Positions 1-64,000 of a stretch of 64,000 bases of DNA are shown here, piece by piece. The position numbers and the translations under genes are program-made. The DNA lies in contig NZ_WHOL01000108.1 in assembly GCF_009745975.1 (NCBI RefSeq), positions 1-64,000 on the forward strand. The letters are read 5' to 3'. How positions within the stretch are numbered: position 1 is the stretch's first letter; every line of letters begins with the position of its first letter. The notes beneath the pieces were generated by a model. That model was given only the letters and a program-made list of their open reading frames with translations. It made no database searches and was not told the origin of the DNA. Source of the stretch: Actinokineospora pegani (lineage in GTDB: Bacteria; Actinomycetota; Actinomycetes; Mycobacteriales; Pseudonocardiaceae).

Positions 1-3069
<3,069 letters not shown>

Positions 3070-3162
3070 GCGTGGTCCTCCTTGACGTCTCTCGCGCTCA
3101 GGTCGGGCGATGTCCGGGGTCTGGGCACGGGACGCCAGCGGCCCGCGTGGAGTGCTCCGAGC

Positions 3163-3189
3163 CTAACAGTCCTGAAACGAGTAAGAAAC
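3163..3189. promoter_or_regulatory. GlnR-like binding site upstream of gltB
   Basis: Three pentamers in helical phase can be read on the plus strand: CTAAC at 3163-3167, GAAAC at 3174-3178 and GAAAC at 3185-3189, each separated by six bases. This fits the actinobacterial GlnR pattern gTnAc-n6-GaAAc-n6. The site lies about 95-120 bp upstream of the gltB start. Nitrogen control of gltB by GlnR is known in relatives; that it acts here is inference. Confidence 0.45.
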
Positions 3190-3288
3190 CGACGTCACAC
3201 CCGCGGTGGCGGGTCCGGCCGGGGTGACCAGCGCTTCGGGGGCGGCTCCCCGGCGCGCACCGCTTGCGGCTGCTAGCGTTCCGGTCCC

Positions 3289-4212
3289 GTGACCCCCCGC
3301 CGCGTCCGTCCCGCCGTCCTGCTGGCCGCCCTCGCCGCCCTCGCGCTCGGCGGCTGCGCCACCCGCGAGGACACCGCCGCTCCCCCGCCGACCGAGGTCC
3401 CCGGGGCCGTCTTCCCGGTGACGGTCACCCCGCCCGGCGGGCAGCCGCTGACGCTCGACGAGCGGCCGGAGCGGATCGTGTCGCTGTCCTCTTCGGCCAC
3501 CGAGGGCCTGTACGCGATCGGCGCGGGCGCGCGGGTCGTGGCCGTGGACGACCAGTCGAACTTCCCCGCCGAGGCACCCAGGACCGACCTGTCCGGCCTG
3601 ACGCCCAACGTGGAGGCCATCGCCGAGCGGACCCCGGACCTGGTGATCGCCTCGGGCGACCCGGGCGGCCTGGTCGACGGCTTGGCCAAGGTCGGCGTCC
3701 CGGTCCTGCTGCTCACCGCGGCGACCACGGTGGACGACGTCTACACCCAGCTCGACGTCCTCGGCGACGCCACCGGCCACCCGGCCGACGAGCTGGTCGC
3801 GCGGATGCGGTCCGACATCGACGCGATCGTCCGCGACGCGCCGAAGGCGGACCTGACCTACTACCACGAGCTCGACCCCGGCCTCTACAGCGCGACGTCG
3901 AAGACCTTCATCGGGCAGGTCTACGGCCTGTTCGGCCTCGAGAACATCGCCGACGAGGCGGACTCCACCGGCTCCGGCTACCCGCAGCTCTCCGCCGAGT
4001 ACGTCATCAAGGCCAACCCGGCGCTGGTCTTCCTGGCCGACAGCTTGTGCTGCGGGCAGTCCGCGCGGACCGTCGGGGAGCGCCCGGGGTGGTCCGAGGT
4101 GGACGCGGTGAAGTCCGGCCGGGTCATCGCCCTCGACGACGACATCGCCTCCCGCTGGGGCCCACGCGTGGTCGACCTCGTCCGCGCGGTGGGCGACGCG
4201 GTCAAGCGCTAG
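3289..4212 (+). CDS. ABC importer substrate-binding lipoprotein (cobalamin/siderophore/F420-0 class)
   Basis: This is a BtuF/FepB-type (helical-backbone, class III) binding protein of 307 aa. A signal peptide ends in the lipobox LGGC, so it should be a membrane-anchored lipoprotein outside the cell. The body carries the typical ERIVSLSSSATEGLYAIGAG start of the fold and TPDLVIAS. A vicinal cysteine pair (Cys254-Cys255, in ADSLCCGQSA) near the C-terminus is unusual for generic BtuF. As I recall, it is shared with the actinobacterial three-gene cassette proposed to import F420-0. The GTG start is chosen because it gives the whole signal peptide. The permease follows with no gap. The ligand is not provable from sequence: cobalamin, heme, siderophore and F420-0 all remain possible. 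Confidence 0.85.
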   Translation: MTPRRVRPAVLLAALAALALGGCATREDTAAPPPTEVPGAVFPVTVTPPGGQPLTLDERPERIVSLSSSATEGLYAIGAGARVVAVDDQSNFPAEAPRTDLSGLTPNVEAIAERTPDLVIASGDPGGLVDGLAKVGVPVLLLTAATTVDDVYTQLDVLGDATGHPADELVARMRSDIDAIVRDAPKADLTYYHELDPGLYSATSKTFIGQVYGLFGLENIADEADSTGSGYPQLSAEYVIKANPALVFLADSLCCGQSARTVGERPGWSEVDAVKSGRVIALDDDIASRWGPRVVDLVRAVGDAVKR

Positions 4213-5226
4213 GTGGCGCCCCGCACCCGCCTCACCCCCGGCGTCCTGCTCGCCGCCCTGGCCCTGCTCGTCGCCTCGGTCGCGGGCGCGACGCTGATCG
4301 GCGCCGCCGGGCTGGGCTGGCAGCGGGTGGTCGGCGAGGTCTGGGCGCAGCTCACCGGCGGGGTGTCGCCGCTGTCGGCGCGCGAGGCCGCGATCGTGTG
4401 GCAGGTGCGGCTGCCCAGGGTGCTGCTGGCCGGGCTGGTCGGCGCGGCGCTGGCGGTGTCCGGCGCGGCCTACCAGGGCGTGTTCCGCAACCCGCTGGCC
4501 GACCCGTACCTGCTGGGCGCGGCGGCCGGGGCGGGGCTGGCGGCGACGCTCGTCGTGGTCACCTCGGCGGGCCCGGCGGTCGTGCCGGTGGCCGCCTTCG
4601 CGGGCGCGCTGGGCGGTGTCGGTCTGACCTGGGTGCTCAGCGGCGTGGCCGGGGGCGGCACGGCGGTGCTGCTGCTGGCGGGCGTGGCCGTGGCCGCCTT
4701 CCTGACCGCCGTGCAGACGTTCGTGCAGCAGCTCGACGCCGACACGATCGCCCGGGTCTACACGTGGATGCTGGGCGGGCTCAACACCAGCGGCTGGGAC
4801 CAGGTGCTGCGCACGCTGCCCTACGTGGCGGTGTCGGCCGTGGCGCTGTGCGTCTGCGCGCGGCTGCTGGACGTGCTCTCGCTCGGCGACGAGGAGGCGG
4901 CGTCGCTGGGCGTGCGGCCGGGCCGGGTGCGCCTGCTGGTGCTGCTCGCGGCGTCGCTGGCCACGGCGGCGGCGGTGTCGGCTGGCGGCCTGATCGGGTT
5001 CGTCGGGATCGTCGTGCCGCACGTGGTCCGGCTGCTGGCCGGGGTGGGGCACCGGGTGGTGGTGCCGCTGTCGCTGCTGGGCGGGGCGGTGTTCCTGATC
5101 GCCGCCGACCAGGTGGCGCGGACGGTGCTGGCGCCAGCGGAGCTGCCGCTGGGAGTGGTCACGGCGGTGGTCGGGGCGCCGTTCTTCGCGCTGGTCCTGC
5201 GGCAGCGGCGGGAGCGGGTCCGGTGA
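4213..5226 (+). CDS. ABC importer permease, FecCD/BtuC family
   Basis: A 337-aa polytopic inner-membrane subunit of the FecCD family, which normally has about ten helices. Hydrophobic segments run throughout. Family signatures visible are the GAALAVSGAAYQGVFRNPLADPYLLG stretch (written here only as family-typical: an AxxG-rich helix followed by NPLADPxLLG) and the C-terminal GLIGFVGIVVPHVVRLL coupling region. The GTG start lies directly after the TAG of the binding-protein gene (zero spacing), and the end overlaps the ATPase start by GTGA. These features imply one transcript and translational coupling. It would form a homodimer with two ATPase subunits. Confidence 0.92.
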   Translation: MAPRTRLTPGVLLAALALLVASVAGATLIGAAGLGWQRVVGEVWAQLTGGVSPLSAREAAIVWQVRLPRVLLAGLVGAALAVSGAAYQGVFRNPLADPYLLGAAAGAGLAATLVVVTSAGPAVVPVAAFAGALGGVGLTWVLSGVAGGGTAVLLLAGVAVAAFLTAVQTFVQQLDADTIARVYTWMLGGLNTSGWDQVLRTLPYVAVSAVALCVCARLLDVLSLGDEEAASLGVRPGRVRLLVLLAASLATAAAVSAGGLIGFVGIVVPHVVRLLAGVGHRVVVPLSLLGGAVFLIAADQVARTVLAPAELPLGVVTAVVGAPFFALVLRQRRERVR

Positions 5227-6035
5227 GCCGGGGGGACACCGTCGAGCTGCGGGACGTGTCGGTGGGCTACGGCGGGCCGCCCGCGGTCGCGGGGGTGTCG
5301 GTCGAGGTCCCCGGCGGCGGGTGGCTGGCCGTCGTCGGGCCCAACGGGGCGGGCAAGTCGACGCTGCTCAAGGGGATCGCGGGCGTGGTGCGGGCGGAGG
5401 GCTCGATCGTGGTGGGCGGGCAGCCGCTGGCGGCGCTGCCCGCGCGGGAGCGGGCGCGCGTGCTCGGGTACGCCCCGCAGGTCGCGGTCGTGCCCGACGG
5501 GCTCACGGTGACCGACTACGTGCTGCTGGGCCGCACCCCGCACCTGGGCAGGCTGGCCAAGGAGGGCAGGCGGGACCGGGCCATCGCCGCCGATGTCGTC
5601 GAGCGCCTCGACCTGACCCGGCTGGCCCACCGCGAGCTGCGCACCCTGTCCGGCGGCGAGCGCCAGCGCGCCCTGCTCGGCCGGGTCCTCGCCCAGCAGC
5701 CGCGCGTGCTGCTGCTCGACGAGCCCACCACCGGCCTGGACATCGGCCACGCCCAGGCCCTGCTGGACCTGGTCGACCGGCTGCGCGCCGAGGACGGCGC
5801 CACGGTCATCACCACCCTGCACGACCTGGTTTTCACCGCCCAGTACGCCGACCGGGTGCTACTGCTCGACCAGGGCGCCCCGGTCGCGTCCGGGACCCCG
5901 GAGCAGGTGCTCACCGAGGCGAACACCACCCGCCACTACAGCGCCGCGGTGGAGGTCCTGCGCACCTCGGCGGGCGACCCGGTCGTCGTGCCCGCGCGCC
6001 GCAGGTCGTTGCGTGCGGATGACGGTATTATCTGA
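5223..6035 (+). CDS. ABC importer ATP-binding protein, FepC/BtuD family
   Basis: 270 aa. It powers the importer encoded by the two preceding genes. Visible motifs in order are Walker A (GPNGAGKST, about residues 38-46), the Q-loop region (YAPQVAVVPDG), the ABC signature LSGGERQRALLGR, Walker B (VLLLDEPTTGLD) and the switch His (TTLHDL). The GTG start at 5223 overlaps the permease stop by four bases. The tail after the nucleotide-binding fold is short and polar (RRRSLRADDGII). The next gene begins 124 bp downstream with its own ribosome site and is probably a separate unit. Confidence 0.93.
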   Translation: MSRGDTVELRDVSVGYGGPPAVAGVSVEVPGGGWLAVVGPNGAGKSTLLKGIAGVVRAEGSIVVGGQPLAALPARERARVLGYAPQVAVVPDGLTVTDYVLLGRTPHLGRLAKEGRRDRAIAADVVERLDLTRLAHRELRTLSGGERQRALLGRVLAQQPRVLLLDEPTTGLDIGHAQALLDLVDRLRAEDGATVITTLHDLVFTAQYADRVLLLDQGAPVASGTPEQVLTEANTTRHYSAAVEVLRTSAGDPVVVPARRRSLRADDGII

Positions 6036-6159
6036 ACTTTCCGCGCAGGTCGTGAGCACTTTCCCACGCCAAGAAAGCCGCTCTTCCGCACGCTGGCACA
6101 TGTGCGCTTCACTCCGCATCGGCAACACGTTCGCCACCACCACGATCTGAGGGAGCTCT

Positions 6160-7266
6160 ATGCGTAGGAGAAGACTCGCAGCCGCGCTCGCGGCTGTGGC
6201 GATCGCGGCGGGTTCAGCCGTCCTGCTCACGAACGGGTCGGCCACCGCGGCCGAGACCATCCGGCTGGAGAAAGAGCAGACGATCTACTGCAACCCCACC
6301 CTCCCCGGTTTGCCGGAGGTCCGGGGGTACTCGGCGATGTACGTCCGGATGGACGTGCCCGCGTCCGGGGTCGTGGGCCAGCGCAGCGCGCCGATACCGT
6401 GGCAGGCCTCGGGAGTCCTCCAGTTCGACCTCTCCGAGGGCAGCGTGCTGCGCACCGCGTTCGAGCAGGAGGGCGCCACGAGCTACCTGACCGAGTATGA
6501 GGCGCGTTTCTTCCTCAACGAGGGCTACCGGGAGCTCGTTCGGCTGCGGTTCAGCGGTGAGACCGAGCTGAGCACCGGGCAGGCGCGGGCATCCGGCTCC
6601 GGCGAGCTGCCCGGCCTGCTGCCGACGGGGGCGGGCAGGGACAGGGTGGCCATCGCGTCCAACTACCACAGCGTGCAGATCACCCCGCGCAAGGCGGACG
6701 GCTCCCCCACCTCCTACGGCACCATCCAGGTGATGTGCGTCCACTCGCCGGACATCCCCGCGTGGTACTGGTACGACGTCGTGGCGGCGCCGACCAGCAC
6801 CGAGCACGTCGTCACCGCGCGCACCGAGACCGCGGGCGGCGCCACCGACCTGGGCGCGGGCTCGCTCACCCTCACCAAGGGCGCCGCGGGCGCCGTCACC
6901 GGCGAACTGGCCCTGCCCCAGACCGGAACCGCCGCCCCACCTCTGCTCGGCGTCATCCCCGCCGCGGCCGAGGTCCTGCTGACCCCGGGCCCCGTCACCG
7001 GCACCGCGACCGGCCTCACGGCCCCAGTCACCGTCACCATCCCCGGCCTGGCGGTTCTGGGCTTCCCACTGTTCAAGGACAAGACCACCTGCACGGCCAC
7101 GACGACGCTGACGCTCACCCCGGAAGCCGGGTTCACCGTCGTCGGCGGCGGCACACTGACCGGCCGCTACGACCTCCCGGCTTTCACCGGCTGCGGCGCC
7201 TTCACCCCACTGGTCACCTCGCTGTTCTCCCACCCCGGCAACACCGTTGCCATCACCACGAGCTGA
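6160..7266 (+). CDS. Secreted protein of unknown function, first of a tandem pair
   Basis: 368 aa with a classical signal peptide: a twin basic start (MRRRRLAAALAAVAIAAG) and a likely cleavage after ATA near residue 30. There is no lipobox and no C-terminal anchor, so it should be released or wall-associated. The mature part is rich in Thr, Gly and Pro with beta-strand character and contains two Cys-bearing regions (IYCNP near the start, and KTTCTAT with FTGCG near the end) that may form disulfides. It resembles the DUF6801 type of actinobacterial secreted proteins, but I do not claim this firmly. The ATG at 6160 follows GAGGGAG. It is 40-50% alike to the next gene over the last 150 residues. 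Confidence 0.75.
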   Translation: MRRRRLAAALAAVAIAAGSAVLLTNGSATAAETIRLEKEQTIYCNPTLPGLPEVRGYSAMYVRMDVPASGVVGQRSAPIPWQASGVLQFDLSEGSVLRTAFEQEGATSYLTEYEARFFLNEGYRELVRLRFSGETELSTGQARASGSGELPGLLPTGAGRDRVAIASNYHSVQITPRKADGSPTSYGTIQVMCVHSPDIPAWYWYDVVAAPTSTEHVVTARTETAGGATDLGAGSLTLTKGAAGAVTGELALPQTGTAAPPLLGVIPAAAEVLLTPGPVTGTATGLTAPVTVTIPGLAVLGFPLFKDKTTCTATTTLTLTPEAGFTVVGGGTLTGRYDLPAFTGCGAFTPLVTSLFSHPGNTVAITTS

Positions 7267-7276
7267 GAGGCACGCC

Positions 7277-8374
7277 ATGCGCAAACGCAGACTTGCCGCG
7301 CTCCTCGCCGCGATCGCCACGGCGGCGGGCAGCGTCGTCCTGCTCACCAGCGGACCGGCCTCGGCCGGGACTGTGCGGATCGAGCGGACCGGAAGCCGCC
7401 CGCTCTGCACGGTGACGGCGGCGGGCGTCTCCAGCGCCGACTGGAGCGGTGACTTCAACGTCACCCTGGACCTGCCCGACACCGCCGTGGTGAACGTGCC
7501 GACAGCGCCATCGCCGTACTCGGCCACCGGCAGCCTGCGGCTGAACATGGCCCCCGGGAGCCCCCTCCACGACGTCGTGGCGGCGGCAGGGGCCACGACG
7601 ATCGCCGCGGAGTACGTCGTCCCCCTGGACCACACGCAGGGCTCGCCGTCGTCTGTGTCCTTCGCGCTCAGCGGCACCGCCCCGCTCGGCGCCGACACCC
7701 TCTCCCTCAACGGCTCGGGCGAACTCCCCCCGCTGACCTTCGTCGGCATCGGAGAGCGCCACACCCTCACCTACTGGCTCACCTTCGACTGGACCCTGAC
7801 ACCGCTCAAGGCTGACGGGACGCCGACAGCGCTAGGAGACCTCGGGGTCTCCTGCATCCCCCCGCCCCCCGGCGGCTTCTCCTGGCACACCGTCCAGGTT
7901 CTCCCCGCGCCCGCGCCCGTCAAGCACGTCGTCAGCGCCACCACCGGCCTGGCTGGCGGCCAGACCGACCTCGGCCAGGGATCGCTCACGCTCAACGAGG
8001 GCAGCACCGGCACCCTCGCCCTGCCTGACACCGGCACGGCGTCACCGACGCTGTTCGGCTTCTTCCCGGCCTCGGCGATGGTGCGGCTCACCCCGGGCCC
8101 GCTGACCGGCACCCCGACGGGCCTGACCGCGCCGCTGACCGTCTCCGTGCCGGATCTCGCCGTCCTGGGTCTGCCGCTGCTCAAGGGCAAGACGTCCTGC
8201 ACCAGCAAGACGACGCTCACCCTGACCCAGGCCGAGGGTTTCACCGTCGCGAACGGCGGCACGCTCAACGGCACCTACGACCTGCCCGCGTTCACCGGCT
8301 GCGGCCCCCACAACGGGCTGGTCAGCTCCCTGTTCTCCCGCCCCGGCAACACCCTGGCGGTGAGCACCGCCTGA
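7277..8374 (+). CDS. Secreted protein of unknown function, second of a tandem pair
   Basis: 365 aa, a paralogue of the gene ending 10 bp upstream. Shared features are a signal peptide beginning MRKRRLAALLAAIATAAG, a repeat of T-G-L-T-A-P near residue 280, then the LAVLG(L/F)PL(L/F)K segment, a K-T-(T/S)-C-T motif, GG-T-L-(T/N)-G-x-YDLPAFTGCG and the closing SLFS-PGNT. The ATG at 7277 is preferred over an upstream in-frame GTG at 7247 because it has GAGAGG just before it and starts the signal peptide. The two genes look like a duplication, probably co-transcribed and ended by the hairpin at 8385. Function unknown. Confidence 0.75.
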   Translation: MRKRRLAALLAAIATAAGSVVLLTSGPASAGTVRIERTGSRPLCTVTAAGVSSADWSGDFNVTLDLPDTAVVNVPTAPSPYSATGSLRLNMAPGSPLHDVVAAAGATTIAAEYVVPLDHTQGSPSSVSFALSGTAPLGADTLSLNGSGELPPLTFVGIGERHTLTYWLTFDWTLTPLKADGTPTALGDLGVSCIPPPPGGFSWHTVQVLPAPAPVKHVVSATTGLAGGQTDLGQGSLTLNEGSTGTLALPDTGTASPTLFGFFPASAMVRLTPGPLTGTPTGLTAPLTVSVPDLAVLGLPLLKGKTSCTSKTTLTLTQAEGFTVANGGTLNGTYDLPAFTGCGPHNGLVSSLFSRPGNTLAVSTA

Positions 8375-8384
8375 TCCTGCGCGA

Positions 8385-8430
8385 ACAACAAGACCGCCGC
8401 ACCCGTTCCCGGGTGCGGCGGTCTTGTTGT
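8385..8430. terminator. Strong bidirectional hairpin terminator
   Basis: A perfect 21-bp stem (8385-8405 with 8410-8430) encloses a TTCC loop. It lies between the convergent ends of the secreted-protein pair (8374) and lgt (8443). The arms begin ACAACAAGACC and end GGTCTTGTTGT, so a T-rich run follows on either strand. It should stop transcription in both directions. Confidence 0.9.
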
Positions 8431-8442
8431 GTCCGGCGGCGC

Positions 8443-9486
8443 CTACTCGGCCTTGTCGGTGGCCTTCTCGGGCTTGTCGGCAGTCGGCTCGGCGGCGTCC
8501 TCGGTGGTCTCGGGGGCCGCGGTGGCCCCGGGACTCGGCTCGGGGTCCTCGTCCGGCTTCTCCGAGGTGCCCGGCACCTCGTCGACGGGGATGACCGCGA
8601 CGGGCTCCCGGGTGAGGACCTCGCGGGGGCCGCGCTTGGCGGCGAGGACGAAGTAGACGACCGCGCCGATGAAGACCAGGGCCGAGACCCAGACGTTGAT
8701 GCGCAGGCCCAGGACCATGGTGGCGTCGTCGGTGCGCAGCATCTCGATGAAGCCGCGGCCCAGGGTGTAGCCGGCGACGTAGAGGGCGAACGCGCGGCCG
8801 TGGCCCAGGCGGAGCCTGTGGTCGACGACGACGACGAGCAGGGCGACCAGCAGGTTCCAGACCAGCTCGTAGAGGAACGTCGGGTGCACCGGGCTGCCAT
8901 CGATGAGCGTGTGGTCGAGCGCCACACCGTTGAGCTTGTCCGGGATGCCCGCCTCGTTGACGCGCTGGTAGAGCTCGAGGCCCCACGGCAGGGTCGTCGG
9001 ACCGCCGTAGAGCTCCTGGTTGAAGTAGTTGCCGATGCGGCCGACGGCCTGGGCGGTGACGATGCCCGGGGCGATCGCGTCGGCGAAGACGGGCAGCGGG
9101 ATCTTCTTGCGGCGGCAGGCGATCCAGGCGCCCACCGCGCCCAGCGCGATGGCGCCCCAGATGCCGAGGCCGCCGTCCCAGATCTTCAGCGCGTTGAGCG
9201 GGTTCTTGCCCTCGCCGAAGTACCGGTAGTAGTCCGTGGCGACGTGGTAGAGCCTGCCGCCGACGAGCCCGAAGGGCACCGCCCACACCGCGATGTCGGT
9301 GACCGCGCCCTTCTCGCCACCCCGGGCCTGGAACCGCTTCTCACCCCAGGCAATCGCGATCACGATGCCCAGGATGATGCACAGCGCGTACGCCCTGATC
9401 GGGATGGTCAGGAACCCGAGATCGATCTCCCACACGCCCCGGTCCGGGCTGGGGATGGACGCGAGTACCCGCGAGGAAGCGCTCAT
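8443..9486 (-). CDS. lgt: Prolipoprotein diacylglyceryl transferase
   Basis: This membrane enzyme moves diacylglycerol from phosphatidylglycerol onto the lipobox cysteine of prolipoproteins. 347 aa with about seven hydrophobic segments. The Lgt signature is clear: GRIGNYFNQELYGGPT, preceded by WDGGLGIWGA and followed by HPTFLYE. A C-terminal cytoplasmic tail of about 70 residues, rich in Glu, Pro, Ala and Thr and ending in lysine-rich repeats, is longer than in E. coli and common in actinobacteria. ATG 9486 is used; GTG codons just upstream are alternatives. It sits downstream of trpA on the same strand with a 32-bp gap and probably ends that transcript. Confidence 0.96.
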   Translation of the reverse strand: MSASSRVLASIPSPDRGVWEIDLGFLTIPIRAYALCIILGIVIAIAWGEKRFQARGGEKGAVTDIAVWAVPFGLVGGRLYHVATDYYRYFGEGKNPLNALKIWDGGLGIWGAIALGAVGAWIACRRKKIPLPVFADAIAPGIVTAQAVGRIGNYFNQELYGGPTTLPWGLELYQRVNEAGIPDKLNGVALDHTLIDGSPVHPTFLYELVWNLLVALLVVVVDHRLRLGHGRAFALYVAGYTLGRGFIEMLRTDDATMVLGLRINVWVSALVFIGAVVYFVLAAKRGPREVLTREPVAVIPVDEVPGTSEKPDEDPEPSPGATAAPETTEDAAEPTADKPEKATDKAE

Positions 9487-9518
9487 CACGGGCACACCGT
9501 AACGGGACCGCCCCGGGG

Positions 9519-10312
9519 TCAGCCGATCGGGGCTGGGGTGCGGCGCACGCCCTCGGCCAGTTCGGCGGTGAGCGCGCGCACCGCGTCGACGCCGGTCGCG
9601 GCGGCGGTGACGAACGCCGAGCCGACGATCACCGCGTCGGCGAACCCGGCGACCTGCGCGGCCTGCTCGCCGGAGCGCACGCCCAGGCCGACGCCGACCG
9701 GCAGCGAGGTGTGCGCGCGGACCCGCGAGACCAGGGTCTGCGCGCCCACGCCGACGACGTCGCGGGCGCCGGTGACGCCCATGACCGCGGTCGCGTAGAC
9801 GAACCCGGACGTCGCGGCCACGGTGCTGGCGATGCGCTCCTCGGACGACGAGGGGGCGACCAGGAAGGTCCGGTCCAGGCCGTGCGCGGTCGAGGCCTCG
9901 AGCCACAGCTCGGCCTCGTCCGGGATCAGGTCGGGGGTGATCAGCCCGAGCCCGCCCGCGGCGGCCAGGTCGCGGGAGAACGCGTCGACGCCGTAGCGCA
10001 GCACCGGGTTGAAGTAGGTCATCACCACGGCCCTGCCGCCCGCCGCCGACACCGCCTCGACGGTGCGGAAGACGTCGCGCAGCCGGAAGCCCGCGCGCAG
10101 CGCCTCGTCGGCGGCGGCCTGGATGGTGGGGCCGTCCAGCACCGGGTCGGAGTAGGGCACGCCCACCTCGACCAGGTCGCAGCCTGCCTCGACCATCGCC
10201 GTGAGCAGCTCGATCGAGCCGTCGACGGTGGGGTACCCGGCGGGCAGGTACCCGATCAGCGCACCCCGGCCCTGCTCGTTGACCCCAGCGAACAGGTCGT
10301 CCAACGCGCTCA

Positions 10313-10313
<1 letters not shown>
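9519..10313 (-). CDS. trpA: Tryptophan synthase alpha chain
   Basis: It cleaves indole-3-glycerol phosphate to indole and glyceraldehyde-3-phosphate and passes indole to TrpB. 264 aa, normal length. TIM-barrel landmarks are LIGYLPAGYPT, the catalytic Asp in VEVGVPYSDPVLDGPTIQ, MTYFNPVL, the LVAPSSS loop and GVGLGVRSGEQ. The catalytic Glu position near AGYPT is replaced in the readable stretch by the local context DGSIELL, as in other actinobacterial TrpA. The start overlaps the trpB stop by one base (TGATG), indicating coupling. Confidence 0.97.
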
Positions 10314-11565
<1,252 letters not shown>

Positions 11566-11569
<4 letters not shown>

Positions 11570-12375
11570 CGGCTCGGCCTCGGGCACGCCGGGTGCGAGC
11601 CCGCCGTCACCAGTTGCACCAGCGCCGCCTTCGGGTCGTCGGTGGTGACCAGGCCCTCGCCGACGAGCACGGCGTCCGCGCCCGCCCCGGCGTAGGTCAT
11701 CAGGTCGCTGGGGCCGCGCACGCCGGACTCGGCGATCTTGACCACGTCGGCGGGCAGGCCGGGGGCCAGCCTGCCGAACACGTCCCGGTCGACCTCCAGG
11801 GTGCGCAGGTCGCGGGCGTTGACGCCGATGACCTTGGCGCCCGCCTCGAGCGCGCGGTCGGCCTCCTCCGCGGTGTGCACCTCGACCAGCGCGGTCATCC
11901 CGAGGGACTCCACCCGGTCGAGCAGCGACTCCAGCGCGGGCTGCTCCAGCGCGGCCACGATCAGCAGCACCACGTCCGCGCCGTGCGCGCGGGCCTCGTG
12001 CACCTGGTACGGGCTGACCACGAAGTCCTTGCGCAGCAGGGGGATGTCGACCTTGGCCCGCACGGCGTCGAAGTCGGCCAGCGAGCCGCCGAAGCGGCGC
12101 TGCTCGGTGAGCACGCTGATCACCCTGGCCCCCGCGGCGGCGTAGTCGTGCGCCAGCGCGGCCGGGTCGGCGATGGCCGCCAGGTCGCCCCGCGACGGGC
12201 TGCGCCGCTTGACCTCGGCGATCACGCCGACGTCGGTGCCGCGCAGCGCGGTGTAGGCGTCCAGCGGGGGCGCGGCCTTCGCCGCCGCCGCCTTGATCGC
12301 CTCGAAGCTGACCGACGCCTCGCGCGCGGCGAGGTCCTCCCGGACACCCTCGACGATCGACTCCAGGACGTTCAT
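11566..12375 (-). CDS. trpC: Indole-3-glycerol phosphate synthase
   Basis: It closes the indole ring of carboxyphenylamino-deoxyribulose phosphate. 269 aa, a monofunctional barrel. Landmarks are [13 protein letters not shown] with the catalytic Glu/Lys, [30 protein letters not shown] and KIAESGV. The ATG at 12375 opens the gene. The 136-bp gap upstream, holding a tandem repeat and a small hairpin, separates it from the membrane-protein gene, so a second promoter before trpC is possible. No trpF or trpD lies in this operon. Confidence 0.98.
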
Positions 12376-12402
12376 CGGACGTCCCGCCTCGACGTCGCGC
12401 CG

Positions 12403-12438
12403 GTGTAGTCCCTCACGAGCGTGTAGTCCCTCACAAGC
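12403..12438. repeat. 18-bp tandem repeat in the trpC leader
   Basis: GTGTAGTCCCTCACGAGC (12403-12420) is followed immediately by the same unit with one change, A for G at position 15 (12421-12438). It lies 28-63 bp upstream of the trpC start. A short hairpin (12476-12492, 6-bp stem) lies farther upstream. It could be a tandem regulator site or a recent slip duplication. Confidence 0.85.
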
Positions 12439-12511
12439 ACTGCCCCTTCCCGCCGAAGTGATGCTAACTCCGGGCCTCCCGCACCCCGGGAGCCGGGTCC
12501 ACGCCGCCCCT

Positions 12512-13039
12512 TCACTTCCCCGCCGTCGGGTCCTCGCCCTCCGACAGCGCCTGCCACAGGTCGTCGCCCCCGCGCGCGGCCTCCTTGGCCGCCCCCGGCG
12601 CCGCGTACCGGGCGCCCATCGCGGGCAGCCTGCCCGCCACGAGGGCCAGGACGACCCCCGCCGCGGCCAGCACGGCCCCGGCCGCGACCAGGGCCAGCAC
12701 CGGCCACGCGGTGTCCGCGCCGCCGGCGACCGCGCCCACCACCGCCACCGCCCCCGCGCCCACCAGCAGCACCCCGGCCACCCGCCGCAGCACCGGTCCC
12801 AGCGCCAGCGCCGCGGCCACCCCGGCCAGGGCGACCAGCGCCAGCGCCGTCACCGAGGGCACCGCCTCGGACACGGGCACGCGGGTCGTGGTGACCGCGC
12901 CGGTGCCCGGGGTGGTCGCGGTGACGTGCGACCAGGTCAGCCCGGAGGCGCCCCACAGCCCCGCCGCGGCCAGCAGCAGCAGGCCCACCACGATCCACAG
13001 TGGACGACGGGTGCGCGGTCCGGTCGCCGCCGGGGTCAC
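12512..13039 (-). CDS. Tryptophan-associated membrane protein (TIGR02234 type)
   Basis: A 175-aa integral membrane protein with four hydrophobic helices: [17 protein letters not shown], then two Ala/Val/Leu-rich segments in the middle, then [17 protein letters not shown]. The loop after the first helix contains GLTWSHV, as expected for the family encoded between trpE and trpC in actinobacteria (Rv1610 type). A cytoplasmic tail ends in [17 protein letters not shown]. The GTG start overlaps the trpE stop by GTGA, so it is co-translated with trpE. The biochemical role is unknown; transport or membrane linkage of tryptophan synthesis has been suggested only from context. Confidence 0.87.
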
Positions 13040-14586
13040 GATCCGGCCGCCGCCCGCATGGTCCCCGCCGCCGCGATGGCGCCGAGCACCGCGCCCGCCT
13101 TGTTGACGCACTCGGTGTCCTCGGCCTCGGGCCGCGAGTCGGCGACGACCCCGGCCCCGGCCTGCACGTATGCCACGCCGTCGCGGATCAGGGCGGTGCG
13201 GATCGCGATGGCGGTGTCGCAGTCGCCCGCGAAGTCCAGGTAGCCCACGACGCCGCCGTAGAGGCCGCGCCGGGTGGGCTCGAGCCGCTCGATCAGCTCC
13301 ATCGCCCGGGGCTTGGGGGCGCCGGACAGCGTGCCCGCCGGGAAGCAGGCGGTGACCGCGTCGAAGGCGGTCCTGCCCTCGGCCAGCTCGCCGGTGACCG
13401 TGGACACGATGTGCATGACGTGGCTGTAGCGCTCGACCCGGAAGAAGTCGACCACCTGGACCGTGCCCGGCTTGCACACCCGGCCCAGGTCGTTGCGGCC
13501 GAGGTCGACCAGCATGACGTGCTCGGCGCGCTCCTTGAGGTCGGCGAGCAGGTCCTTCTCCAGGACCTGGTCCTCCTCCGGGTCGACCCCGCGCCAGCGC
13601 GTCCCGGCGATGGGGTGCGTCGTGGCCCGCCCGTCGCGCACGGTGACCAGGGCCTCCGGGCTGGACCCGACGATGCTGAACCCGTCGAGCCGCAGCAGGT
13701 ACATGTACGGGCTCGGGTTGGAGGTGCGCAGCACCCGGTAGACGTCCAGCGGGTCGGCGTCGGTCTCCATCTCGAACCGCTGCGAGAGCACGACCTGGAA
13801 CGCCTCGCCCGCCTGGATCGCCTCCTTCGCGCTGAGCACGGCCGCCTGGTAGTCCTCCGGGGTCCGCCTGCGCAGGTACCGCGGCCTGGGCCGGTCGAAC
13901 GTGACGGCGGTGGAGGCGGCGGGCCTGCGCAGCCCGTCGATCATCTCGTTGAGCCGGGCCACCGCGTCGTCGTAGGCGGCGTCGACCCGCTCGGGGCTGT
14001 CGTCCCAGTTCACCGCGTTGGCGATGAGGGTGATCGTGCCCTCGTGGTGGTCGAGGGCGGCCAGGTCGGTGGCCAGGAGCATGACCAGCTCCGGCAGCTC
14101 CAGGTCGTCCTCGGTCTCGTCGGGCAGCCGCTCGAGCCGCCGCACGGCGTCGTAGCCGATGAAGCCGACCATGCCGCCGGTGAGCGGGGGCAGGCCGGGC
14201 AGCGGGTCGGTGTGCAGCGCCTTGACCGTCTCGTTCAGCGCGGCCAGCGGGTCGCCGCCGGTGGGCAGCCCGACCGGCGGGACGCCGGTCCAGTGCGCCT
14301 CGCCGCCGGTGGCGGTGAGCGCGGCGGGGCTGCGCACCCCGACGAACGACCACCGCGACCAGGACCGCCCGTTCTCCGCCGACTCGAACAGGAACGTGCC
14401 CGGCCGGTCGCCCGCGAGCTTGCGGTAGACCGAGACGGGGGTCTCGGCGTCGGCGAGCACCCGCCGGACCACCGGGATCACGCGCCGCTCGGCGGCCATG
14501 GCGTGGAACTGCTCGCGGGTCGGGCTGACCTGGCCCATCGACGCGCCGGTCGCGGAGCGGTCGGGGGCACCCGTGAGACTGACCAT
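13036..14586 (-). CDS. trpE: Anthranilate synthase component I
   Basis: It makes anthranilate from chorismate with ammonia or glutamine. 516 aa from the ATG at 14586; an internal ATG 16 codons in ([11 protein letters not shown]) is a plausible alternative. The N-terminal regulatory region contains LFESAENG, the tryptophan-binding LLES-like element needed for feedback inhibition. The catalytic C-terminal half has [17 protein letters not shown], the GTRWRG turn, [34 protein letters not shown] and IRTALI, all chorismate-utilising enzyme motifs. No trpG is nearby. I see no Trp-codon leader peptide in the 108 bp before the start. Confidence 0.97.
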
Positions 14587-14694
14587 GGGCTCATTGTGCC
14601 GTGCTCCCCCGACAGAACCGCCCCCCGGGGTGAGGGCGTGCCCGACCAGCGCCGATCCCGTCCCGTCCGGTCCGGTGGGGCATGATTGCGGGCC

Positions 14695-15309
14695 ATGACC
14701 ACCCGCAACGGCGCCGACGGCGCCCGCAGGCGCGGGCGCAGACCGGGCGGGGCCGACACCCGGGCGGCGCTGCTCGCCGCGGCCCAGGAGGTGTTCGGCG
14801 AGCAGGGCTACTCCGGCGCCACGGTCCGGGCCATCGCGGGCCGCGCGGGCGTGGACCCGGCGATGGTCAACCACTGGTTCGGCGGCAAGAGCGGTCTGTT
14901 CGCCGAGTCCGTGCTGCACCTGCCGATGGACGTCGACGCGGTGGTGGAGCGGTTGCGGGCGGTCCCGGTCGAGCGGCTGGGGGCCACCATCGTGTGGAAC
15001 TTCGTGACGGTGTGGGACGCGCCGGGGGGCGCGGACCGGTTCAGCGCGCTGATCCGGTCCGTCAGCGGGCCCGCGCAGGCGGCGGAGTCGCTGCGGGACT
15101 TCTTCCTGGCCAACCTGTTCGGGCCGATCGGGCGGCTGGTGGCGGGTGACCGGTGGGAGCTGCGGGCGAACCTGGTGGCGAGTCAGATCATCGGGTTGGG
15201 GGTGGCCCGGTACGTGGCCTGCTTCGAGCCGTTGGCTGGGACTGATGTGGACGGTGTTGTGGCGGCGGTGGGGCCCACGGTGCAGCGGTACCTGACCGGG
15301 GAGCTTTGA
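14695..15309 (+). CDS. TetR-family transcriptional regulator
   Basis: 204 aa. The N-terminal helix-turn-helix reads [45 protein letters not shown], the classic TetR DNA-binding domain. The C-terminal ligand domain resembles the DUF1956/TetR_C_33-type actinobacterial group and gives no ligand clue. It is transcribed divergently from trpE with 108 bp between the starts, but there is no obvious strong palindrome there. The ATG at 14695 is used; an upstream TTG is unlikely. Target genes are unknown. Confidence 0.88.
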
Positions 15310-15340
15310 AGAACGGTTCTGTGCTTGGGCGGCTCGTTGG

Positions 15341-15402
15341 GGTGGGCACGCTGCTTCAAAAGCGGGGGCCGGGCGGCGGTAGGCGGGTGGGCGCGCTGCT
15401 TC
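15341..15402. repeat. Pair of 17-bp direct repeats between tetR and hisI
   Basis: GGTGGGCACGCTGCTTC (15341-15357) recurs as GGTGGGCGCGCTGCTTC (15386-15402), 16 of 17 bases alike, 45 bp apart. They fill the 129-bp space between the convergent TetR and hisI genes, which holds no clear hairpin terminator. The role is unknown; the pair could be a small duplicated remnant. Confidence 0.6.
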
Positions 15403-15438
15403 GAGGACAAAGCAAGGGCGGGGCTGGGGGTGCCTCTT

Positions 15439-15804
15439 CTACGCGTTCTCGGGGTGCAGGAGGGAGGTGGCGTCGAAGCAGGTGCGGTCGCCGGTGTGGC
15501 AGGCGGCGCCGGTTTGGTCCACCAGCAGCAGGATCGTGTCGCCGTCGCAGTCCAGGCGGACGTCGACGACCTTCTGGGTGTGGCCGGAGGTGTCGCCCTT
15601 GGCCCAGAGCTGGTTGCGGCTGCGGGACCAGTAGGTGGCCCGGCCGGTGGTGAGGGTCAGGTGCAGGGCCTCGTCGTTCATCCACGCGACCATGAGGACC
15701 TCGCGGGTGTCGTGCTGCTGGGCGACAGCGCACACCAGGCCGTCGGGGGTGCGCTTGAGCTTGGCGGCGGTGGTCGGGTCGAGCGCGCTCGTCGGAGTGC
15801 TCAT
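15439..15804 (-). CDS. hisI: Phosphoribosyl-AMP cyclohydrolase
   Basis: The third step of histidine synthesis, a Zn/Mg hydrolase. 121 aa, monofunctional (no HisE fusion). Landmarks are [29 protein letters not shown], the metal ligands in [12 protein letters not shown], and the two C-terminal cysteines in [13 protein letters not shown]. The ATG overlaps the hisF stop by ATGA, giving a hisF-hisI unit. Confidence 0.97.
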
Positions 15805-16574
15805 CGGACCTCCACCCCGGCGGCGCGCAGGGTGTCCTTGACCTCGGGGATGCGGAGCTGGCCGAAGTGGAACACGCTCGCGGCGAGCACGGCGTCGGCC
15901 CCGGCGGAGACGGCGGGGGCGAAGTGGTCGAGCGAGCCCGCGCCGCCGCTGGCGATCAGGGGTACGTCGACGCGGGCGCGGACCTGGTCGATCAGCGGCA
16001 GGTCGAAGCCCGCCTTGGTGCCGTCGGCGTCCATGGAGTTGAGCAGGATCTCGCCCACGCCCAGCTCTTGGCCGGTGGCCGCCCACTCGACGGCGTCGAT
16101 GCCGGTGCCCCGGCGGCCACCGTGCGTGGTCACCTCGAAGCCGGACGGGGTCGGCTCGCCGCCCTCGGGGACGCGGCGCGCGTCGACGGACAGGACGATG
16201 CACTGGGCGCCGTAGCGGTGCGAGGCCTCGCGCAGGAACTCCGGGCGGGCGATGGCGGCGGTGTTGATGCTGACCTTGTCCGCGCCCGCGCGCAGCAGCC
16301 TGTCGATGTCGGCCACCTCGCGCACGCCGCCGCCCACGGTGAGCGGGATGAACACCTGCTCGGCGGTGCGGCGCACGACGTCGTAGGTGGTCTCGCGCTC
16401 GCCGGAGGACGCGGTGACGTCGAGGAAGGTCAGCTCGTCGGCGCCCTCGGCGTCGTAGGCCCTGGCCAGCTCCACCGGGTCGCCCGCGTCCCGCAGGTCG
16501 GCGAAGTTGACCCCCTTGACCACCCTCCCCGCGTCCACGTCGAGGCAGGGGATGACACGAACGGCGACCGGCAT
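15801..16574 (-). CDS. hisF: Imidazole glycerol phosphate synthase cyclase subunit
   Basis: It uses ammonia from HisH to form imidazole-glycerol phosphate and AICAR. 257 aa barrel with [19 protein letters not shown] at the N-terminus (the family start, with catalytic Asp11 in CLDVD), the second catalytic Asp in [30 protein letters not shown] and IASGGAG. The partner hisH is not adjacent but lies 3 kb upstream after priA. A small 6-bp dyad (16595-16610, ACCGCT/AGCGGT) lies 20 bp upstream of the start. Confidence 0.98.
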
Positions 16575-16650
16575 GGGGCCGAGTTTACGGTGTGACCGCT
16601 GTTCAGCGGTGTCCGGCAGGGGCGTGCGCGTGGAGCCTGAGCTCGTGCGC

Positions 16651-18291
16651 CTAGGCGACCGGCCCCCTCGCGGTGGTGACCTTCTGCGAGCCCGCGACCG
16701 TCGCCATCGACTTGGCGTGCCTGGCGGTGGAGGTGGGGCTGGTGCGGTCGGCGAGGTAGTACCAGTCGACCTGCACCCGCTGGGGGTCGACGTCGACGAC
16801 CGAGTAGCCGTGGGAGTCGAGCTCGATGTACTTGAGGTGCGGGTTGCCCAGGCGCAGGCCGCCCTCGGCGAGGATGGACAGGGTGCGGGGGTCGATCTTG
16901 AGGATGTCGTCGATGTTGTCGCTGGTGACCGAGGTGGTGACGAACTCGGTGGCGGCGCTGTTGCCGTTGAACCAGTAGGTCGAGCGGTCCAGCGGCACGT
17001 CGGCGGCCCAGGAGGAGTGGATGTCGCCGGTGAGGAACACGGTGTTCTTGACCCGGTTGTCCTTGAGGTGGGCCAGCAGCTCCTGCCGGTCGGCGGTGTA
17101 GCCGTCCCAGGCGTCGGAGTTGGCGGCGACGTTGCCCACCGGCAGGCCGATCAGCTCGCCGACGGCCTCGAGGAAGCGCGCCTCCAGGTTGCCGACGGAG
17201 ATCGGGGTGATCATCACCGAGTTGCCGACCAGCTTCCAGGTCGCGTCGCTGGCGGCCAGACCGGACTTGAGCCAGTCCATCTGGGCGTCGCCGGTGATGG
17301 TCAGCGCGGGGTCGGTGGGGTCGCCGACCGACGGGGTGGTCTGCTTCGAGCGGTAGCTGCGCAGGTCCAGCATGGACAGCTCGGCGAGGCGGCCCCAGCG
17401 GAACCGGCGGTAGATCTCGCCACCGGGGCCCTGGCGCACCGGCATCCACTCGAAGTAGGCCTGCCGGGCGGCGGCCTTGCGCGCGGCCCAGTCGCCCTCG
17501 GTGGCGGGCTGGTGGTTCTCCGCGCCGTCGGACCAGGTGTCGTTGGCGTACTCGTGGTCGTCCCAGGTGATGAACCACGGCTGGGCGGCGTGCAGGGCGC
17601 GCAGGTCCGGGTCGGACTTGTACTGGGCGTGGCGGCGCCGGTAGTCGGCGATGGCGACCATCTCGTGGGCGGGCTCGTGCGGGCGGATGGTGACCCCGCG
17701 CGCGGTGTAGCTGCCCGCCGCGTACTCGTAGAGGTAGTCGCCCGCGTGCAGGACGCCGTCGAGGTCGGGGCGGGCGGCGAGGTGGCGGTAGCTGGAGAAG
17801 TAGCCCGCCTGCCAGTTCGAGCAGGACACCAGCCCCAGGCGCAGCTTGGCCACGTCGGCGTCGGTGGCGGGGGCGGTGCGGGTGCGGCCGACGTCGGAGG
17901 GGACGCCGTCGAGGGTGAAGCGGTAGTGGTAGGCCGTCGCGGGGGCCAGCCCGGAGACCGCGACCTTGACCGTGTGGTCGATCGACGGGCCGGTGTGGAC
18001 GGTCCCGGACGCGACGACCGACGCGAACGCCGGGTCCAGCGCGACCTCCCACCGCACGTCGACCTCCGGCCCGGCCCCGGACCCCGGCGCCGCCTCGGCG
18101 GTCGGGGTCACGCGGGTCCACAGCAGGACGCCGTCGGGCAGCGGGTCGCCGGAGGCCACGCCGTGCGCGAACTGCGGGGCGGCGGCCGCCTCGGCCGCGC
18201 CCGCCAGCGCGGCGGGCACCAGCAGCGCGCCGCCCGCCACGGCGGAGGACCGAAGGAAGGCGCGCCGGTCGAGTGATGTGGTGGTGGTCAC
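16651..18291 (-). CDS. phoD: Alkaline phosphatase/phosphodiesterase D, Tat-exported
   Basis: 546 aa. It hydrolyses phosphomono- and diesters outside the cell. A twin-arginine signal ([15 protein letters not shown]) precedes an Ala-rich stretch. A fibronectin-like N-terminal domain (PhoD_N, about 45-140, with [19 protein letters not shown]) is followed by the metallophosphatase domain. Motifs are [40 protein letters not shown] and [10 protein letters not shown], supplying the Fe/Ca ligands expected for PhoD. The GTG at 18291 gives a complete Tat signal. It stands alone between hisF and a divergent gene. A PHO-box-like repeat upstream suggests phosphate-starvation control. Confidence 0.95.
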
Positions 18292-18333
18292 CCAAACAGT
18301 GATACACGGACAACCCCGATGTCACACCCCCTG

Positions 18334-18355
18334 TTCGGCCGAACTCGCGGTGAAC
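18334..18355 (-). promoter_or_regulatory. PHO-box-like direct repeats upstream of phoD
   Basis: Read on the minus strand, two adjacent 11-bp units are GTTCACCGCGA and GTTCGGCCGAA. The first matches the actinobacterial PhoP unit (GTTCACC) fully over seven bases, and the second keeps GTTC. They lie 43-64 bp upstream of the phoD start. The second unit is also part of a 12-bp palindrome (GTTCGGCCGAAC), so a different dimeric regulator is an alternative. Confidence 0.45.
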
Positions 18356-18384
18356 ACTGCCGCCCCCACCAGTACCGTGACCCC

Positions 18385-18756
18385 ATGGACCCGCTCACCC
18401 TCGGCGACGAGAAGTACCTCTTGATCCGCACCTTCAAGCGCGACGGCTCCGCCGTCGACACCCCCGTCTGGATCACCCGGGACCCCGACCGCCTCGTCTT
18501 CTGGACGGTCGCCGACTCCGGCAAGGTCAAGCGGATCCGCAACAACCCCAGCATCCAGGTGGCCCCCTGCGACATGCGCGGCAAGATCACCGGAGCCGTC
18601 CAGGACGCCACCGCCCACCTGCTCGCCCCCGAGGACACCGACCACGGCATCGCCAACATCCGCAAGAAGTACGGCGTCATCGGCTGGCTCACCACCCTCG
18701 GCAGCCGCCTGCGCCGCGGCAGCCGGGGCACCGTGGCGGTCGCCATCACCTTCTAG
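18385..18756 (+). CDS. PPOX-class F420/flavin-dependent oxidoreductase (Rv2061 type)
   Basis: 123 aa, a small split-barrel flavin- or F420-binding fold. LGDEKYLLIRTFKRDGSAVDTPVW is the family start, with the TPVW strand and VFWTVADSGKVKRIRNNP as the usual cofactor-binding section. The gene ends in GTVAVAIT, as in the Rv2061 subfamily. The ATG at 18385 is chosen over an upstream ATG because the domain starts there and an in-frame extension would be low quality. It is divergent from phoD and followed by a short hairpin. Whether it uses F420, FMN or heme cannot be decided from sequence. Confidence 0.85.
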   Translation: MDPLTLGDEKYLLIRTFKRDGSAVDTPVWITRDPDRLVFWTVADSGKVKRIRNNPSIQVAPCDMRGKITGAVQDATAHLLAPEDTDHGIANIRKKYGVIGWLTTLGSRLRRGSRGTVAVAITF

Positions 18757-18762
18757 CGTCGA

Positions 18763-18783
18763 CCGAGCCCGACTCGGGCACGG
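18763..18783 (+). terminator. Probable short hairpin terminator
   Basis: CCG-A-GCCCG, loop ACT, CGGGC-A-CGG: eight pairs with one A/A mismatch, beginning 6 bp after the PPOX gene. There is no T-run. It would separate the gene from the convergent priA end at 18966. Confidence 0.4.
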
Positions 18784-18965
18784 CGTCCGCATCGATCGGC
18801 AGACCCACAGCGTGACCACAGTAGACAACGCCCGACGGGGTCAGGTCTCCCCGGCGTCGGTGTCCTGGGGAGCAACCCGGCATCGTCGCGCCCGCGCCTT
18901 GGCGCCGACCGGGATTCATGCTCGGGTCGTGGGCGGCCGCCCGTCCCGCTCCACCGGAACCGCTA

Positions 18966-19697
18966 CTAGGCGACGGCGGCGAGGGCGTCCTGGAGGGTGA
19001 AGTTGCCGTTGTAGAGGGCTTTTCCGATGATCGCCGAGTCGATGCCCTCGGGCGCCAGGGCGGCCAGGGCGTGGATGTCGGCGAGGCTGGAGATGCCGCC
19101 GGAGGCGACGATGGCGGACTCCGTGCGGCAGGCGAAGTCGCGCAGGAGGGTGATGTTGGGGCCGGTGAGGGTGCCGTCCTTGCTGACGTCGGTCACGACG
19201 TAGCGGGTGCAGCCGTCGGCGTCGAGGCGGGTGAGGGTGTCCCAGGGGTCGCCCGCGTCGGTGGTCCAGCCCCGGGTGGCGAGGCGGTAGGAGCCCGGTT
19301 GGCCCTTGACGGCGAGGTCGATGGCCACTCGGTCGCCGTGCTGGGTGAGGACCTTGCGGCACCACTCGGGGTCCTCGAGGGCGGCGGTGCCGATGTTGAC
19401 CCGGGCGGCGCCGGTGGCCAGGGCGGCGGCGAGGGTGTCGTCGTCGCGGATGCCGCCCGCGAGTTCGACCTTGACGTCCAGGGTGCCCGCGATCTCGGCG
19501 GTGATGGCGCGGTTGTCGCCGGTGCCGAAGGCGGCGTCGAGGTCGACCACGTGCACCCACTCGGCCCCGGCGGCCTGCCAGGCCAGGGCGGCCTCGAGCG
19601 GGGTGCCGTAGACCGTCTCGGTCCCGGCCTCCCCCTGGTGCAGGCGGACGGCCTTGCCGTCGGAGATGTCCACGGCCGGGAGCAGCTGGAAAGTCAC
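18966..19697 (-). CDS. priA: Bifunctional isomerase PriA (HisA/TrpF)
   Basis: 243-aa barrel isomerising ProFAR in histidine synthesis. In actinobacteria without trpF it also isomerises phosphoribosyl-anthranilate for tryptophan. Landmarks are [21 protein letters not shown] (catalytic Asp), [43 protein letters not shown] (second Asp) and IASGGI. The GTG start at 19697 gives the usual N-terminus. Two tandem stop codons close it. hisH lies 20 bp upstream. Dual activity is inferred from family and the absence of trpF in the trp block. Confidence 0.95.
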
Positions 19698-19717
19698 CCG
19701 GTCAGCCTATCGAGCCC

Positions 19718-20350
19718 TCAGCTCCAGGCGCGCAGCCAGTTCTCCAGCAGCGTCGCGCCCGCGTCGCCGGACTTCTCCGGGTGGAACTGGGTGGCCGACA
19801 GCGGGCCGTTCTCCGCGGCGGCGACGAACTCCCCGCCGTGGTCGGCCCAGGTGACCAGCGGGACCGGCATCGGCGGCTCCGGGCGCAGGTCCCAGGTGCG
19901 GGCGGCGTAGGAGTGCACGAAGTAGAACCGCGTGTCGGCCGCCATGCCCTCGAACAGCACCGACTTCTCCGGGGTGCGCACGGTGTTCCACCCCATGTGC
20001 GGCACGACCTGGGCCTCGAGCCGGTCGACGGTGCCCGGCCACTGCCCGCAGCCCCCGGTCTCCACGCCGTGCTCGATGCCGCGCTCGAAGAGCACCTGCA
20101 TGCCGACGCAGATCCCCAGCACCGGGCGGCCCCCGGCGAGCCTGCGGCCGATGATCCGGTCGCCGCGCACCTCCAGCAGCCCGGCCATGCACGCCGCGTA
20201 GGCGCCGACCCCCGGCACCACCAGGGCGTCGCACTCCACCGCCGCGGTGAAGTCGGAGGTGACCTCGACCTCGGCCCCCACCCGCCGCAGGGCCCGCTCG
20301 GCCGAGCGCAGGTTGCCTGATCCATAGTCCAAAACGACGACGCGTGCCAC
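19718..20350 (-). CDS. hisH: Imidazole glycerol phosphate synthase glutaminase subunit
   Basis: Class I glutamine amidotransferase supplying ammonia to HisF. 210 aa. It starts [11 protein letters not shown] with the oxyanion strand VVPGVGAY. The nucleophile is Cys81 in [11 protein letters not shown], and the His/Glu pair lies in [10 protein letters not shown]. The GTG at 20350 is the only sensible start. It is upstream of priA on the same strand, so the two are probably co-transcribed. Confidence 0.97.
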
Positions 20351-20497
20351 CCCCGCAGCCTAGACCTCGTCCGCGAAACCCCCACCAAACCCTCCGTTGC
20401 CCGATCGTTACCGACAATGGTTTGGCGCAGGCTCCTCACTGGGTACTCGGCAGAAGCTGTCGGGGCTGGTTTTTGTGGTGAATGGTGTGGAGGACAC

Positions 20498-20773
20498 GTG
20501 CGCACTTCCCTGACCGGGGTTCTGGCAGGCGGACCGGCTCGTTGGACGATCGCGGGCACCCTCGCGGTCGCCGCGGCCGTCAACAGCTACCTCGCGCTGA
20601 GCGAGAGCGTGCTCTGGCCGGTCCCCCTCGCGGTGCTGTGGATCGTGCTCGCCGCGGGCGTCCTGACCGTCCGCGCGGACAACACGCCCAAGGACGGCGA
20701 AGATCTCCCCACCACGGCGCATGAAGCCCTCAGCCTGACCAACAACACCCCCCGCGCACTGCACAGCGTCTGA
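20498..20773 (+). CDS. Small two-helix membrane protein
   Basis: 91 aa, unknown function. The GTG at 20498 is preferred because GTGGAGGACAC precedes it. Two hydrophobic spans are visible, WTIAGTLAVAAAVNSYLAL and PVPLAVLWIVLAAGVLTV, joined by a very short loop (SESVLW), so it is a hairpin in the membrane. A polar, Thr/Asn-rich tail of about 30 residues follows. It is divergent from hisH and ends 14 bp before a strong hairpin. Confidence 0.7.
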   Translation: MRTSLTGVLAGGPARWTIAGTLAVAAAVNSYLALSESVLWPVPLAVLWIVLAAGVLTVRADNTPKDGEDLPTTAHEALSLTNNTPRALHSV

Positions 20774-20786
20774 CCCCCGAGAACAC

Positions 20787-20825
20787 CGAGGCGGGAGCGG
20801 CACCCCCAGCGCCGCTCCCGCCTCG
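20787..20825. terminator. Bidirectional hairpin terminator
   Basis: A perfect 15-bp stem (20787-20801 with 20811-20825, CGAGGCGGGAGCGGC and its complement) has a nine-base loop. It lies between the convergent ends of the small membrane protein (20773) and the transketolase C-half (20834). Confidence 0.85.
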
Positions 20826-20833
20826 TCGGCGTC

Positions 20834-21739
20834 TCAGGCCGGCAGGAAGCCGATGAGCGCGCGCCGGATGCCGCCCGGGTCGAGGCCGTGCACGGCGTCG
20901 TGCTCGGTGGGCAGCCCGTAGGCGTGGACCTCCGTGTCGCGCAGGACTCCGAGGCCCAGTTGGCGGTGCGGGACGTCGACGAGGGCGGTGGCGACCTCGG
21001 CGGAGGAGGAGCCGCGCAGGTAGGGCTCGACCATGACGACGTTGGGCGCCGCGGCGTCCACGGCGACGCGCAGGCCCGCGTGGTCGAAGGGGCGCACGGT
21101 CGCGGTGTAGAGCACGGTCACGTCGAGCCCCTCGGTGGCGGCGAGGACCTGGTCGAGGACGGGGCCGACGGCGACCACGACGCCCAGGCCGCCGCGCCGG
21201 AGCGGGACGAGGCCCTGGCCGACGGGCCTCGGGGTGGCGTTCTCCCGCGTCGACAGCCGCAGGTAGACCGGGTCGTCGCCCGCCAGCGCGGCGGTGAGCA
21301 GCGGTTCGACCTCGGCGGCGTGGCCGGGGACGTGGATGGTGTAGCCGGGCAGCGTGTCGATGAGCGGGACGTCGCCCGGCGACTGGTGGGTGCGGCCCAT
21401 GGAGGGGTCGTCGTAGGAGGCTCCGATGCTGACCAGGACCGGGTTGACGCCCTGGTGGGTGAAGTCGAGCTTGATCTGCTCGAAGGCGCGCTCGACGAGG
21501 AAGGGCACGTAGGTGTGCACGACCATGCGCTTGCCGGTCAGCGTCAGGCCCGCGGCGACGCCGACCATCGCCTGTTCCCGGATGCCCACGTCGACCACGC
21601 GGTCGGGGAAGCGGTCCGCGGCGGCGGCGAAGCGGTCGGCGGAGATGACGGCGGTGACGAGTCCGACGCGCTCGTCCTGCTCGAAGGCGGCGTTGAGGGT
21701 GTGGGCGAAGGCGTCGCGCATGCCCGTGGTGGTGGTCAT
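20834..21739 (-). CDS. Transketolase-like protein, C-terminal half
   Basis: 301 aa carrying the pyrimidine-binding and C-terminal domains of a split transketolase. The catalytic Glu region is DVGIREQAMVGVAAGLTLTG, and the cofactor-loop SIGASYDDPSMGRTHQSPGD follows. The C-terminal domain contains VVAVGPVLDQVL, TVLYTATVRPFD and MVEPYLRG. The family also includes DXS-like and apulose/apiose transketolase halves, so the sugar substrate is uncertain. The ATG at 21739 lies 2 bp after the N-half stop, so the two are translated together and should form a heterotetramer. Confidence 0.92.
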   Translation of the reverse strand: MTTTTGMRDAFAHTLNAAFEQDERVGLVTAVISADRFAAAADRFPDRVVDVGIREQAMVGVAAGLTLTGKRMVVHTYVPFLVERAFEQIKLDFTHQGVNPVLVSIGASYDDPSMGRTHQSPGDVPLIDTLPGYTIHVPGHAAEVEPLLTAALAGDDPVYLRLSTRENATPRPVGQGLVPLRRGGLGVVVAVGPVLDQVLAATEGLDVTVLYTATVRPFDHAGLRVAVDAAAPNVVMVEPYLRGSSSAEVATALVDVPHRQLGLGVLRDTEVHAYGLPTEHDAVHGLDPGGIRRALIGFLPA

Positions 21740-21741
21740 GG

Positions 21742-22419
21742 TCAGGCCTCCCGGATCTGGGCGATGACGGCCAGCGGCGCGTCGGGGTGGTCAGCGGTGA
21801 CGGCGCGCTCGATGGCGTCGTGGTCGCGGCCGTCGACGGTGGCGGTGGCCCAGCCCTCGACGGCGAAGCGCGCGGCGATGCCGCCGGGCCAGCCGTGCAT
21901 GGCGCTGTCGTTGTCGACCACCACGGTGGTCAGGTTGGCCAGCCCGCGCCTGCCCGCCACGGCGATGGCCTCGTGGTTGCTGCCCTCGTCGAGCTCGCCG
22001 TCGCCGACCAGGACCACGACCCGCTGCCCCGCGGTGAGCCCGATGGCCTGGCCGACGGCGATGGGCAGGCCGTGGCCGAGCGAGCCGGACCCGATCTCGA
22101 CGCCGGGGACCAGCGTGCGGTCGGGGTGGTAGCCGAGGGTGGAGTCGAAGGTGAGCCAGGTGTCCAAGGTGGACGGATCGATGAAGCCCTTCGCGGCCAG
22201 CACGGCGTAGTAGGCCATCGGCCCGTGGCCCTTGGAGAGCAGGAACCGGTCGCGGCCGGGGTCGTCGGGGGCGGCCGGGTCGACGCGCAGGACCCGGTCG
22301 TAGAGCACCCACAGCACGTCGAGGGTGGAGGTGGCCGCTTGCTCGTGCTTCTCGTCGCCGGCCATCCTGGCGATCAGGCCGGGCAGGTCGCGGTAGCCGG
22401 ACGCGGTGTCTGTTCGCAT
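21742..22419 (-). CDS. Transketolase-like protein, N-terminal (TPP-binding) half
   Basis: 225 aa. The thiamine diphosphate domain is intact: LSKGHGPMAYYAVLA, GSLGHGLPIAVGQA, the metal-binding VGDGELDEGSNHEA and the closing VDNDSAMHGW. It acts with the adjacent C-half on ketose/aldose phosphates. The ATG at 22419 lies about 7 bp downstream of a -10 element, so the message may be leaderless. Dyads for the divergent SoxR lie exactly in the promoter spacer, implying redox-responsive expression. The annotated start is chosen over an upstream TTG that would overlap the promoter. Confidence 0.92.
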   Translation of the reverse strand: MRTDTASGYRDLPGLIARMAGDEKHEQAATSTLDVLWVLYDRVLRVDPAAPDDPGRDRFLLSKGHGPMAYYAVLAAKGFIDPSTLDTWLTFDSTLGYHPDRTLVPGVEIGSGSLGHGLPIAVGQAIGLTAGQRVVVLVGDGELDEGSNHEAIAVAGRRGLANLTTVVVDNDSAMHGWPGGIAARFAVEGWATATVDGRDHDAIERAVTADHPDAPLAVIAQIREA

Positions 22420-22425
22420 GACCAC

Positions 22426-22456
22426 AGCCTGCAACCTCGACCAAGGTCGAGGTCAA
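22426..22456 (-). promoter_or_regulatory. SoxR-type promoter of the split transketolase
   Basis: On the minus strand a -35 TTGACC (22456-22451) and a -10 CAGGCT (22431-22426) are 19 bp apart, the long spacer typical of MerR-class promoters. A perfect 18-bp dyad (22435-22452, CCTCGACCAAGGTCGAGG on plus) lies between them. It keeps the CCTC...GAGG ends of known SoxR boxes. A transcript start about 7 bp after the -10 falls at the ATG. Confidence 0.8.
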
Positions 22457-22459
22457 GCA

Positions 22460-22490
22460 CTTCGAGCAACGTCGAGGTCGCGTGTAGAGT
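22460..22490 (+). promoter_or_regulatory. Second SoxR-like dyad and -10 of soxR
   Basis: An imperfect copy of the dyad, CTTCGAGCAACGTCGAGG (22460-22477), lies 25 bp centre to centre from the first. A -10-like TAGAGT (22485-22490) ends 7 bp before the soxR GTG, so this message may also be leaderless. Autoregulation by SoxR is the likely reading. Confidence 0.6.
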
Positions 22491-22497
22491 CGTCGGG

Positions 22498-22962
22498 GTG
22501 TCGAAGCTCCCCGACTCGTTGACCATCGGCGAGGTCGCCGACCGCAGCGGCGTCCCGCACACCGCCCTGCGCTTCTACGAGGAGCGCGGGCTCATCCACT
22601 CCGTGCGCACCGCGGGCAACCAGCGCCGCTACCCCCGCGCGGTGCTGCGCAGGCTGGCGTTCGTCCGCACGGCCCAACGCGTCGGGCTGTCCCTGGAGGA
22701 GATCCACGACGCCCTGGCCACCCTCCCCGACCAGCGCACACCCACCAAGTCCGACTGGCACCGCCTCTCCAAGACCTGGCGCGGCGAGCTCAACGCCCGC
22801 ATCGACTCCCTGCAACGCCTCCGGGACAACCTCGAGAGCTGCATCGGCTGTGGCTGCCTGTCCCTGAAGTCCTGCCACCTCATCAACACCGACGACGTGC
22901 TGGCCAAGTACGGCCCGGGCGCCCCCCGCCTGCGCGCGGGCACCGAGGGCGGCATCACATGA
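22498..22962 (+). CDS. soxR: Redox-sensitive regulator SoxR, MerR family
   Basis: 154 aa. An N-terminal MerR winged helix (LTIGEVADRSGVPHTALRFYEERGLI, then NQRRYPR) is followed by a dimer coiled-coil (about 75-112) and the [2Fe-2S] motif with Cys115, Cys118, Cys120 and Cys126 (CIGCGC, LSLKSC), the exact C-x2-C-x-C-x5-C pattern of SoxR. The cluster is oxidised by redox-cycling compounds, switching on a long-spacer promoter. GTG 22498 is used. It is divergent from the split transketolase across two dyads. Actinobacterial SoxR usually controls redox enzymes, so a transketolase target is unusual. Confidence 0.95.
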   Translation: MSKLPDSLTIGEVADRSGVPHTALRFYEERGLIHSVRTAGNQRRYPRAVLRRLAFVRTAQRVGLSLEEIHDALATLPDQRTPTKSDWHRLSKTWRGELNARIDSLQRLRDNLESCIGCGCLSLKSCHLINTDDVLAKYGPGAPRLRAGTEGGIT

Positions 22963-23001
22963 CCCGACCGCCACCTGATCGGCGCGACGGGGATCGGGCT
23001 T

Positions 23002-23041
23002 GGAGCCGTCGTCAGGACGAGACGTACCAGGCGACGGCTCC
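23002..23041. terminator. Inverted repeat at the end of the hisDCB transcript
   Basis: GGAGCCGTCG (23002-23011) and CGACGGCTCC (23032-23041) form a perfect 10-bp stem around 20 bases that include the stop codon of the 53-aa gene. It lies between convergent soxR and the his operon end. The large loop makes termination efficiency uncertain. Confidence 0.45.
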
Positions 23042-23173
23042 GCCCGCGGCCAGGAAGGCCAGGACGCCGAGGAGGGCGGCCATGGGCTTGGAGTTCTCGT
23101 AGGTGGACTTGACCCCGCCGACGAGGATGCCGGACAGCGCGATCAGGAGGACGACGATGACTTCCTTCGGCAC
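23012..23173 (-). CDS. Small two-helix membrane protein downstream of hisB
   Basis: 53 aa: GTG start 2 bp after the hisB stop. The sequence begins VPKEVIVVLLIALSGILVGG, then a polar loop KSTYENSKP, then MAALLGVLAFLAAGG and AVAWYVSS. Two transmembrane helices are predicted from hydrophobicity. It is too short for most gene finders, but the spacing, codon third-position GC and operon position support it. Function unknown. Confidence 0.7.
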   Translation of the reverse strand: MPKEVIVVLLIALSGILVGGVKSTYENSKPMAALLGVLAFLAAGGAVAWYVSS

Positions 23174-23175
23174 GG

Positions 23176-26276
<3,101 letters not shown>

Positions 26277-27485
26277 TCACGCCAGCGTCCCGACAGCCGA
26301 GACGGCGGCGTCGAGCTGGGCCCGGGTGAGGAAGTAGTGCGGCGAGGCGCGCACGAGCTGGGTCAGCCCGCGGCGGGTCATGTCCAGCCTGGTCGAGGGC
26401 CTGCCGGACACGGTGACCGTGACGCCCAGCGCGCGCAGCGCGTCGCGGACGGCGTCGGGCTCGGCGCCGTCCACGGTGAACGTGACCAGCCCGCACCGCT
26501 GCACGCCCTGGTCGTGGATGGTCACCCCCTGGACCGTCGACAGCCCGGCCCGCAGGTACTCCGCGCGGGCGGCGACGGCGGTCGCCACCGCGTCGACCCC
26601 CAGCTCCAGCAGGTAGCGGGCGGCCTCGACCAGGCCGAGCCGCTGCGCCACGCCGAACTCCCACAGCTCGAACGCGCGGGCGTCGTCGTGGATGGCGACC
26701 TCGGCGGGCCCGCTCCACGTCCCGCCGCGCAGGTCGACCAGCCGGGGCGAGAGCCGCTCCCGCACCGCCCGCGGCACCACGAGCACGCCGGTGCCGCGCG
26801 GGCCGCGCAGCCACTTGCGGCCGGTGCCGGTGATCAGGTCGACGCCCAGGTCGGGCAGCCGCAGCGGGAGCTGGCCGAGTGACTGGCAGGCGTCGAGCAG
26901 CACCAGCGCGCCCACGCCGTGCGCGAGGTCGGCGACCTCGCGGACGGGGTTGACCAGGCCGCCGTTGGTCGGCACGTGCACCAGCGAGACCAGCTTGACC
27001 CGCTCGTCGAGCAGTCCGGCCAGCGCGTCGAGGTCGACCGCGCCGTCGGGGTCCGACGGCACCGGCTCGACCGTCGCGCCGACCCGCCCGGCCAGGGTGA
27101 GCAGCGGGACGGCGTTGCCCGCGTACTCGGCCTCGGTGATCAGCACCCGGTCGCCCGCGGCCAGCTCGGCGGCGTCGAGCGCGGTGAGCCAGGAGCGGGT
27201 GGCGCTGTCGGTGAAGGCGACCTCGTCGGCGGCGCAGCCGAACAGCTCGGCGAACACCCCGTACCCGGCGGCCAGGTCGTCGGCGCGCTCGGCGGCGGCC
27301 CGGTAGCCGCCCACCTCGGCCTCGCGGCGCAGGTGGGCCACGACGGTGTCGACGACCCGGTCCGGCGGCAGCGAGGAGCCCGCGCTGTCGAGGAAGACGC
27401 CCTCGCGGGCGGCGGGTGTGTCGGTTTGGGCGCGGTCGGTGTCGACCGCGGCTAGCGCGGCGTCCAGGTCGCCAGGTTCCACCAT
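26277..27485 (-). CDS. Class V aminotransferase (cysteine desulfurase-like fold)
   Basis: 402 aa, PLP-dependent. The PLP lysine lies in [15 protein letters not shown]; other landmarks are [35 protein letters not shown] and [14 protein letters not shown] see no active-site cysteine loop like that of SufS/IscS, so it may not be a desulfurase; isopenicillin-N-epimerase-like or other racemase/lyase roles are possible. The ATG at 27485 overlaps the preceding peptide-binding gene by 34 bp, which indicates co-expression. The substrate is unknown. Confidence 0.82.
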
Positions 27486-28942
27486 GGTCCCCACGTGTGG
27501 TCGGTCCCGGTCGCGTCCACGACCGGCTGGTAGCCGTTCCAATTCTCCCGCAGCACGTAGGAGTGGTCGACTTGGGTGAGCACGACCATGGTCGGCGCGG
27601 CGGCGTAGGCGCGTTGCAGCGCGCGGAACGCGACGGCGCGCTGGGCCGGGTCGGTGCTCGCCCGCTCGGCGGCCAGCGCGGCGGCGAGCTCGCCCCCGGC
27701 GGGGTTGAGCAGCGGGTGCAGCGCCCGGTCCGGGTCGAACGGGTCGCCGAAGGACACCAGGCGCGGCACGGCCGGGTCGGCCGCGGTCGAGGCCTGGCCC
27801 TTGGGCGTCACCGCGACGCCGACCGCCTTGGCGTCGGCGGCGAAGGCGGTGGCCAGGTCCTTGGCGACCACGTCGGTCTGCGGGTAGGCCAGGTCGAACG
27901 CGGCGCGCACCCCCTCTTTGGCCCGCACGCCGTCCGGGCCTGCGACCCAGCCCGCGGCGTCCAGGGTGGCCCTGGCCCTGACCGGGTCGTGCGGCAGCTC
28001 GGCGGCGGGCTCGACGAACTCGGGCGAGGCGGGCGGCACCGGCTGCGAGGCGGGCTCCCCCGCGTCGTCGAGGACGTCCTCGACCAGGGCCTCGCGGTCG
28101 ACGGCGAGGTTGAGCGCCAGCCGCAGCGCCGGGTCGGCGGCGGGCGAGGAGGCCGGGACGTCGACCGCGCGCAGGTCGGCGCTGCTGTGCTGGACGACGG
28201 TGAGCCCGTCCTCCCGCTCGAAGGGCTCGGCCAGCGCCCCGGGCAGCGCCGCGCCGTCGAGCTTGCCCTCGCGCATCCGCTGGGCGCGCGCCTGGTCGTC
28301 CGGCAGGAATTCGAGGGTAACCTTGGTGATCGCGGGAGGACCGGCGAAGTAGGCCTGGTTGGCCTTCAGCTCCAGGGACACCCCCTTGGTCCAGGTGACC
28401 AGCTCGTAGGGACCGGTGCCCACGGGCGGGTCGGCGGCCGGGTCGTCGGACCGCACGCCCAGGGTGAGCAGCTCGGGGAAGGCCGCGTACGGGGTGGTCA
28501 GGTCGAAGCGGACGGTGGTCTTGTCCACGACCTGGGCGCCCCCGAGCATCCAGAACCGGGTCCGCAGCGGCGCGTCCGCGGCGAGCACGCCCCGGTAGGT
28601 GGCCACGACGTCCTCGGCGTCGAGCCCGCTGCCGTCGGTGAAGCTGACGTCGGTGCGCAGCGTCACCGTCCAGGACCTCCCGTCCGGCGACGGGGTGGGC
28701 CGGGCGGCCGCCAGCGCCGGGCGCAGCCCGCCGCCGGGGGTGTGCTCGACGAGGCCGTCGAAGAGCTGGGCCGCGCCGAACGGGGCGTACCCGTCCAGCG
28801 GGTCGAGGCTGGCGGGCTCGTCGGCGACGCCGAGGACGAGGGTCGTCCCGTCGGGGTCGCCGGAGGCGGGTGGCGGGGGCGACCCGGTGCACCCGGCGAG
28901 GAGCACGAGGCAGGACAACGCCGCGACGGCGCGGTGGGACAT
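27452..28942 (-). CDS. Oligopeptide/nickel-type ABC substrate-binding lipoprotein (SBP family 5)
   Basis: 496 aa from ATG 28942 (a GTG nine bases upstream is an alternative). The signal ends in the lipobox LLAGC (MSHRAVAALSCLVLLAGC), followed by a proline-rich linker. The SBP_bac_5 body includes DEPASLDPLDGYAP, WTVTLRTDVSFTDGSGLDAEDV and PPVGTGPYEL. No permease or ATPase gene is adjacent, so it is either an orphan binding protein or works with a transporter elsewhere. It overlaps the aminotransferase gene and diverges from the amidohydrolase gene 53 bp away. Confidence 0.88.
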   Translation of the reverse strand: MSHRAVAALSCLVLLAGCTGSPPPPASGDPDGTTLVLGVADEPASLDPLDGYAPFGAAQLFDGLVEHTPGGGLRPALAAARPTPSPDGRSWTVTLRTDVSFTDGSGLDAEDVVATYRGVLAADAPLRTRFWMLGGAQVVDKTTVRFDLTTPYAAFPELLTLGVRSDDPAADPPVGTGPYELVTWTKGVSLELKANQAYFAGPPAITKVTLEFLPDDQARAQRMREGKLDGAALPGALAEPFEREDGLTVVQHSSADLRAVDVPASSPAADPALRLALNLAVDREALVEDVLDDAGEPASQPVPPASPEFVEPAAELPHDPVRARATLDAAGWVAGPDGVRAKEGVRAAFDLAYPQTDVVAKDLATAFAADAKAVGVAVTPKGQASTAADPAVPRLVSFGDPFDPDRALHPLLNPAGGELAAALAAERASTDPAQRAVAFRALQRAYAAAPTMVVLTQVDHSYVLRENWNGYQPVVDATGTDHTWGPWWNLATWTPR

Positions 28943-28995
28943 CAACGGCACGGGTCCCGAGGGTAGTCGGGCCCGGCCACGAGGGAGGCGAACCG

Positions 28996-29772
28996 GTGCG
29001 AGCCGCGCTGTGCCAGATCACGTCCACCCCGGACCCCGGGGCCAACCTGGAGCAGGTCCGGACCGGGGTGGCCGCGGCCGCCGCCGCGGGCGCGGCCCTG
29101 GTCGTGTTCCCCGAGGCGACGATGTGCTGCTTCGGCGTGCCGCTGGGCCCGGTGGCCGAGGAGCTGGACGGCCCGTGGGCCACCTCGGTCCGCGCGATCG
29201 CCGACCAGCACGGGGTCGTCGTGGTCGCGGGCATGTTCCGCCCAGCGCCGGACGGCCGCGTGCTCAACACCCTGCTGGCCACCGGCCGCGGCGGGCACGT
29301 GGGCTACGACAAGATCCACCTGTTCGACGCCTTCGGCTTCCAGGAGTCCCGCACCGTCGCCCCCGGCTCCGGGATGGCCTCGGTCGAGGTCGACGACGTG
29401 ACCGTGGGCCTGACGACCTGCTACGACGTGCGGTTCCCGGAGCTGTACCGGGCGTTGGCGGCCGAGGGGGCGACGGCGATCGTGTGCGCGGCGTCGTGGG
29501 GGTCGGGCGAGGGCAAGCTCGAGCAGTGGGAGCTGATGACCCGTGCGCGCGCGTTGGACTCGACGTCGTGGGTGCTGGCCTGCGGGCAGGCGTACCCGGG
29601 CACGCCGAGCGACGCGCCGACGGGGATCGGCCACAGCGCGGTGATCACCCCGACGGGGGCGGTCGCGGTGGCGGCGGGGCAGGGACCGGAGATGCTCGTG
29701 ACCGACATCGACCCGGCGGTGGCCGAGCGGACCCGGCGGGTGATCCCCGTGCTGGCCAACCGGAAGCTGTGA
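28996..29772 (+). CDS. Carbon-nitrogen hydrolase (nitrilase superfamily amidase)
   Basis: 258 aa with the complete catalytic triad: Glu40 (FPEAT), Lys106 (YDKIHLFD) and Cys142 (TTCYDVRFPELYRAL). The sequence is closest in appearance to the deaminated-glutathione amidase / omega-amidase group of branch 10, which removes damaged metabolites, but other small amides are possible. GTG 28996 follows a good GGGAGG site. It is divergent from the peptide-binding gene and convergent with the P450 (3 bp between ends). Confidence 0.88.
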   Translation: MRAALCQITSTPDPGANLEQVRTGVAAAAAAGAALVVFPEATMCCFGVPLGPVAEELDGPWATSVRAIADQHGVVVVAGMFRPAPDGRVLNTLLATGRGGHVGYDKIHLFDAFGFQESRTVAPGSGMASVEVDDVTVGLTTCYDVRFPELYRALAAEGATAIVCAASWGSGEGKLEQWELMTRARALDSTSWVLACGQAYPGTPSDAPTGIGHSAVITPTGAVAVAAGQGPEMLVTDIDPAVAERTRRVIPVLANRKL

Positions 29773-29775
29773 CGC

Positions 29776-31077
29776 CTAGCGCCTGCGGGCGACGACCTTC
29801 GCGCCCTTGGCCGGGATCAGGGTGATGTTGCGGCTCTTGGGCGACTCCGGCGGGCCGACCGGCTCCAGGTCGTACCGGACCAGGACGGCCTTGAGGATCG
29901 CCGCCGCCTCCTGCAGCGAGAAGCCCGCCCCGATGCAGCGCCGGACCCCGCCGCCGAAGGGGATCCAGGTGCCCGCCTCCGGCGAGGCGCCGATGAAGCG
30001 CTCCGGCCGGAACTCCTCGGGGGCGTCGAAGTTCGCCGGGTCGCGCTGGACAATGCCGATCGAGGGCGAGACGACGGTGCCGCGGGGGAGGCGGTGGCCC
30101 GCGATGACGGTCGGCTCGGTCAGCTTGCGGGCGACGCTGTAGATCACCGGGCGCAGGCGCATGGCCTCCTTGGTGACGGCCTGCAGGTACTCGTCGTCGC
30201 CCGCGTCGGCGGCGGCCTGGGCGGCCCGCAGCACCCGGGGGTCGCGGCTGAGCTCGTGCAGGGACCAGGCCAGGGCGGTGGCGGTGGTCTCGTGGCCTGC
30301 CAGCAGGAGGGTCATCATGTGGTCGCGCAACTGCGACGCGGGGGCGTCCGGGTCGGCGGCCAGCAGGCGGGAGAGCACGTCGCCCCGGGAGTCGAGGTCG
30401 GCGGCGGCGCGGCGCTCGGCGATCTCCTCGTAGAGCAGGGCGTCGGCGGCGGCGAGGTTCTCGGCGTTGCGCTTCCACGGCCAGAACCGTTGCAGCTTGG
30501 GGAAACCCCAGCCCAGGACCGCGACGCCGCTGATGTCGGTGACCTTGTTGATCAGCGGGCGCAGGCGGGTCAGCCGGTCGCCGTCGGCCATGCCGAACAC
30601 GACCCGGAGGATGATCTCGAGGGTGACCGCGTTCATCGTGCGGTGGGTGGCGAAGGGCTTGCCGACGGGCCACTCCTCGGCGGTCTCCTCGGCCAGCCTG
30701 GTCATCATGTCGTGGTAGCCGCGCAGCGCGGCGCCGTTGAAGGCGGGCATCAAGCGCTTGCGGGCGGCCAGGTGCGCGTCCTCGTCCAGGATCAGCAGCG
30801 AGTCCGGGCCCATGACCGGGGCCAGGACCGCGTTGCCCTCGCCCGCGCGGAACACCGACGGCGCGCCCGCGAAGACCTCGCGGATGTCCTCCGGCCGCGA
30901 CAGCGACACGATGGTGCGACCGCCCGCCAGCCGCACGGTGAAGGCGTCGCCGTAGCGCGCGCGCCAGCGCGGCGACACCAGCGCGCGCGAGGTGAGGAAC
31001 AGGACGGTCTGCACCACCCTGGGCAGCCGGGGGCCGTCGGGCATCCCCTCGCGCACGGGCAGGTCGACGTGGGTCAT
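29776..31077 (-). CDS. Cytochrome P450 (membrane-type CYP110/CYP132-like)
   Basis: 433 aa heme-thiolate monooxygenase. I-helix LLAGHETTATALAW, K-helix EAMRLRP, and heme ligand Cys in PFGGGVRRCIGAGFSLQE. The FGGG-RRC-IGAGF form and the longer N-terminus suggest the bacterial fatty-acid/hydrocarbon CYP110 type rather than the CYP107 type. The ATG at 31077 starts MTHVDLP. It is divergent from a TetR gene with a palindrome between them, so that regulator probably controls it. Redox partners are not nearby. Confidence 0.9.
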   Translation of the reverse strand: MTHVDLPVREGMPDGPRLPRVVQTVLFLTSRALVSPRWRARYGDAFTVRLAGGRTIVSLSRPEDIREVFAGAPSVFRAGEGNAVLAPVMGPDSLLILDEDAHLAARKRLMPAFNGAALRGYHDMMTRLAEETAEEWPVGKPFATHRTMNAVTLEIILRVVFGMADGDRLTRLRPLINKVTDISGVAVLGWGFPKLQRFWPWKRNAENLAAADALLYEEIAERRAAADLDSRGDVLSRLLAADPDAPASQLRDHMMTLLLAGHETTATALAWSLHELSRDPRVLRAAQAAADAGDDEYLQAVTKEAMRLRPVIYSVARKLTEPTVIAGHRLPRGTVVSPSIGIVQRDPANFDAPEEFRPERFIGASPEAGTWIPFGGGVRRCIGAGFSLQEAAAILKAVLVRYDLEPVGPPESPKSRNITLIPAKGAKVVARRR

Positions 31078-31109
31078 CCGCACTCCCGGAAAGGTTCGAC
31101 TCCCCGATT

Positions 31110-31123
31110 TATACATCCGTATA
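31110..31123. promoter_or_regulatory. TetR-type operator between the P450 and tetR genes
   Basis: TATAC-ATCC-GTATA, a perfect 5-bp dyad in the only AT-rich patch of the gap, located 33-46 bp upstream of the P450 start and adjoining a -10-like TATAGAT. It is typical of TetR autoregulatory sites. Confidence 0.65.
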
Positions 31124-31124
31124 G

Positions 31125-31742
31125 ATGCCCCCGGCAAGCTGGGCGGGGCCTACCATCGACGAGGTGGGACATCGCCAACTGCTGCTCGAGGCCGCGCGGC
31201 GGCTGCTGGAGGACAAGGGCTACGCCCACATCACCGCCCGCGACCTGGTCGCCGCGTCGGGGACGAACCTGGCCTCCATCGGCTACCACTTCGGCTCGAA
31301 GAACAGCCTGCTCAACGCCGCGCTGGGCGAGGTGTTCGCGGAGTGGACCGACCAGCTCGCCGAGGTCGCCCTCGCCGACCCGGCCGCCTCGCCGATCCAG
31401 CGCGCGCACCTGACCTGGGCCACGGTCCTGCGCCACCTGGCCGACAAGCGCGCGCTGCTGCTCAGCTTCGTCGAGGCCCTGGCCCAGGCCGAGCGCGACC
31501 CTGCGCTGCGCGAGCAGTTGGCCGACCTGCAGGACCGCACCCGCACCCGGGTCGCCGAGATCGTCGCGACCTCCTACGGCGGCGGCGTGCCCGCCACCGA
31601 CCCCAGGTGCACGGCCGTCGCCGGTTTCATCATGGCCGTCTGCGACGGCCTCGCGCTGCAGTGGCTGCTCGACCCGAAGCGCTCCCCCCGCCCGGACGAC
31701 CTCCTGGCAGGCCTCGACGACCTGCACGACCTGTCCCGGTGA
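31125..31742 (+). CDS. TetR-family transcriptional regulator
   Basis: 205 aa from ATG 31125. If the TATAGAT box is the promoter -10, the ATG is too close and a GTG at 31164 is the more likely start (192 aa), which still leaves the domain intact. HTH: LLLEAARRLLEDKGYAHITARDLVAASGTNLASIGYHFGSKNSLL. The C-terminal domain resembles the TetR_C_11-type group. It diverges from the P450 across the TATAC/GTATA dyad. Confidence 0.88.
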   Translation: MPPASWAGPTIDEVGHRQLLLEAARRLLEDKGYAHITARDLVAASGTNLASIGYHFGSKNSLLNAALGEVFAEWTDQLAEVALADPAASPIQRAHLTWATVLRHLADKRALLLSFVEALAQAERDPALREQLADLQDRTRTRVAEIVATSYGGGVPATDPRCTAVAGFIMAVCDGLALQWLLDPKRSPRPDDLLAGLDDLHDLSR

Positions 31743-32219
31743 CCGGGTTCGCCCCACCCACCCCCGAGCACTGACGCCGCAAGCTCGACACCAGCCGCCC
31801 AGCCCCAGGGCGATGCCACTTGCTCAAGGCGAATCTCCGCAGGTCAGCGGCGGTTCTACGGAGCGTTCAGAGGGATCTTCGCACTCTGCGAGACTGGCTG
31901 GTTCCCGCGGAATTCCGCTCAACCACGACAAGCACTGTCCTAAATGGATTATCGCGGTTCCCGTAAGAGTGGCGGCATTTGACCCCTGTAGGCCATCCGA
32001 ACTGGGCGAACAGCTTGAGTAAGTGGCATTGGCCCCAGGGACAGCCAGTTCCACCGCCTGCTCAGCCCACCCCGCGCGACACCAAACCCCGCCACACCAC
32101 CGGGGGCGTCCCGTGACCCATCCTACCGGCTTCACCCGTTCGGCACGCCGAAGTGGATCTTGCCTGTGGACAACTCCCAAACGGCCCACGCACCTGTGGA
32201 CAGGGCAGGCCCGGCGCGT
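31743..32219. other. 477-bp space without a supported gene
   Basis: Between tetR and the convergent nadC end. Base composition is noticeably less GC-rich between about 31830 and 32030 (for example AAATGGATTATCGCGG). Open frames of 69-121 codons exist on both strands, but none has a ribosome site, family resemblance or the third-position GC of neighbours. Two TGTGGACA sites lie at 32165 and 32195. No tRNA fold was found. It may be a decayed gene. Confidence 0.5.
32165..32203. repeat. Two DnaA-box-like nonamers
   Basis: TGTGGACAA (32165-32173) and TGTGGACAG (32195-32203), 30 bp apart, are the complement of the actinobacterial DnaA box TTGTCCACA and a one-base variant. A third exact copy lies at 39954-39962. 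They are too few for an origin. Confidence 0.4.
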
Positions 32220-33041
32220 TCAGCGCAAGTCCATCCCGAGGTCCAAAGCGGGCGAGGAGTGTGTGAGACCGCCAACCGCCAGGTAGTCCACGCCGGTCTC
32301 GGCGTACGCGCGGGCGACGTCCAACGTCAAACCACCGGAGGCCTCCAGGCGGGTGGGTGTCCCCGTCGCGCGGCGGACGGCCTCGGCGCAGTCGGCGACG
32401 GTGAAGTTGTCCAGCAGGACCAGTTCCGCGTTCTCGGCCAGGGCCTCGTCCAACTGCTCCAAGGTGTCCACCTCGACCTCGCACAGCAGGTCCGGGGCGT
32501 GGGCGCGGGCGGCGGCGAGGGCCTTGGCCACCGAGCCCGCGGCGACGACGTGGTTGTCCTTGATGAGGATGGCGTCGCCGAGGGAGAGGCGGTGGTTGAC
32601 GCCGCCACCGCTGCGGACGGCGGCCTTCTCCAGGGTGCGCAGGCCGGGGAGGGTCTTGCGGGAGTCGCGGATCGCCGTGCCGGTGCCCTCGACCGCGGCC
32701 ACCCAGGCGGCGGTGGCGGTGGCGATGCCGGAGAGGTGGCACAGGAAGTTGAGCGCGGTGCGCTCGGCCGTCAGCAGGCCGCGGGTGGCGCCGCGCACGA
32801 CCAAGGCAGGCGCGCCGGGCGACAGCGCGGCCCCGTCCTCCAGACAGGACAGCACTTCCACGCCGGGGACCACCCGGCGGAAGACCTCCGTCGCGACCTC
32901 CACGCCCGCGAGCGTCCCCGGCCTGCGCGGGGTCAGCTCGGCGACGGCCACCGCGTCGACCGGCACGGTCGCCTCGGTGGTGGCGTCGGGGCCGTGCGCC
33001 AGGTCCTCGGCGAGGGCGGTGGCGATGATGTCGTGGGTCAT
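32220..33041 (-). CDS. nadC: Nicotinate-nucleotide pyrophosphorylase (quinolinate PRTase)
   Basis: 273 aa. It makes nicotinate mononucleotide from quinolinate and PRPP. Key stretches are ERTALNFLCHLSGIAT, RDSRKTLPGLRTLEK, AVRSGGGVNHRL and ILIKDNHV, all carrying substrate-binding Arg, His and Lys residues, then EVEVDTLEQL and LEASGGLTL. The ATG overlaps the nadB stop by ATGA. It is the last gene of nadA-nadB-nadC. Confidence 0.98.
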   Translation of the reverse strand: MTHDIIATALAEDLAHGPDATTEATVPVDAVAVAELTPRRPGTLAGVEVATEVFRRVVPGVEVLSCLEDGAALSPGAPALVVRGATRGLLTAERTALNFLCHLSGIATATAAWVAAVEGTGTAIRDSRKTLPGLRTLEKAAVRSGGGVNHRLSLGDAILIKDNHVVAAGSVAKALAAARAHAPDLLCEVEVDTLEQLDEALAENAELVLLDNFTVADCAEAVRRATGTPTRLEASGGLTLDVARAYAETGVDYLAVGGLTHSSPALDLGMDLR

Positions 33042-34663
33042 GCCGCACCTCGGATCTCGGTGGCGTAGACGGGGACCGGTTGGCCGGACGGGGTCAACCG
33101 CACCGGCGTCGAGCGGGACCAGCCCTGGTCGTCGCGCTCGGGGAAGTCGGTGCGCACGTGGCAGCCGCGCGACTCGGTGCGGATCGCGGCCGCGGCGATC
33201 ACCGCGCGCGCGACCAGGGTCAGCGCGGCGTCCTCGACGGCGGCGCGGGTGTCGAGCGGGCGGCGGGAGGTGGTCACGTCGAGCACCGAGCCGACGATCG
33301 CCAGCCCCTCGGCCTCGCGGCCGATCCCGGCGTAGCGCGACATCACCCGCTGCAGCGCGTCGCGGTCGGCGGCGGGGACCACCGGCAGGTCGGCGACGAC
33401 GGTGAGCCTGCCCGCGGCCAGTCGGCCGCCGCGCAGGTCCTCGGCCACCGCCTCGGCCGCGCGCGCCCCGACGACCAGGCCCTCCAGCAGGCTGTTGGAC
33501 GCCAAGCGGTTCGCGCCGTGCAGGCCGGTGCGGGCGACCTCGCCCGCGGCGTAGAGGCCCGCGACCGGGGTGCGGCCGTCGACGTCGGTGACCACGCCGC
33601 CGCAGGCGAAGTGCGCGGCGGGGGCGACCGGGATCGGGTCGACCGCCGGGTCGACGCCCTCGGCCAGGCACGCGGCCAGCACCGTCGGGAAGCGGCGGCG
33701 GAACTCCGCCGCGCCCAGGTGCGTGGCGTCGAGGAACACGTGGTCGTCGACGCCGCCGGGCCCGGCCGCCAGGTGCCGGGTGATCGCGGCGGACACGACG
33801 TCGCGCGGGGCCAGGTCGGCCAGCGGGTGCACGCCTTGCATGACCCGGGCCCCGGTCGCGTCGACCAGGACCGCGCCCTCGCCGCGCACCGCCTCGGTGA
33901 CCAGCGGGCAGCGGCCGCGCGCGCCCGCCCCGGTGTAGAGCACGGTGGGGTGGAACTGGACGAACTCGACGTCGGCGACCGGCGCGCCCGCCCGCAGCGC
34001 CAGCGCCAGCCCGTCGCCGGTGGCGACCTCCGGGTTGGACGTGGCCTGGTAGAGCTGCCCGAGCCCGCCCGTCGCGAGCAGCACGGCCGGGGCGGTGAGC
34101 ACGCCGGGCACACCGTTGTCGTCGAGCACGTGCAGCCCGGTCACCGCCCCCGCCGGGGTGCGCAGCACCTGCACGGCGACGTGCCCCTCCAGCACCGGGA
34201 CCCGGCCGTCGCGCGCGGCGGCGACCAGCGCCCGCTCGACCTCGGCCCCGGTGGCGTCGCCGCCCGCGTGCACGACGCGGAACGCGCTGTGCCCGCCCTC
34301 GCGGGTGCGGGAGAGCCGCCCGTCGGCGCCCGCGTCGAACACCGCTCCCCCGGCGCGCAGCCCGGCCACGGCGGCCGGGCCGCCCGCGATGAGCGCGCGC
34401 ACGGCGTCGGTGTCGCACAGGCCCGCGCCCGCGGTCAGCGTGTCGGTGGCGTGCGCGGCGACCGAGTCGCCCTCGTCGTGCTCGCCGGGCAGGACGACGG
34501 CGACGCCGCCCTGGGCCCAGCGGGTGTTGCCGTCGTCGACGGCGGCCTTGGTCACGACCAGGACCCGCAGGCCCAGCGCCCGCGCCCGCGACGCGGCGGT
34601 CAACCCGGCGACGCCGCTGCCGACGACGACCAGGTCCGCCTCGGTCGCCCAGCGCGCGGTCAC
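33038..34663 (-). CDS. nadB: L-aspartate oxidase
   Basis: 541 aa flavoprotein oxidising aspartate to iminoaspartate. FAD fingerprint [13 protein letters not shown] at the N-terminus, the TRWAQGGVA motif, [77 protein letters not shown] and the C-terminal [15 protein letters not shown]. The GTG at 34663 overlaps the nadA stop by GTGA. It works directly with NadA. Confidence 0.98.
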
Positions 34664-35667
34664 TCCCCGCCCCCGGGCTGGCCGATCTCGATCATGCGCT
34701 GCACCGCGCCGCGGGCGCGCTCGGCGGTGTCCGGGTCGACGTGCACCTCGTCGAGGCCCTCGCGCAGGCAGCGCAGCAGCGCCGCCGGGGTGATCATCTT
34801 CATGTAGGTGCACGAGGCGCGGTCGTTGACGGCCTTGAACTCGACGTCGGGCGCGGCCTTGCGGAGCTGGTGCAGCATGCCCACCTCGGTGGCCACCAGC
34901 ACCAACGTGGCCTTGGTCGCGCGCGCCTGGGTCACCATGTCGCCGGTCGAGAGGATCTTGACCTGCGCGCTGGGCACGATGCCCTCGCCCGCGAGGTAGA
35001 GCGCCGAGGTGGCGCAGCCGCACTCGGGGTGGATGAACAGGTCCGCGTCGGGGTTGGCCGCGGCGCGCTCGGCCAGCTCGGGGCCGTTGATGCCCGCGTG
35101 CACATGGCACTCCCCCGCCCAGATGTGCAGGTTCTCGCGACCGGTCTCGCGCTTGACGTGCGCGCCGAGGAACTGGTCGGGCAGGAAGAGCACCTCGCGG
35201 TCGGCCGGGATCGAGGCGACCACGTCGACGGCGTTGGACGAGGTGCAGCAGATGTCGGTCTCCGCCTTCACCTCGGCGGTGGTGTTCACGTAGGACACCA
35301 CGACGGCCCCGGGGTGCTCGGCCTTCCACTCGCGCAACTGCGCGCCGGTGATCGAGTCGGCCAGCGAGCAGCCCGCGCGCTCGTCGGGGATCAGGACCGT
35401 CTTGCCGGGGCTGAGGATCTTCGCGGTCTCGGCCATGAAGTGCACGCCGCAGAAGATGATGGTGGACGCGTCGCTGGTGGCCGCGATGCGGCTCAACGCC
35501 AGGGAGTCCCCGGTGTGGTCGGCGATGTCCTGGATCTCCGGGAGCTGGTAGTTGTGCGCCAGCAGGACGGCGTCGCGCCGCTCGGCCAGTCGACGCACCT
35601 CGTCGCGCCACGCGGCGTCCGCCTCCACCCCGCTGTGGGGCGTCAGGTCGATCGTCTCCGCGGTCAT
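34660..35667 (-). CDS. nadA: Quinolinate synthase
   Basis: 335 aa [4Fe-4S] enzyme condensing iminoaspartate with dihydroxyacetone phosphate. Three cluster cysteines are in [28 protein letters not shown] and [39 protein letters not shown] is the typical start, and [14 protein letters not shown] is near the end. It is the first gene of nadABC, 59 bp from the divergent nrtR. The palindrome at 35704-35726 lies 37-59 bp upstream of its start. Confidence 0.98.
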
Positions 35668-35703
35668 GGGTCCTCCTCAGATGTCCGATTTCCGATTCGC
35701 CAG

Positions 35704-35726
35704 GTTTTCGCCTTAGAATCGAAAAC
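35704..35726. promoter_or_regulatory. NrtR palindrome between nadA and nrtR
   Basis: GTTTTCG (35704-35710) and CGAAAAC (35720-35726) form a perfect 7-bp dyad with a nine-base centre. It ends directly before the nrtR ATG and lies in the nadA promoter region. The arms resemble sites reported for mycobacterial NrtR (TTTTCG...CGAAAA type). It would repress both genes. Confidence 0.75.
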
Positions 35727-36419
35727 ATGGGCGATCGTACCACCGGCATCGGTCACGAAGTACTGGCCGCGGTCCTGCAAGTGAGGCAGGGAACACTGCG
35801 GGTCCTGCTCTGGCAGCGTGCTCTGGAGCCGCACTCGGGCCGGTGGTCGCTGCCCGGCGGCGCCCTGCCCGCCGACGAGGACGTGGAGACCTCCATCCGC
35901 CGCCAGCTCGCGGAGAAGGTCGACCTGGGGCAGGTGTCGCACGTGGAGCAGCTCGCGGTGTTCAGCGCAGTGGACCGGGTGCCGGGGCCGCGGGTGATCG
36001 GCACGGCGTTCCTGTGCCTGGTCCCCTCGCACCTGGACCCCGAGGTCCCCGAGGACACCTCCTGGCACCCGCTGGCCGACCTGCCCGCCACCGCGTTCGA
36101 CCACCGGGCGATCGCGCTGCGCGCCAGGGACCGCCTCCGCGCCAAGCTGTCCTACACCAACATCGGCTTCGCCCTGGCCCCGCCCGCGTTCACGATCTCG
36201 GCGCTGCGCGAGCTCTACTCGGGAGCGTTGGGCTACCGGGTCTCGGCGACCAACCTGCAGCGGGTGCTGACCCGGCGCGGTCTGCTCGAGCCGACCGGGT
36301 CGACGACCAAGCCGGGGCCTGCGGGCGGCAGGCCCGCGGCGCAGTTCCGGTTCGCCGATTCGCGGATGGCCGTCACCGACGCGTTCGCGGTGCTCAAACC
36401 GCCCGCGGACCAGCGCTGA
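35727..36419 (+). CDS. nrtR: NAD-biosynthesis regulator NrtR (Nudix domain plus winged helix)
   Basis: 230 aa. An N-terminal Nudix fold (about 1-150) has a degraded Nudix box, GGALPADEDVETSIRRQLAEKVDL: the catalytic REUxEE is RQLAEK, so hydrolysis is unlikely and the domain serves as an ADP-ribose/NAD sensor. A C-terminal winged helix (ISALRELYSGALGYRVSATNLQRVLTRRGLLEPTG) binds DNA. It is divergent from nadABC with a 23-bp palindrome in the gap. The arrangement matches Rv1593c-nadA in mycobacteria. Confidence 0.9.
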   Translation: MGDRTTGIGHEVLAAVLQVRQGTLRVLLWQRALEPHSGRWSLPGGALPADEDVETSIRRQLAEKVDLGQVSHVEQLAVFSAVDRVPGPRVIGTAFLCLVPSHLDPEVPEDTSWHPLADLPATAFDHRAIALRARDRLRAKLSYTNIGFALAPPAFTISALRELYSGALGYRVSATNLQRVLTRRGLLEPTGSTTKPGPAGGRPAAQFRFADSRMAVTDAFAVLKPPADQR

Positions 36420-36479
36420 GCGCACCCCGGCGCGGGGTATCGGACGGCGGAGCGGGCCACTTCGTCGTAGCGTGAGCGC

Positions 36480-37160
36480 GTGGCCGATTCGCTTCCGCTG
36501 TTCCCGCTTCAGGCGGTGCTGCTGCCCGGGGCGAACCTGCCGCTGCACGTCTTCGAGCCGCGCTACCGGCAGCTCACCATGGACATGATCAGCGGCAAGC
36601 TCCCGGACATGACCTTCGGGATCATCGCCCTGCGACCGTCGGTGGACCGCGAGGTCACCGAGGTCGACCAGCTCCACGCCGTCGGCTGCTCGGCGCGCCT
36701 GCGCGAGGCCGAGCGCCTGCCCGACGGGCGGTTCGACATCATCACCACCGGCGAGCGCCGCTTCCGACTGCTCGAACTGGACACCACGAGCGCCCCGTAC
36801 CTGATGGGCGCCGTCGAGTGGGTGCCCGACACCGAGCAGTCCACCGCGGCCGCCGAGTCGGTGTCCGCGCTGGCCGAATCCGCCCGCTCGGCGCACCGCC
36901 GCTACTGCACGGCCGCGTGGAAGAGCGAGGACTGGACCGAGCCCGCGGCCGACACCGACACCTGCCACCTGGCCCACCAGCTCGCCGCCGACTGCCTGCT
37001 GAGCCTCGACGACCGCCAGGACCTGCTCGAGGAAGTGCGCCCCCTGCACCGCCTCCGGATGGTCGGGCGGCTGCTCAACCGCGAGGCCGGGTTCCTCTCG
37101 GCGCTGCGCGCGGTCCCCGCCCCACCCGCCCACTTCACCGACCCGATCAACCTCAACTGA
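36480..37160 (+). CDS. LON N-terminal (substrate-binding) domain protein
   Basis: 226 aa standing alone as a Lon-N domain: LPLFPLQAVLLPGANLPLHVFEPRYRQL, GCSARLREAERLPDGRFDIITTGERRFRLLELD. There is no ATPase or protease domain. Such proteins are common in actinobacteria; the function is unknown, perhaps in substrate selection or ribosome/protein quality control. The GTG start at 36480 is 60 bp after nrtR and could be co-transcribed. It converges with the DUF2567 gene. Confidence 0.85.
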   Translation: MADSLPLFPLQAVLLPGANLPLHVFEPRYRQLTMDMISGKLPDMTFGIIALRPSVDREVTEVDQLHAVGCSARLREAERLPDGRFDIITTGERRFRLLELDTTSAPYLMGAVEWVPDTEQSTAAAESVSALAESARSAHRRYCTAAWKSEDWTEPAADTDTCHLAHQLAADCLLSLDDRQDLLEEVRPLHRLRMVGRLLNREAGFLSALRAVPAPPAHFTDPINLN

Positions 37161-37170
37161 GCCGGGCGGT

Positions 37171-37770
37171 TCAGCCCAGGCGGCGGCCGAGGTCGTCCAT
37201 GCCGTTCCAGGCGGCGGCGACGGCGTAAGCGAGGGCGGCGGCGAAGGGCCAGGCGACGAAGGCCCAGCCGGACTCGATGCGCGGCGCCAGGACCACCACG
37301 TCGCCGACCGCGGGCGCCGCGGGCAGCGGGTGCGCCGCGCCCGCCCAGGAGACGCCGACGCGCAGGGCGAGCCAGCCCGCGAGGGCGGACCCGAGGACGG
37401 CGGCGGCGAGGAAGACCGGGCCCCGGCGCTCGCGGACGGCCCAGACCGCCGCGCCGGTCACCAGGCCCGCGCCCAGCGACAGCAGGACGAACAGCACCAG
37501 CCCGTCGAAGCGGTGGTAGCTCTGCGTGGAGAAGGACGCGACCCGGCCGCCGTCGAGGACCTGGACGACCTGCTCCGGGGCCAGCCGCGACCAGGCGAAC
37601 CCCAGGGCGAGGCCGACCAGCGCGATCACGCCGAGGACCCCGACCGCGGGCACCAGGTCGCGGCGGACGACGACGCGGGGGCGCGGGTGCGGCGGGGGCC
37701 AGCCGTGGCCGAAGTCCTGCGCCACGGGGTGTCGGGCCACGTCGCGGCCGGTGACCTCGTAGTCCGCCAC
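37171..37770 (-). CDS. DUF2567 membrane protein (Rv1591 type)
   Basis: 199 aa with four hydrophobic helices: VPAVGVLGVIALVGLALGF, LVLFVLLSLGAGLVTGAAV, VFLAAAVLGSALAGWLALR and WAFVAWPFAAALAYAVAAAW. The extracellular part between helices 1 and 2 has LAPEQVVQVLDGG. It sits beside bsaP/bioB, as in mycobacteria. Function unknown. GTG 37770 is used because the N-terminus there is cytosolic and polar. Confidence 0.8.
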   Translation of the reverse strand: MADYEVTGRDVARHPVAQDFGHGWPPPHPRPRVVVRRDLVPAVGVLGVIALVGLALGFAWSRLAPEQVVQVLDGGRVASFSTQSYHRFDGLVLFVLLSLGAGLVTGAAVWAVRERRGPVFLAAAVLGSALAGWLALRVGVSWAGAAHPLPAAPAVGDVVVLAPRIESGWAFVAWPFAAALAYAVAAAWNGMDDLGRRLG

Positions 37771-37826
37771 GCGCGTTCCTCCCGGGTTCCGGGTCCGCCC
37801 GGAGCGGCGGACCCGATCACCCGAGA

Positions 37827-38030
37827 CTAGTCGGTCATGGCGGGCACACCCGCGCTGGTCAGCTCGCCGTGTCGACTGCACCGCGCGGACCAGCCCGCGG
37901 GCGTCACCTGCACGACCATCCGCCTGGCGCACTCGGCGCAGTACCTCGGTGGCTCCAGCGCGGCGCGCCCGCCGCGGCAGGGCAGGTGGTCGCCCGCCGC
38001 GGAGGGCTTGCCGCAGTGCACGCAGTACAC
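37827..38030 (-). CDS. bsaP: Biotin synthase auxiliary protein
   Basis: 67 aa, Cys-rich: Cys3 and Cys6 (YCVHCGKP), Cys18, Cys31 and Cys34 (YCAECARRM) and Cys51, with His15 and His54, consistent with metal binding. It belongs to the small actinobacterial protein (Rv1590 type) that biotin synthase needs for conversion of dethiobiotin, probably by protecting or supplying the auxiliary Fe-S cluster. The GTG at 38030 is 17 bp after the bioB stop with GGGAGC before it. Confidence 0.85.
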   Translation of the reverse strand: MYCVHCGKPSAAGDHLPCRGGRAALEPPRYCAECARRMVVQVTPAGWSARCSRHGELTSAGVPAMTD

Positions 38031-38046
38031 GGTGTGTCGCTCCCGG

Positions 38047-39084
38047 TCAGATGGTGTCGCTGATGGCCTTGATCGGCATCTTGAGGCCCTCGAGCATGTC
38101 GAGGTCCTGCTGCGCCGGGCGGCCCAGGTTGGTCAGGTAGTTGCCGACGATGATCGCGTTGACCCCGCCCAGCATCCCCTTCTCGGCGCCGAGGTCGCCC
38201 AGGGTCAGCTCACGACCACCCGCGAAGCGCAGCATGGTGCGCGGCATGGCCAGCCGGAACGCGGCGACGATCTTGAGCGCCTCGCGGCCGCCGATCGGCT
38301 CGTGGTCCTCGTAGGGGGTGCCCGGCTGCGGGATCAGGAAGTTCATCGGGACCTCGTGCGGGTCCAGTTCGGCCAGTTGCACCGCGAACTCGGCGCGCTG
38401 CTCCTCGGTCTCGCCCATGCCCAGGATGCCGCCGGAGCAGACCTCCATGCCCGCCTCGGCCACCATCCGCAGGGTGTCCCAGCGCTCCTCCCAGGAGTGC
38501 GTGGTGACCACGTTGGCGAAGTTCGAGCGCGCGGTCTCGAGGTTGTGGTTGTAGCGGTGCACGCCCATCGCGACCAGCTCGTCGACCTGCTCCTGGGTGA
38601 GCATGCCCAGCGAGCAGGCGATCTGGATGTCGTTGCCGTCCTCGCGGATGGCCTTGACCCCGTCGCGCACCTGCGAGAGCAGCCGCTTGTCCGGGCCGCG
38701 CACGGCGGCGACGATGCAGAACTCGGTCGCGCCGGTGGCCTTGGTCTGGCGGGCGGCCTTGACCAGGCCGGGGATGTCCAGCCAGGCCGAGCGCACGGGG
38801 GTGGGGAAGCGCCCGGACTGCGAGCAGAAGTGGCAGTCCTCCGGGCAGCCGCCGGTCTTGAGGCTGACGATGCCCTCGACCTCGACCTCGGGCCCGCACC
38901 AGCGCATGCGCACGTCGTGGGCCAGGGCCAGCAGGTCGTCCAGGCGGTCGTCGGCCAGGCGCAGGACGGCCAGCACCTGCTCCTCGGCGAGGCCGACGCC
39001 GCGCTCGAGGACCTGCTCGCGCGCGATGGCGAGGATGTCCCCGGCGAGGTTGGCGTCCTGCGTGCGCTCGGCGGCTGCCGTCAC
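38047..39084 (-). CDS. bioB: Biotin synthase
   Basis: 345 aa radical-SAM enzyme inserting sulfur into dethiobiotin. The [4Fe-4S] cluster cysteines are Cys80, Cys84 and Cys87 ([14 protein letters not shown]); [31 protein letters not shown] and [30 protein letters not shown] are family landmarks. GTG 39084 has AGGAGGAACACC before it, a very good ribosome site. A 78-bp gap separates it from bioD. Confidence 0.98.
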
Positions 39085-39162
39085 GGTGTTCCTCCTCGAA
39101 CTGCGTGTGCTTTCCGAGAGGACAGTGTGCCGCATGCTTCCGCCATGACCGAGCGAGGAATC

Positions 39163-39888
39163 TCACCCCCGCCGGTCGGCGACCTCCTTGGCGAACCGCT
39201 CGGCGTCGAACTCCCCGCCCAGGACCGGCCCCAGCCAGCGTCGCGCCCCCTCGGCGAAGGCCGCCCCGTCCAGGCGCCCCACCCCCTCGGGCACCACCCC
39301 GACCAGCGGCGCCCCGGTGACCGACGGCAGGTCGTCGAGGTTGCACCGCGCGGCCAGGTCCGGCTCGGCGGGCCAGGCCCCGACGACCAGCCCGGCGCAG
39401 GCGATCCCCCGGGTGCGCAGCGCCTCGGTGGTGAGCGCGGCGGTGTTGAGCACCCCCAGCCCCGCCGTGGCCACGACGAGCACGGGGGCGTGCAACGACC
39501 AGGCGACGTCGGCCAGCGTCCCGCCGTCGGGGTCGAACCGGACGAGCAGCCCGCCCGCCCCCTCGACCAGCACCAGGTCGTGGTCGACGGCCAACCCCGC
39601 CGCGGCGGCCGCCACCTCGGAGGGCCGCACCGGCGGCATCCCCACCCGCCGCGCGGCCGTTTCAGGGGCCAGCGGATCAGGGAAGCGCCGCAGCTCCGCG
39701 GTCGTGACCTCGCCCGCGAGCGCGACCACGTCGGCCAGGTCCCCGGGCTCCCCCGGCGCCACACCGGTCTGCGCGGGCTTGAGCACGGCCACCCGCCGCC
39801 CCGCCCCGACCGCCAGCGCGGCGACGGCGGCCGTGACCACGGTCTTGCCGACATCGGTACCTGTCCCGCTGATCACCAGCACAGTCAC
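39163..39888 (-). CDS. bioD: Dethiobiotin synthetase
   Basis: 241 aa from the GTG at 39888; a TTG nine bases upstream and a GTG six bases downstream are possible. The ATP-binding P-loop is [17 protein letters not shown], with LKPAQTG and [14 protein letters not shown]. It closes the ureido ring of dethiobiotin with CO2. It is separated from bioA by about 160 bp that contain no gene. Confidence 0.95.
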
Positions 39889-40054
39889 GGTGACCAAGGC
39901 TAGCCCCGACCCCCACCGCGCAGGTCACGACCCAACACACAGCACGACAACCCTGTGGACAACCCCACCGCGCTGGACGGTCCTTGTCGGTGCCCCTCGG
40001 TAACGTGGAAATCGGGGGTCCCCAGGTGCGGATGATCTTGGTTGGCGGGCGGGA

Positions 40055-41323
40055 TCAGCCCGCCGCGGCGGCGGCCAGGACCCCGGCGGTGATGGCGGCG
40101 ATGTCCTCGGTGGTGCTGATGAACGGCGGCATCGTGTAGATGAGGTCCCGGAAGGGACGCAGCCAGACACCCTCCCCCACAGCGGCGGCGGTAGCCGCGG
40201 CCATGTCGATCTCGTGGTCCAGTTGCACAACGCCGATAGCGCCCAGGACCCGAACATCGCGAACGCCGCCGAGGGCCCGGGCCGGGGCGAGGCCGTGGGC
40301 CAGTTCGCCTTCGATGCGGGAGACCACGGCGCGCCAATCGCCCGCGAGCAGCAGGTCAATGGAAGCGCCCGCGACCGCGCAGGCCAGGGGGTTGCCCATG
40401 AACGTGGGACCGTGCGCGAGCACGGGGACCTCCCCCTGGCTGATGCCCTCGGCCACCCGGGAGGTGCACAGGGTGGCGGCGAGGGTCAGGTACCCGCCGG
40501 TCAGGGCCTTGCCGACGCACATCACGTCGGGGCTGACGCCCGCGTGGTCGGCGGCGAACAGCTCGCCGGTGCGGCCGAAGCCGGTGGCGATCTCGTCGAA
40601 GACCAGCAGCACGTCGTGGGTGAGGCACAGCTCGCGCAGGACGTGCAGGTACCGCGGGTCGTGGAAGCGCATGCCGCCCGTGCCCTGCACGACCGGCTCG
40701 ACGATGACGGCGGCGAGCTCGTCGGCGTGGGTCTCGATGACCTCGGCGAGGTGGGCGACGTAGTCGTGCTCGACGTCGCGCGGCGGTGCGTCGGCGAAGA
40801 CCTGGACGGGCAGCACGCCGCGCCACAGGCTGTGCATGCCGCCGTCGGGGTCGCACACGCTCATCGGGTGGAAGGTGTCGCCGTGGTAGCCGCCGCGCCA
40901 GGTCAGCAGCTTGGTCTTGCCCTGCCTGCCGATCGACCGCCAGTACTGCAGGCACATCTTGATGGCGACCTCGACGCTGACCGAGCCGGAGTCGGCGAGA
41001 AACACGTGCCGCAGCGGCTCGGGGGTGATGTCGACGAGCCGCTTGGCCAGCGCGACCGCGGGTTCGTGGGTCAGGCCGCCGAACATGACGTGGCTCATGG
41101 TGTCCGCCTGGGACTTGAGCGCGGCGTCGAGCACCGGGTTGCGGTAGCCGTGGATCGCCGCCCACCACGACGACATGCCGTCGACGAGCTCGCGGCCGTC
41201 GGCCAGGGTGAGCCGGACGCCCCGCGCGCCCGCCACCACGAGCGGGTCCTGCCTGCCGGGCATCGGCCCGTAGGGGTGCCAGACGTGGGCTCGGTCGAGG
41301 GCGATCAGCTCGTCGGGGGTCAC
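40055..41323 (-). CDS. bioA: Adenosylmethionine-8-amino-7-oxononanoate aminotransferase
   Basis: 422 aa, PLP fold I. It makes DAPA from KAPA using SAM as amino donor. HPYGPMPG and [14 protein letters not shown] are the substrate-binding signature, [12 protein letters not shown] a further match, [14 protein letters not shown] carries the PLP-stabilising Asp and [17 protein letters not shown] the PLP lysine. GTG 41323 is used. bioF (KAPA synthase) is not found between bioA and bioD, unlike the mycobacterial bioA-bioF-bioD order. Confidence 0.97.
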
Positions 41324-41359
41324 CAGCGGAGCCTAGGCCACCCGCTCCGGAGTGGACGC

Positions 41360-42109
41360 TCAGCCCGGCGAGCCCTCCACGCCCTCCACGCCCGCGAGTT
41401 CCTTGCGGCGCGCCACGAGGCGGGCGATCTCGCGGCCGTGGTCGGTGGGCACGATCCACTGGCCGGGCGGGACGGTGATGCGCACGGCCGGGCCCGGGGT
41501 GACGGTGACCCGCAGCTCCCCCACCCCCGGCACCTCGAGCGTGGCCCGCCGCGACACCAGGATCTGCTCCACCGCGCCGACGCCGCTGAGCGCGACCATG
41601 GGGCGCACCAGCCGGAAGCGGCCGCGCGAGCCCGCGAGGGTGATCCGGTCGTGGCCCACCAGCAGCTCCAGGCCCCTGGCCCCGCGCGCCTGCCACGGCA
41701 CCTCGACCCGCGAGTCGGCCAGCTCCGGCGTGTAGGGCTCCAGGACCCGCCTGCGCGCGTCGCGGGCCAGGTAGAAGGCCCCCGCGCCCAGTGCCAGCGC
41801 GGCGGCGGGCGCCAGCGGCCACGCGGTGACCAGTCCGATGTGCACACCCGAGACCCCGGCGGCCACGGCGGCGGCGGGCGGCCAGCGGCGCGGGCGCAGC
41901 ACGCGGGAGCGCAGGTACCCGATCGTGGCGAAGGCGACCAGGACGGGCACGGCGATCGCCTCGAGCGGGGCGCCCGCCAGGAAGGTGACCAGCGCCGCGA
42001 CCACCGGGGCGACCAGTGCCAGCGCGGCGAGGTGCGGGCGGACAGCGCGCAGCCGCGCCTCGACCACACCGCGCTTCGCTTGTTCCGCCTGCCCCCGCAC
42101 GCCGGTCAC
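41360..42109 (-). CDS. Membrane protein of unknown function
   Basis: 249 aa. Residues 1-25 are basic, then two hydrophobic pairs (HLAALALVAPVVAALVTFL, AVPVLVAFATIGYL; AAAVAAGVSGVHIGLVTAW, AAALALGAGAFYLA). The last 130 residues are soluble and beta-like, with PWQARGARGLELLVGHDRITL and VTVTPGPAVRITVPPGQWIVPTDHG. It was not recognised. The GTG at 42109 overlaps one arm of a 9-bp inverted repeat. Confidence 0.7.
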   Translation of the reverse strand: MTGVRGQAEQAKRGVVEARLRAVRPHLAALALVAPVVAALVTFLAGAPLEAIAVPVLVAFATIGYLRSRVLRPRRWPPAAAVAAGVSGVHIGLVTAWPLAPAAALALGAGAFYLARDARRRVLEPYTPELADSRVEVPWQARGARGLELLVGHDRITLAGSRGRFRLVRPMVALSGVGAVEQILVSRRATLEVPGVGELRVTVTPGPAVRITVPPGQWIVPTDHGREIARLVARRKELAGVEGVEGSPG

Positions 42110-42144
42110 GTTATCCGACCGACTTGGCGGTTCGCCGGATAACG
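42109..42144. promoter_or_regulatory. 9-bp inverted repeat at the start of the membrane-protein gene
   Basis: CGTTATCCG (42109-42117) and CGGATAACG (42136-42144) form a perfect dyad with an 18-base centre. The left arm covers the GTG start. It could be an operator or an RNA hairpin that controls translation. Confidence 0.45.
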
Positions 42145-42169
42145 GACCTCGCCACGCCCGCGTTTTCGC

Positions 42170-42219
42170 GACCGCTGCCTTTGGACCGTGTCGCGGGACA
42201 CGGTCCGGAGGCAGCGGTC
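42170..42219 (-). terminator. 23-bp hairpin terminator after the second P450 gene
   Basis: An 11-bp and a 10-bp perfect stem separated by two T/G pairs (G-U in RNA on one strand), 42170-42192 with 42197-42219, loop GCGG. It lies 131 bp after the P450 stop and upstream of the membrane-protein gene. There is no T-run, as usual in actinomycetes. Confidence 0.75.
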
Positions 42220-42349
42220 AGCGTGGTCGCGCCGCGCGGACCACGCGGGGCGTCGCGCCGGAGATGTCGGCGCGGGCCCCGGAGCGGCGCACCTGGCAGA
42301 GCCGGGGGAACACGCCCGCCAGGTGGTCGGGCACGGTTCGGCCCAGCAC

Positions 42350-43570
42350 TCAGCGCAGGCGGACCGGCAACCGCTCCAACCCGCGCACCAGCGTGCTCTC
42401 CCGCCAGCCCAGCTCCTCCGGCGGCGCGGCCAGCGCCAGCGCGGGGAACCGGTCCAGCAGCCTGCCGATCGCCGTGGCGCCCTCCAACCGGGCCAGCGCG
42501 GCGCCGACGCAGTAGTGGATGCCGTGCCCGAAGGCCAGGTGCGGCGCCTGCGGGCGGGTGATGTCGAGCCGGTCGGGGTCGGGGGTGTGCGCGGGGTCGC
42601 GGTTGGCGGAGGCGAGACTGACGAACAGGAACTCCCCCGCCGGGACCCGCACGTCGCCGAGGGTGAGCGGTGCGGTGGTGTAGCGCAGGGTGGCGATGTT
42701 GATGGGCCCCTCGTGGCGCAGGAACTCCTCGACCGCGGCGGGCATCAACGCCGGATCGGCGCGCAGCGCGGCGAGCTGGTCGGGGTTGCGCAGCAAGTTC
42801 AGCACCCCGTTGCCGATGAGGTTGACCGTCGTCTCGTGCCCGGCGATGAGCAGCAGGAACGCCATCCCGATCAGCTCCGGGTGGCTGAGCCGGTCGCCGT
42901 CCTCCTGCGCCTCGACCAGCGCGGAGAGCAGGTCGTCGGTGGGGTTGGCGCGCTTGGCCTCGACCAGCTCGGCCAGGTACGCGCCCATCGCGTCGGCCGC
43001 GGCCCGGACGTCGGTGCCCCGGCCGTTGGTGATGAGGGTCGTCGACCAGGAGCGGAAGTCGTCGCGGTCCATCTCCGGCACGCCGAGCAGCTCGCAGATG
43101 ACGGTGATCGGCAGCGGGAACGCGTAGTCGTCGAGCAGGTCCACGCTCTCCCGGGCCGCCATCGCGTCGAGCAGCTCGTCGGCGATGGCCTCGACCCTGC
43201 CCCGCAGCTTCGCCACGACCCGGCCGGTGAACGCCCGGGTGACCAGCTTGCGCAGCCGGGTGTGGTCGGGCGGGTCGGTGTTGAGCATGTGCGAGGTCAG
43301 TTCCTCGCTGTAGGGCTGCGGGGGGTTGCCGGTGGTGCCGTGGCGCTGCATCAGCTCGCCGAACCCACGCACGTCCTTGCTGACCGTCGGGTCGGCCAGC
43401 GCCACCTTCGCGTCGTCGTAGCGGGTGACCAGCCACCCGTGGAACCCGCGCGGGAACAGTGCCCTGCGCACTGGACCCACCTCGCGCAGCCGCGCGTGCA
43501 CCAGGTGCGGGTCCCGGAAGTACTCCTGGGAGTCCAGTCGCACCACGCCATCGCCGTCCAGCACTGTCAT
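42350..43570 (-). CDS. Cytochrome P450 (CYP107-like, soluble)
   Basis: 406 aa. I-helix LLIAGHETTVNLIG, ExxR in EEFLRHEG, heme ligand in FGHGIHYCVGAALARLE. The N-terminal LFPRGFHGWLVTRYDDAKVAL and DPPDHTRLRKLV match the actinobacterial soluble class used for secondary metabolites or xenobiotics. ATG 43570 is used. A strong 23-bp palindrome lies 13-35 bp upstream. Its C-terminus is very similar to the decayed fragment at 43641-43760, so the two are probably related by duplication. No ferredoxin gene is near. Confidence 0.93.
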   Translation of the reverse strand: MTVLDGDGVVRLDSQEYFRDPHLVHARLREVGPVRRALFPRGFHGWLVTRYDDAKVALADPTVSKDVRGFGELMQRHGTTGNPPQPYSEELTSHMLNTDPPDHTRLRKLVTRAFTGRVVAKLRGRVEAIADELLDAMAARESVDLLDDYAFPLPITVICELLGVPEMDRDDFRSWSTTLITNGRGTDVRAAADAMGAYLAELVEAKRANPTDDLLSALVEAQEDGDRLSHPELIGMAFLLLIAGHETTVNLIGNGVLNLLRNPDQLAALRADPALMPAAVEEFLRHEGPINIATLRYTTAPLTLGDVRVPAGEFLFVSLASANRDPAHTPDPDRLDITRPQAPHLAFGHGIHYCVGAALARLEGATAIGRLLDRFPALALAAPPEELGWRESTLVRGLERLPVRLR

Positions 43571-43582
43571 ATTCGTCCCCTC

Positions 43583-43605
43583 GGTGGTGAACCCCGTTCA
43601 CCACC
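43583..43605. promoter_or_regulatory. 23-bp palindrome upstream of the second P450 gene
   Basis: GGTGGTGAAC, centre CCC, GTTCACCACC: a perfect 10-bp dyad. It sits 13-35 bp upstream of the P450 ATG, where a repressor would block transcription. No regulator gene adjoins it, so the binding protein is encoded elsewhere. Confidence 0.7.
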
Positions 43606-43640
43606 ACCGTACCGGGTCGAGCGGTGACCCAGCGTGAGGA

Positions 43641-43760
43641 TCAGGTGAGGCGGACCGGCCGCGATCGGAGGCCGCGGGCCAGGGTGCTGTCCCGCCACAC
43701 CAGGTCGGCGGGCTCGGCGGCCATGGCCTAATCGGGGAAGCGGGCCGGCTCGCTGATGGC
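43641..43760 (-). pseudogene. Remnant of a P450 C-terminus with an in-frame stop
   Basis: On the minus strand this stretch translates as RFPD, stop (TAG, 43730-43728), AMAAEPADLVWRDSTLARGL, RSRPVRLT, stop. It lines up without gaps with the end of the neighbouring P450 (RFPA, LALAAPPEELGWRESTLVRGL, ERLPVRLR), with about half the residues identical. The heme-binding part is missing. It is a decayed duplicate lying upstream of the intact gene. Confidence 0.8.
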
Positions 43761-43792
43761 GGTGGTCGCCTGCGGGCGGGCATCGCTCGGGG

Positions 43793-46700
43793 CTAGGACA
43801 GGCACCCCGGGCCCAGGAGGGCCTTGAGGTCGCCCATCAGGGATGGCGAGGGGCTGACGCGGAGGGCGTCGTCGAGTTTGAGGAGGGTCTGGCGGTGGCC
43901 GTTGATCAGCTTGAGGTGGACCTCGGTGGTGCCGGGGTGCCCTGCCAGGACGTCCTTGAGCTGGGCGACCAGCGGCGGGGTGCACTTGGTGGCCGCCATG
44001 CTCAGGCGGAAGGGGGCGCCCGCGGCGTTGGACAGGTCCGGGACCGCCAGGTCGTTGGCGATGAGGGAGATGCGGTCGTCGCGCTTGGCCACCCGGGCCT
44101 TGACCAGGACGATGGCGTCCTCGAGGACGCCCATGCCGATCACGGCGTAGGTCTTGGGGAAGAAGAGGACCTCGATGCCGCCGGTGAGGTCCTCCAACTG
44201 GGCCGAGGCCCAGGGCTCGCCGTTGCGGTTCACCCGGCGGTTGACCGAGGCGAGGATGCCGCCGAGGACGACCTGGGCGCCGTCGGAGACGCTGCCCTCG
44301 AGGATGTGCGGGATGGAGGTGTCGGACTGGGCGGTGAGGATGTGCTCCACGCCGTTGAGCGGGTGGCCGGACACGTACAGGCCCAGCATCTCCCGCTCCA
44401 GGGCCAACTGGTGCTTGGACTCCCAGAACTCGTCGGGCACCCGGACATCGAATACGCCGGAGACGTCCTCGTCCCCGCCGCCCGCGCCGAACAGGTCGAA
44501 CTGGCCGACGGCCTCGGCCTTCTTCGTCTCCATGATCGCGTCGACGGCGTCGGTGTGGATCAGGAACAGGCCCTTGCGGGGGTGCTTGAGCGAGTCGAAC
44601 GCCCCAGCCTTGATCAGGGACTCCACGACCTTCTTGTTGCACGCCGTGGTGTCGACCTTGCGCAGGTAGTCGGAGAAGTCGACGAAGTCGCCCTTCTCGG
44701 TGCGCGCCTTGATGATCGAGTCGACCACGTTGGCGCCGACGTTGCGGATGGCGCCGAGGCCGAAGCGGATGTCCTGGCCGACCGGGGCGAAGTTCTTCTC
44801 CGACTCGTTGACGTCCGGCGGCAGGACGGTAATGCCCATCTTGCGGCACTCGGCCAGGTAGATGGCCGCCTTGTCCTTGTCGTCGCGGACCGAGGTCAGC
44901 AGCCCGGCCATGTACTCGGCGGGGTAGTTGGCCTTGAGGTAGGCCGTCCAGTACGACACCAGCCCGTACGCGGCCGAGTGCGCCTTGTTGAACGCGTAGT
45001 CGGCGAACGGGACGAGGATGTCCCACAGGGTCTTGATCGCGTCCTTGGGGTAGCCGTTGTTCTCCATGCCGCCGGAGAAGTTGACGAACTCCGCGTCCAG
45101 GACCTCTTTCTTCTTCTTGCCCATCGCCCGGCGCAGCAGGTCCGCCTGGCCGAGCGTGTAGCCCGCCAGCTTCTGAGCGATGGCCATGACCTGCTCCTGG
45201 TACACGATCAGGCCGTAGGTCGTGCCGAGGATCTCCTCCAGGCCCTCCGCCAGCGCGGGGTGGATGGGGGTGATCTCCTGCTGCTTGTTCTTGCGCAGCG
45301 CGTAGTTGGTGTGCGACTTGGCGCCCATCGGGCCGGGGCGGTAGAGCGCGCCGACCGCGGAGATGTCCTCGAAGTTGTCGGGGCGCATCAGGCGAAGCAG
45401 GTCGCGCATGGGTCCGCCGTCGAGCTGGAACACCCCGAGCGTGTCGCCGCGGGAGAGCAGTTCGTAGGTGGGCTTGTCGTCGAGGCCGAGGGTCTCCAGG
45501 TCGGGGACCGGCTTGCCGTTGGTCTCGATGTTGCGCAGCGCGTCGTCGATCACCGTGAGGTTGCGCAGGCCCAGGAAGTCCATCTTGAGCAGGCCGAGCG
45601 ACTCGCACGTCGGGTAGTCGAACTGGGTGATGATCGAGCCGTCCTGCGGCCGCTTCCACAGCGGGATGCTGTTCATCAGCGGCTCGGCCGAGAGGATGAC
45701 CGCGCAGGCGTGCACGCCCGCGTTGCGGATCAGGCCCTCGATGCCGCGGCCGGTGTCGATGATCTCCTTGACCTGCGGGTCGGAGTTGTAGAGCTCGCGG
45801 ATCTCGGTGGCCTCGGCGTAGCGCTTGTGCTGCGGGTCGAACAGGCCGTTGAGCGGGATGTCCTTGGCCATGACCGCGGGCGGGTAGGCCTTGGAGATGC
45901 GGTCGGCGATGGCGTAGCCGGGCTGGCCGTAGAGCACCCGGGCGGAGTCCTTGATCGCGGCCTTGGCCTTGATCGTGCCGAACGTGATGACCTGGGCGAC
46001 CTTGTCCGCACCCCACTTCTCGGTGGTGTAGCGGATGACGTCGCCGCGGCGGCGCTCGTCGAAGTCGATGTCGATGTCGGGTGGGCTGACCCGGTCGGGG
46101 TTGAGGAACCGCTCGAAGATCAGCCCGTGCGCCAGCGGGTCGAGGTCGGTGATGCCCATCGCGTAGGCGATCAGCGCCCCCGCGGCCGAGCCGCGGCCGG
46201 GGCCGACCCGGATGCCGTTGGACTTGGCCCAGCCGATCAGGTCGGCGACCACCAGGAAGTAGGCCGGGAAGCCCATCTGGGTGATGACGCCGATCTCGAA
46301 CTCGACCTGCTTGCTGTGCTCCTCGTCGACGCCGTCGGGGAACCGGCGGCGCATGCCCGCCCACACCTGCTCGCGGAAGTACTCGTCCTCGGTCTTGCCC
46401 TCGGGGATCGGGAACTTCGGCATCAGGTTGCGGACGGCGAACATGCCCTCCGGCTCGACCTTCTCGGCGACCAGCAGGGTGTTGCGGCAGCCCTCCTGCC
46501 ACGGGTCGGAGGAGTCGACCGCGCGCATCTCGTCCGGGGACTTGAGGTAGTAGCCGTCGCCGTCGAACTTGAACCGGGTCGGGTCCTGCAGGGTCTTGCC
46601 GGTCTGCACGCACAGCAGCGCGTCGTGGGCGGTGCTGTCGTCCTTGTAGGTGTAGTGCGAGTCGTTGGTGACCACGAACGGGATGTCGAGCTTGCGGGCG

Positions 46701-47332
46701 ATCTCGACCAGGCCGCCGCGGACCCGGTTCTCGATCTCGAGGCCGTGGTCCATCAGCTCGACGAAGAAGTTGTCCTTGCCGTAGATGTCGCGCCAGTCGG
46801 CTGCGGCCTGCAGCGCCTCGGCGGGCTGGCCGAGCCGCAACCGGGTCTGCACCTCGCCGGACGGGCAGCCGGTGGTGGCCATCAGGCCGTCGGACAGCTC
46901 GGAGATCAGCTCCCGGTCCATCCGCGGCCACTTGCCGAGCTGGCCCTCCATCGAGGCCCGGCTCGACAGCCGCATCAGGTTGCCCAGGCCCGCCGCGTTC
47001 TTCGCCCAGATCGTCTGGTGGGTGTAGGCGCCGCTGCCGGACACGTCGTCGGACTTCTGGCCGGGGTCGCCCCAGCGGACCCGGTCCTTGGTGTGGCGCG
47101 AGGCGGGCGCGACGTAGGCCTCGATGCCCAGGATCGGCTTGATCCCGGCCTTGGTGGCCTGCTGGTGGAAGTCGTAGATGCCGTTGGTGTGGCCGTGGTC
47201 GGTGATGGCCACCGAGGTCATCCCGAGCCGCTCGCACTCGGCGAACATGTCCTTGAGCTTGGCCGCTCCGTCGAGCATCGAGTACTCGGTGTGCACATGC
47301 AGATGAGCGAAGGAGTCGGCCACGTCGAACAC
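43793..47332 (-). CDS. dnaE: DNA polymerase III alpha subunit
   Basis: About 1179 aa from GTG 47332 (GTG 47323 three codons in is an alternative). The replicative polymerase. PHP domain at the N-terminus ([19 protein letters not shown]), palm with the catalytic aspartates in [26 protein letters not shown], and the finger/thumb parts [21 protein letters not shown]. The C-terminal OB domain ([13 protein letters not shown]) and tau/beta-binding end follow. It stands as a single unit, divergent from the kinase-like gene. No error-prone ImuB-linked dnaE2 signals are present. Confidence 0.97.
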
Positions 47333-47427
47333 CCTAGCGATGGCGGCGGGCGGCGCGCGGCATTGGGGCCGCGCGTGTCCCCGCCGGTCGCCACTTCCCT
47401 TGTATTTTCCGGAAAGCTGATAGGAAC

Positions 47428-48075
47428 ATGCGCATGAGATTCCGCCCCGTGCGCCCCGAGGCACTGGTCACCGAACTGGTCGAGCGGGTCGCCGCGCGTG
47501 ACCGCGCGGGGTGGACCAGGGTGCTCGTGGACGGGGCGGGGCCCGCCCGGCCGGACGCGCTCGCCGACGCCGCGGTCGACCCGCTGAGGGTCCTGGGGCG
47601 GGAGGTGCTCAGGGTGCGCGCGGGGGACTTCCTGCGCCCGGCGTCGCTGCGCTTCGAGCACGGCAAGCGCGACCCGGACGCGCGCCGCGACCGGTGGCTC
47701 GACGCGGCCGCGCTGCGCCGCGAGGTCCTCGACCCGCTCGGCCCCGGCGGGTCCGGCCGGGCGCTGCCCGCGCTGTGGGACGCCGCGACCGACCGGGCCA
47801 CCCGCGCCGGGTACGTGGGGCTGCCCGCCGGGGGTGTCGTGCTGGTCGACGGGGAGTTCCTGCTCGGCCGGGGCCTGCCGCACGAGCTGTCCGCGCACCT
47901 GTGGCTGTCCCCCGGCGCGCTGGCGAGGGGGCTGCCCGCGGACGAGCACTGGGCGCTGCCCGCCTTCGCCGACTACGACCGCGAGGTCGACCCGCTGCGC
48001 GCCGCCGACCTCGGCGTGCGCGGGGACGACCCGCGCCACCCCGCCGTGCTGGAGCCCGCGGGGCGGCCTGGGTGA
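47428..48075 (+). CDS. Uridine-kinase-like protein lacking a Walker A motif
   Basis: 215 aa. The overall pattern ([82 protein letters not shown]) is that of the actinobacterial uridine kinase/P-loop group. However, where the P-loop GxxxxGKS/T should lie the sequence is [16 protein letters not shown], without Lys. It may be a non-catalytic relative or use a variant loop. ATG 47428 is used; ATG 47434 has a better spaced AGGAA. It diverges from dnaE. Low certainty about function. Confidence 0.7.
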
Positions 48076-48136
48076 TCTTGGCCCGTGTCGCGGCGTGGCG
48101 GCGCGGGCGGGTGGTCGACCGGGTAGCGTGCCCACC

Positions 48137-49141
48137 GTGGTCGATCCAGTTGACGCGCGCCTGCTCGCCATGGTGGCCGAGATGGGCAGGGCGGCGGTGC
48201 ACGAGGTCGCCGCGCGCCTGGGCATGGACCCGCGCGAGGCGGCCTCGCGGCTCGTCGCGCTGTCCGGGTCCGGCCTGCCGCTGCTCGTGGGCGTGGAGTG
48301 CGACCAGAACGGCCTGCGCGCGGCGTTGGCCAGGCAGCAGAACCAGCAGCCGGGGTACGGCGCGCCCAGCCAGTACCAGCAGCCCTACCCGCAGCAGTAC
48401 CAGCAGCCCGGCCACCCGGGCCAGCACAGCGGCCCGTACCAGGTCAACCCGCCGAGCCAGCCGTTCCAGGCCCCGCTCGGCCCGCCCAGCCAGCCCTTCG
48501 CCGCGCAGCCGCAGCACTCCGGCCCGGTGAACGTCGGCCTGGCCCAGGGTGTGACGCAGAACTTCCAGCAGAACCCGCCCAGCCAGCCGTTCCCGGCGGC
48601 GGGCGAGCCGATGAGCACCTGGGGCCCGCCGCAGGTGGCGTCCTGGGCCAGGGGCGACCAGCCGCCCGCCCCGATGGGCTCGGTGGACCGCACGCAGCCG
48701 ACCACCCGCACGACGGCCAGCCGCAAGGGCGCCGTCGGCGACGCCCTCGAGACCTCGGGCCTGGAGGGCGAGCGCCTGTCGGTCCGCCTGGTCGAGGTCG
48801 TGGACCCGGCCGACTACCTGTTCACCGCCGCCGGGTACCGCCTGCGCGAGGGCGAGCGCTCGGTGGTCGTGCACACCGAGCTGACCAACCGCGGCTCGAT
48901 CCCGTTCGGCACCCTGCCCGACCTGTACCTGGAGCTGGTCACCCCGGAGGGCGAGACGGTGGGCAAGGCCCCGGTCTCGCTGTCGTCCCGGCCGCCGCAC
49001 CGCATCGGTGTCGCGCCCGGCGAGACGGCGGGCGGGCACACCGTGTACGTCGTGCCCGAGGAGCTGGCGGTCACCTCGGTCCGCTGGACCCCGCGGCCCG
49101 ACGAGGAGGACTTGGCCCTGAACTGGACCGTCGAGAACTAG
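48137..49141 (+). CDS. AsnC-type HTH protein with Gln/Pro-rich linker and C-terminal beta domain
   Basis: 334 aa. Residues about 1-55 (VDPVDARLLAMVAEMGRAAVHEVAARLGMDPREAASRLVAL) are an Lrp/AsnC-like winged-helix start. About 60-195 is a linker of Gln, Pro, Tyr and Ser with repeats such as PPSQPF (three copies) and YQQP. About 210-334 is a beta-rich domain (RLSVRLVEVVDPADYLFTAAGYRL, VVHTELTNRGSIPFGTLPDLYLEL), like a DUF4352/telokin-type extracellular domain but with no signal peptide or membrane segment. Function unknown. GTG 48137 is used. Confidence 0.72.
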   Translation: MVDPVDARLLAMVAEMGRAAVHEVAARLGMDPREAASRLVALSGSGLPLLVGVECDQNGLRAALARQQNQQPGYGAPSQYQQPYPQQYQQPGHPGQHSGPYQVNPPSQPFQAPLGPPSQPFAAQPQHSGPVNVGLAQGVTQNFQQNPPSQPFPAAGEPMSTWGPPQVASWARGDQPPAPMGSVDRTQPTTRTTASRKGAVGDALETSGLEGERLSVRLVEVVDPADYLFTAAGYRLREGERSVVVHTELTNRGSIPFGTLPDLYLELVTPEGETVGKAPVSLSSRPPHRIGVAPGETAGGHTVYVVPEELAVTSVRWTPRPDEEDLALNWTVEN

Positions 49142-49150
49142 GGCGGGACC

Positions 49151-49417
49151 CTAGCCGCGGTTGAAGAGGCGGGCGAGGAAGCCCTTCTTCGGCTCGTCCG
49201 CGCGCTGCACCGGGATCGGCGCGGTCGGCGGCTCTGTCGCCGCCGGGGGCTGCTTCGCCGTCAAGGGCTGCGTCGCCGGGGGCTGCTGCACCGGGATGCG
49301 GCCCGTGTCCGCGTCCGGCGCGGCGGTGGGGGCCGCGGGCTGCTCGTCGGGGGCGCCGATCACTCCGTCGACGATGAGGTCGCCGGTGAAGTTGTCGGTG
49401 TCGCGGGGGGTGGTCAT
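49151..49417 (-). CDS. Small proline-rich protein of unknown function
   Basis: 88 aa, low complexity, rich in Pro, Ala, Thr and Gln; IPVQ occurs twice and the C-terminus is basic (KKGFLARLFNRG). Ribosome site GGAGGCCGCC before ATG 49417. There is no membrane segment. It is convergent with the HTH protein (9 bp between ends). The closing amphipathic KKGFLARLF could bind membrane or a partner. Confidence 0.6.
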   Translation of the reverse strand: MTTPRDTDNFTGDLIVDGVIGAPDEQPAAPTAAPDADTGRIPVQQPPATQPLTAKQPPAATEPPTAPIPVQRADEPKKGFLARLFNRG

Positions 49418-49511
49418 GGCGGCCTCCGTGGGTCGCTCGGCCCGGTCTCGTGGTCCTCACGGTAACCGGTGACCGGGCCTCGCGACACCCAGAACACCCA
49501 GGACACGCGGG

Positions 49512-50441
49512 TCAGTAGTCGTCGGCGAGGACGGCGAGGGCGCCCGCGAGGTCGGCGGGGTAGTCGCTGGTGAACTCGACCCACTGGCCGTCGGCGGGGT
49601 GGTGGAATCCCAGGGTGCGGGCGTGCAGCCACTGCCTGGACAGGCCCAGGCGCTTGGCCAGGGTGGGGTCGGAGCCGTAGGTGAGGTCGCCGACGCAGGG
49701 GTGGCGCAGGGCGCTGAAGTGCACGCGGATCTGGTGGGTGCGGCCGGTCTCCAGCTTGACGTCGAGCAGCGACGCCGCGCGGAACGCCTCGATGGTGGAG
49801 TAGTGGGTGATGCTGGGCTTGCCGCCCGCGACCACCGCCCACCGGTAGTCGTGGCGGGGGTGGCGGTCGATGGGGGCGTCGATGGTGCCCTCGCTCGGGT
49901 CCGGGTGGCCCTGGACCAGGGCGTGGTAGCGCTTCTCGACCGTGCGCTCCTTGAACGCCCGCTTGAGCGCGGTGTAGGCGTGTTCGCTCTTGGCCACGAC
50001 CATGACCCCGGTGGTGCCGACGTCGAGGCGGTGCACGACGCCCTGGCGCTCGGCGGCGCCGGAGGTGGAGATGCGCAGGCCCGCGGCGGCGAGGCCGCCG
50101 ATGACCGTCGGCCCGCTCCAGCCGGGGCTGGGGTGGGCGGCCACGCCGATGGGCTTGTCGACCACCACGACGTCGTCGTCCTGGTGGATGACCTCCAGGC
50201 CCTCGACGGCGATGGCCTTGACCTCGACCGGGCGCTCCGGTTGCGGGAGGGCGACCTCCAGCCAGGCGCCCGCGACCAGCCGGTCGGACTTGCCCGCCGG
50301 GCGGCCGTCGACCAGGACGTCGCCGGACTCGGCGAGGGTGGCCACGACGGTGCGCGACAGGCCGAGCAGCTTGGACAGGCCTGCGTCGACGCGCATGCCG
50401 TCGAGGCCGTCGGGCACGGGGAGCGTGCGCAGGTCACTCAC
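49512..50441 (-). CDS. rluD: Ribosomal large subunit pseudouridine synthase D type
   Basis: 309 aa. S4-like N-terminal RNA-binding domain ([27 protein letters not shown]), then the RluA catalytic domain: the catalytic Asp in [44 protein letters not shown] and [10 protein letters not shown]. It makes pseudouridines in 23S helix 69. The GTG start overlaps the lspA stop by 8 bp, so lspA-rluD is one transcript. Confidence 0.96.
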
Positions 50442-51081
50442 CGGCGGTCTCCTCGGATTTCACAGGCTTCTCACCCTTGGGCTTCTTCGGTTCCTTCTTG
50501 ATGATGGACCCGTCGAACTCGCGGCCGCGCAGGGCCAGCAGGACGATCAGCACGCCGCCCACGCTGATGCCGGAGTCGGCGACGTTGAACACCGCGAAGT
50601 ACTCCCCGTTCGGCCCGAACAGGGAGACGAAGTCGACGACGTGGCCCACGAACGGGCCGGGGGCGCGGAACAGCCGGTCGGTCAGGTTGCCCAGCGCGCC
50701 CGCGAGGACCAAGCCGAGGCCCAGCGCCCAGCCGACCGAACGCAGCTTGGGCATGATCCAGACGATCGCCACGACGACGCCGATCGCGACCAGGGTCAGC
50801 AACCAGGTCATCCCGCTGGCCATGGAGAACGCGGCGCCGGAGTTGCGGATCAGGTCGAGGTAGACCACGCCGCCGAGGATGCGCACCGGAGGCTCGCCCT
50901 CGAGGTTGGCGGTGACCAGGATCTTGGTGACCAGGTCCAGCGCGTACACGAGGAACGCCGTGACCAGCAACAACACCGCCCGCCGCGGGGGCAGCGGCGC
51001 CGGGTTCGGCGTCACCTGCCCGACTCCTGGCTCATCCGTCACACCATCGTGCTCACCACTGCTCACCGCACCATTGTCCAC
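50434..51081 (-). CDS. lspA: Lipoprotein signal peptidase (signal peptidase II)
   Basis: It cleaves prolipoproteins after Lgt acts. About 215 aa with a four-helix core. The active-site aspartates are in [10 protein letters not shown] and [27 protein letters not shown] is a typical match. The N-terminal 30 residues and the basic C-terminal tail ([17 protein letters not shown]) are extensions common in actinobacteria. The start is uncertain (GTG 51081, 51066 or 51042). lspA and lgt share this window but are far apart. Confidence 0.96.
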
Positions 51082-51100
51082 GGTGGCCGCGCGGCCCCTC

Positions 51101-52456
51101 TCAGCGCACCTCGCGCACGAACGGGGGCAGCGGGCGCGGGTCGTCGACGGGGGCCCAGCGTCCGTCGACGAGGTGGTACTCGGCCGCGGGCCCGTCGGCG
51201 ACCAGCGAGCGCAGCGCGGAGACCAGCCGGTCGACGTGCTCGGCGGTGGTGGCCAGGCCGATGCTGGCCCGCACGGCCCGCTTCTCGTGGCCGCCCGCGC
51301 GGCGCAGCAGCCGCTCGGTGGCGATGTGCGCGCAGAACAGCCCGTCGCGCACGCCGATGCCGTGCTCGGCGGACAGGGCGGCGGCGATGAGGCCCGAGTC
51401 GAGCCCGTCGACGGTGAAGCTGACGACGCCCACCCGGTCGGCGCCGAACAGGTCGAGCGGGCGCAGGCCGGGGACGGTGGCCAGGCCCGCGCGCAACCTG
51501 CTCAGCAGGACCCGCTCGTGCTCGACCACCGCGTCCCAGCCGTGGCGGGTGATGGTCTCGCAGGCCACGGCCAGCGCGTGCGGGCCGACGACGTTGGGCG
51601 ACCCGGCCTCGTGCCGCTCCACACCGGGCGACCAGCTGACAGCGAGCCGGTCGCCGCGGTCGGTGACCGACGCCGTCGCTCCCCCGCCCGCCAGGTAGGG
51701 CTCGGCGGCGCGCAGCCAGTCGGCCCGGCCGATCAGCGCGCCCGCGCCGAACGGGGCGTAGAGCTTGTGCCCGGACAGCGCGACCCAGTCGACGTCGAGC
51801 GCGCCGATGTCGACCGGGCGGTGCGGGGCGAGCTGCGCGGCGTCGAGGACGGTCCGGGCGCCGTGGCGGCGGGCGACCGCGGCCAGCTCGGCGACCGGCC
51901 AGAGCTCGCCGGTGACGTTGGAGGCGGCGGTGAGCACGACCAGGCGCGGCCCGGCAGCGCACTCGGCGAGCGCGTTGTCCAGCGCGCGCACGGCCCCGTC
52001 CGCGTCGGCGGGGGTGCGCAGCCTGCGCACCCGCGGCCCGCGCCAGGGCAGCAGTGCGGCGTGGTGCTCGGTGTCGAACAGCACCACGGAGGTTCCCCCG
52101 GGCACCGCCCGCGCCAGCAGGTTGAGGCTGTCGGTGGTGTTGCGGGTGAACACGACCGCGTCGGTGCGGTGGGCGCCGACGAACCGGCGCAGCACCTCGC
52201 GGGACTGCTCCAGCACGCGGGTGCTGACCTGGGAGGCGAAGCCCGCGCCCCGGTGCACGCTGGCGTACCAGGGCAGCAGCTCGTCCACGGCGTCGCGCAC
52301 CGCCTCCAGGCAGGGCGCGCTGGCGGCGTGGTCGAGGTTGGCGTACGGCACGCGGGTGCCGTCCACCAGCGGGACCACCAGCCGCGAGCCGACGACCGGC
52401 GGCACGGCGGGGACCGCCTCGGCGGCGCGGGTGGGGCTGGGGATCGCGAGCGTCAT
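51101..52456 (-). CDS. Class V aminotransferase (cysteine desulfurase-like), SAM-IV riboswitch controlled
   Basis: 451 aa, PLP fold. ANLDHAASAP, FTRNTTDSLNLLARAV, DTEHHAALLPW, LTAASNVTGELWPV, VLDAAQLAPHRPVD and the PLP lysine in LSGHKLYAPFGAGAL. The GLFCAHIATERLL part may hold the sulfur-carrying cysteine. It could supply persulfide sulfur for methionine or Fe-S metabolism; the upstream SAM-IV riboswitch supports a role in sulfur amino acid metabolism. A GGAGG site is 5 bp before ATG 52456. It stands alone. Confidence 0.9.
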   Translation of the reverse strand: MTLAIPSPTRAAEAVPAVPPVVGSRLVVPLVDGTRVPYANLDHAASAPCLEAVRDAVDELLPWYASVHRGAGFASQVSTRVLEQSREVLRRFVGAHRTDAVVFTRNTTDSLNLLARAVPGGTSVVLFDTEHHAALLPWRGPRVRRLRTPADADGAVRALDNALAECAAGPRLVVLTAASNVTGELWPVAELAAVARRHGARTVLDAAQLAPHRPVDIGALDVDWVALSGHKLYAPFGAGALIGRADWLRAAEPYLAGGGATASVTDRGDRLAVSWSPGVERHEAGSPNVVGPHALAVACETITRHGWDAVVEHERVLLSRLRAGLATVPGLRPLDLFGADRVGVVSFTVDGLDSGLIAAALSAEHGIGVRDGLFCAHIATERLLRRAGGHEKRAVRASIGLATTAEHVDRLVSALRSLVADGPAAEYHLVDGRWAPVDDPRPLPPFVREVR

Positions 52457-52461
52457 GTCTG

Positions 52462-52495
52462 CCTCCGGGTCCTGGGGACCCGGTGCGACGGGTCC
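52462..52495 (-). promoter_or_regulatory. Expression platform: Shine-Dalgarno-masking hairpin with competing arm
   Basis: On the minus strand, arm A GGACCCG (52495-52489), arm B CCGGGTCC (52483-52476) and arm C GGACCCGG (52472-52465) can pair A-B or B-C. C contains the first two G of the GGAGG ribosome site (52466-52462). When A is held by the aptamer's GGTCC (52528-52524), B-C should hide the site. Confidence 0.7.
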
Positions 52496-52608
52496 GCGCT
52501 TGCCCCGCCCGCACCGCGCGGGGGGACCTGGTCTTCACCCGGGGCACCCCACCGCGGAGGAGGGTTGCCGCCCAGCGAGCCGGGGCTTGGCGCTGGGACT
52601 CATGACCT
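52489..52608 (-). ncRNA. SAM-IV riboswitch aptamer
   Basis: On the minus strand the conserved start GGTCATGAG, then CAGCGCCAAGCCCCGGCTCGC, CGGCAACCCTCC, CGCGGTGGGGTGCCCCGGGTGA and AGACCAGGTCC can be read in order (given in parts). P1 closes GGTC with GACC. The extra 3' stem after P1 (GGTCC with GGACC) distinguishes SAM-IV from SAM-I. The last base lies about 33 bp before the gene start. Confidence 0.9.
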
Positions 52609-52669
52609 TTCGTGCTCGACGATAACCCCAACCCGGGTGGACCGGTAGCCCGGGCCACCCGGATGAGAC

Positions 52670-54151
52670 TCAGCTATCCCCGCTGACGCCCTTCCACTTG
52701 GCGAAGCGGCCTGCCTGGTCGACCGCTCGGATGCGGCTCTCGGTGGCCACGCGCGCGTCCTGCGTGGTCACCACGAGCACCTGGTCGAGCTCCTGCAGGC
52801 GCGTGGTCGAGACCGGGGTGAACGCCCCGCCCGCGCGCGCGACGAGGCTGACCGTCGCGCCCGGCGGCAGGCGCAGCTCGGACAGGTAGACGCCGTGCAG
52901 CTTCGAGCCCGCGGGGATGGTGACCTGCAGCAGCTCGGCGTCGATCTCGTCGAGGGTGGCCACGTCCACGTCGACGCCCTTGGGCCGGGCCCCACTGTCG
53001 AGCCTGAGCACCTTCGCCAGCGCGCCCAGGGTGGTGCCCTGGACCAGGGTCAGCACGATCACGAGCACGAACACGGCGTCGACGAGCTGCTGCGCGCCGG
53101 GCACCCCCTGCGACAGCGGGATCATCGCCAGCACGATGGGCACCGCGCCCCGCAGTCCCGCCCAGGACAGGAAGAGCTGTTCTCGCCAGGGCATCCGGAA
53201 CGGCGCCATCGACACCAGCACCGAGATGGGTCTGGCCAGCAGGGTCAGCACCGCGCCCGCGACGAGGCCGGGCACCAGGGCGTCGATCAGCCGCGACGGC
53301 GAGGCGAACAGTCCCAAGAGGACGAACAGGCCGATCTGGGCCAGCCAGCCCACGCCCTCGGCGAAGGAGACGGTGTCGGAGCGGTGCGGCAGCTTGGAGT
53401 TGCCCAGCACCAGGCCCGCGACGTAGGCGGCGAGCAGACCGGAGGCGTGCGCGCCCTGCCCGGCGGCGAAGGCCAGGAAGCAGACCGCGACGGTGGCCAG
53501 CGGGTACAGGCCGGTGGCGGGCAGCGCGGCGCGGCGCAGCGCCTGCGCGCCCAGCCAGCCCAGGCCCACGCCCAGGACGGCGCCGGTGAGCAACTGGTAG
53601 CCCAGCACCAGCGGCAGGCTCCAGGTCACCGGGTCGGTGGAGGCCAGCAGCACCACGGCGATGTAGGTGGGGGCGTCGTTGAGTCCGGACTCGAGTTCGA
53701 GCGAGCCGACGAGCCTGCGGGTGACCGAGAGGTTGCGCAGCACGCTGAAGACCGCGGCGGCGTCGGTCGAGGCGAGCACCGCGCCCCACAGCAGGGCGAG
53801 CCGCCAGTCGAAGCCCAGCAGGTAGTGCAGCGCGGCGCCGGTGATCCCGATGCTCAGCCCGACGGCCACTGTGGACATCGCGATGCCCGGCCCGAGCGCG
53901 GGTTTGACCTCCGACCAGCGGGTGGTGAGCCCGCCCTCGGCGAGGATCATGACCAGCGCGGCCAGGCCGAGCGACTGGGTCAGTTCGGCGTTGGCGAACT
54001 CGATGCCCAGCCCGGCCTCGCCGACGAGCACGCCGAGCGCGAGGTAGAGCAGCAGCGAGGGCAGGCCCAGGCGCGTCGAGACGCGCACCGCCAGCACCGC
54101 CAGCAACAGGACCGCGGCCCCGATCCCCAACGCCAGGGTCAGGTCGCTCAC
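52670..54151 (-). CDS. Potassium/proton antiporter with TrkA-C domain (NhaP2/CvrA type)
   Basis: 493 aa. CPA1 antiporter, 12-13 hydrophobic helices, with LGIEFANAELTQSLG, MILAEGGLTTRWSEV, the conserved ASTDAAAVFSVLRN and GLNDAPTYIAV motif and AGLRGAVPIVLAM. A C-terminal RCK/TrkA-C domain (about 405-490, LLQVTIPAGSKLHGVYLSELRLPPGATVSLVARAG) should sense a nucleotide. GTG 54151 is preceded by AGGAGG at 5 bp. It extrudes K+ or Na+ in exchange for H+. It stands alone. Confidence 0.92.
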   Translation of the reverse strand: MSDLTLALGIGAAVLLLAVLAVRVSTRLGLPSLLLYLALGVLVGEAGLGIEFANAELTQSLGLAALVMILAEGGLTTRWSEVKPALGPGIAMSTVAVGLSIGITGAALHYLLGFDWRLALLWGAVLASTDAAAVFSVLRNLSVTRRLVGSLELESGLNDAPTYIAVVLLASTDPVTWSLPLVLGYQLLTGAVLGVGLGWLGAQALRRAALPATGLYPLATVAVCFLAFAAGQGAHASGLLAAYVAGLVLGNSKLPHRSDTVSFAEGVGWLAQIGLFVLLGLFASPSRLIDALVPGLVAGAVLTLLARPISVLVSMAPFRMPWREQLFLSWAGLRGAVPIVLAMIPLSQGVPGAQQLVDAVFVLVIVLTLVQGTTLGALAKVLRLDSGARPKGVDVDVATLDEIDAELLQVTIPAGSKLHGVYLSELRLPPGATVSLVARAGGAFTPVSTTRLQELDQVLVVTTQDARVATESRIRAVDQAGRFAKWKGVSGDS

Positions 54152-54283
54152 CCACACCTCCTGCGGCTCATGCCACTCCCCGCCGGAGTGGGCCAAGTCG
54201 TGCGGTCGACCACCGGGCATTGTCTCCCACCCCGGGCGGTCCGCCGCGGTTCACCGCGACCGCGCCCCCAGGTGAGGCACGGG

Positions 54284-54556
54284 TCACGACGCGCTGTCGC
54301 GCAGCCGGGCGAGCAGGCCCGGCCCGTCCGGCGGTGCGGGCTCGATCTCCACGAGCTTGTCCCGGCCCCGGTCGCCGTGGACGATCGCCACGTCCCGCGC
54401 GCGCACCCCGAAGGCCCCGGCGAGCACCTTGCACACCGCCTCGTTCGCCCTGCCCTCCACCGCGGGCGCCGCCACGGACACGACGAGCGCGTCTCCCCGG
54501 CGCCCGCCGACGGCGTCCGCGCGGGCGCCGGGCCGCACCCGGATGGTGAACCGCAT
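54284..54556 (-). CDS. DUF167 (YggU) family protein
   Basis: 90 aa, RFTIRVRPGARADAVGG, the family's N-terminal strand, then VVSVAAPAVEGRANEAVCKVLAGAFGVRARDVAIVHGDRGRDKLVEI with the conserved GRAN helix. Structure known, function unknown. ATG 54556. It is divergent from the next gene across a 450-bp gap. Confidence 0.93.
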   Translation of the reverse strand: MRFTIRVRPGARADAVGGRRGDALVVSVAAPAVEGRANEAVCKVLAGAFGVRARDVAIVHGDRGRDKLVEIEPAPPDGPGLLARLRDSAS

Positions 54557-55006
54557 CAGCCCTCCCGCGCTCGTGGTCGACAGCCTGACCTTACGACCTC
54601 GTCCGCACCGGCCCGCACCGGAACCAAGGGACTGCGACGTTCGGCCCCGGTCGTGTTGCGATTGTCCGCAAACTGTCGCATTCCCGCCAGGAATCACGCG
54701 ATCGTGGCCCACGGGCTCGCGCATCACCGGATCGAGTGGCACAGCACCCACCACTTGGCGATCCAGGGGGCCGGACACGGCTCCAAGCGGCCCGCACAGC
54801 ACCCGTACAGCGTAAGCTCAGCTACTCCATCACCCGGTCAGCCGTACTCCGCCGACACGTAAAGTTGCAATTCGCAATTGCGTGAGTGCGGTCTACTATT
54901 GCCCCACCGCAGCGCGCGCGGTGTCCCCCCGGCCTCGAAGCACGGCCTCAGTCGACGTCGTCCCCAACGGCGGTCCACCCGCTCACCCGCGCACCCCTGG
55001 CTGCCC
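54557..55006. other. 450-bp space with promoter but no gene
   Basis: Between the divergent DUF167 and membrane-protein genes. Open frames here lack ribosome sites and family resemblance. It contains an AT-richer patch near 54860-54900 with the direct repeat GCAATTCGCAATTGC and a promoter (see 54871-54899). The start of the next gene may be upstream of 55007, but no good ribosome site supports this. Confidence 0.5.
54871..54899 (+). promoter_or_regulatory. Promoter of the membrane-protein/DUF4397/sortase operon
   Basis: TTCGCA (54871-54876) and TACTAT (54894-54899) are 17 bp apart, a fair sigma-70-like promoter. Overlapping it, GCAATT repeats at 54867 and 54874 form a 7-bp spaced pair like MerR-type BldC half sites, which is only suggestive. 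Confidence 0.45.
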
Positions 55007-56827
55007 ATGACCTCGCACCGCTGGACCGACCGGCCCGCTGCCCACCCCATCCCGCGCGCCTGGCGCTGGGCCGCCGACGAGCAGTCCCGCGCGACCGAAC
55101 GCACCCTGCTCGCGATCGCCGCGGCGGTGGCGCTGGCCGCGGTCACCGCCGTGGTGCGCCTGGCGGCCGGGTCCACCGCGGCGCAGGCGGGCGAGGCCAG
55201 GCACCTGGCCCAGACCTTCGCCCTCGACCGGCTCGGCGTCCTGCTCGACGGGCCCGCCGACGCCTCGCTGGCCTGGCTGCAAGCGGGTCTCTACACGGCC
55301 GCGACCGACGCGTTCGCCCGGCACGCCTCCCCGCTCGCGGGCGCCCGCGAGGCCACCGCGTTCGCCGCCGCCGCGACCGCCGTGCTCCTGTGGGTGCTGG
55401 CGGGCCGGATGGGGCTGACCCGCTGGTCGGCCGCCGCGGCGGGCACCGTCGCGGCACTGTCGCCGCTGGTGGTGGCCGCGCAGGTGGGGTTGCGGCCGGA
55501 GAACATCGCGACCCCGTGGGCGCTGTGCGGGCTGGCTCTGCTGTGGACGCACAACCGGCACCGCCGCCCGGCGCCGGACCTGTGGGCCGTGCTGCTGCTG
55601 GTCGTCTCCGTGATCACCGCGCCGATCACCGTCGCGCTGGCCGGGACGGCGGCGTGGCTGGTCTGGCGGCGCGGGCGCAGGCGCCTGGCCCAGGTGCTCG
55701 GCGCGACCTTCGCCCTCGGCGCCGGGCTCGGGCTCGGCCTCGGCGGCGCGCTCAGCGGCCTGCGGTCGGCCGGGGACGGGCCGGACCCGCTGCTGTGGGC
55801 GGGACTGGACCCGGCCGTGGCCGCGGTGTGCGTGGTCGGGGCGGTCGGCGGGCTGTTCTGCTTCCGGCTCCGGCCGCTGGCGGTCGGCGTCGTCGCCCTG
55901 CTCGCGCTGGCGCTGGTGCCGGGCGGGCCGGGGGCGGGGGCGGCCGCGGTGGCCGCCGCGCCCGCCGTGCTGCTCGGCGCGGGCGTGGTCGAGCGCGCGC
56001 TGGCCCACCGCGGCCGCGTCGGCGCCCTGCTCCTGCGCGCGCCGATCGCGCTGGCCGCGGTGCTGGCCCTGGTCCTGACCGCGCCCCACTGGCCGAACGC
56101 GTTCACCGCGGACGCGGCCGCCCCCGCACCCGTCGCGGGTGCCGCGGGCTGGCTGCGCGACAACCTGCCCGGCACCCCGGTCATCGTCGACGACGGCACC
56201 TGGGTGGACCTGGTCGACTCCGGCCGCGACCCCGCCACCACGCTGCGCGCCTCCGCCTGCGGGGAGCAGTGCCCGGCCGAGGCGTGGGTCCTGCTCAGCC
56301 CACGGCAGCGGGCCCGCCCGGTCGAACGCCCGCTGGGCCCGTCCACCCTGCTCGCCGCCGCCCCGACGCGCGGCGAGGTGATGGCCGTGTTCGGCGCGGG
56401 CCCCGAGCAGGTGGCCGTCCTGCGCCCCGGCACCTCCGTGGTCTCGACCGAGGCGGGGGCGCGCGCCCGGGCCGGGGCGGCCCTGGCGGACTCGCCCCGC
56501 GTCACCTCCCACCCCGCCGTGGCCGCCGCGCTGCGCGCGGGCCACACCGACCCCCGGGTGCTCACCGCGCTCGCCGGGCTCGCCTCGTCCCGACCGGTGC
56601 GGATCGGCGCGCTGCCCCCCGTCGCGGGCGAGGACGCCGCCGGGGCGCCCCGGCGGCAGGTCGTCTTGGTCGCCGCGGGTGAGCAGGCCGAGCAGGTCGC
56701 CCGCTACTTCGCCGGTCAACGCGGCCCCTACCGCCCCGAGTCGGTCTCCACCGGTCCCGACGGCGTACTGGTGCGGTACCCGCCCGGCGCCCCGGCGGGG
56801 CTGCTCGCCCCGTTCGACACCCCTTGA
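55007..56827 (+). CDS. Polytopic membrane protein, GT39-like, of unknown function
   Basis: 606 aa with about nine to eleven hydrophobic helices to residue about 400, then a soluble part (about 410-606). Early acid residues in GEARHLAQTFALDRLGVLLDGPADASLAWLQAGLYT resemble the membrane GT39/ArnT position of substrate binding, but a clear catalytic DD/DE motif is not visible. The soluble part contains VIVDDGTWVDLVDSGRDP. ATG 55007 is used. A 13-bp gap and the DUF4397 and sortase genes follow, so it belongs to that operon. Confidence 0.72.
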   Translation: MTSHRWTDRPAAHPIPRAWRWAADEQSRATERTLLAIAAAVALAAVTAVVRLAAGSTAAQAGEARHLAQTFALDRLGVLLDGPADASLAWLQAGLYTAATDAFARHASPLAGAREATAFAAAATAVLLWVLAGRMGLTRWSAAAAGTVAALSPLVVAAQVGLRPENIATPWALCGLALLWTHNRHRRPAPDLWAVLLLVVSVITAPITVALAGTAAWLVWRRGRRRLAQVLGATFALGAGLGLGLGGALSGLRSAGDGPDPLLWAGLDPAVAAVCVVGAVGGLFCFRLRPLAVGVVALLALALVPGGPGAGAAAVAAAPAVLLGAGVVERALAHRGRVGALLLRAPIALAAVLALVLTAPHWPNAFTADAAAPAPVAGAAGWLRDNLPGTPVIVDDGTWVDLVDSGRDPATTLRASACGEQCPAEAWVLLSPRQRARPVERPLGPSTLLAAAPTRGEVMAVFGAGPEQVAVLRPGTSVVSTEAGARARAGAALADSPRVTSHPAVAAALRAGHTDPRVLTALAGLASSRPVRIGALPPVAGEDAAGAPRRQVVLVAAGEQAEQVARYFAGQRGPYRPESVSTGPDGVLVRYPPGAPAGLLAPFDTP

Positions 56828-56840
56828 GAGGAATGCTGCG

Positions 56841-57707
56841 ATGCGGCCCCGCCGTTTCCCGCTGTGCACGATCATCGTGGCCGCGACGCTCGTCGTGTCC
56901 GCCCTGCTGGCCGTCGCGGCCTCGGCGGACGCGGCCGAGCGGGCCCCCGGGCCCGACCTGGGCTGGGTGCGCCTGGGGCACCTGTCCCCCAAGGTGCCGC
57001 CGGTCGACGTCTACCTGTCGGCCTTCGGCGGCCCGGAGCGGGCCGTGGTCCGCAAGGCCGGGTACGGCGCGGTGACCCCGTACTCCTCGCTGCGCCCCGG
57101 CGCGTACACGGTGGCGATGCGCCCCGCCGACGCCGCGCCCACCTCCCCGCCCGCGCTGACCGCCACCGTGGAGATCGCCGGCGACACCGCCTACTCGCTG
57201 CTGGTCTTCGCCACCGGCCCCGACGGCACGCTGCGCGGCGACCTGGTGGTCGACGACCTGACCGCCCCCGGGCCCGGCACCGGCCGGGTCCGCGTCGTAC
57301 AGGGCACCTCAACCCTGGCCCCGGTGACCGTCGAGGTGGGCGGCGCGTCGAACACCCTGGCCGACGCCGTCTCGTACGGGGTCACCACCCCGTACCAGGA
57401 GATGGCCGAGGGCAACCACTCCCTCGAACTGCGCGGCGGCTCGGGCCGCACCCCGACCGAGGTCGACGTCCGCTCCGGGTCGTCGACCACCCTCCTGGTC
57501 ACGGAGTCGGACGGCGCCCTGGTCGCCACCGCGCTCGTCGACAGCGCGGGCCCGGGCGCGAAACCCCTGCTGGGCGTGGAAACCGGCGCGGGTGGCACGG
57601 CCGCACCCGTTCAATCCTCAATAGACCTGTGGCCCTGGCCCGCGCTGGCCGCCCTCGCCCTCCTCGCCGCCGCCGCGCTGGGAACCCGGCGACCAGCCCG
57701 CCGATGA
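56841..57707 (+). CDS. DUF4397 surface protein with signal peptide and C-terminal anchor
   Basis: 288 aa. Signal peptide TIIVAATLVVSALLAVAASADA, then two DUF4397 units (VRLGHLSPKVPPVDVYLSAFGG..., and VRVVQGTSTLAPVTVEVGG...). A C-terminal helix LAALALLAAAALG is followed by RRPARR, like a cell-wall sorting signal without an LPXTG box. ATG 56841 has GAGAGGA upstream. Its stop overlaps the sortase start by ATGA, which suggests the sortase acts on it or on a partner. Confidence 0.85.
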   Translation: MRPRRFPLCTIIVAATLVVSALLAVAASADAAERAPGPDLGWVRLGHLSPKVPPVDVYLSAFGGPERAVVRKAGYGAVTPYSSLRPGAYTVAMRPADAAPTSPPALTATVEIAGDTAYSLLVFATGPDGTLRGDLVVDDLTAPGPGTGRVRVVQGTSTLAPVTVEVGGASNTLADAVSYGVTTPYQEMAEGNHSLELRGGSGRTPTEVDVRSGSSTTLLVTESDGALVATALVDSAGPGAKPLLGVETGAGGTAAPVQSSIDLWPWPALAALALLAAAALGTRRPARR

Positions 57708-58288
57708 CGGCCGCGGCGACCGCCAGGGCCGCGCTCGTCGCGGCCCTGGTGGTCACCTCGTGCTCAGCAGGGCCCCAGTCCGCGCCGGCACCCCCTTCTC
57801 CCGCGGCTCCCGGGAGCCTGGCCCCACCGGCGCCCACGGCGCCGGTGGGGCTGACGATCCCGGCGATCGGGGTCGACGAGACCGACCTGGTCCCCCTGAC
57901 CCTGGGCGCCAACGGTGAGCTGACGGCGCCGACCGACTTCGCCAGGGTCGGCTGGTACGCCGCCGGGACCGTCCCCGGCGACGTGGGCCCGGCCGTCCTG
58001 GCGGGCCACGTCGACTCCCGAACGGGCCCGGCGGTCTTCTTCCGCCTCCGGGAACTGGCCCCCGGCGACCGCATCACCGTGCGCCGCGACGACGACACCA
58101 CCGCCGAGTTCACAGTGGACGAGGTGCGCCACTACCCCAAAGCCGCCTTCCCCACCGACGCCGTCTACGCGCCCGTCCCCGGCGCCGCCCTGCGCCTGAT
58201 CACCTGCGGGGGCTCCTTCGACACCGAGCGCCGCTCCTACCGCGACAACGTCGTCGTGTTCGCCTCGGCGGGGTGGGCGCTCACTTGA
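57704..58288 (+). CDS. Class F sortase
   Basis: 194 aa. Catalytic residues His102 (AGHVDSRTGPAVFFRL), Cys168 (LITCGGSF) and Arg180 (RRSYRDN) are in the right order for a class E/F sortase. The N-terminus is a lipoprotein-like signal (VTSC), so it may be lipid-anchored instead of having a transmembrane helix. A Pro-rich linker follows. ATG 57704 overlaps the DUF4397 stop. The end overlaps the convergent penicillin-binding protein gene by 8 bp. Confidence 0.92.
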   Translation: MTAAATARAALVAALVVTSCSAGPQSAPAPPSPAAPGSLAPPAPTAPVGLTIPAIGVDETDLVPLTLGANGELTAPTDFARVGWYAAGTVPGDVGPAVLAGHVDSRTGPAVFFRLRELAPGDRITVRRDDDTTAEFTVDEVRHYPKAAFPTDAVYAPVPGAALRLITCGGSFDTERRSYRDNVVVFASAGWALT

Positions 58289-59885
58289 GGCCCGCCAGGA
58301 ACCGGCCCGCCACCCCGACCGCGGGGGCGGCCGCGCCCGCGGTCTCGACCAGGACGGCGAAGGCGACGTCGCCGCGGTAGCCGGTGAACCAGCCGTGGGC
58401 GGTGGAGCCGTCGCCGTACTGGGCGGTGCCGGTCTTGCCCGAGGCGCCGTAGGGGGCCAGGGCCGAGCCGCGGCCCTGGGTGACGACCTCGCGCATCATG
58501 GTGCGCAGGCCGTCGAGGACGGCCTTGGGCAGGGCCTGGTAGCCGGTGTTGACCTCGGTGTCCAGGTCGGCGAACAGCCGGGGGGTGACCGCCCCGCCCT
58601 TGGCGACGGTGGCGCTCATCAGGGCCACGCCGAACGGGCTGGTCCGGACGGTGCCCTGGCCGATGCTGTTCTCCGCCTGCTCGGACTTGTCCCCGGCGGG
58701 CTCGACCACGCCGGTCTGGGTGGTGAGACCGGGGATCTCGAAGTCGGCGGCCAGGCCGAACCGGGCGGCCGCGGCGGGCAGGGCGTCGAGCGGGAGGTCA
58801 CCGGCGAGGGTGGCGAAGGTGGTGTTGCACGACTCGGCGAACGCCGTGCGCAGCGGGACCTGGCCGAGGTCGAAGTCGGCGTTGCGGATGGTGCGGGTGC
58901 CGACGGTGGTCGACCCCGGGCACGGCAGGACCGTGTTGAGGCCGGTGCCCGCGCCGAGCACGGCGGCCCCGGTGACGACCTTGAACGTCGACCCCGGCGG
59001 GTACAGGCCCTGGAAGGCGCGCGGCACGTCCGACCCCCCGCCCGCCGCGACGGCGAGGATGCCGCCGGTCGACGGCCGGATGGCCACCAGCGTGGTCGGC
59101 GCGTTCGCGCCGGCCACGGCGGCATCGGCGGCGGCCTGCACCGGCAGCTCCACGGTCAGCTTGGCGGGCTCGGCGGTCGCGGGCGGGGTCCCGAACAGCG
59201 TCGCCACCGTCGCCCCGGCCGCGTCGACGAGCGCCACCGACGCGCTCGCCGCGGGCGCCTCCCGCGTCACCGCGCGCTTGACCGCGCCGACCAGCGACGG
59301 GTCGAGCCGCACGCCTGCGACCGGCGCGAGGTCGGCGCCGGACCAGTGCAGCAGCGGGCTGCCCGCGCCGTCCACCACCGCCACGGTGCTCGCGGACGAC
59401 CGCGGCACCGCGAGCCGCTGCCCGGCGGCCAACCGCGGGTGCACCACCTCGGGCGACCACCGCACCTGCCACCCGCCCGCGGCCTTGGCCAGCGGCACCG
59501 TGACCGCGTAGGTCCACGCCTCGCCCCCGGCCATCTGCCAGCTCACGGTCACCGACTGCCGCACGACGTCCCCGGTCTCGGCCGCGGGCGAGAACGAGAA
59601 CACGACGGGAACCCGCAACGCGGTCCTGGTCTGCTCCCAGACAGCCGCCGACTCGGCGGGGTTGTCGGTGAGCGCCCCGGCTGTCGTGAAGTCCTCCGAC
59701 CGCACGGCGTCGAGGTACGCCTGCGCGACCTCGCCCGCTGACCGGTCGCGGGCCACCGCGACCTCGTCCACTCCCCCGCCGCCCACCGGCTTGCCCGGCT
59801 GCACCGAGAAGTAGCCGAACACGACGATGACGACCACGGCCAACCCGCCGATGGACAGAATCCACCGCCTGCGCGTCGAAGACAC
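58281..59885 (-). CDS. Penicillin-binding protein, transpeptidase with MecA-like N-domain
   Basis: 534 aa. One membrane anchor (WILSIGGLAVVVIVVFGYF), an NTF2-like MecA-N domain (about 40-150), a dimerisation segment, then the transpeptidase domain. Active-site Ser299 and Lys302 (PPGSTFK), SxN-type motif in AESCNT, and KTG in GASGKTGTAQ. It cross-links peptidoglycan and may confer beta-lactam tolerance. GTG 59885 follows GGGGG; an in-frame start at 59939 is less likely. It is convergent with the sortase gene. Confidence 0.93.
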   Translation of the reverse strand: MSSTRRRWILSIGGLAVVVIVVFGYFSVQPGKPVGGGGVDEVAVARDRSAGEVAQAYLDAVRSEDFTTAGALTDNPAESAAVWEQTRTALRVPVVFSFSPAAETGDVVRQSVTVSWQMAGGEAWTYAVTVPLAKAAGGWQVRWSPEVVHPRLAAGQRLAVPRSSASTVAVVDGAGSPLLHWSGADLAPVAGVRLDPSLVGAVKRAVTREAPAASASVALVDAAGATVATLFGTPPATAEPAKLTVELPVQAAADAAVAGANAPTTLVAIRPSTGGILAVAAGGGSDVPRAFQGLYPPGSTFKVVTGAAVLGAGTGLNTVLPCPGSTTVGTRTIRNADFDLGQVPLRTAFAESCNTTFATLAGDLPLDALPAAAARFGLAADFEIPGLTTQTGVVEPAGDKSEQAENSIGQGTVRTSPFGVALMSATVAKGGAVTPRLFADLDTEVNTGYQALPKAVLDGLRTMMREVVTQGRGSALAPYGASGKTGTAQYGDGSTAHGWFTGYRGDVAFAVLVETAGAAAPAVGVAGRFLAGLK

Positions 59886-60018
59886 GCTTACCCCCAGAGA
59901 ATCCCCAGTACCCCCGACGCGCGGCGATCGCGCTGTCACCAGCTTCCCAAGTGGGTGGGCTTTCCGGTAGGCGCGCTACCGAATGGTGGCGTTATCTACA
60001 CCGTTCCCGCACAACTGG

Positions 60019-60546
60019 TCAGTCGGCGGCGCGGTGGCGCGCGGACAGCACGCTGTCCGGCGTGCACAGCGCGCACGGGGTGAACCCGAGCTGCCTGGCC
60101 TCGGACACCGCCAGCGTCAGCGACGGCTTGCCGGAGAGGAACGGGCAGGAGGCCAAGTGGTAGCGCGGGCGCTCGTCGAGGACGCGGACCTCGTCGGTCA
60201 GGTCCGAGACCACCAACCGGTCGGAGACGTCGGTGGGCTCCTCGCCCGGCTCGTCCTCCGGGACCTCCACGGCGGCGGCTGCTGGGGACTCGTCGGCCGG
60301 GTCCGGGACGTCATCGGGCTCCGGCTCGTCGTCAACTCCCGACTCGGACGCCACGGCGGCGGGCTGCTCGATCCCGCTCGCCTCCTGCTTGCGCTTGCGG
60401 GAACCGAGCCAGTCCGCCACCAAGAGGGCGGCGGCGGCCACGCTGACCACGACAGACAGCCAGGCGAACAGTGTGTTGGCCGTGGTGAGGGCGGCGACCA
60501 GCAGGCCGAACGCCACCAGGACCAGTACCAGGACGATGATCAGCAC
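60019..60546 (-). CDS. Two-helix membrane protein with C-terminal Cys/His motif
   Basis: 175 aa. Two N-terminal helices (LIIVLVLVLVAFGLLVAAL; LFAWLSVVVSVAAAALLVA), then an acidic low-complexity linker (DDEPEPDDVPDPADE and similar), then a conserved end with His130, Cys134, Cys158 and Cys161 (RYHLASCPFL, GFTPCALCTP), which could bind zinc. Function unknown. Its place beside divIVA suggests a link to polar growth or division. GTG 60546. Confidence 0.75.
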   Translation of the reverse strand: MLIIVLVLVLVAFGLLVAALTTANTLFAWLSVVVSVAAAALLVADWLGSRKRKQEASGIEQPAAVASESGVDDEPEPDDVPDPADESPAAAAVEVPEDEPGEEPTDVSDRLVVSDLTDEVRVLDERPRYHLASCPFLSGKPSLTLAVSEARQLGFTPCALCTPDSVLSARHRAAD

Positions 60547-60574
60547 AACGGCTCCCGGAAGCCGGGCAGTCCGA

Positions 60575-60600
60575 CCCGCGAGCTGTCACCAGCTCGCGGG
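60575..60600 (-). terminator. Hairpin terminator of the sepF-yggT-divIVA transcript
   Basis: CCCGCGAGCT, loop GTCACC, AGCTCGCGGG: a perfect 10-bp stem 25 bp after the divIVA stop. A weaker CCCGG/CCGGG hairpin follows at 60554-60566. Confidence 0.8.
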
Positions 60601-60625
60601 CGCACCGCCCGGCGTCGTCCGTGGG

Positions 60626-61453
60626 TCAGCCTGCCTCGGCGCGCGGGCCGAAGGAGTAGCCGCTCTGCTGGCCGGTCGCCGCGCGGGAGCCCTCCGCCGT
60701 GCTCGGCGCCGCGGAACCGCGGTCACCCAGCTCGCGCAGGCTCGACTCGAGGAAGGTCTTGAGCCGGGTGCGGTACTCGCGCTCGAACGTCCGCAACTCG
60801 TCGATCTTCTTCTCCAGCGTGGTCCGCTCCGCCTGCACCGCGCCGAGGATCTCGGTGTGCTGGCGCTGGGCGTCGCGCTCGAGCGAGGTGGCCTTCTCGC
60901 GGGCCTGCCGCTCGAGGGTCTCCGCCCGGGTGCGCGCGTCGGTCAGGAGGGTCTCGGCCCGCGTGCGGGACTCGTTGACCATCGTGTCGGACTTGGTGCG
61001 GGCCTCCGACAGGAGCTGCTCGGACTTCGTCCGCGCCTCGGCGAGCATGGTGTCCGCCTCGGCCTTGGCCTCACCGGTCAGCCGGTCGGCCATCTCCTGC
61101 GCCAGGCCGAGCACCTTGGCCGCCTGCACGTGGTGGTCACCACCACCGCCGGGGCTGGTCTGCTCCAGGGCGCTGGGCGGGGGCACCGGGTTGAGCCTGC
61201 GGGGCTCCTCCACAGCACGAACCGGGGAGGCCGCGCCGGAGCGGGCGTCATCGAGGTCGGCTCGCGCGGACTCGAGCTGCGCGTCGAGCTGCTCGACCTT
61301 CGCACGAAGGTCGTTGTTCTCCTCGATCAGGCGAGACAGCTCCACCTCGACCAAGTCGAGGAAAGCGTCCACCTCGTCCTCGTTGTAGCCCCGCTTCCCG
61401 ATAGGAGGCTTGCTGAACGCGACGTTGTGCACGTCAGCGGGGGTCAACGACAT
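60626..61453 (-). CDS. divIVA: Polar growth/division protein DivIVA (Wag31)
   Basis: 275 aa. The conserved membrane-binding N-terminus ([51 protein letters not shown], given in part) is followed by coiled coils (about 30-70 and about 120-230 with repeated [10 protein letters not shown]-like heptads) and a polar tail. It marks curved membrane at poles and organises tip growth in actinomycetes. ATG 61453. It follows yggT by 46 bp on the same strand and ends in a hairpin. Confidence 0.96.
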
Positions 61454-61499
61454 CTGATCACCTCACGCGCTCCAGGGCTGCAGGCACCCAAGTTCCCCG

Positions 61500-61784
61500 T
61501 TACCCGGGATAGGCCAGCCGCATCAGAATGAATACGACCAACAGCAGCACCATAATCGATAGGTCTAGGCCCACGCCCCCGATCCGAACCGTCGGGATGA
61601 TCCGACGGACCAGACGCACGGGAGGGTCGGTCACTGTGTAGATGGTCTCCAGCGCCACCGCAACCCCACCCGCGGGACGCCACTCCCTGGCGAACGTGCG
61701 GACGAGCTCGACCACCACACGGGCGGTCAGCAGCAGCCAGAAGGCGAAAAACACCCAGTAAGCGGCGAGACGCAGTGGTTCCAC
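61500..61784 (-). CDS. yggT: YggT family membrane protein
   Basis: 94 aa with two hydrophobic helices (AAYWVFFAFWLLLTARVVV and LDLSIMVLLLVVFILMRLA) and the family middle DPPVRLVRRIIPTVRIGGVG. It is associated with osmotic balance or division; function not settled. GTG 61784. It is in the pgeF-yggS-sepF-yggT-divIVA run conserved downstream of ftsZ. Confidence 0.95.
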   Translation of the reverse strand: MEPLRLAAYWVFFAFWLLLTARVVVELVRTFAREWRPAGGVAVALETIYTVTDPPVRLVRRIIPTVRIGGVGLDLSIMVLLLVVFILMRLAYPG

Positions 61785-61803
61785 TCTTCAACTCTGCCAT
61801 TAC

Positions 61804-62463
61804 TCAGGTGCGGCCCGTGAACCCGCCCTCGGCCAACCGCCGCCGGTCCTCGGCGGTGGGGTCGGCGTTGGGGGGTGAGATCAAGAACACCTTGTTGGTG
61901 ACCTTGTCCATCGAGCCGCGCAGCGCGAACGCCAGACCGGCCGCGAAGTCGACGAGCCGCTTGGCGTCGCCGTCCTCGAGCTCGGTCAGGTTCATGATCA
62001 CCGGACGACCGTCGCGGTAGTGCTCGCCGATCGTCCTGGCCTCGTAGTAGCTGGTCGGGTGCAGCGTCACCACCCGGCCCAGCGGGTACCCCGAGGGGAC
62101 CGGCTGCTCGGTCTCACGCGGGCGCGCGGGCTCCCGGCGGGGGTCGACCGCGAGCGCGCCCTGGGTGTCCACGGCGACGGGCACCGCCGTGGGCACGACC
62201 GAGACCGGCGTCGGCGCCGCCCACGGGCGCTGGCGGGTTCGTCCGCCCGGCTCGTAGTCGTCGGCGTCGGCGCGGTAGCGGCCGGGACGACGACCGCGCC
62301 CAGCGGCGTAGTTGTCGTCGTACTCGTTGTCGTACCCGCCGTCGGCCAGGTACTCCGGGCGGTGCCCGTAGCCCCTGCGGTCGTAGTCGTCGAGGTCGTA
62401 GTCGTCGAACTCGTCCGCGGGGACCATGCCGAAGTAGGCCTTCAGCTTCTGCAGCGTGCTCAT
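61804..62463 (-). CDS. sepF: Cell division protein SepF
   Basis: 219 aa. N-terminal amphipathic membrane-binding helix (LQKLKAYFGMVP), a long Asp/Tyr/Gly/Arg-rich linker (about 15-110), then the SepF fold: RVVTLHPTSYYEARTIGEHYRDGRPVIMNLTELEDGDAKRLVDFAAGLAFALRGSMDKVTNKVFLISP (in part). It ties FtsZ filaments to the membrane in actinobacteria, which lack FtsA. ATG 62463. Confidence 0.97.
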   Translation of the reverse strand: MSTLQKLKAYFGMVPADEFDDYDLDDYDRRGYGHRPEYLADGGYDNEYDDNYAAGRGRRPGRYRADADDYEPGGRTRQRPWAAPTPVSVVPTAVPVAVDTQGALAVDPRREPARPRETEQPVPSGYPLGRVVTLHPTSYYEARTIGEHYRDGRPVIMNLTELEDGDAKRLVDFAAGLAFALRGSMDKVTNKVFLISPPNADPTAEDRRRLAEGGFTGRT

Positions 62464-62568
62464 CGACTACCTCCGCGACTCCCCGGCCTTCGGTCTCATG
62501 TGTGCAGACCTACCCGTGCCTCACACGTCTCAACCGTCCCACCGGGCTCAAGGTTCCCGGAACCCCTG

Positions 62569-63297
62569 TCACGGGGAGGCTAAACCGCGCCGCCCCAGGA
62601 GGGCGGTTCCGACACGCACGCAGGTCGACCCGTAGTCGATCGCGTCCTCAAGATCGTTACTCATCCCGCAGGACAACTCCGTGGCCGTGGGATATGACAC
62701 CCTCAGCCGCGCCGCTGCGGCGGCCAGCCGGTCGAACGCCGCGGCGGGTTCGACGCCCTGGGGCGCCACCGCCATGATCCCACGGAGTCGAAGATCACTC
62801 GAACGAGATACCTCCTCGGCGAGCGCGGGGAGGTCCGCGAGCGGGCAGCCACCGCGAGCGGGGTCGCCATCGATGCTCGCCTGCAGGAGCACGTCGAGCG
62901 GCTCACCGCGCTCCCCCGCCGCGACGGCGTTGCCGACGGCCTTGGCCAGCGCGGCCGCCAGCCGGGTCGAGTCGACCGACTGGACCTCAGCGGCCCAGCG
63001 GATCACCGCGCGGGCCTTGTTGCGCTGCAACTGGCCCACCATGCGCCAGCGGATCGGCAGGTCGGGGCGCAGTTCGGCGACGCGCCCGGCCTTCGGGCCC
63101 GCCTCCTGCTCGCGGTTCTCGGCGAGGTCGAGCACGCCCAGCTCGGCCAGCGCGATGGCGTCCTCGGCCGGGAAGGTCTTGCTCACCCCGAGCAGCCGGA
63201 CCCCGGCCGGGTCGCGCCCGGCCCTGGCGCAGGCGGCCTCGACGCGCGCCCGGACCTCGGCGAGGTTGGCGGCGATCTCCGCGCTGCGGGCGGTCAT
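62569..63297 (-). CDS. yggS: PLP homeostasis protein YggS/PROSC
   Basis: 242 aa PLP-binding barrel without racemase activity. VRLLGVSKTF carries the PLP lysine, ENREQEAGPKAG, RWRMVGQLQRNK, LDVLLQASIDG, LRGIMAVAP and ELSCGMSNDLEDAIDYGSTCVRVGTALLG follow. It keeps free PLP low and interacts with division genes by location. ATG 63297 overlaps the pgeF stop by ATGA. Confidence 0.97.
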   Translation of the reverse strand: MTARSAEIAANLAEVRARVEAACARAGRDPAGVRLLGVSKTFPAEDAIALAELGVLDLAENREQEAGPKAGRVAELRPDLPIRWRMVGQLQRNKARAVIRWAAEVQSVDSTRLAAALAKAVGNAVAAGERGEPLDVLLQASIDGDPARGGCPLADLPALAEEVSRSSDLRLRGIMAVAPQGVEPAAAFDRLAAAAARLRVSYPTATELSCGMSNDLEDAIDYGSTCVRVGTALLGRRGLASP

Positions 63298-64000
63298 GCC
63301 GGGTCCACCCAGGTGACCGCGGCCAATCGCCCAGTGGTCCCGTCCCTGCGGTGACTGAACAGCGACCTGTCCTCGACCGTGCACCTCGGGTCGATGCCGA
63401 TGCGGGCGACCCCGGCGTCGGCGAGCTGGCGCCAGAGCCCGGCGCGCAGGTCCAACCCCGGGGTGCCGCCGCGGGTGCGGCAGGCGCTGCCGGGCAGGTG
63501 GCGCTCCACATCGGTCTGCATGGCCTGCGGGACCTCGTAGCAGTCGCCGCAGACGGCTGGGCCGAGCAGGGCCTCGACCCGGTCCGGGTCGGCCCCGGCC
63601 GAGCGCATGGCCGCCAGCGCGGCGGGCACGACCCCGACCCGCGCCCCGACGCGGCCCGCGTGCACGGCGGCGACGACCCCGGCCTCGGGGTCGGCGAGCA
63701 GCACCGGGACGCAGTCGGCGGTCAGGACGACCAGCGCGAGACCGGGCTCGGTGGTGACCAGGGCGTCGGTGGCCTCCACCGGGGCGGGCAGCGGGCCGTC
63801 GACCACGGCGGCGGTGCGGCCGTGCACCTGCTCCATCCACACCACCCGGTCCGGGGGCAGGCCGAGCTCGGTGGCCAGCCGCACCCGGTTCGCCGCCACG
63901 TCGGCCTCGGCGTCGCCGACGTGGTCGGCGAGGTTGAACGACTCGTACGGAGCCCGGGAGACCCCGCCCTCGCGTGTGGTGACCACCCGCCGAATGCGCA
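63294..64000 (-). CDS. pgeF: Peptidoglycan editing factor PgeF (YfiH/laccase-domain), 5' end off the right edge
   Basis: 236 codons are visible; the true start lies beyond base 64000, since the frame is open to the edge (RIRRVVTTREGGVS). A Zn-dependent purine nucleosidase/amidase fold: YESFNLADHVGD, WMEQVHG, VVLTADCVPVLLADP, VVAAVHAGRVGA, GPAVCGDCYEVPQAM and LFSHRRDGTTGR. The metal site of the family is carried by the His of QVHG, the Cys of TADC and the His of AVHAG. It acts in removing faulty peptidoglycan precursors (L-Ser in place of L-Ala) in studied bacteria. It is upstream of yggS; ftsZ is expected just outside the window. Confidence 0.95.
   Translation of the reverse strand, partial: RIRRVVTTREGGVSRAPYESFNLADHVGDAEADVAANRVRLATELGLPPDRVVWMEQVHGRTAAVVDGPLPAPVEATDALVTTEPGLALVVLTADCVPVLLADPEAGVVAAVHAGRVGARVGVVPAALAAMRSAGADPDRVEALLGPAVCGDCYEVPQAMQTDVERHLPGSACRTRGGTPGLDLRAGLWRQLADAGVARIGIDPRCTVEDRSLFSHRRDGTTGRLAAVTWVDPA

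Follow-up and report, generated by a model that had tools for sequence, protein, structure and literature searches.

A SoxR-type promoter before a Rif15-like split transketolase of Actinokineospora pegani, and its possible part in defence against quinone-like redox cyclers

The window analysed here, a 64-kb stretch of Actinokineospora pegani DNA taken as a whole, contains a plus-strand soxR gene transcribed divergently from two minus-strand genes, tktN and tktC, which encode the halves of a split transketolase. The start codons of tktN and soxR are separated by a 79-nt gap containing two dyads. The features are as follows.

20834–21739, minus strand: tktC (Rif15b-type), 301 aa, pyrimidine-binding and C-terminal half; PF02779
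21742–22419, minus strand: tktN (Rif15a-type), 225 aa, ThDP-binding half; PF00456
22426–22431, minus strand: tktN −10, CAGGCT, 6 nt before the ATG at 22419
22435–22452, no strand assigned: dyad 1, candidate SoxR operator in the tktN promoter, CCTCGACCAAGGTCGAGG; loose box pattern and promoter matrix
22451–22456, minus strand: tktN −35, TTGACC, from reading the sequence; TTGAC[CT] is common in relatives
22460–22477, no strand assigned: dyad 2, probable SoxR operator before soxR, CTTCGAGCAACGTCGAGG; loose box pattern
22485–22490, plus strand: probable soxR −10, TAGAGT, 7 nt before the GTG at 22498; placed by eye
22498–22962, plus strand: soxR, 154 aa, GTG start, MerR-family redox sensor with CX2CXCX5C; TIGR01950

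In a profile search, the product of the plus-strand gene scores 207 bits against TIGR01950, above the SoxR-specific cut-off of 116.9, and its top match among solved structures in the PDB is E. coli SoxR (2zhg). Residues C115, C118, C120 and C126 align with that structure, confirming the complete [2Fe-2S] motif claimed in a sequence-only reading of this DNA; judged by its sequence, the gene encodes a true SoxR. The top PDB match of TktN is 6yak, the N component of the split-chain transketolase from Carboxydothermus. For TktC, the DXS structure 8a29 ranks first and the C chain of the Carboxydothermus split transketolase (6yaj) second, and its match to PF02780 falls marginally below the cut-off. 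Only 2 nt lie between the end of tktN and the start of tktC, and the transketolase active site spans both chains. By eye, the soxR-tkt unit is embedded in histidine biosynthesis genes (window positions 18966–26200), with hisD, hisC and hisB on one side and hisH and hisA on the other; his-like genes also adjoin two further loci (L070 and L073).

The arms of dyad 1 read CCTCGACC-AA-GGTCGAGG (22435–22452) and those of dyad 2 CTTCGAGC-AA-CGTCGAGG (22460–22477). Dyad 1 had been described as a perfect 18-bp dyad; its 8-nt arms are indeed perfect, but the central AA is asymmetric, so that strictly 16 of the 18 positions obey the symmetry. The second dyad lies ahead of soxR as proposed, at 25 bp centre to centre, and the proposed TTGACC-19-CAGGCT arrangement surrounds dyad 1 on the minus strand (22456–22451, a 19-nt spacer, 22431–22426). 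A consensus promoter scan returned no match, since its spacers are confined to 16–18 nt. Both messages had also been thought leaderless. For tktN this is probable and conserved in relatives, since in 100 of the 104 related loci with a box of the loose pattern (CYTCNAN6TNGARG) the first start codon at least 3 nt past the −10 is 6–7 nt away; for soxR it is plausible, given a GTG 7 nt past TAGAGT.

The loose pattern occurs twice in the 64-kb window, both times in the soxR-tktN gap; shuffles predict 0.12 matches for the window and reach two in 1 of 100 cases. Throughout the 6.44-Mb genome it occurs 12 times, compared with once for the reversed-pattern control, and this genome-wide frequency gives an expectation of ~0.00015 for the 79-nt gap. 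At three of the 10 loose-pattern sites elsewhere in the same genome, TTGAC[CT]-19 lies by eye upstream of a gene, namely those for an FMN reductase (L204), an ABC transporter (L206) and an erythromycin-esterase-like protein (L210), the first two being target types known from S. coelicolor SoxR. The notion of a SoxR with a single target was dropped in light of these promoters: the “sole adjacent target” of the sequence-only reading is right as regards adjacency, but the transketolase is probably not the only target. At C48:5342 on the minus strand (L203), the exact TTGACC-19-CAGGCT recurs by eye without a settled gene; a gene resembling acyl-CoA carboxylase is nearby. A loose-box site at an MFS gene (L201) has a weaker −35, three others (L202, L205 and L208) fall within called ORFs, and L209 gives no clear picture. 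The second genomic site of a strict pattern (C107:361298) was set aside as probably due to chance, as it lies next to repeat-like sequence and transposase-like ORFs (by eye).

A search of 100 relatives found the enzyme at 37 places in 36 genomes at no less than 62% identity, with the next matches at 49% or below. The promoter was then scored in 145 related loci, a non-random sample made of the best-matching loci of four sets (30 + 28 + 7 + 80), of which the named-genome set is the best 80 of 427 relatives; the same genome may occur in more than one set (L077 and L182 have the same letters at every tree column), and other cuts of already counted places (L002, L064, L066–L070, L075 and L076) were excluded before counting. 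The loose box is present upstream of tktN in 104 of the 145 loci, accompanied by a −35 of TTGAC[CT] in 102 and a −10 ending in T in 103 of these. Scored with a 31-nt weight matrix, leave-one-out and with a threshold of 26, the loci separate cleanly: 137 score at least 26, eight score −14 or less and none falls between, while only 3 of 3,041,960 background positions reach the threshold. The window promoter itself scores 44.1 (leave-one-out). Three of the eight loci without a site are Rif15-type (L029, L062 and L077) and five are not (L063, L081, L096, L112 and L131). A soxR was matched in 26 of the 30 loci of the first set, 7 of 28 in the class-level set and 27 of 80 in the named set, where it is divergent and near; most loci taken from genome searches span ~1.5 kb per side, and a soxR farther away would escape. 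In the DNA examined, 81 of the 145 loci have no soxR match within 3 kb, and because 57 of these 81 carry the loose box, a neighbouring soxR is not enough to account for the promoter. What is conserved is a dyad within a 19–20 bp spacer, that is, a SoxR-type promoter. The sequence-only reading had proposed SoxR control of the split transketolase through a 19-bp-spacer promoter, and a search of related genomes for the soxR-tkt pair and its dyad as a check; the conservation in 137 of 145 loci bears this out, and the tktN-tktC promoter is almost certainly under SoxR control, so far as its architecture can tell. Divergent soxR-tkt loci with a CTTCAAG-type box were also seen on four Chloroflexota MAG contigs (L082, L109, L137 and L152), which reflect either transfer between phyla or mis-binning.

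The pairing of dyads, also part of the original claim, recurs: 10 of 71 loci with soxR 20–160 nt away contain a second dyad (at least 9 of 10 scored positions). In most of these the soxR-side box lies ~20 nt ahead of the soxR start codon; dyad 2 of the window stands at this distance, as does the single common box of the many loci whose gap is close to 54 nt. Since the soxR-side box matches the position of the single box, the longer gap of the window seems to hold a separate operator for each gene.

The association extends beyond physical linkage. In a class-level survey of 394 genomes, the enzyme (E ≤ 1e-60) was detected in 53 and SoxR in 224. Taking the two surveys as covering the same 394 genomes, SoxR is present in 52 of the 53 enzyme-bearing genomes versus 172 of the 341 others (Fisher p 4e-13, kinship ignored), with G134 the sole enzyme-bearing genome lacking a SoxR match. 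Gene neighbourhoods are less uniform: no co-oriented gene cluster recurs in at least 8 of the 80 named loci within 4 kb (the clusters being without HMM annotation), and seven downstream opposite-strand clusters recur in 8 to 20 of the 80. In two loci of the same order (L061 and L065), soxR-tkt adjoins a zinc-type dehydrogenase resembling quinone oxidoreductase, as identified by Pfam in L065 and by eye in L061.

The kind of transketolase encoded here can be approached through individual residues, using E. coli TktA for numbering and reference and 142 non-Rif15 loci (L029 left out) as the sample. The positions that we take to be the ThDP/Mg and catalytic residues of TktA are kept, as in a canonical transketolase: H66, D155, N185 and H473 in all 142 loci, and H100 and E411 in 141; H26 is kept in 139. 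The sugar-phosphate contacts of a canonical transketolase are not. H461, D469 and R520, which we assume to make these contacts in TktA (R520 to the phosphate, with D469 presumably shaping acceptor choice in the E. coli enzyme), are each found in none of the 142 loci, and S385 is found in 7; three Rif15-type loci have the same contact losses. Among 11 outgroup transketolases, R520 is present in 9, S385 in 7, H461 in 3 and D469 in none. By this comparison R520 is the clearest difference from the outgroup and S385 the second, while D469 makes no difference; loss of D469 and H461 alone is not decisive, because most outgroup enzymes are also without them. The A. pegani genome encodes a canonical transketolase elsewhere, with all 13 checked residues intact. 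Fingerprint positions common to the window family (L029 being counted with it here) and the Rif15-type loci are missing or almost missing from the outgroup, and this fingerprint together with the two-subunit split marks the window enzyme as Rif15-type. Subfamily membership and contact loss, like SoxR identity, promoter architecture and conservation, and co-occurrence, are sequence-based, and on that footing we consider it quite probable that the acceptor lies outside the pentose-phosphate pathway.

The nearest characterised relative of the window enzyme is Rif15. According to the accessible text of PMC6002545, Rif15 requires both of its subunits, ThDP and Mg, takes its C2 unit from F6P or, best, Xu5P, and converts the ketone of the quinone rifamycin S into the ester of rifamycin L. 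The same text gives a slow kcat of about 0.022 per min and reasons that the rifamycin L ester may hydrolyse back. That Rif15 uses ketose-phosphate donors despite the missing contacts means that contact loss does not name the acceptor. In our comparisons Rif15-type loci stand in for the assayed A. mediterranei Rif15; like the window pair, these encode the enzyme as two small chains, arranged in the same order, with the shared fingerprint and the missing contacts. One of them, L077 from Amycolatopsis vancoresmycina NRRL B-24208, is ~66% identical to the window in TktN and ~60% in TktC. Its pair adjoins P450 and thioesterase genes, followed by rpoB-like sequence (the latter by eye), and this is the kanglemycin strain (PMC6175910, accessible text); from strain and context, the L077 pair would be the kng Rif15. 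Surroundings were examined for four other Rif15-type loci. L062 is flanked by FAD-monooxygenase, aroQ, LuxR-type and methyltransferase genes, and L215, L216 and L217 (scored for promoter as L171, L180 and L172) lie in a rifamycin-type tailoring context by motif and reading, of which one P450 and the methyltransferase of L217 are Pfam-based. Unlike the window, none of the 13 scored Rif15-type loci (L171–L183) has the SoxR promoter, and none has soxR within the 2.8–3.7 kb examined, whereas the window pair adjoins soxR among his genes.

Family members without a SoxR site were also seen in other settings. In Streptomyces cylindrosporus (L081, 7694–11610), one lies in a cytokinin-type cluster, beside an isopentenyl transferase gene and two ORF pieces of a gene resembling cytokinin dehydrogenase. 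L063 and L112 (Streptantibioticus silvisoli) form a separate 100* pair near YcaO proteins; L112 also adjoins JmjC-like and prolyl-oligopeptidase-like genes, perhaps a peptide natural-product cluster.

It is tempting to ask which regulatory state came first. The 15 Rif15-type rows, 14 of them distinct over the tree columns, group in a single 100* clade next to SoxR-type enzymes of Pseudonocardiaceae, and the window row falls outside this clade and inside a 41-row clade holding both. Free trees and midpoint rooting nest Rif15 inside the SoxR-type enzymes. Proof of this by outgroup rooting failed: with Rif15 placed outermost, one AU test gave no rejection (p 0.49), nor did a second (p 0.62), in which this arrangement had a likelihood 7.1 log units above that of the free tree. 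Any order of events is therefore argued from distribution. In a family-level survey, the enzyme is found in 238 of 390 genomes (32 of 46 genera) and a Rif15-type copy in 13. At least two enzyme-family members are present in 11 of the 13 genomes of L171–L183, and second copies (L211–L214, and L061 of G073 beside the Rif15-type L062) have a SoxR site and a divergent soxR in five of five cases. Recruitment of Rif15 from SoxR-type enzymes is not proved, although the distribution favours it.

These observations suggest a redox-sensing defence unit in which a SoxR-induced enzyme of Rif15 type caps quinone-like redox cyclers, a reading that we prefer but hold at slightly under an even chance. A redox cycler would oxidise SoxR, and oxidised SoxR would activate transcription of tktN-tktC by compensating for the excess length of the 19-bp promoter spacer, while probably tuning its own gene through dyad 2. 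The leaderless message would yield TktN and TktC, the two subunits of a thiamine-diphosphate transketolase belonging to the Rif15 subfamily, which may transfer a ketol (C2) unit from one of the cell's ketose phosphates to a quinone-type carbonyl; the product would be a hydroquinone ester no longer able to redox-cycle. We infer binding and induction in vivo, formation of the complex, the quinone acceptor and the resulting protection. Kinship to Rif15, the lost contacts and the class of compounds that induce SoxR point to a quinone or similar aromatic carbonyl as the acceptor, at about even probability.

A different acceptor would change the physiology. The enzyme could instead capture small aldehydes or dicarbonyls arising from redox stress by C2 carboligation, as transketolases are generally able to join C2 units to aldehydes and the window family has lost D469; this is unlikely, as SoxR senses redox-active compounds rather than aldehydes and the Rif15 precedent is a quinone. 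Somewhat less probable still is a biosynthetic role, in which the enzyme tailors a redox-active metabolite of the strain's own that induces it through SoxR. The rifamycin-type tailoring regions around L062, L077, L215, L216 and L217 and the YcaO and isopentenyl transferase genes beside other copies speak for such a role, yet those five copies are without the SoxR site, the 80 named loci have no recurring co-oriented neighbour, and the window copy sits among his genes (by eye). The third possibility, given a marginally lower chance again, is the one raised in the sequence-only reading, namely an extra pentose-phosphate transketolase induced by SoxR that steers sugar phosphates or supplies NADPH under redox stress. 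Its domains and ThDP machinery are those of a transketolase, D469 and H461 are missing from most outgroup enzymes as well, and redox stress is generally expected to raise NADPH demand. However, the contrast in R520 (0/142 versus 9/11), the intact canonical enzyme in the same genome, the want of a recurring co-oriented cluster within 4 kb of the 80 named loci and a nearest characterised relative that works on a quinone leave that role unsupported. That the dyads are fortuitous and the transketolase escapes SoxR control is very hard to credit, given that 137 of 145 loci reach a matrix score attained at 3 of 3.04 million background positions, and that two rare sites fall within 79 nt.

If the quinone-capping reading is correct, the soxR-tkt pair may be a quinone-neutralising route of soil bacteria that has gone unrecognised, and it would bring a new type of enzyme into the SoxR response. 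It would also put the unusual ketone-to-ester chemistry of Rif15, which to our knowledge is known only from rifamycin biosynthesis, in a physiological setting and hint at the origin of a rifamycin tailoring step. The prediction that follows is that the operon responds to certain quinones and that its product modifies these same compounds. A broader proposal, which we advance with more hesitation and regard as somewhat doubtful, is that a SoxR-induced quinone-capping C2 enzyme is widespread in Actinomycetes and occurs in some other phyla, with Rif15 as its recruit freed from SoxR.

It is worth considering these features beside known SoxR systems. In E. coli soxR-soxS, soxR is divergent from its target and the operator lies inside a promoter with a 19-bp spacer. 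The window shares both the divergence and the operator in a 19-bp spacer, and differs in that the target is an enzyme rather than a second regulator and that there are two operators. The S. coelicolor SoxR regulon, whose genes respond to a redox-active antibiotic, is described in the accessible text of PMC4146615 as including a quinone oxidoreductase, a monooxygenase, a flavoprotein reductase and an ABC transporter; it has an operator of the same kind as the window, and the six members reported there include no transketolase. Our literature search, made mostly without subscription papers, found nothing joining Rif15 and SoxR, and its only direct SoxR-transketolase link was a table footnote in PMC4146615, as far as that source is accessible. 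The footnote lists SAV_1623, a “putative transketolase” of S. avermitilis with a predicted SoxR site. This candidate relative of tktN-tktC differs from the window in being a footnote prediction with no link there to Rif15 or to a split enzyme; like the window pair, it is an actinomycete transketolase predicted to be a target of SoxR.
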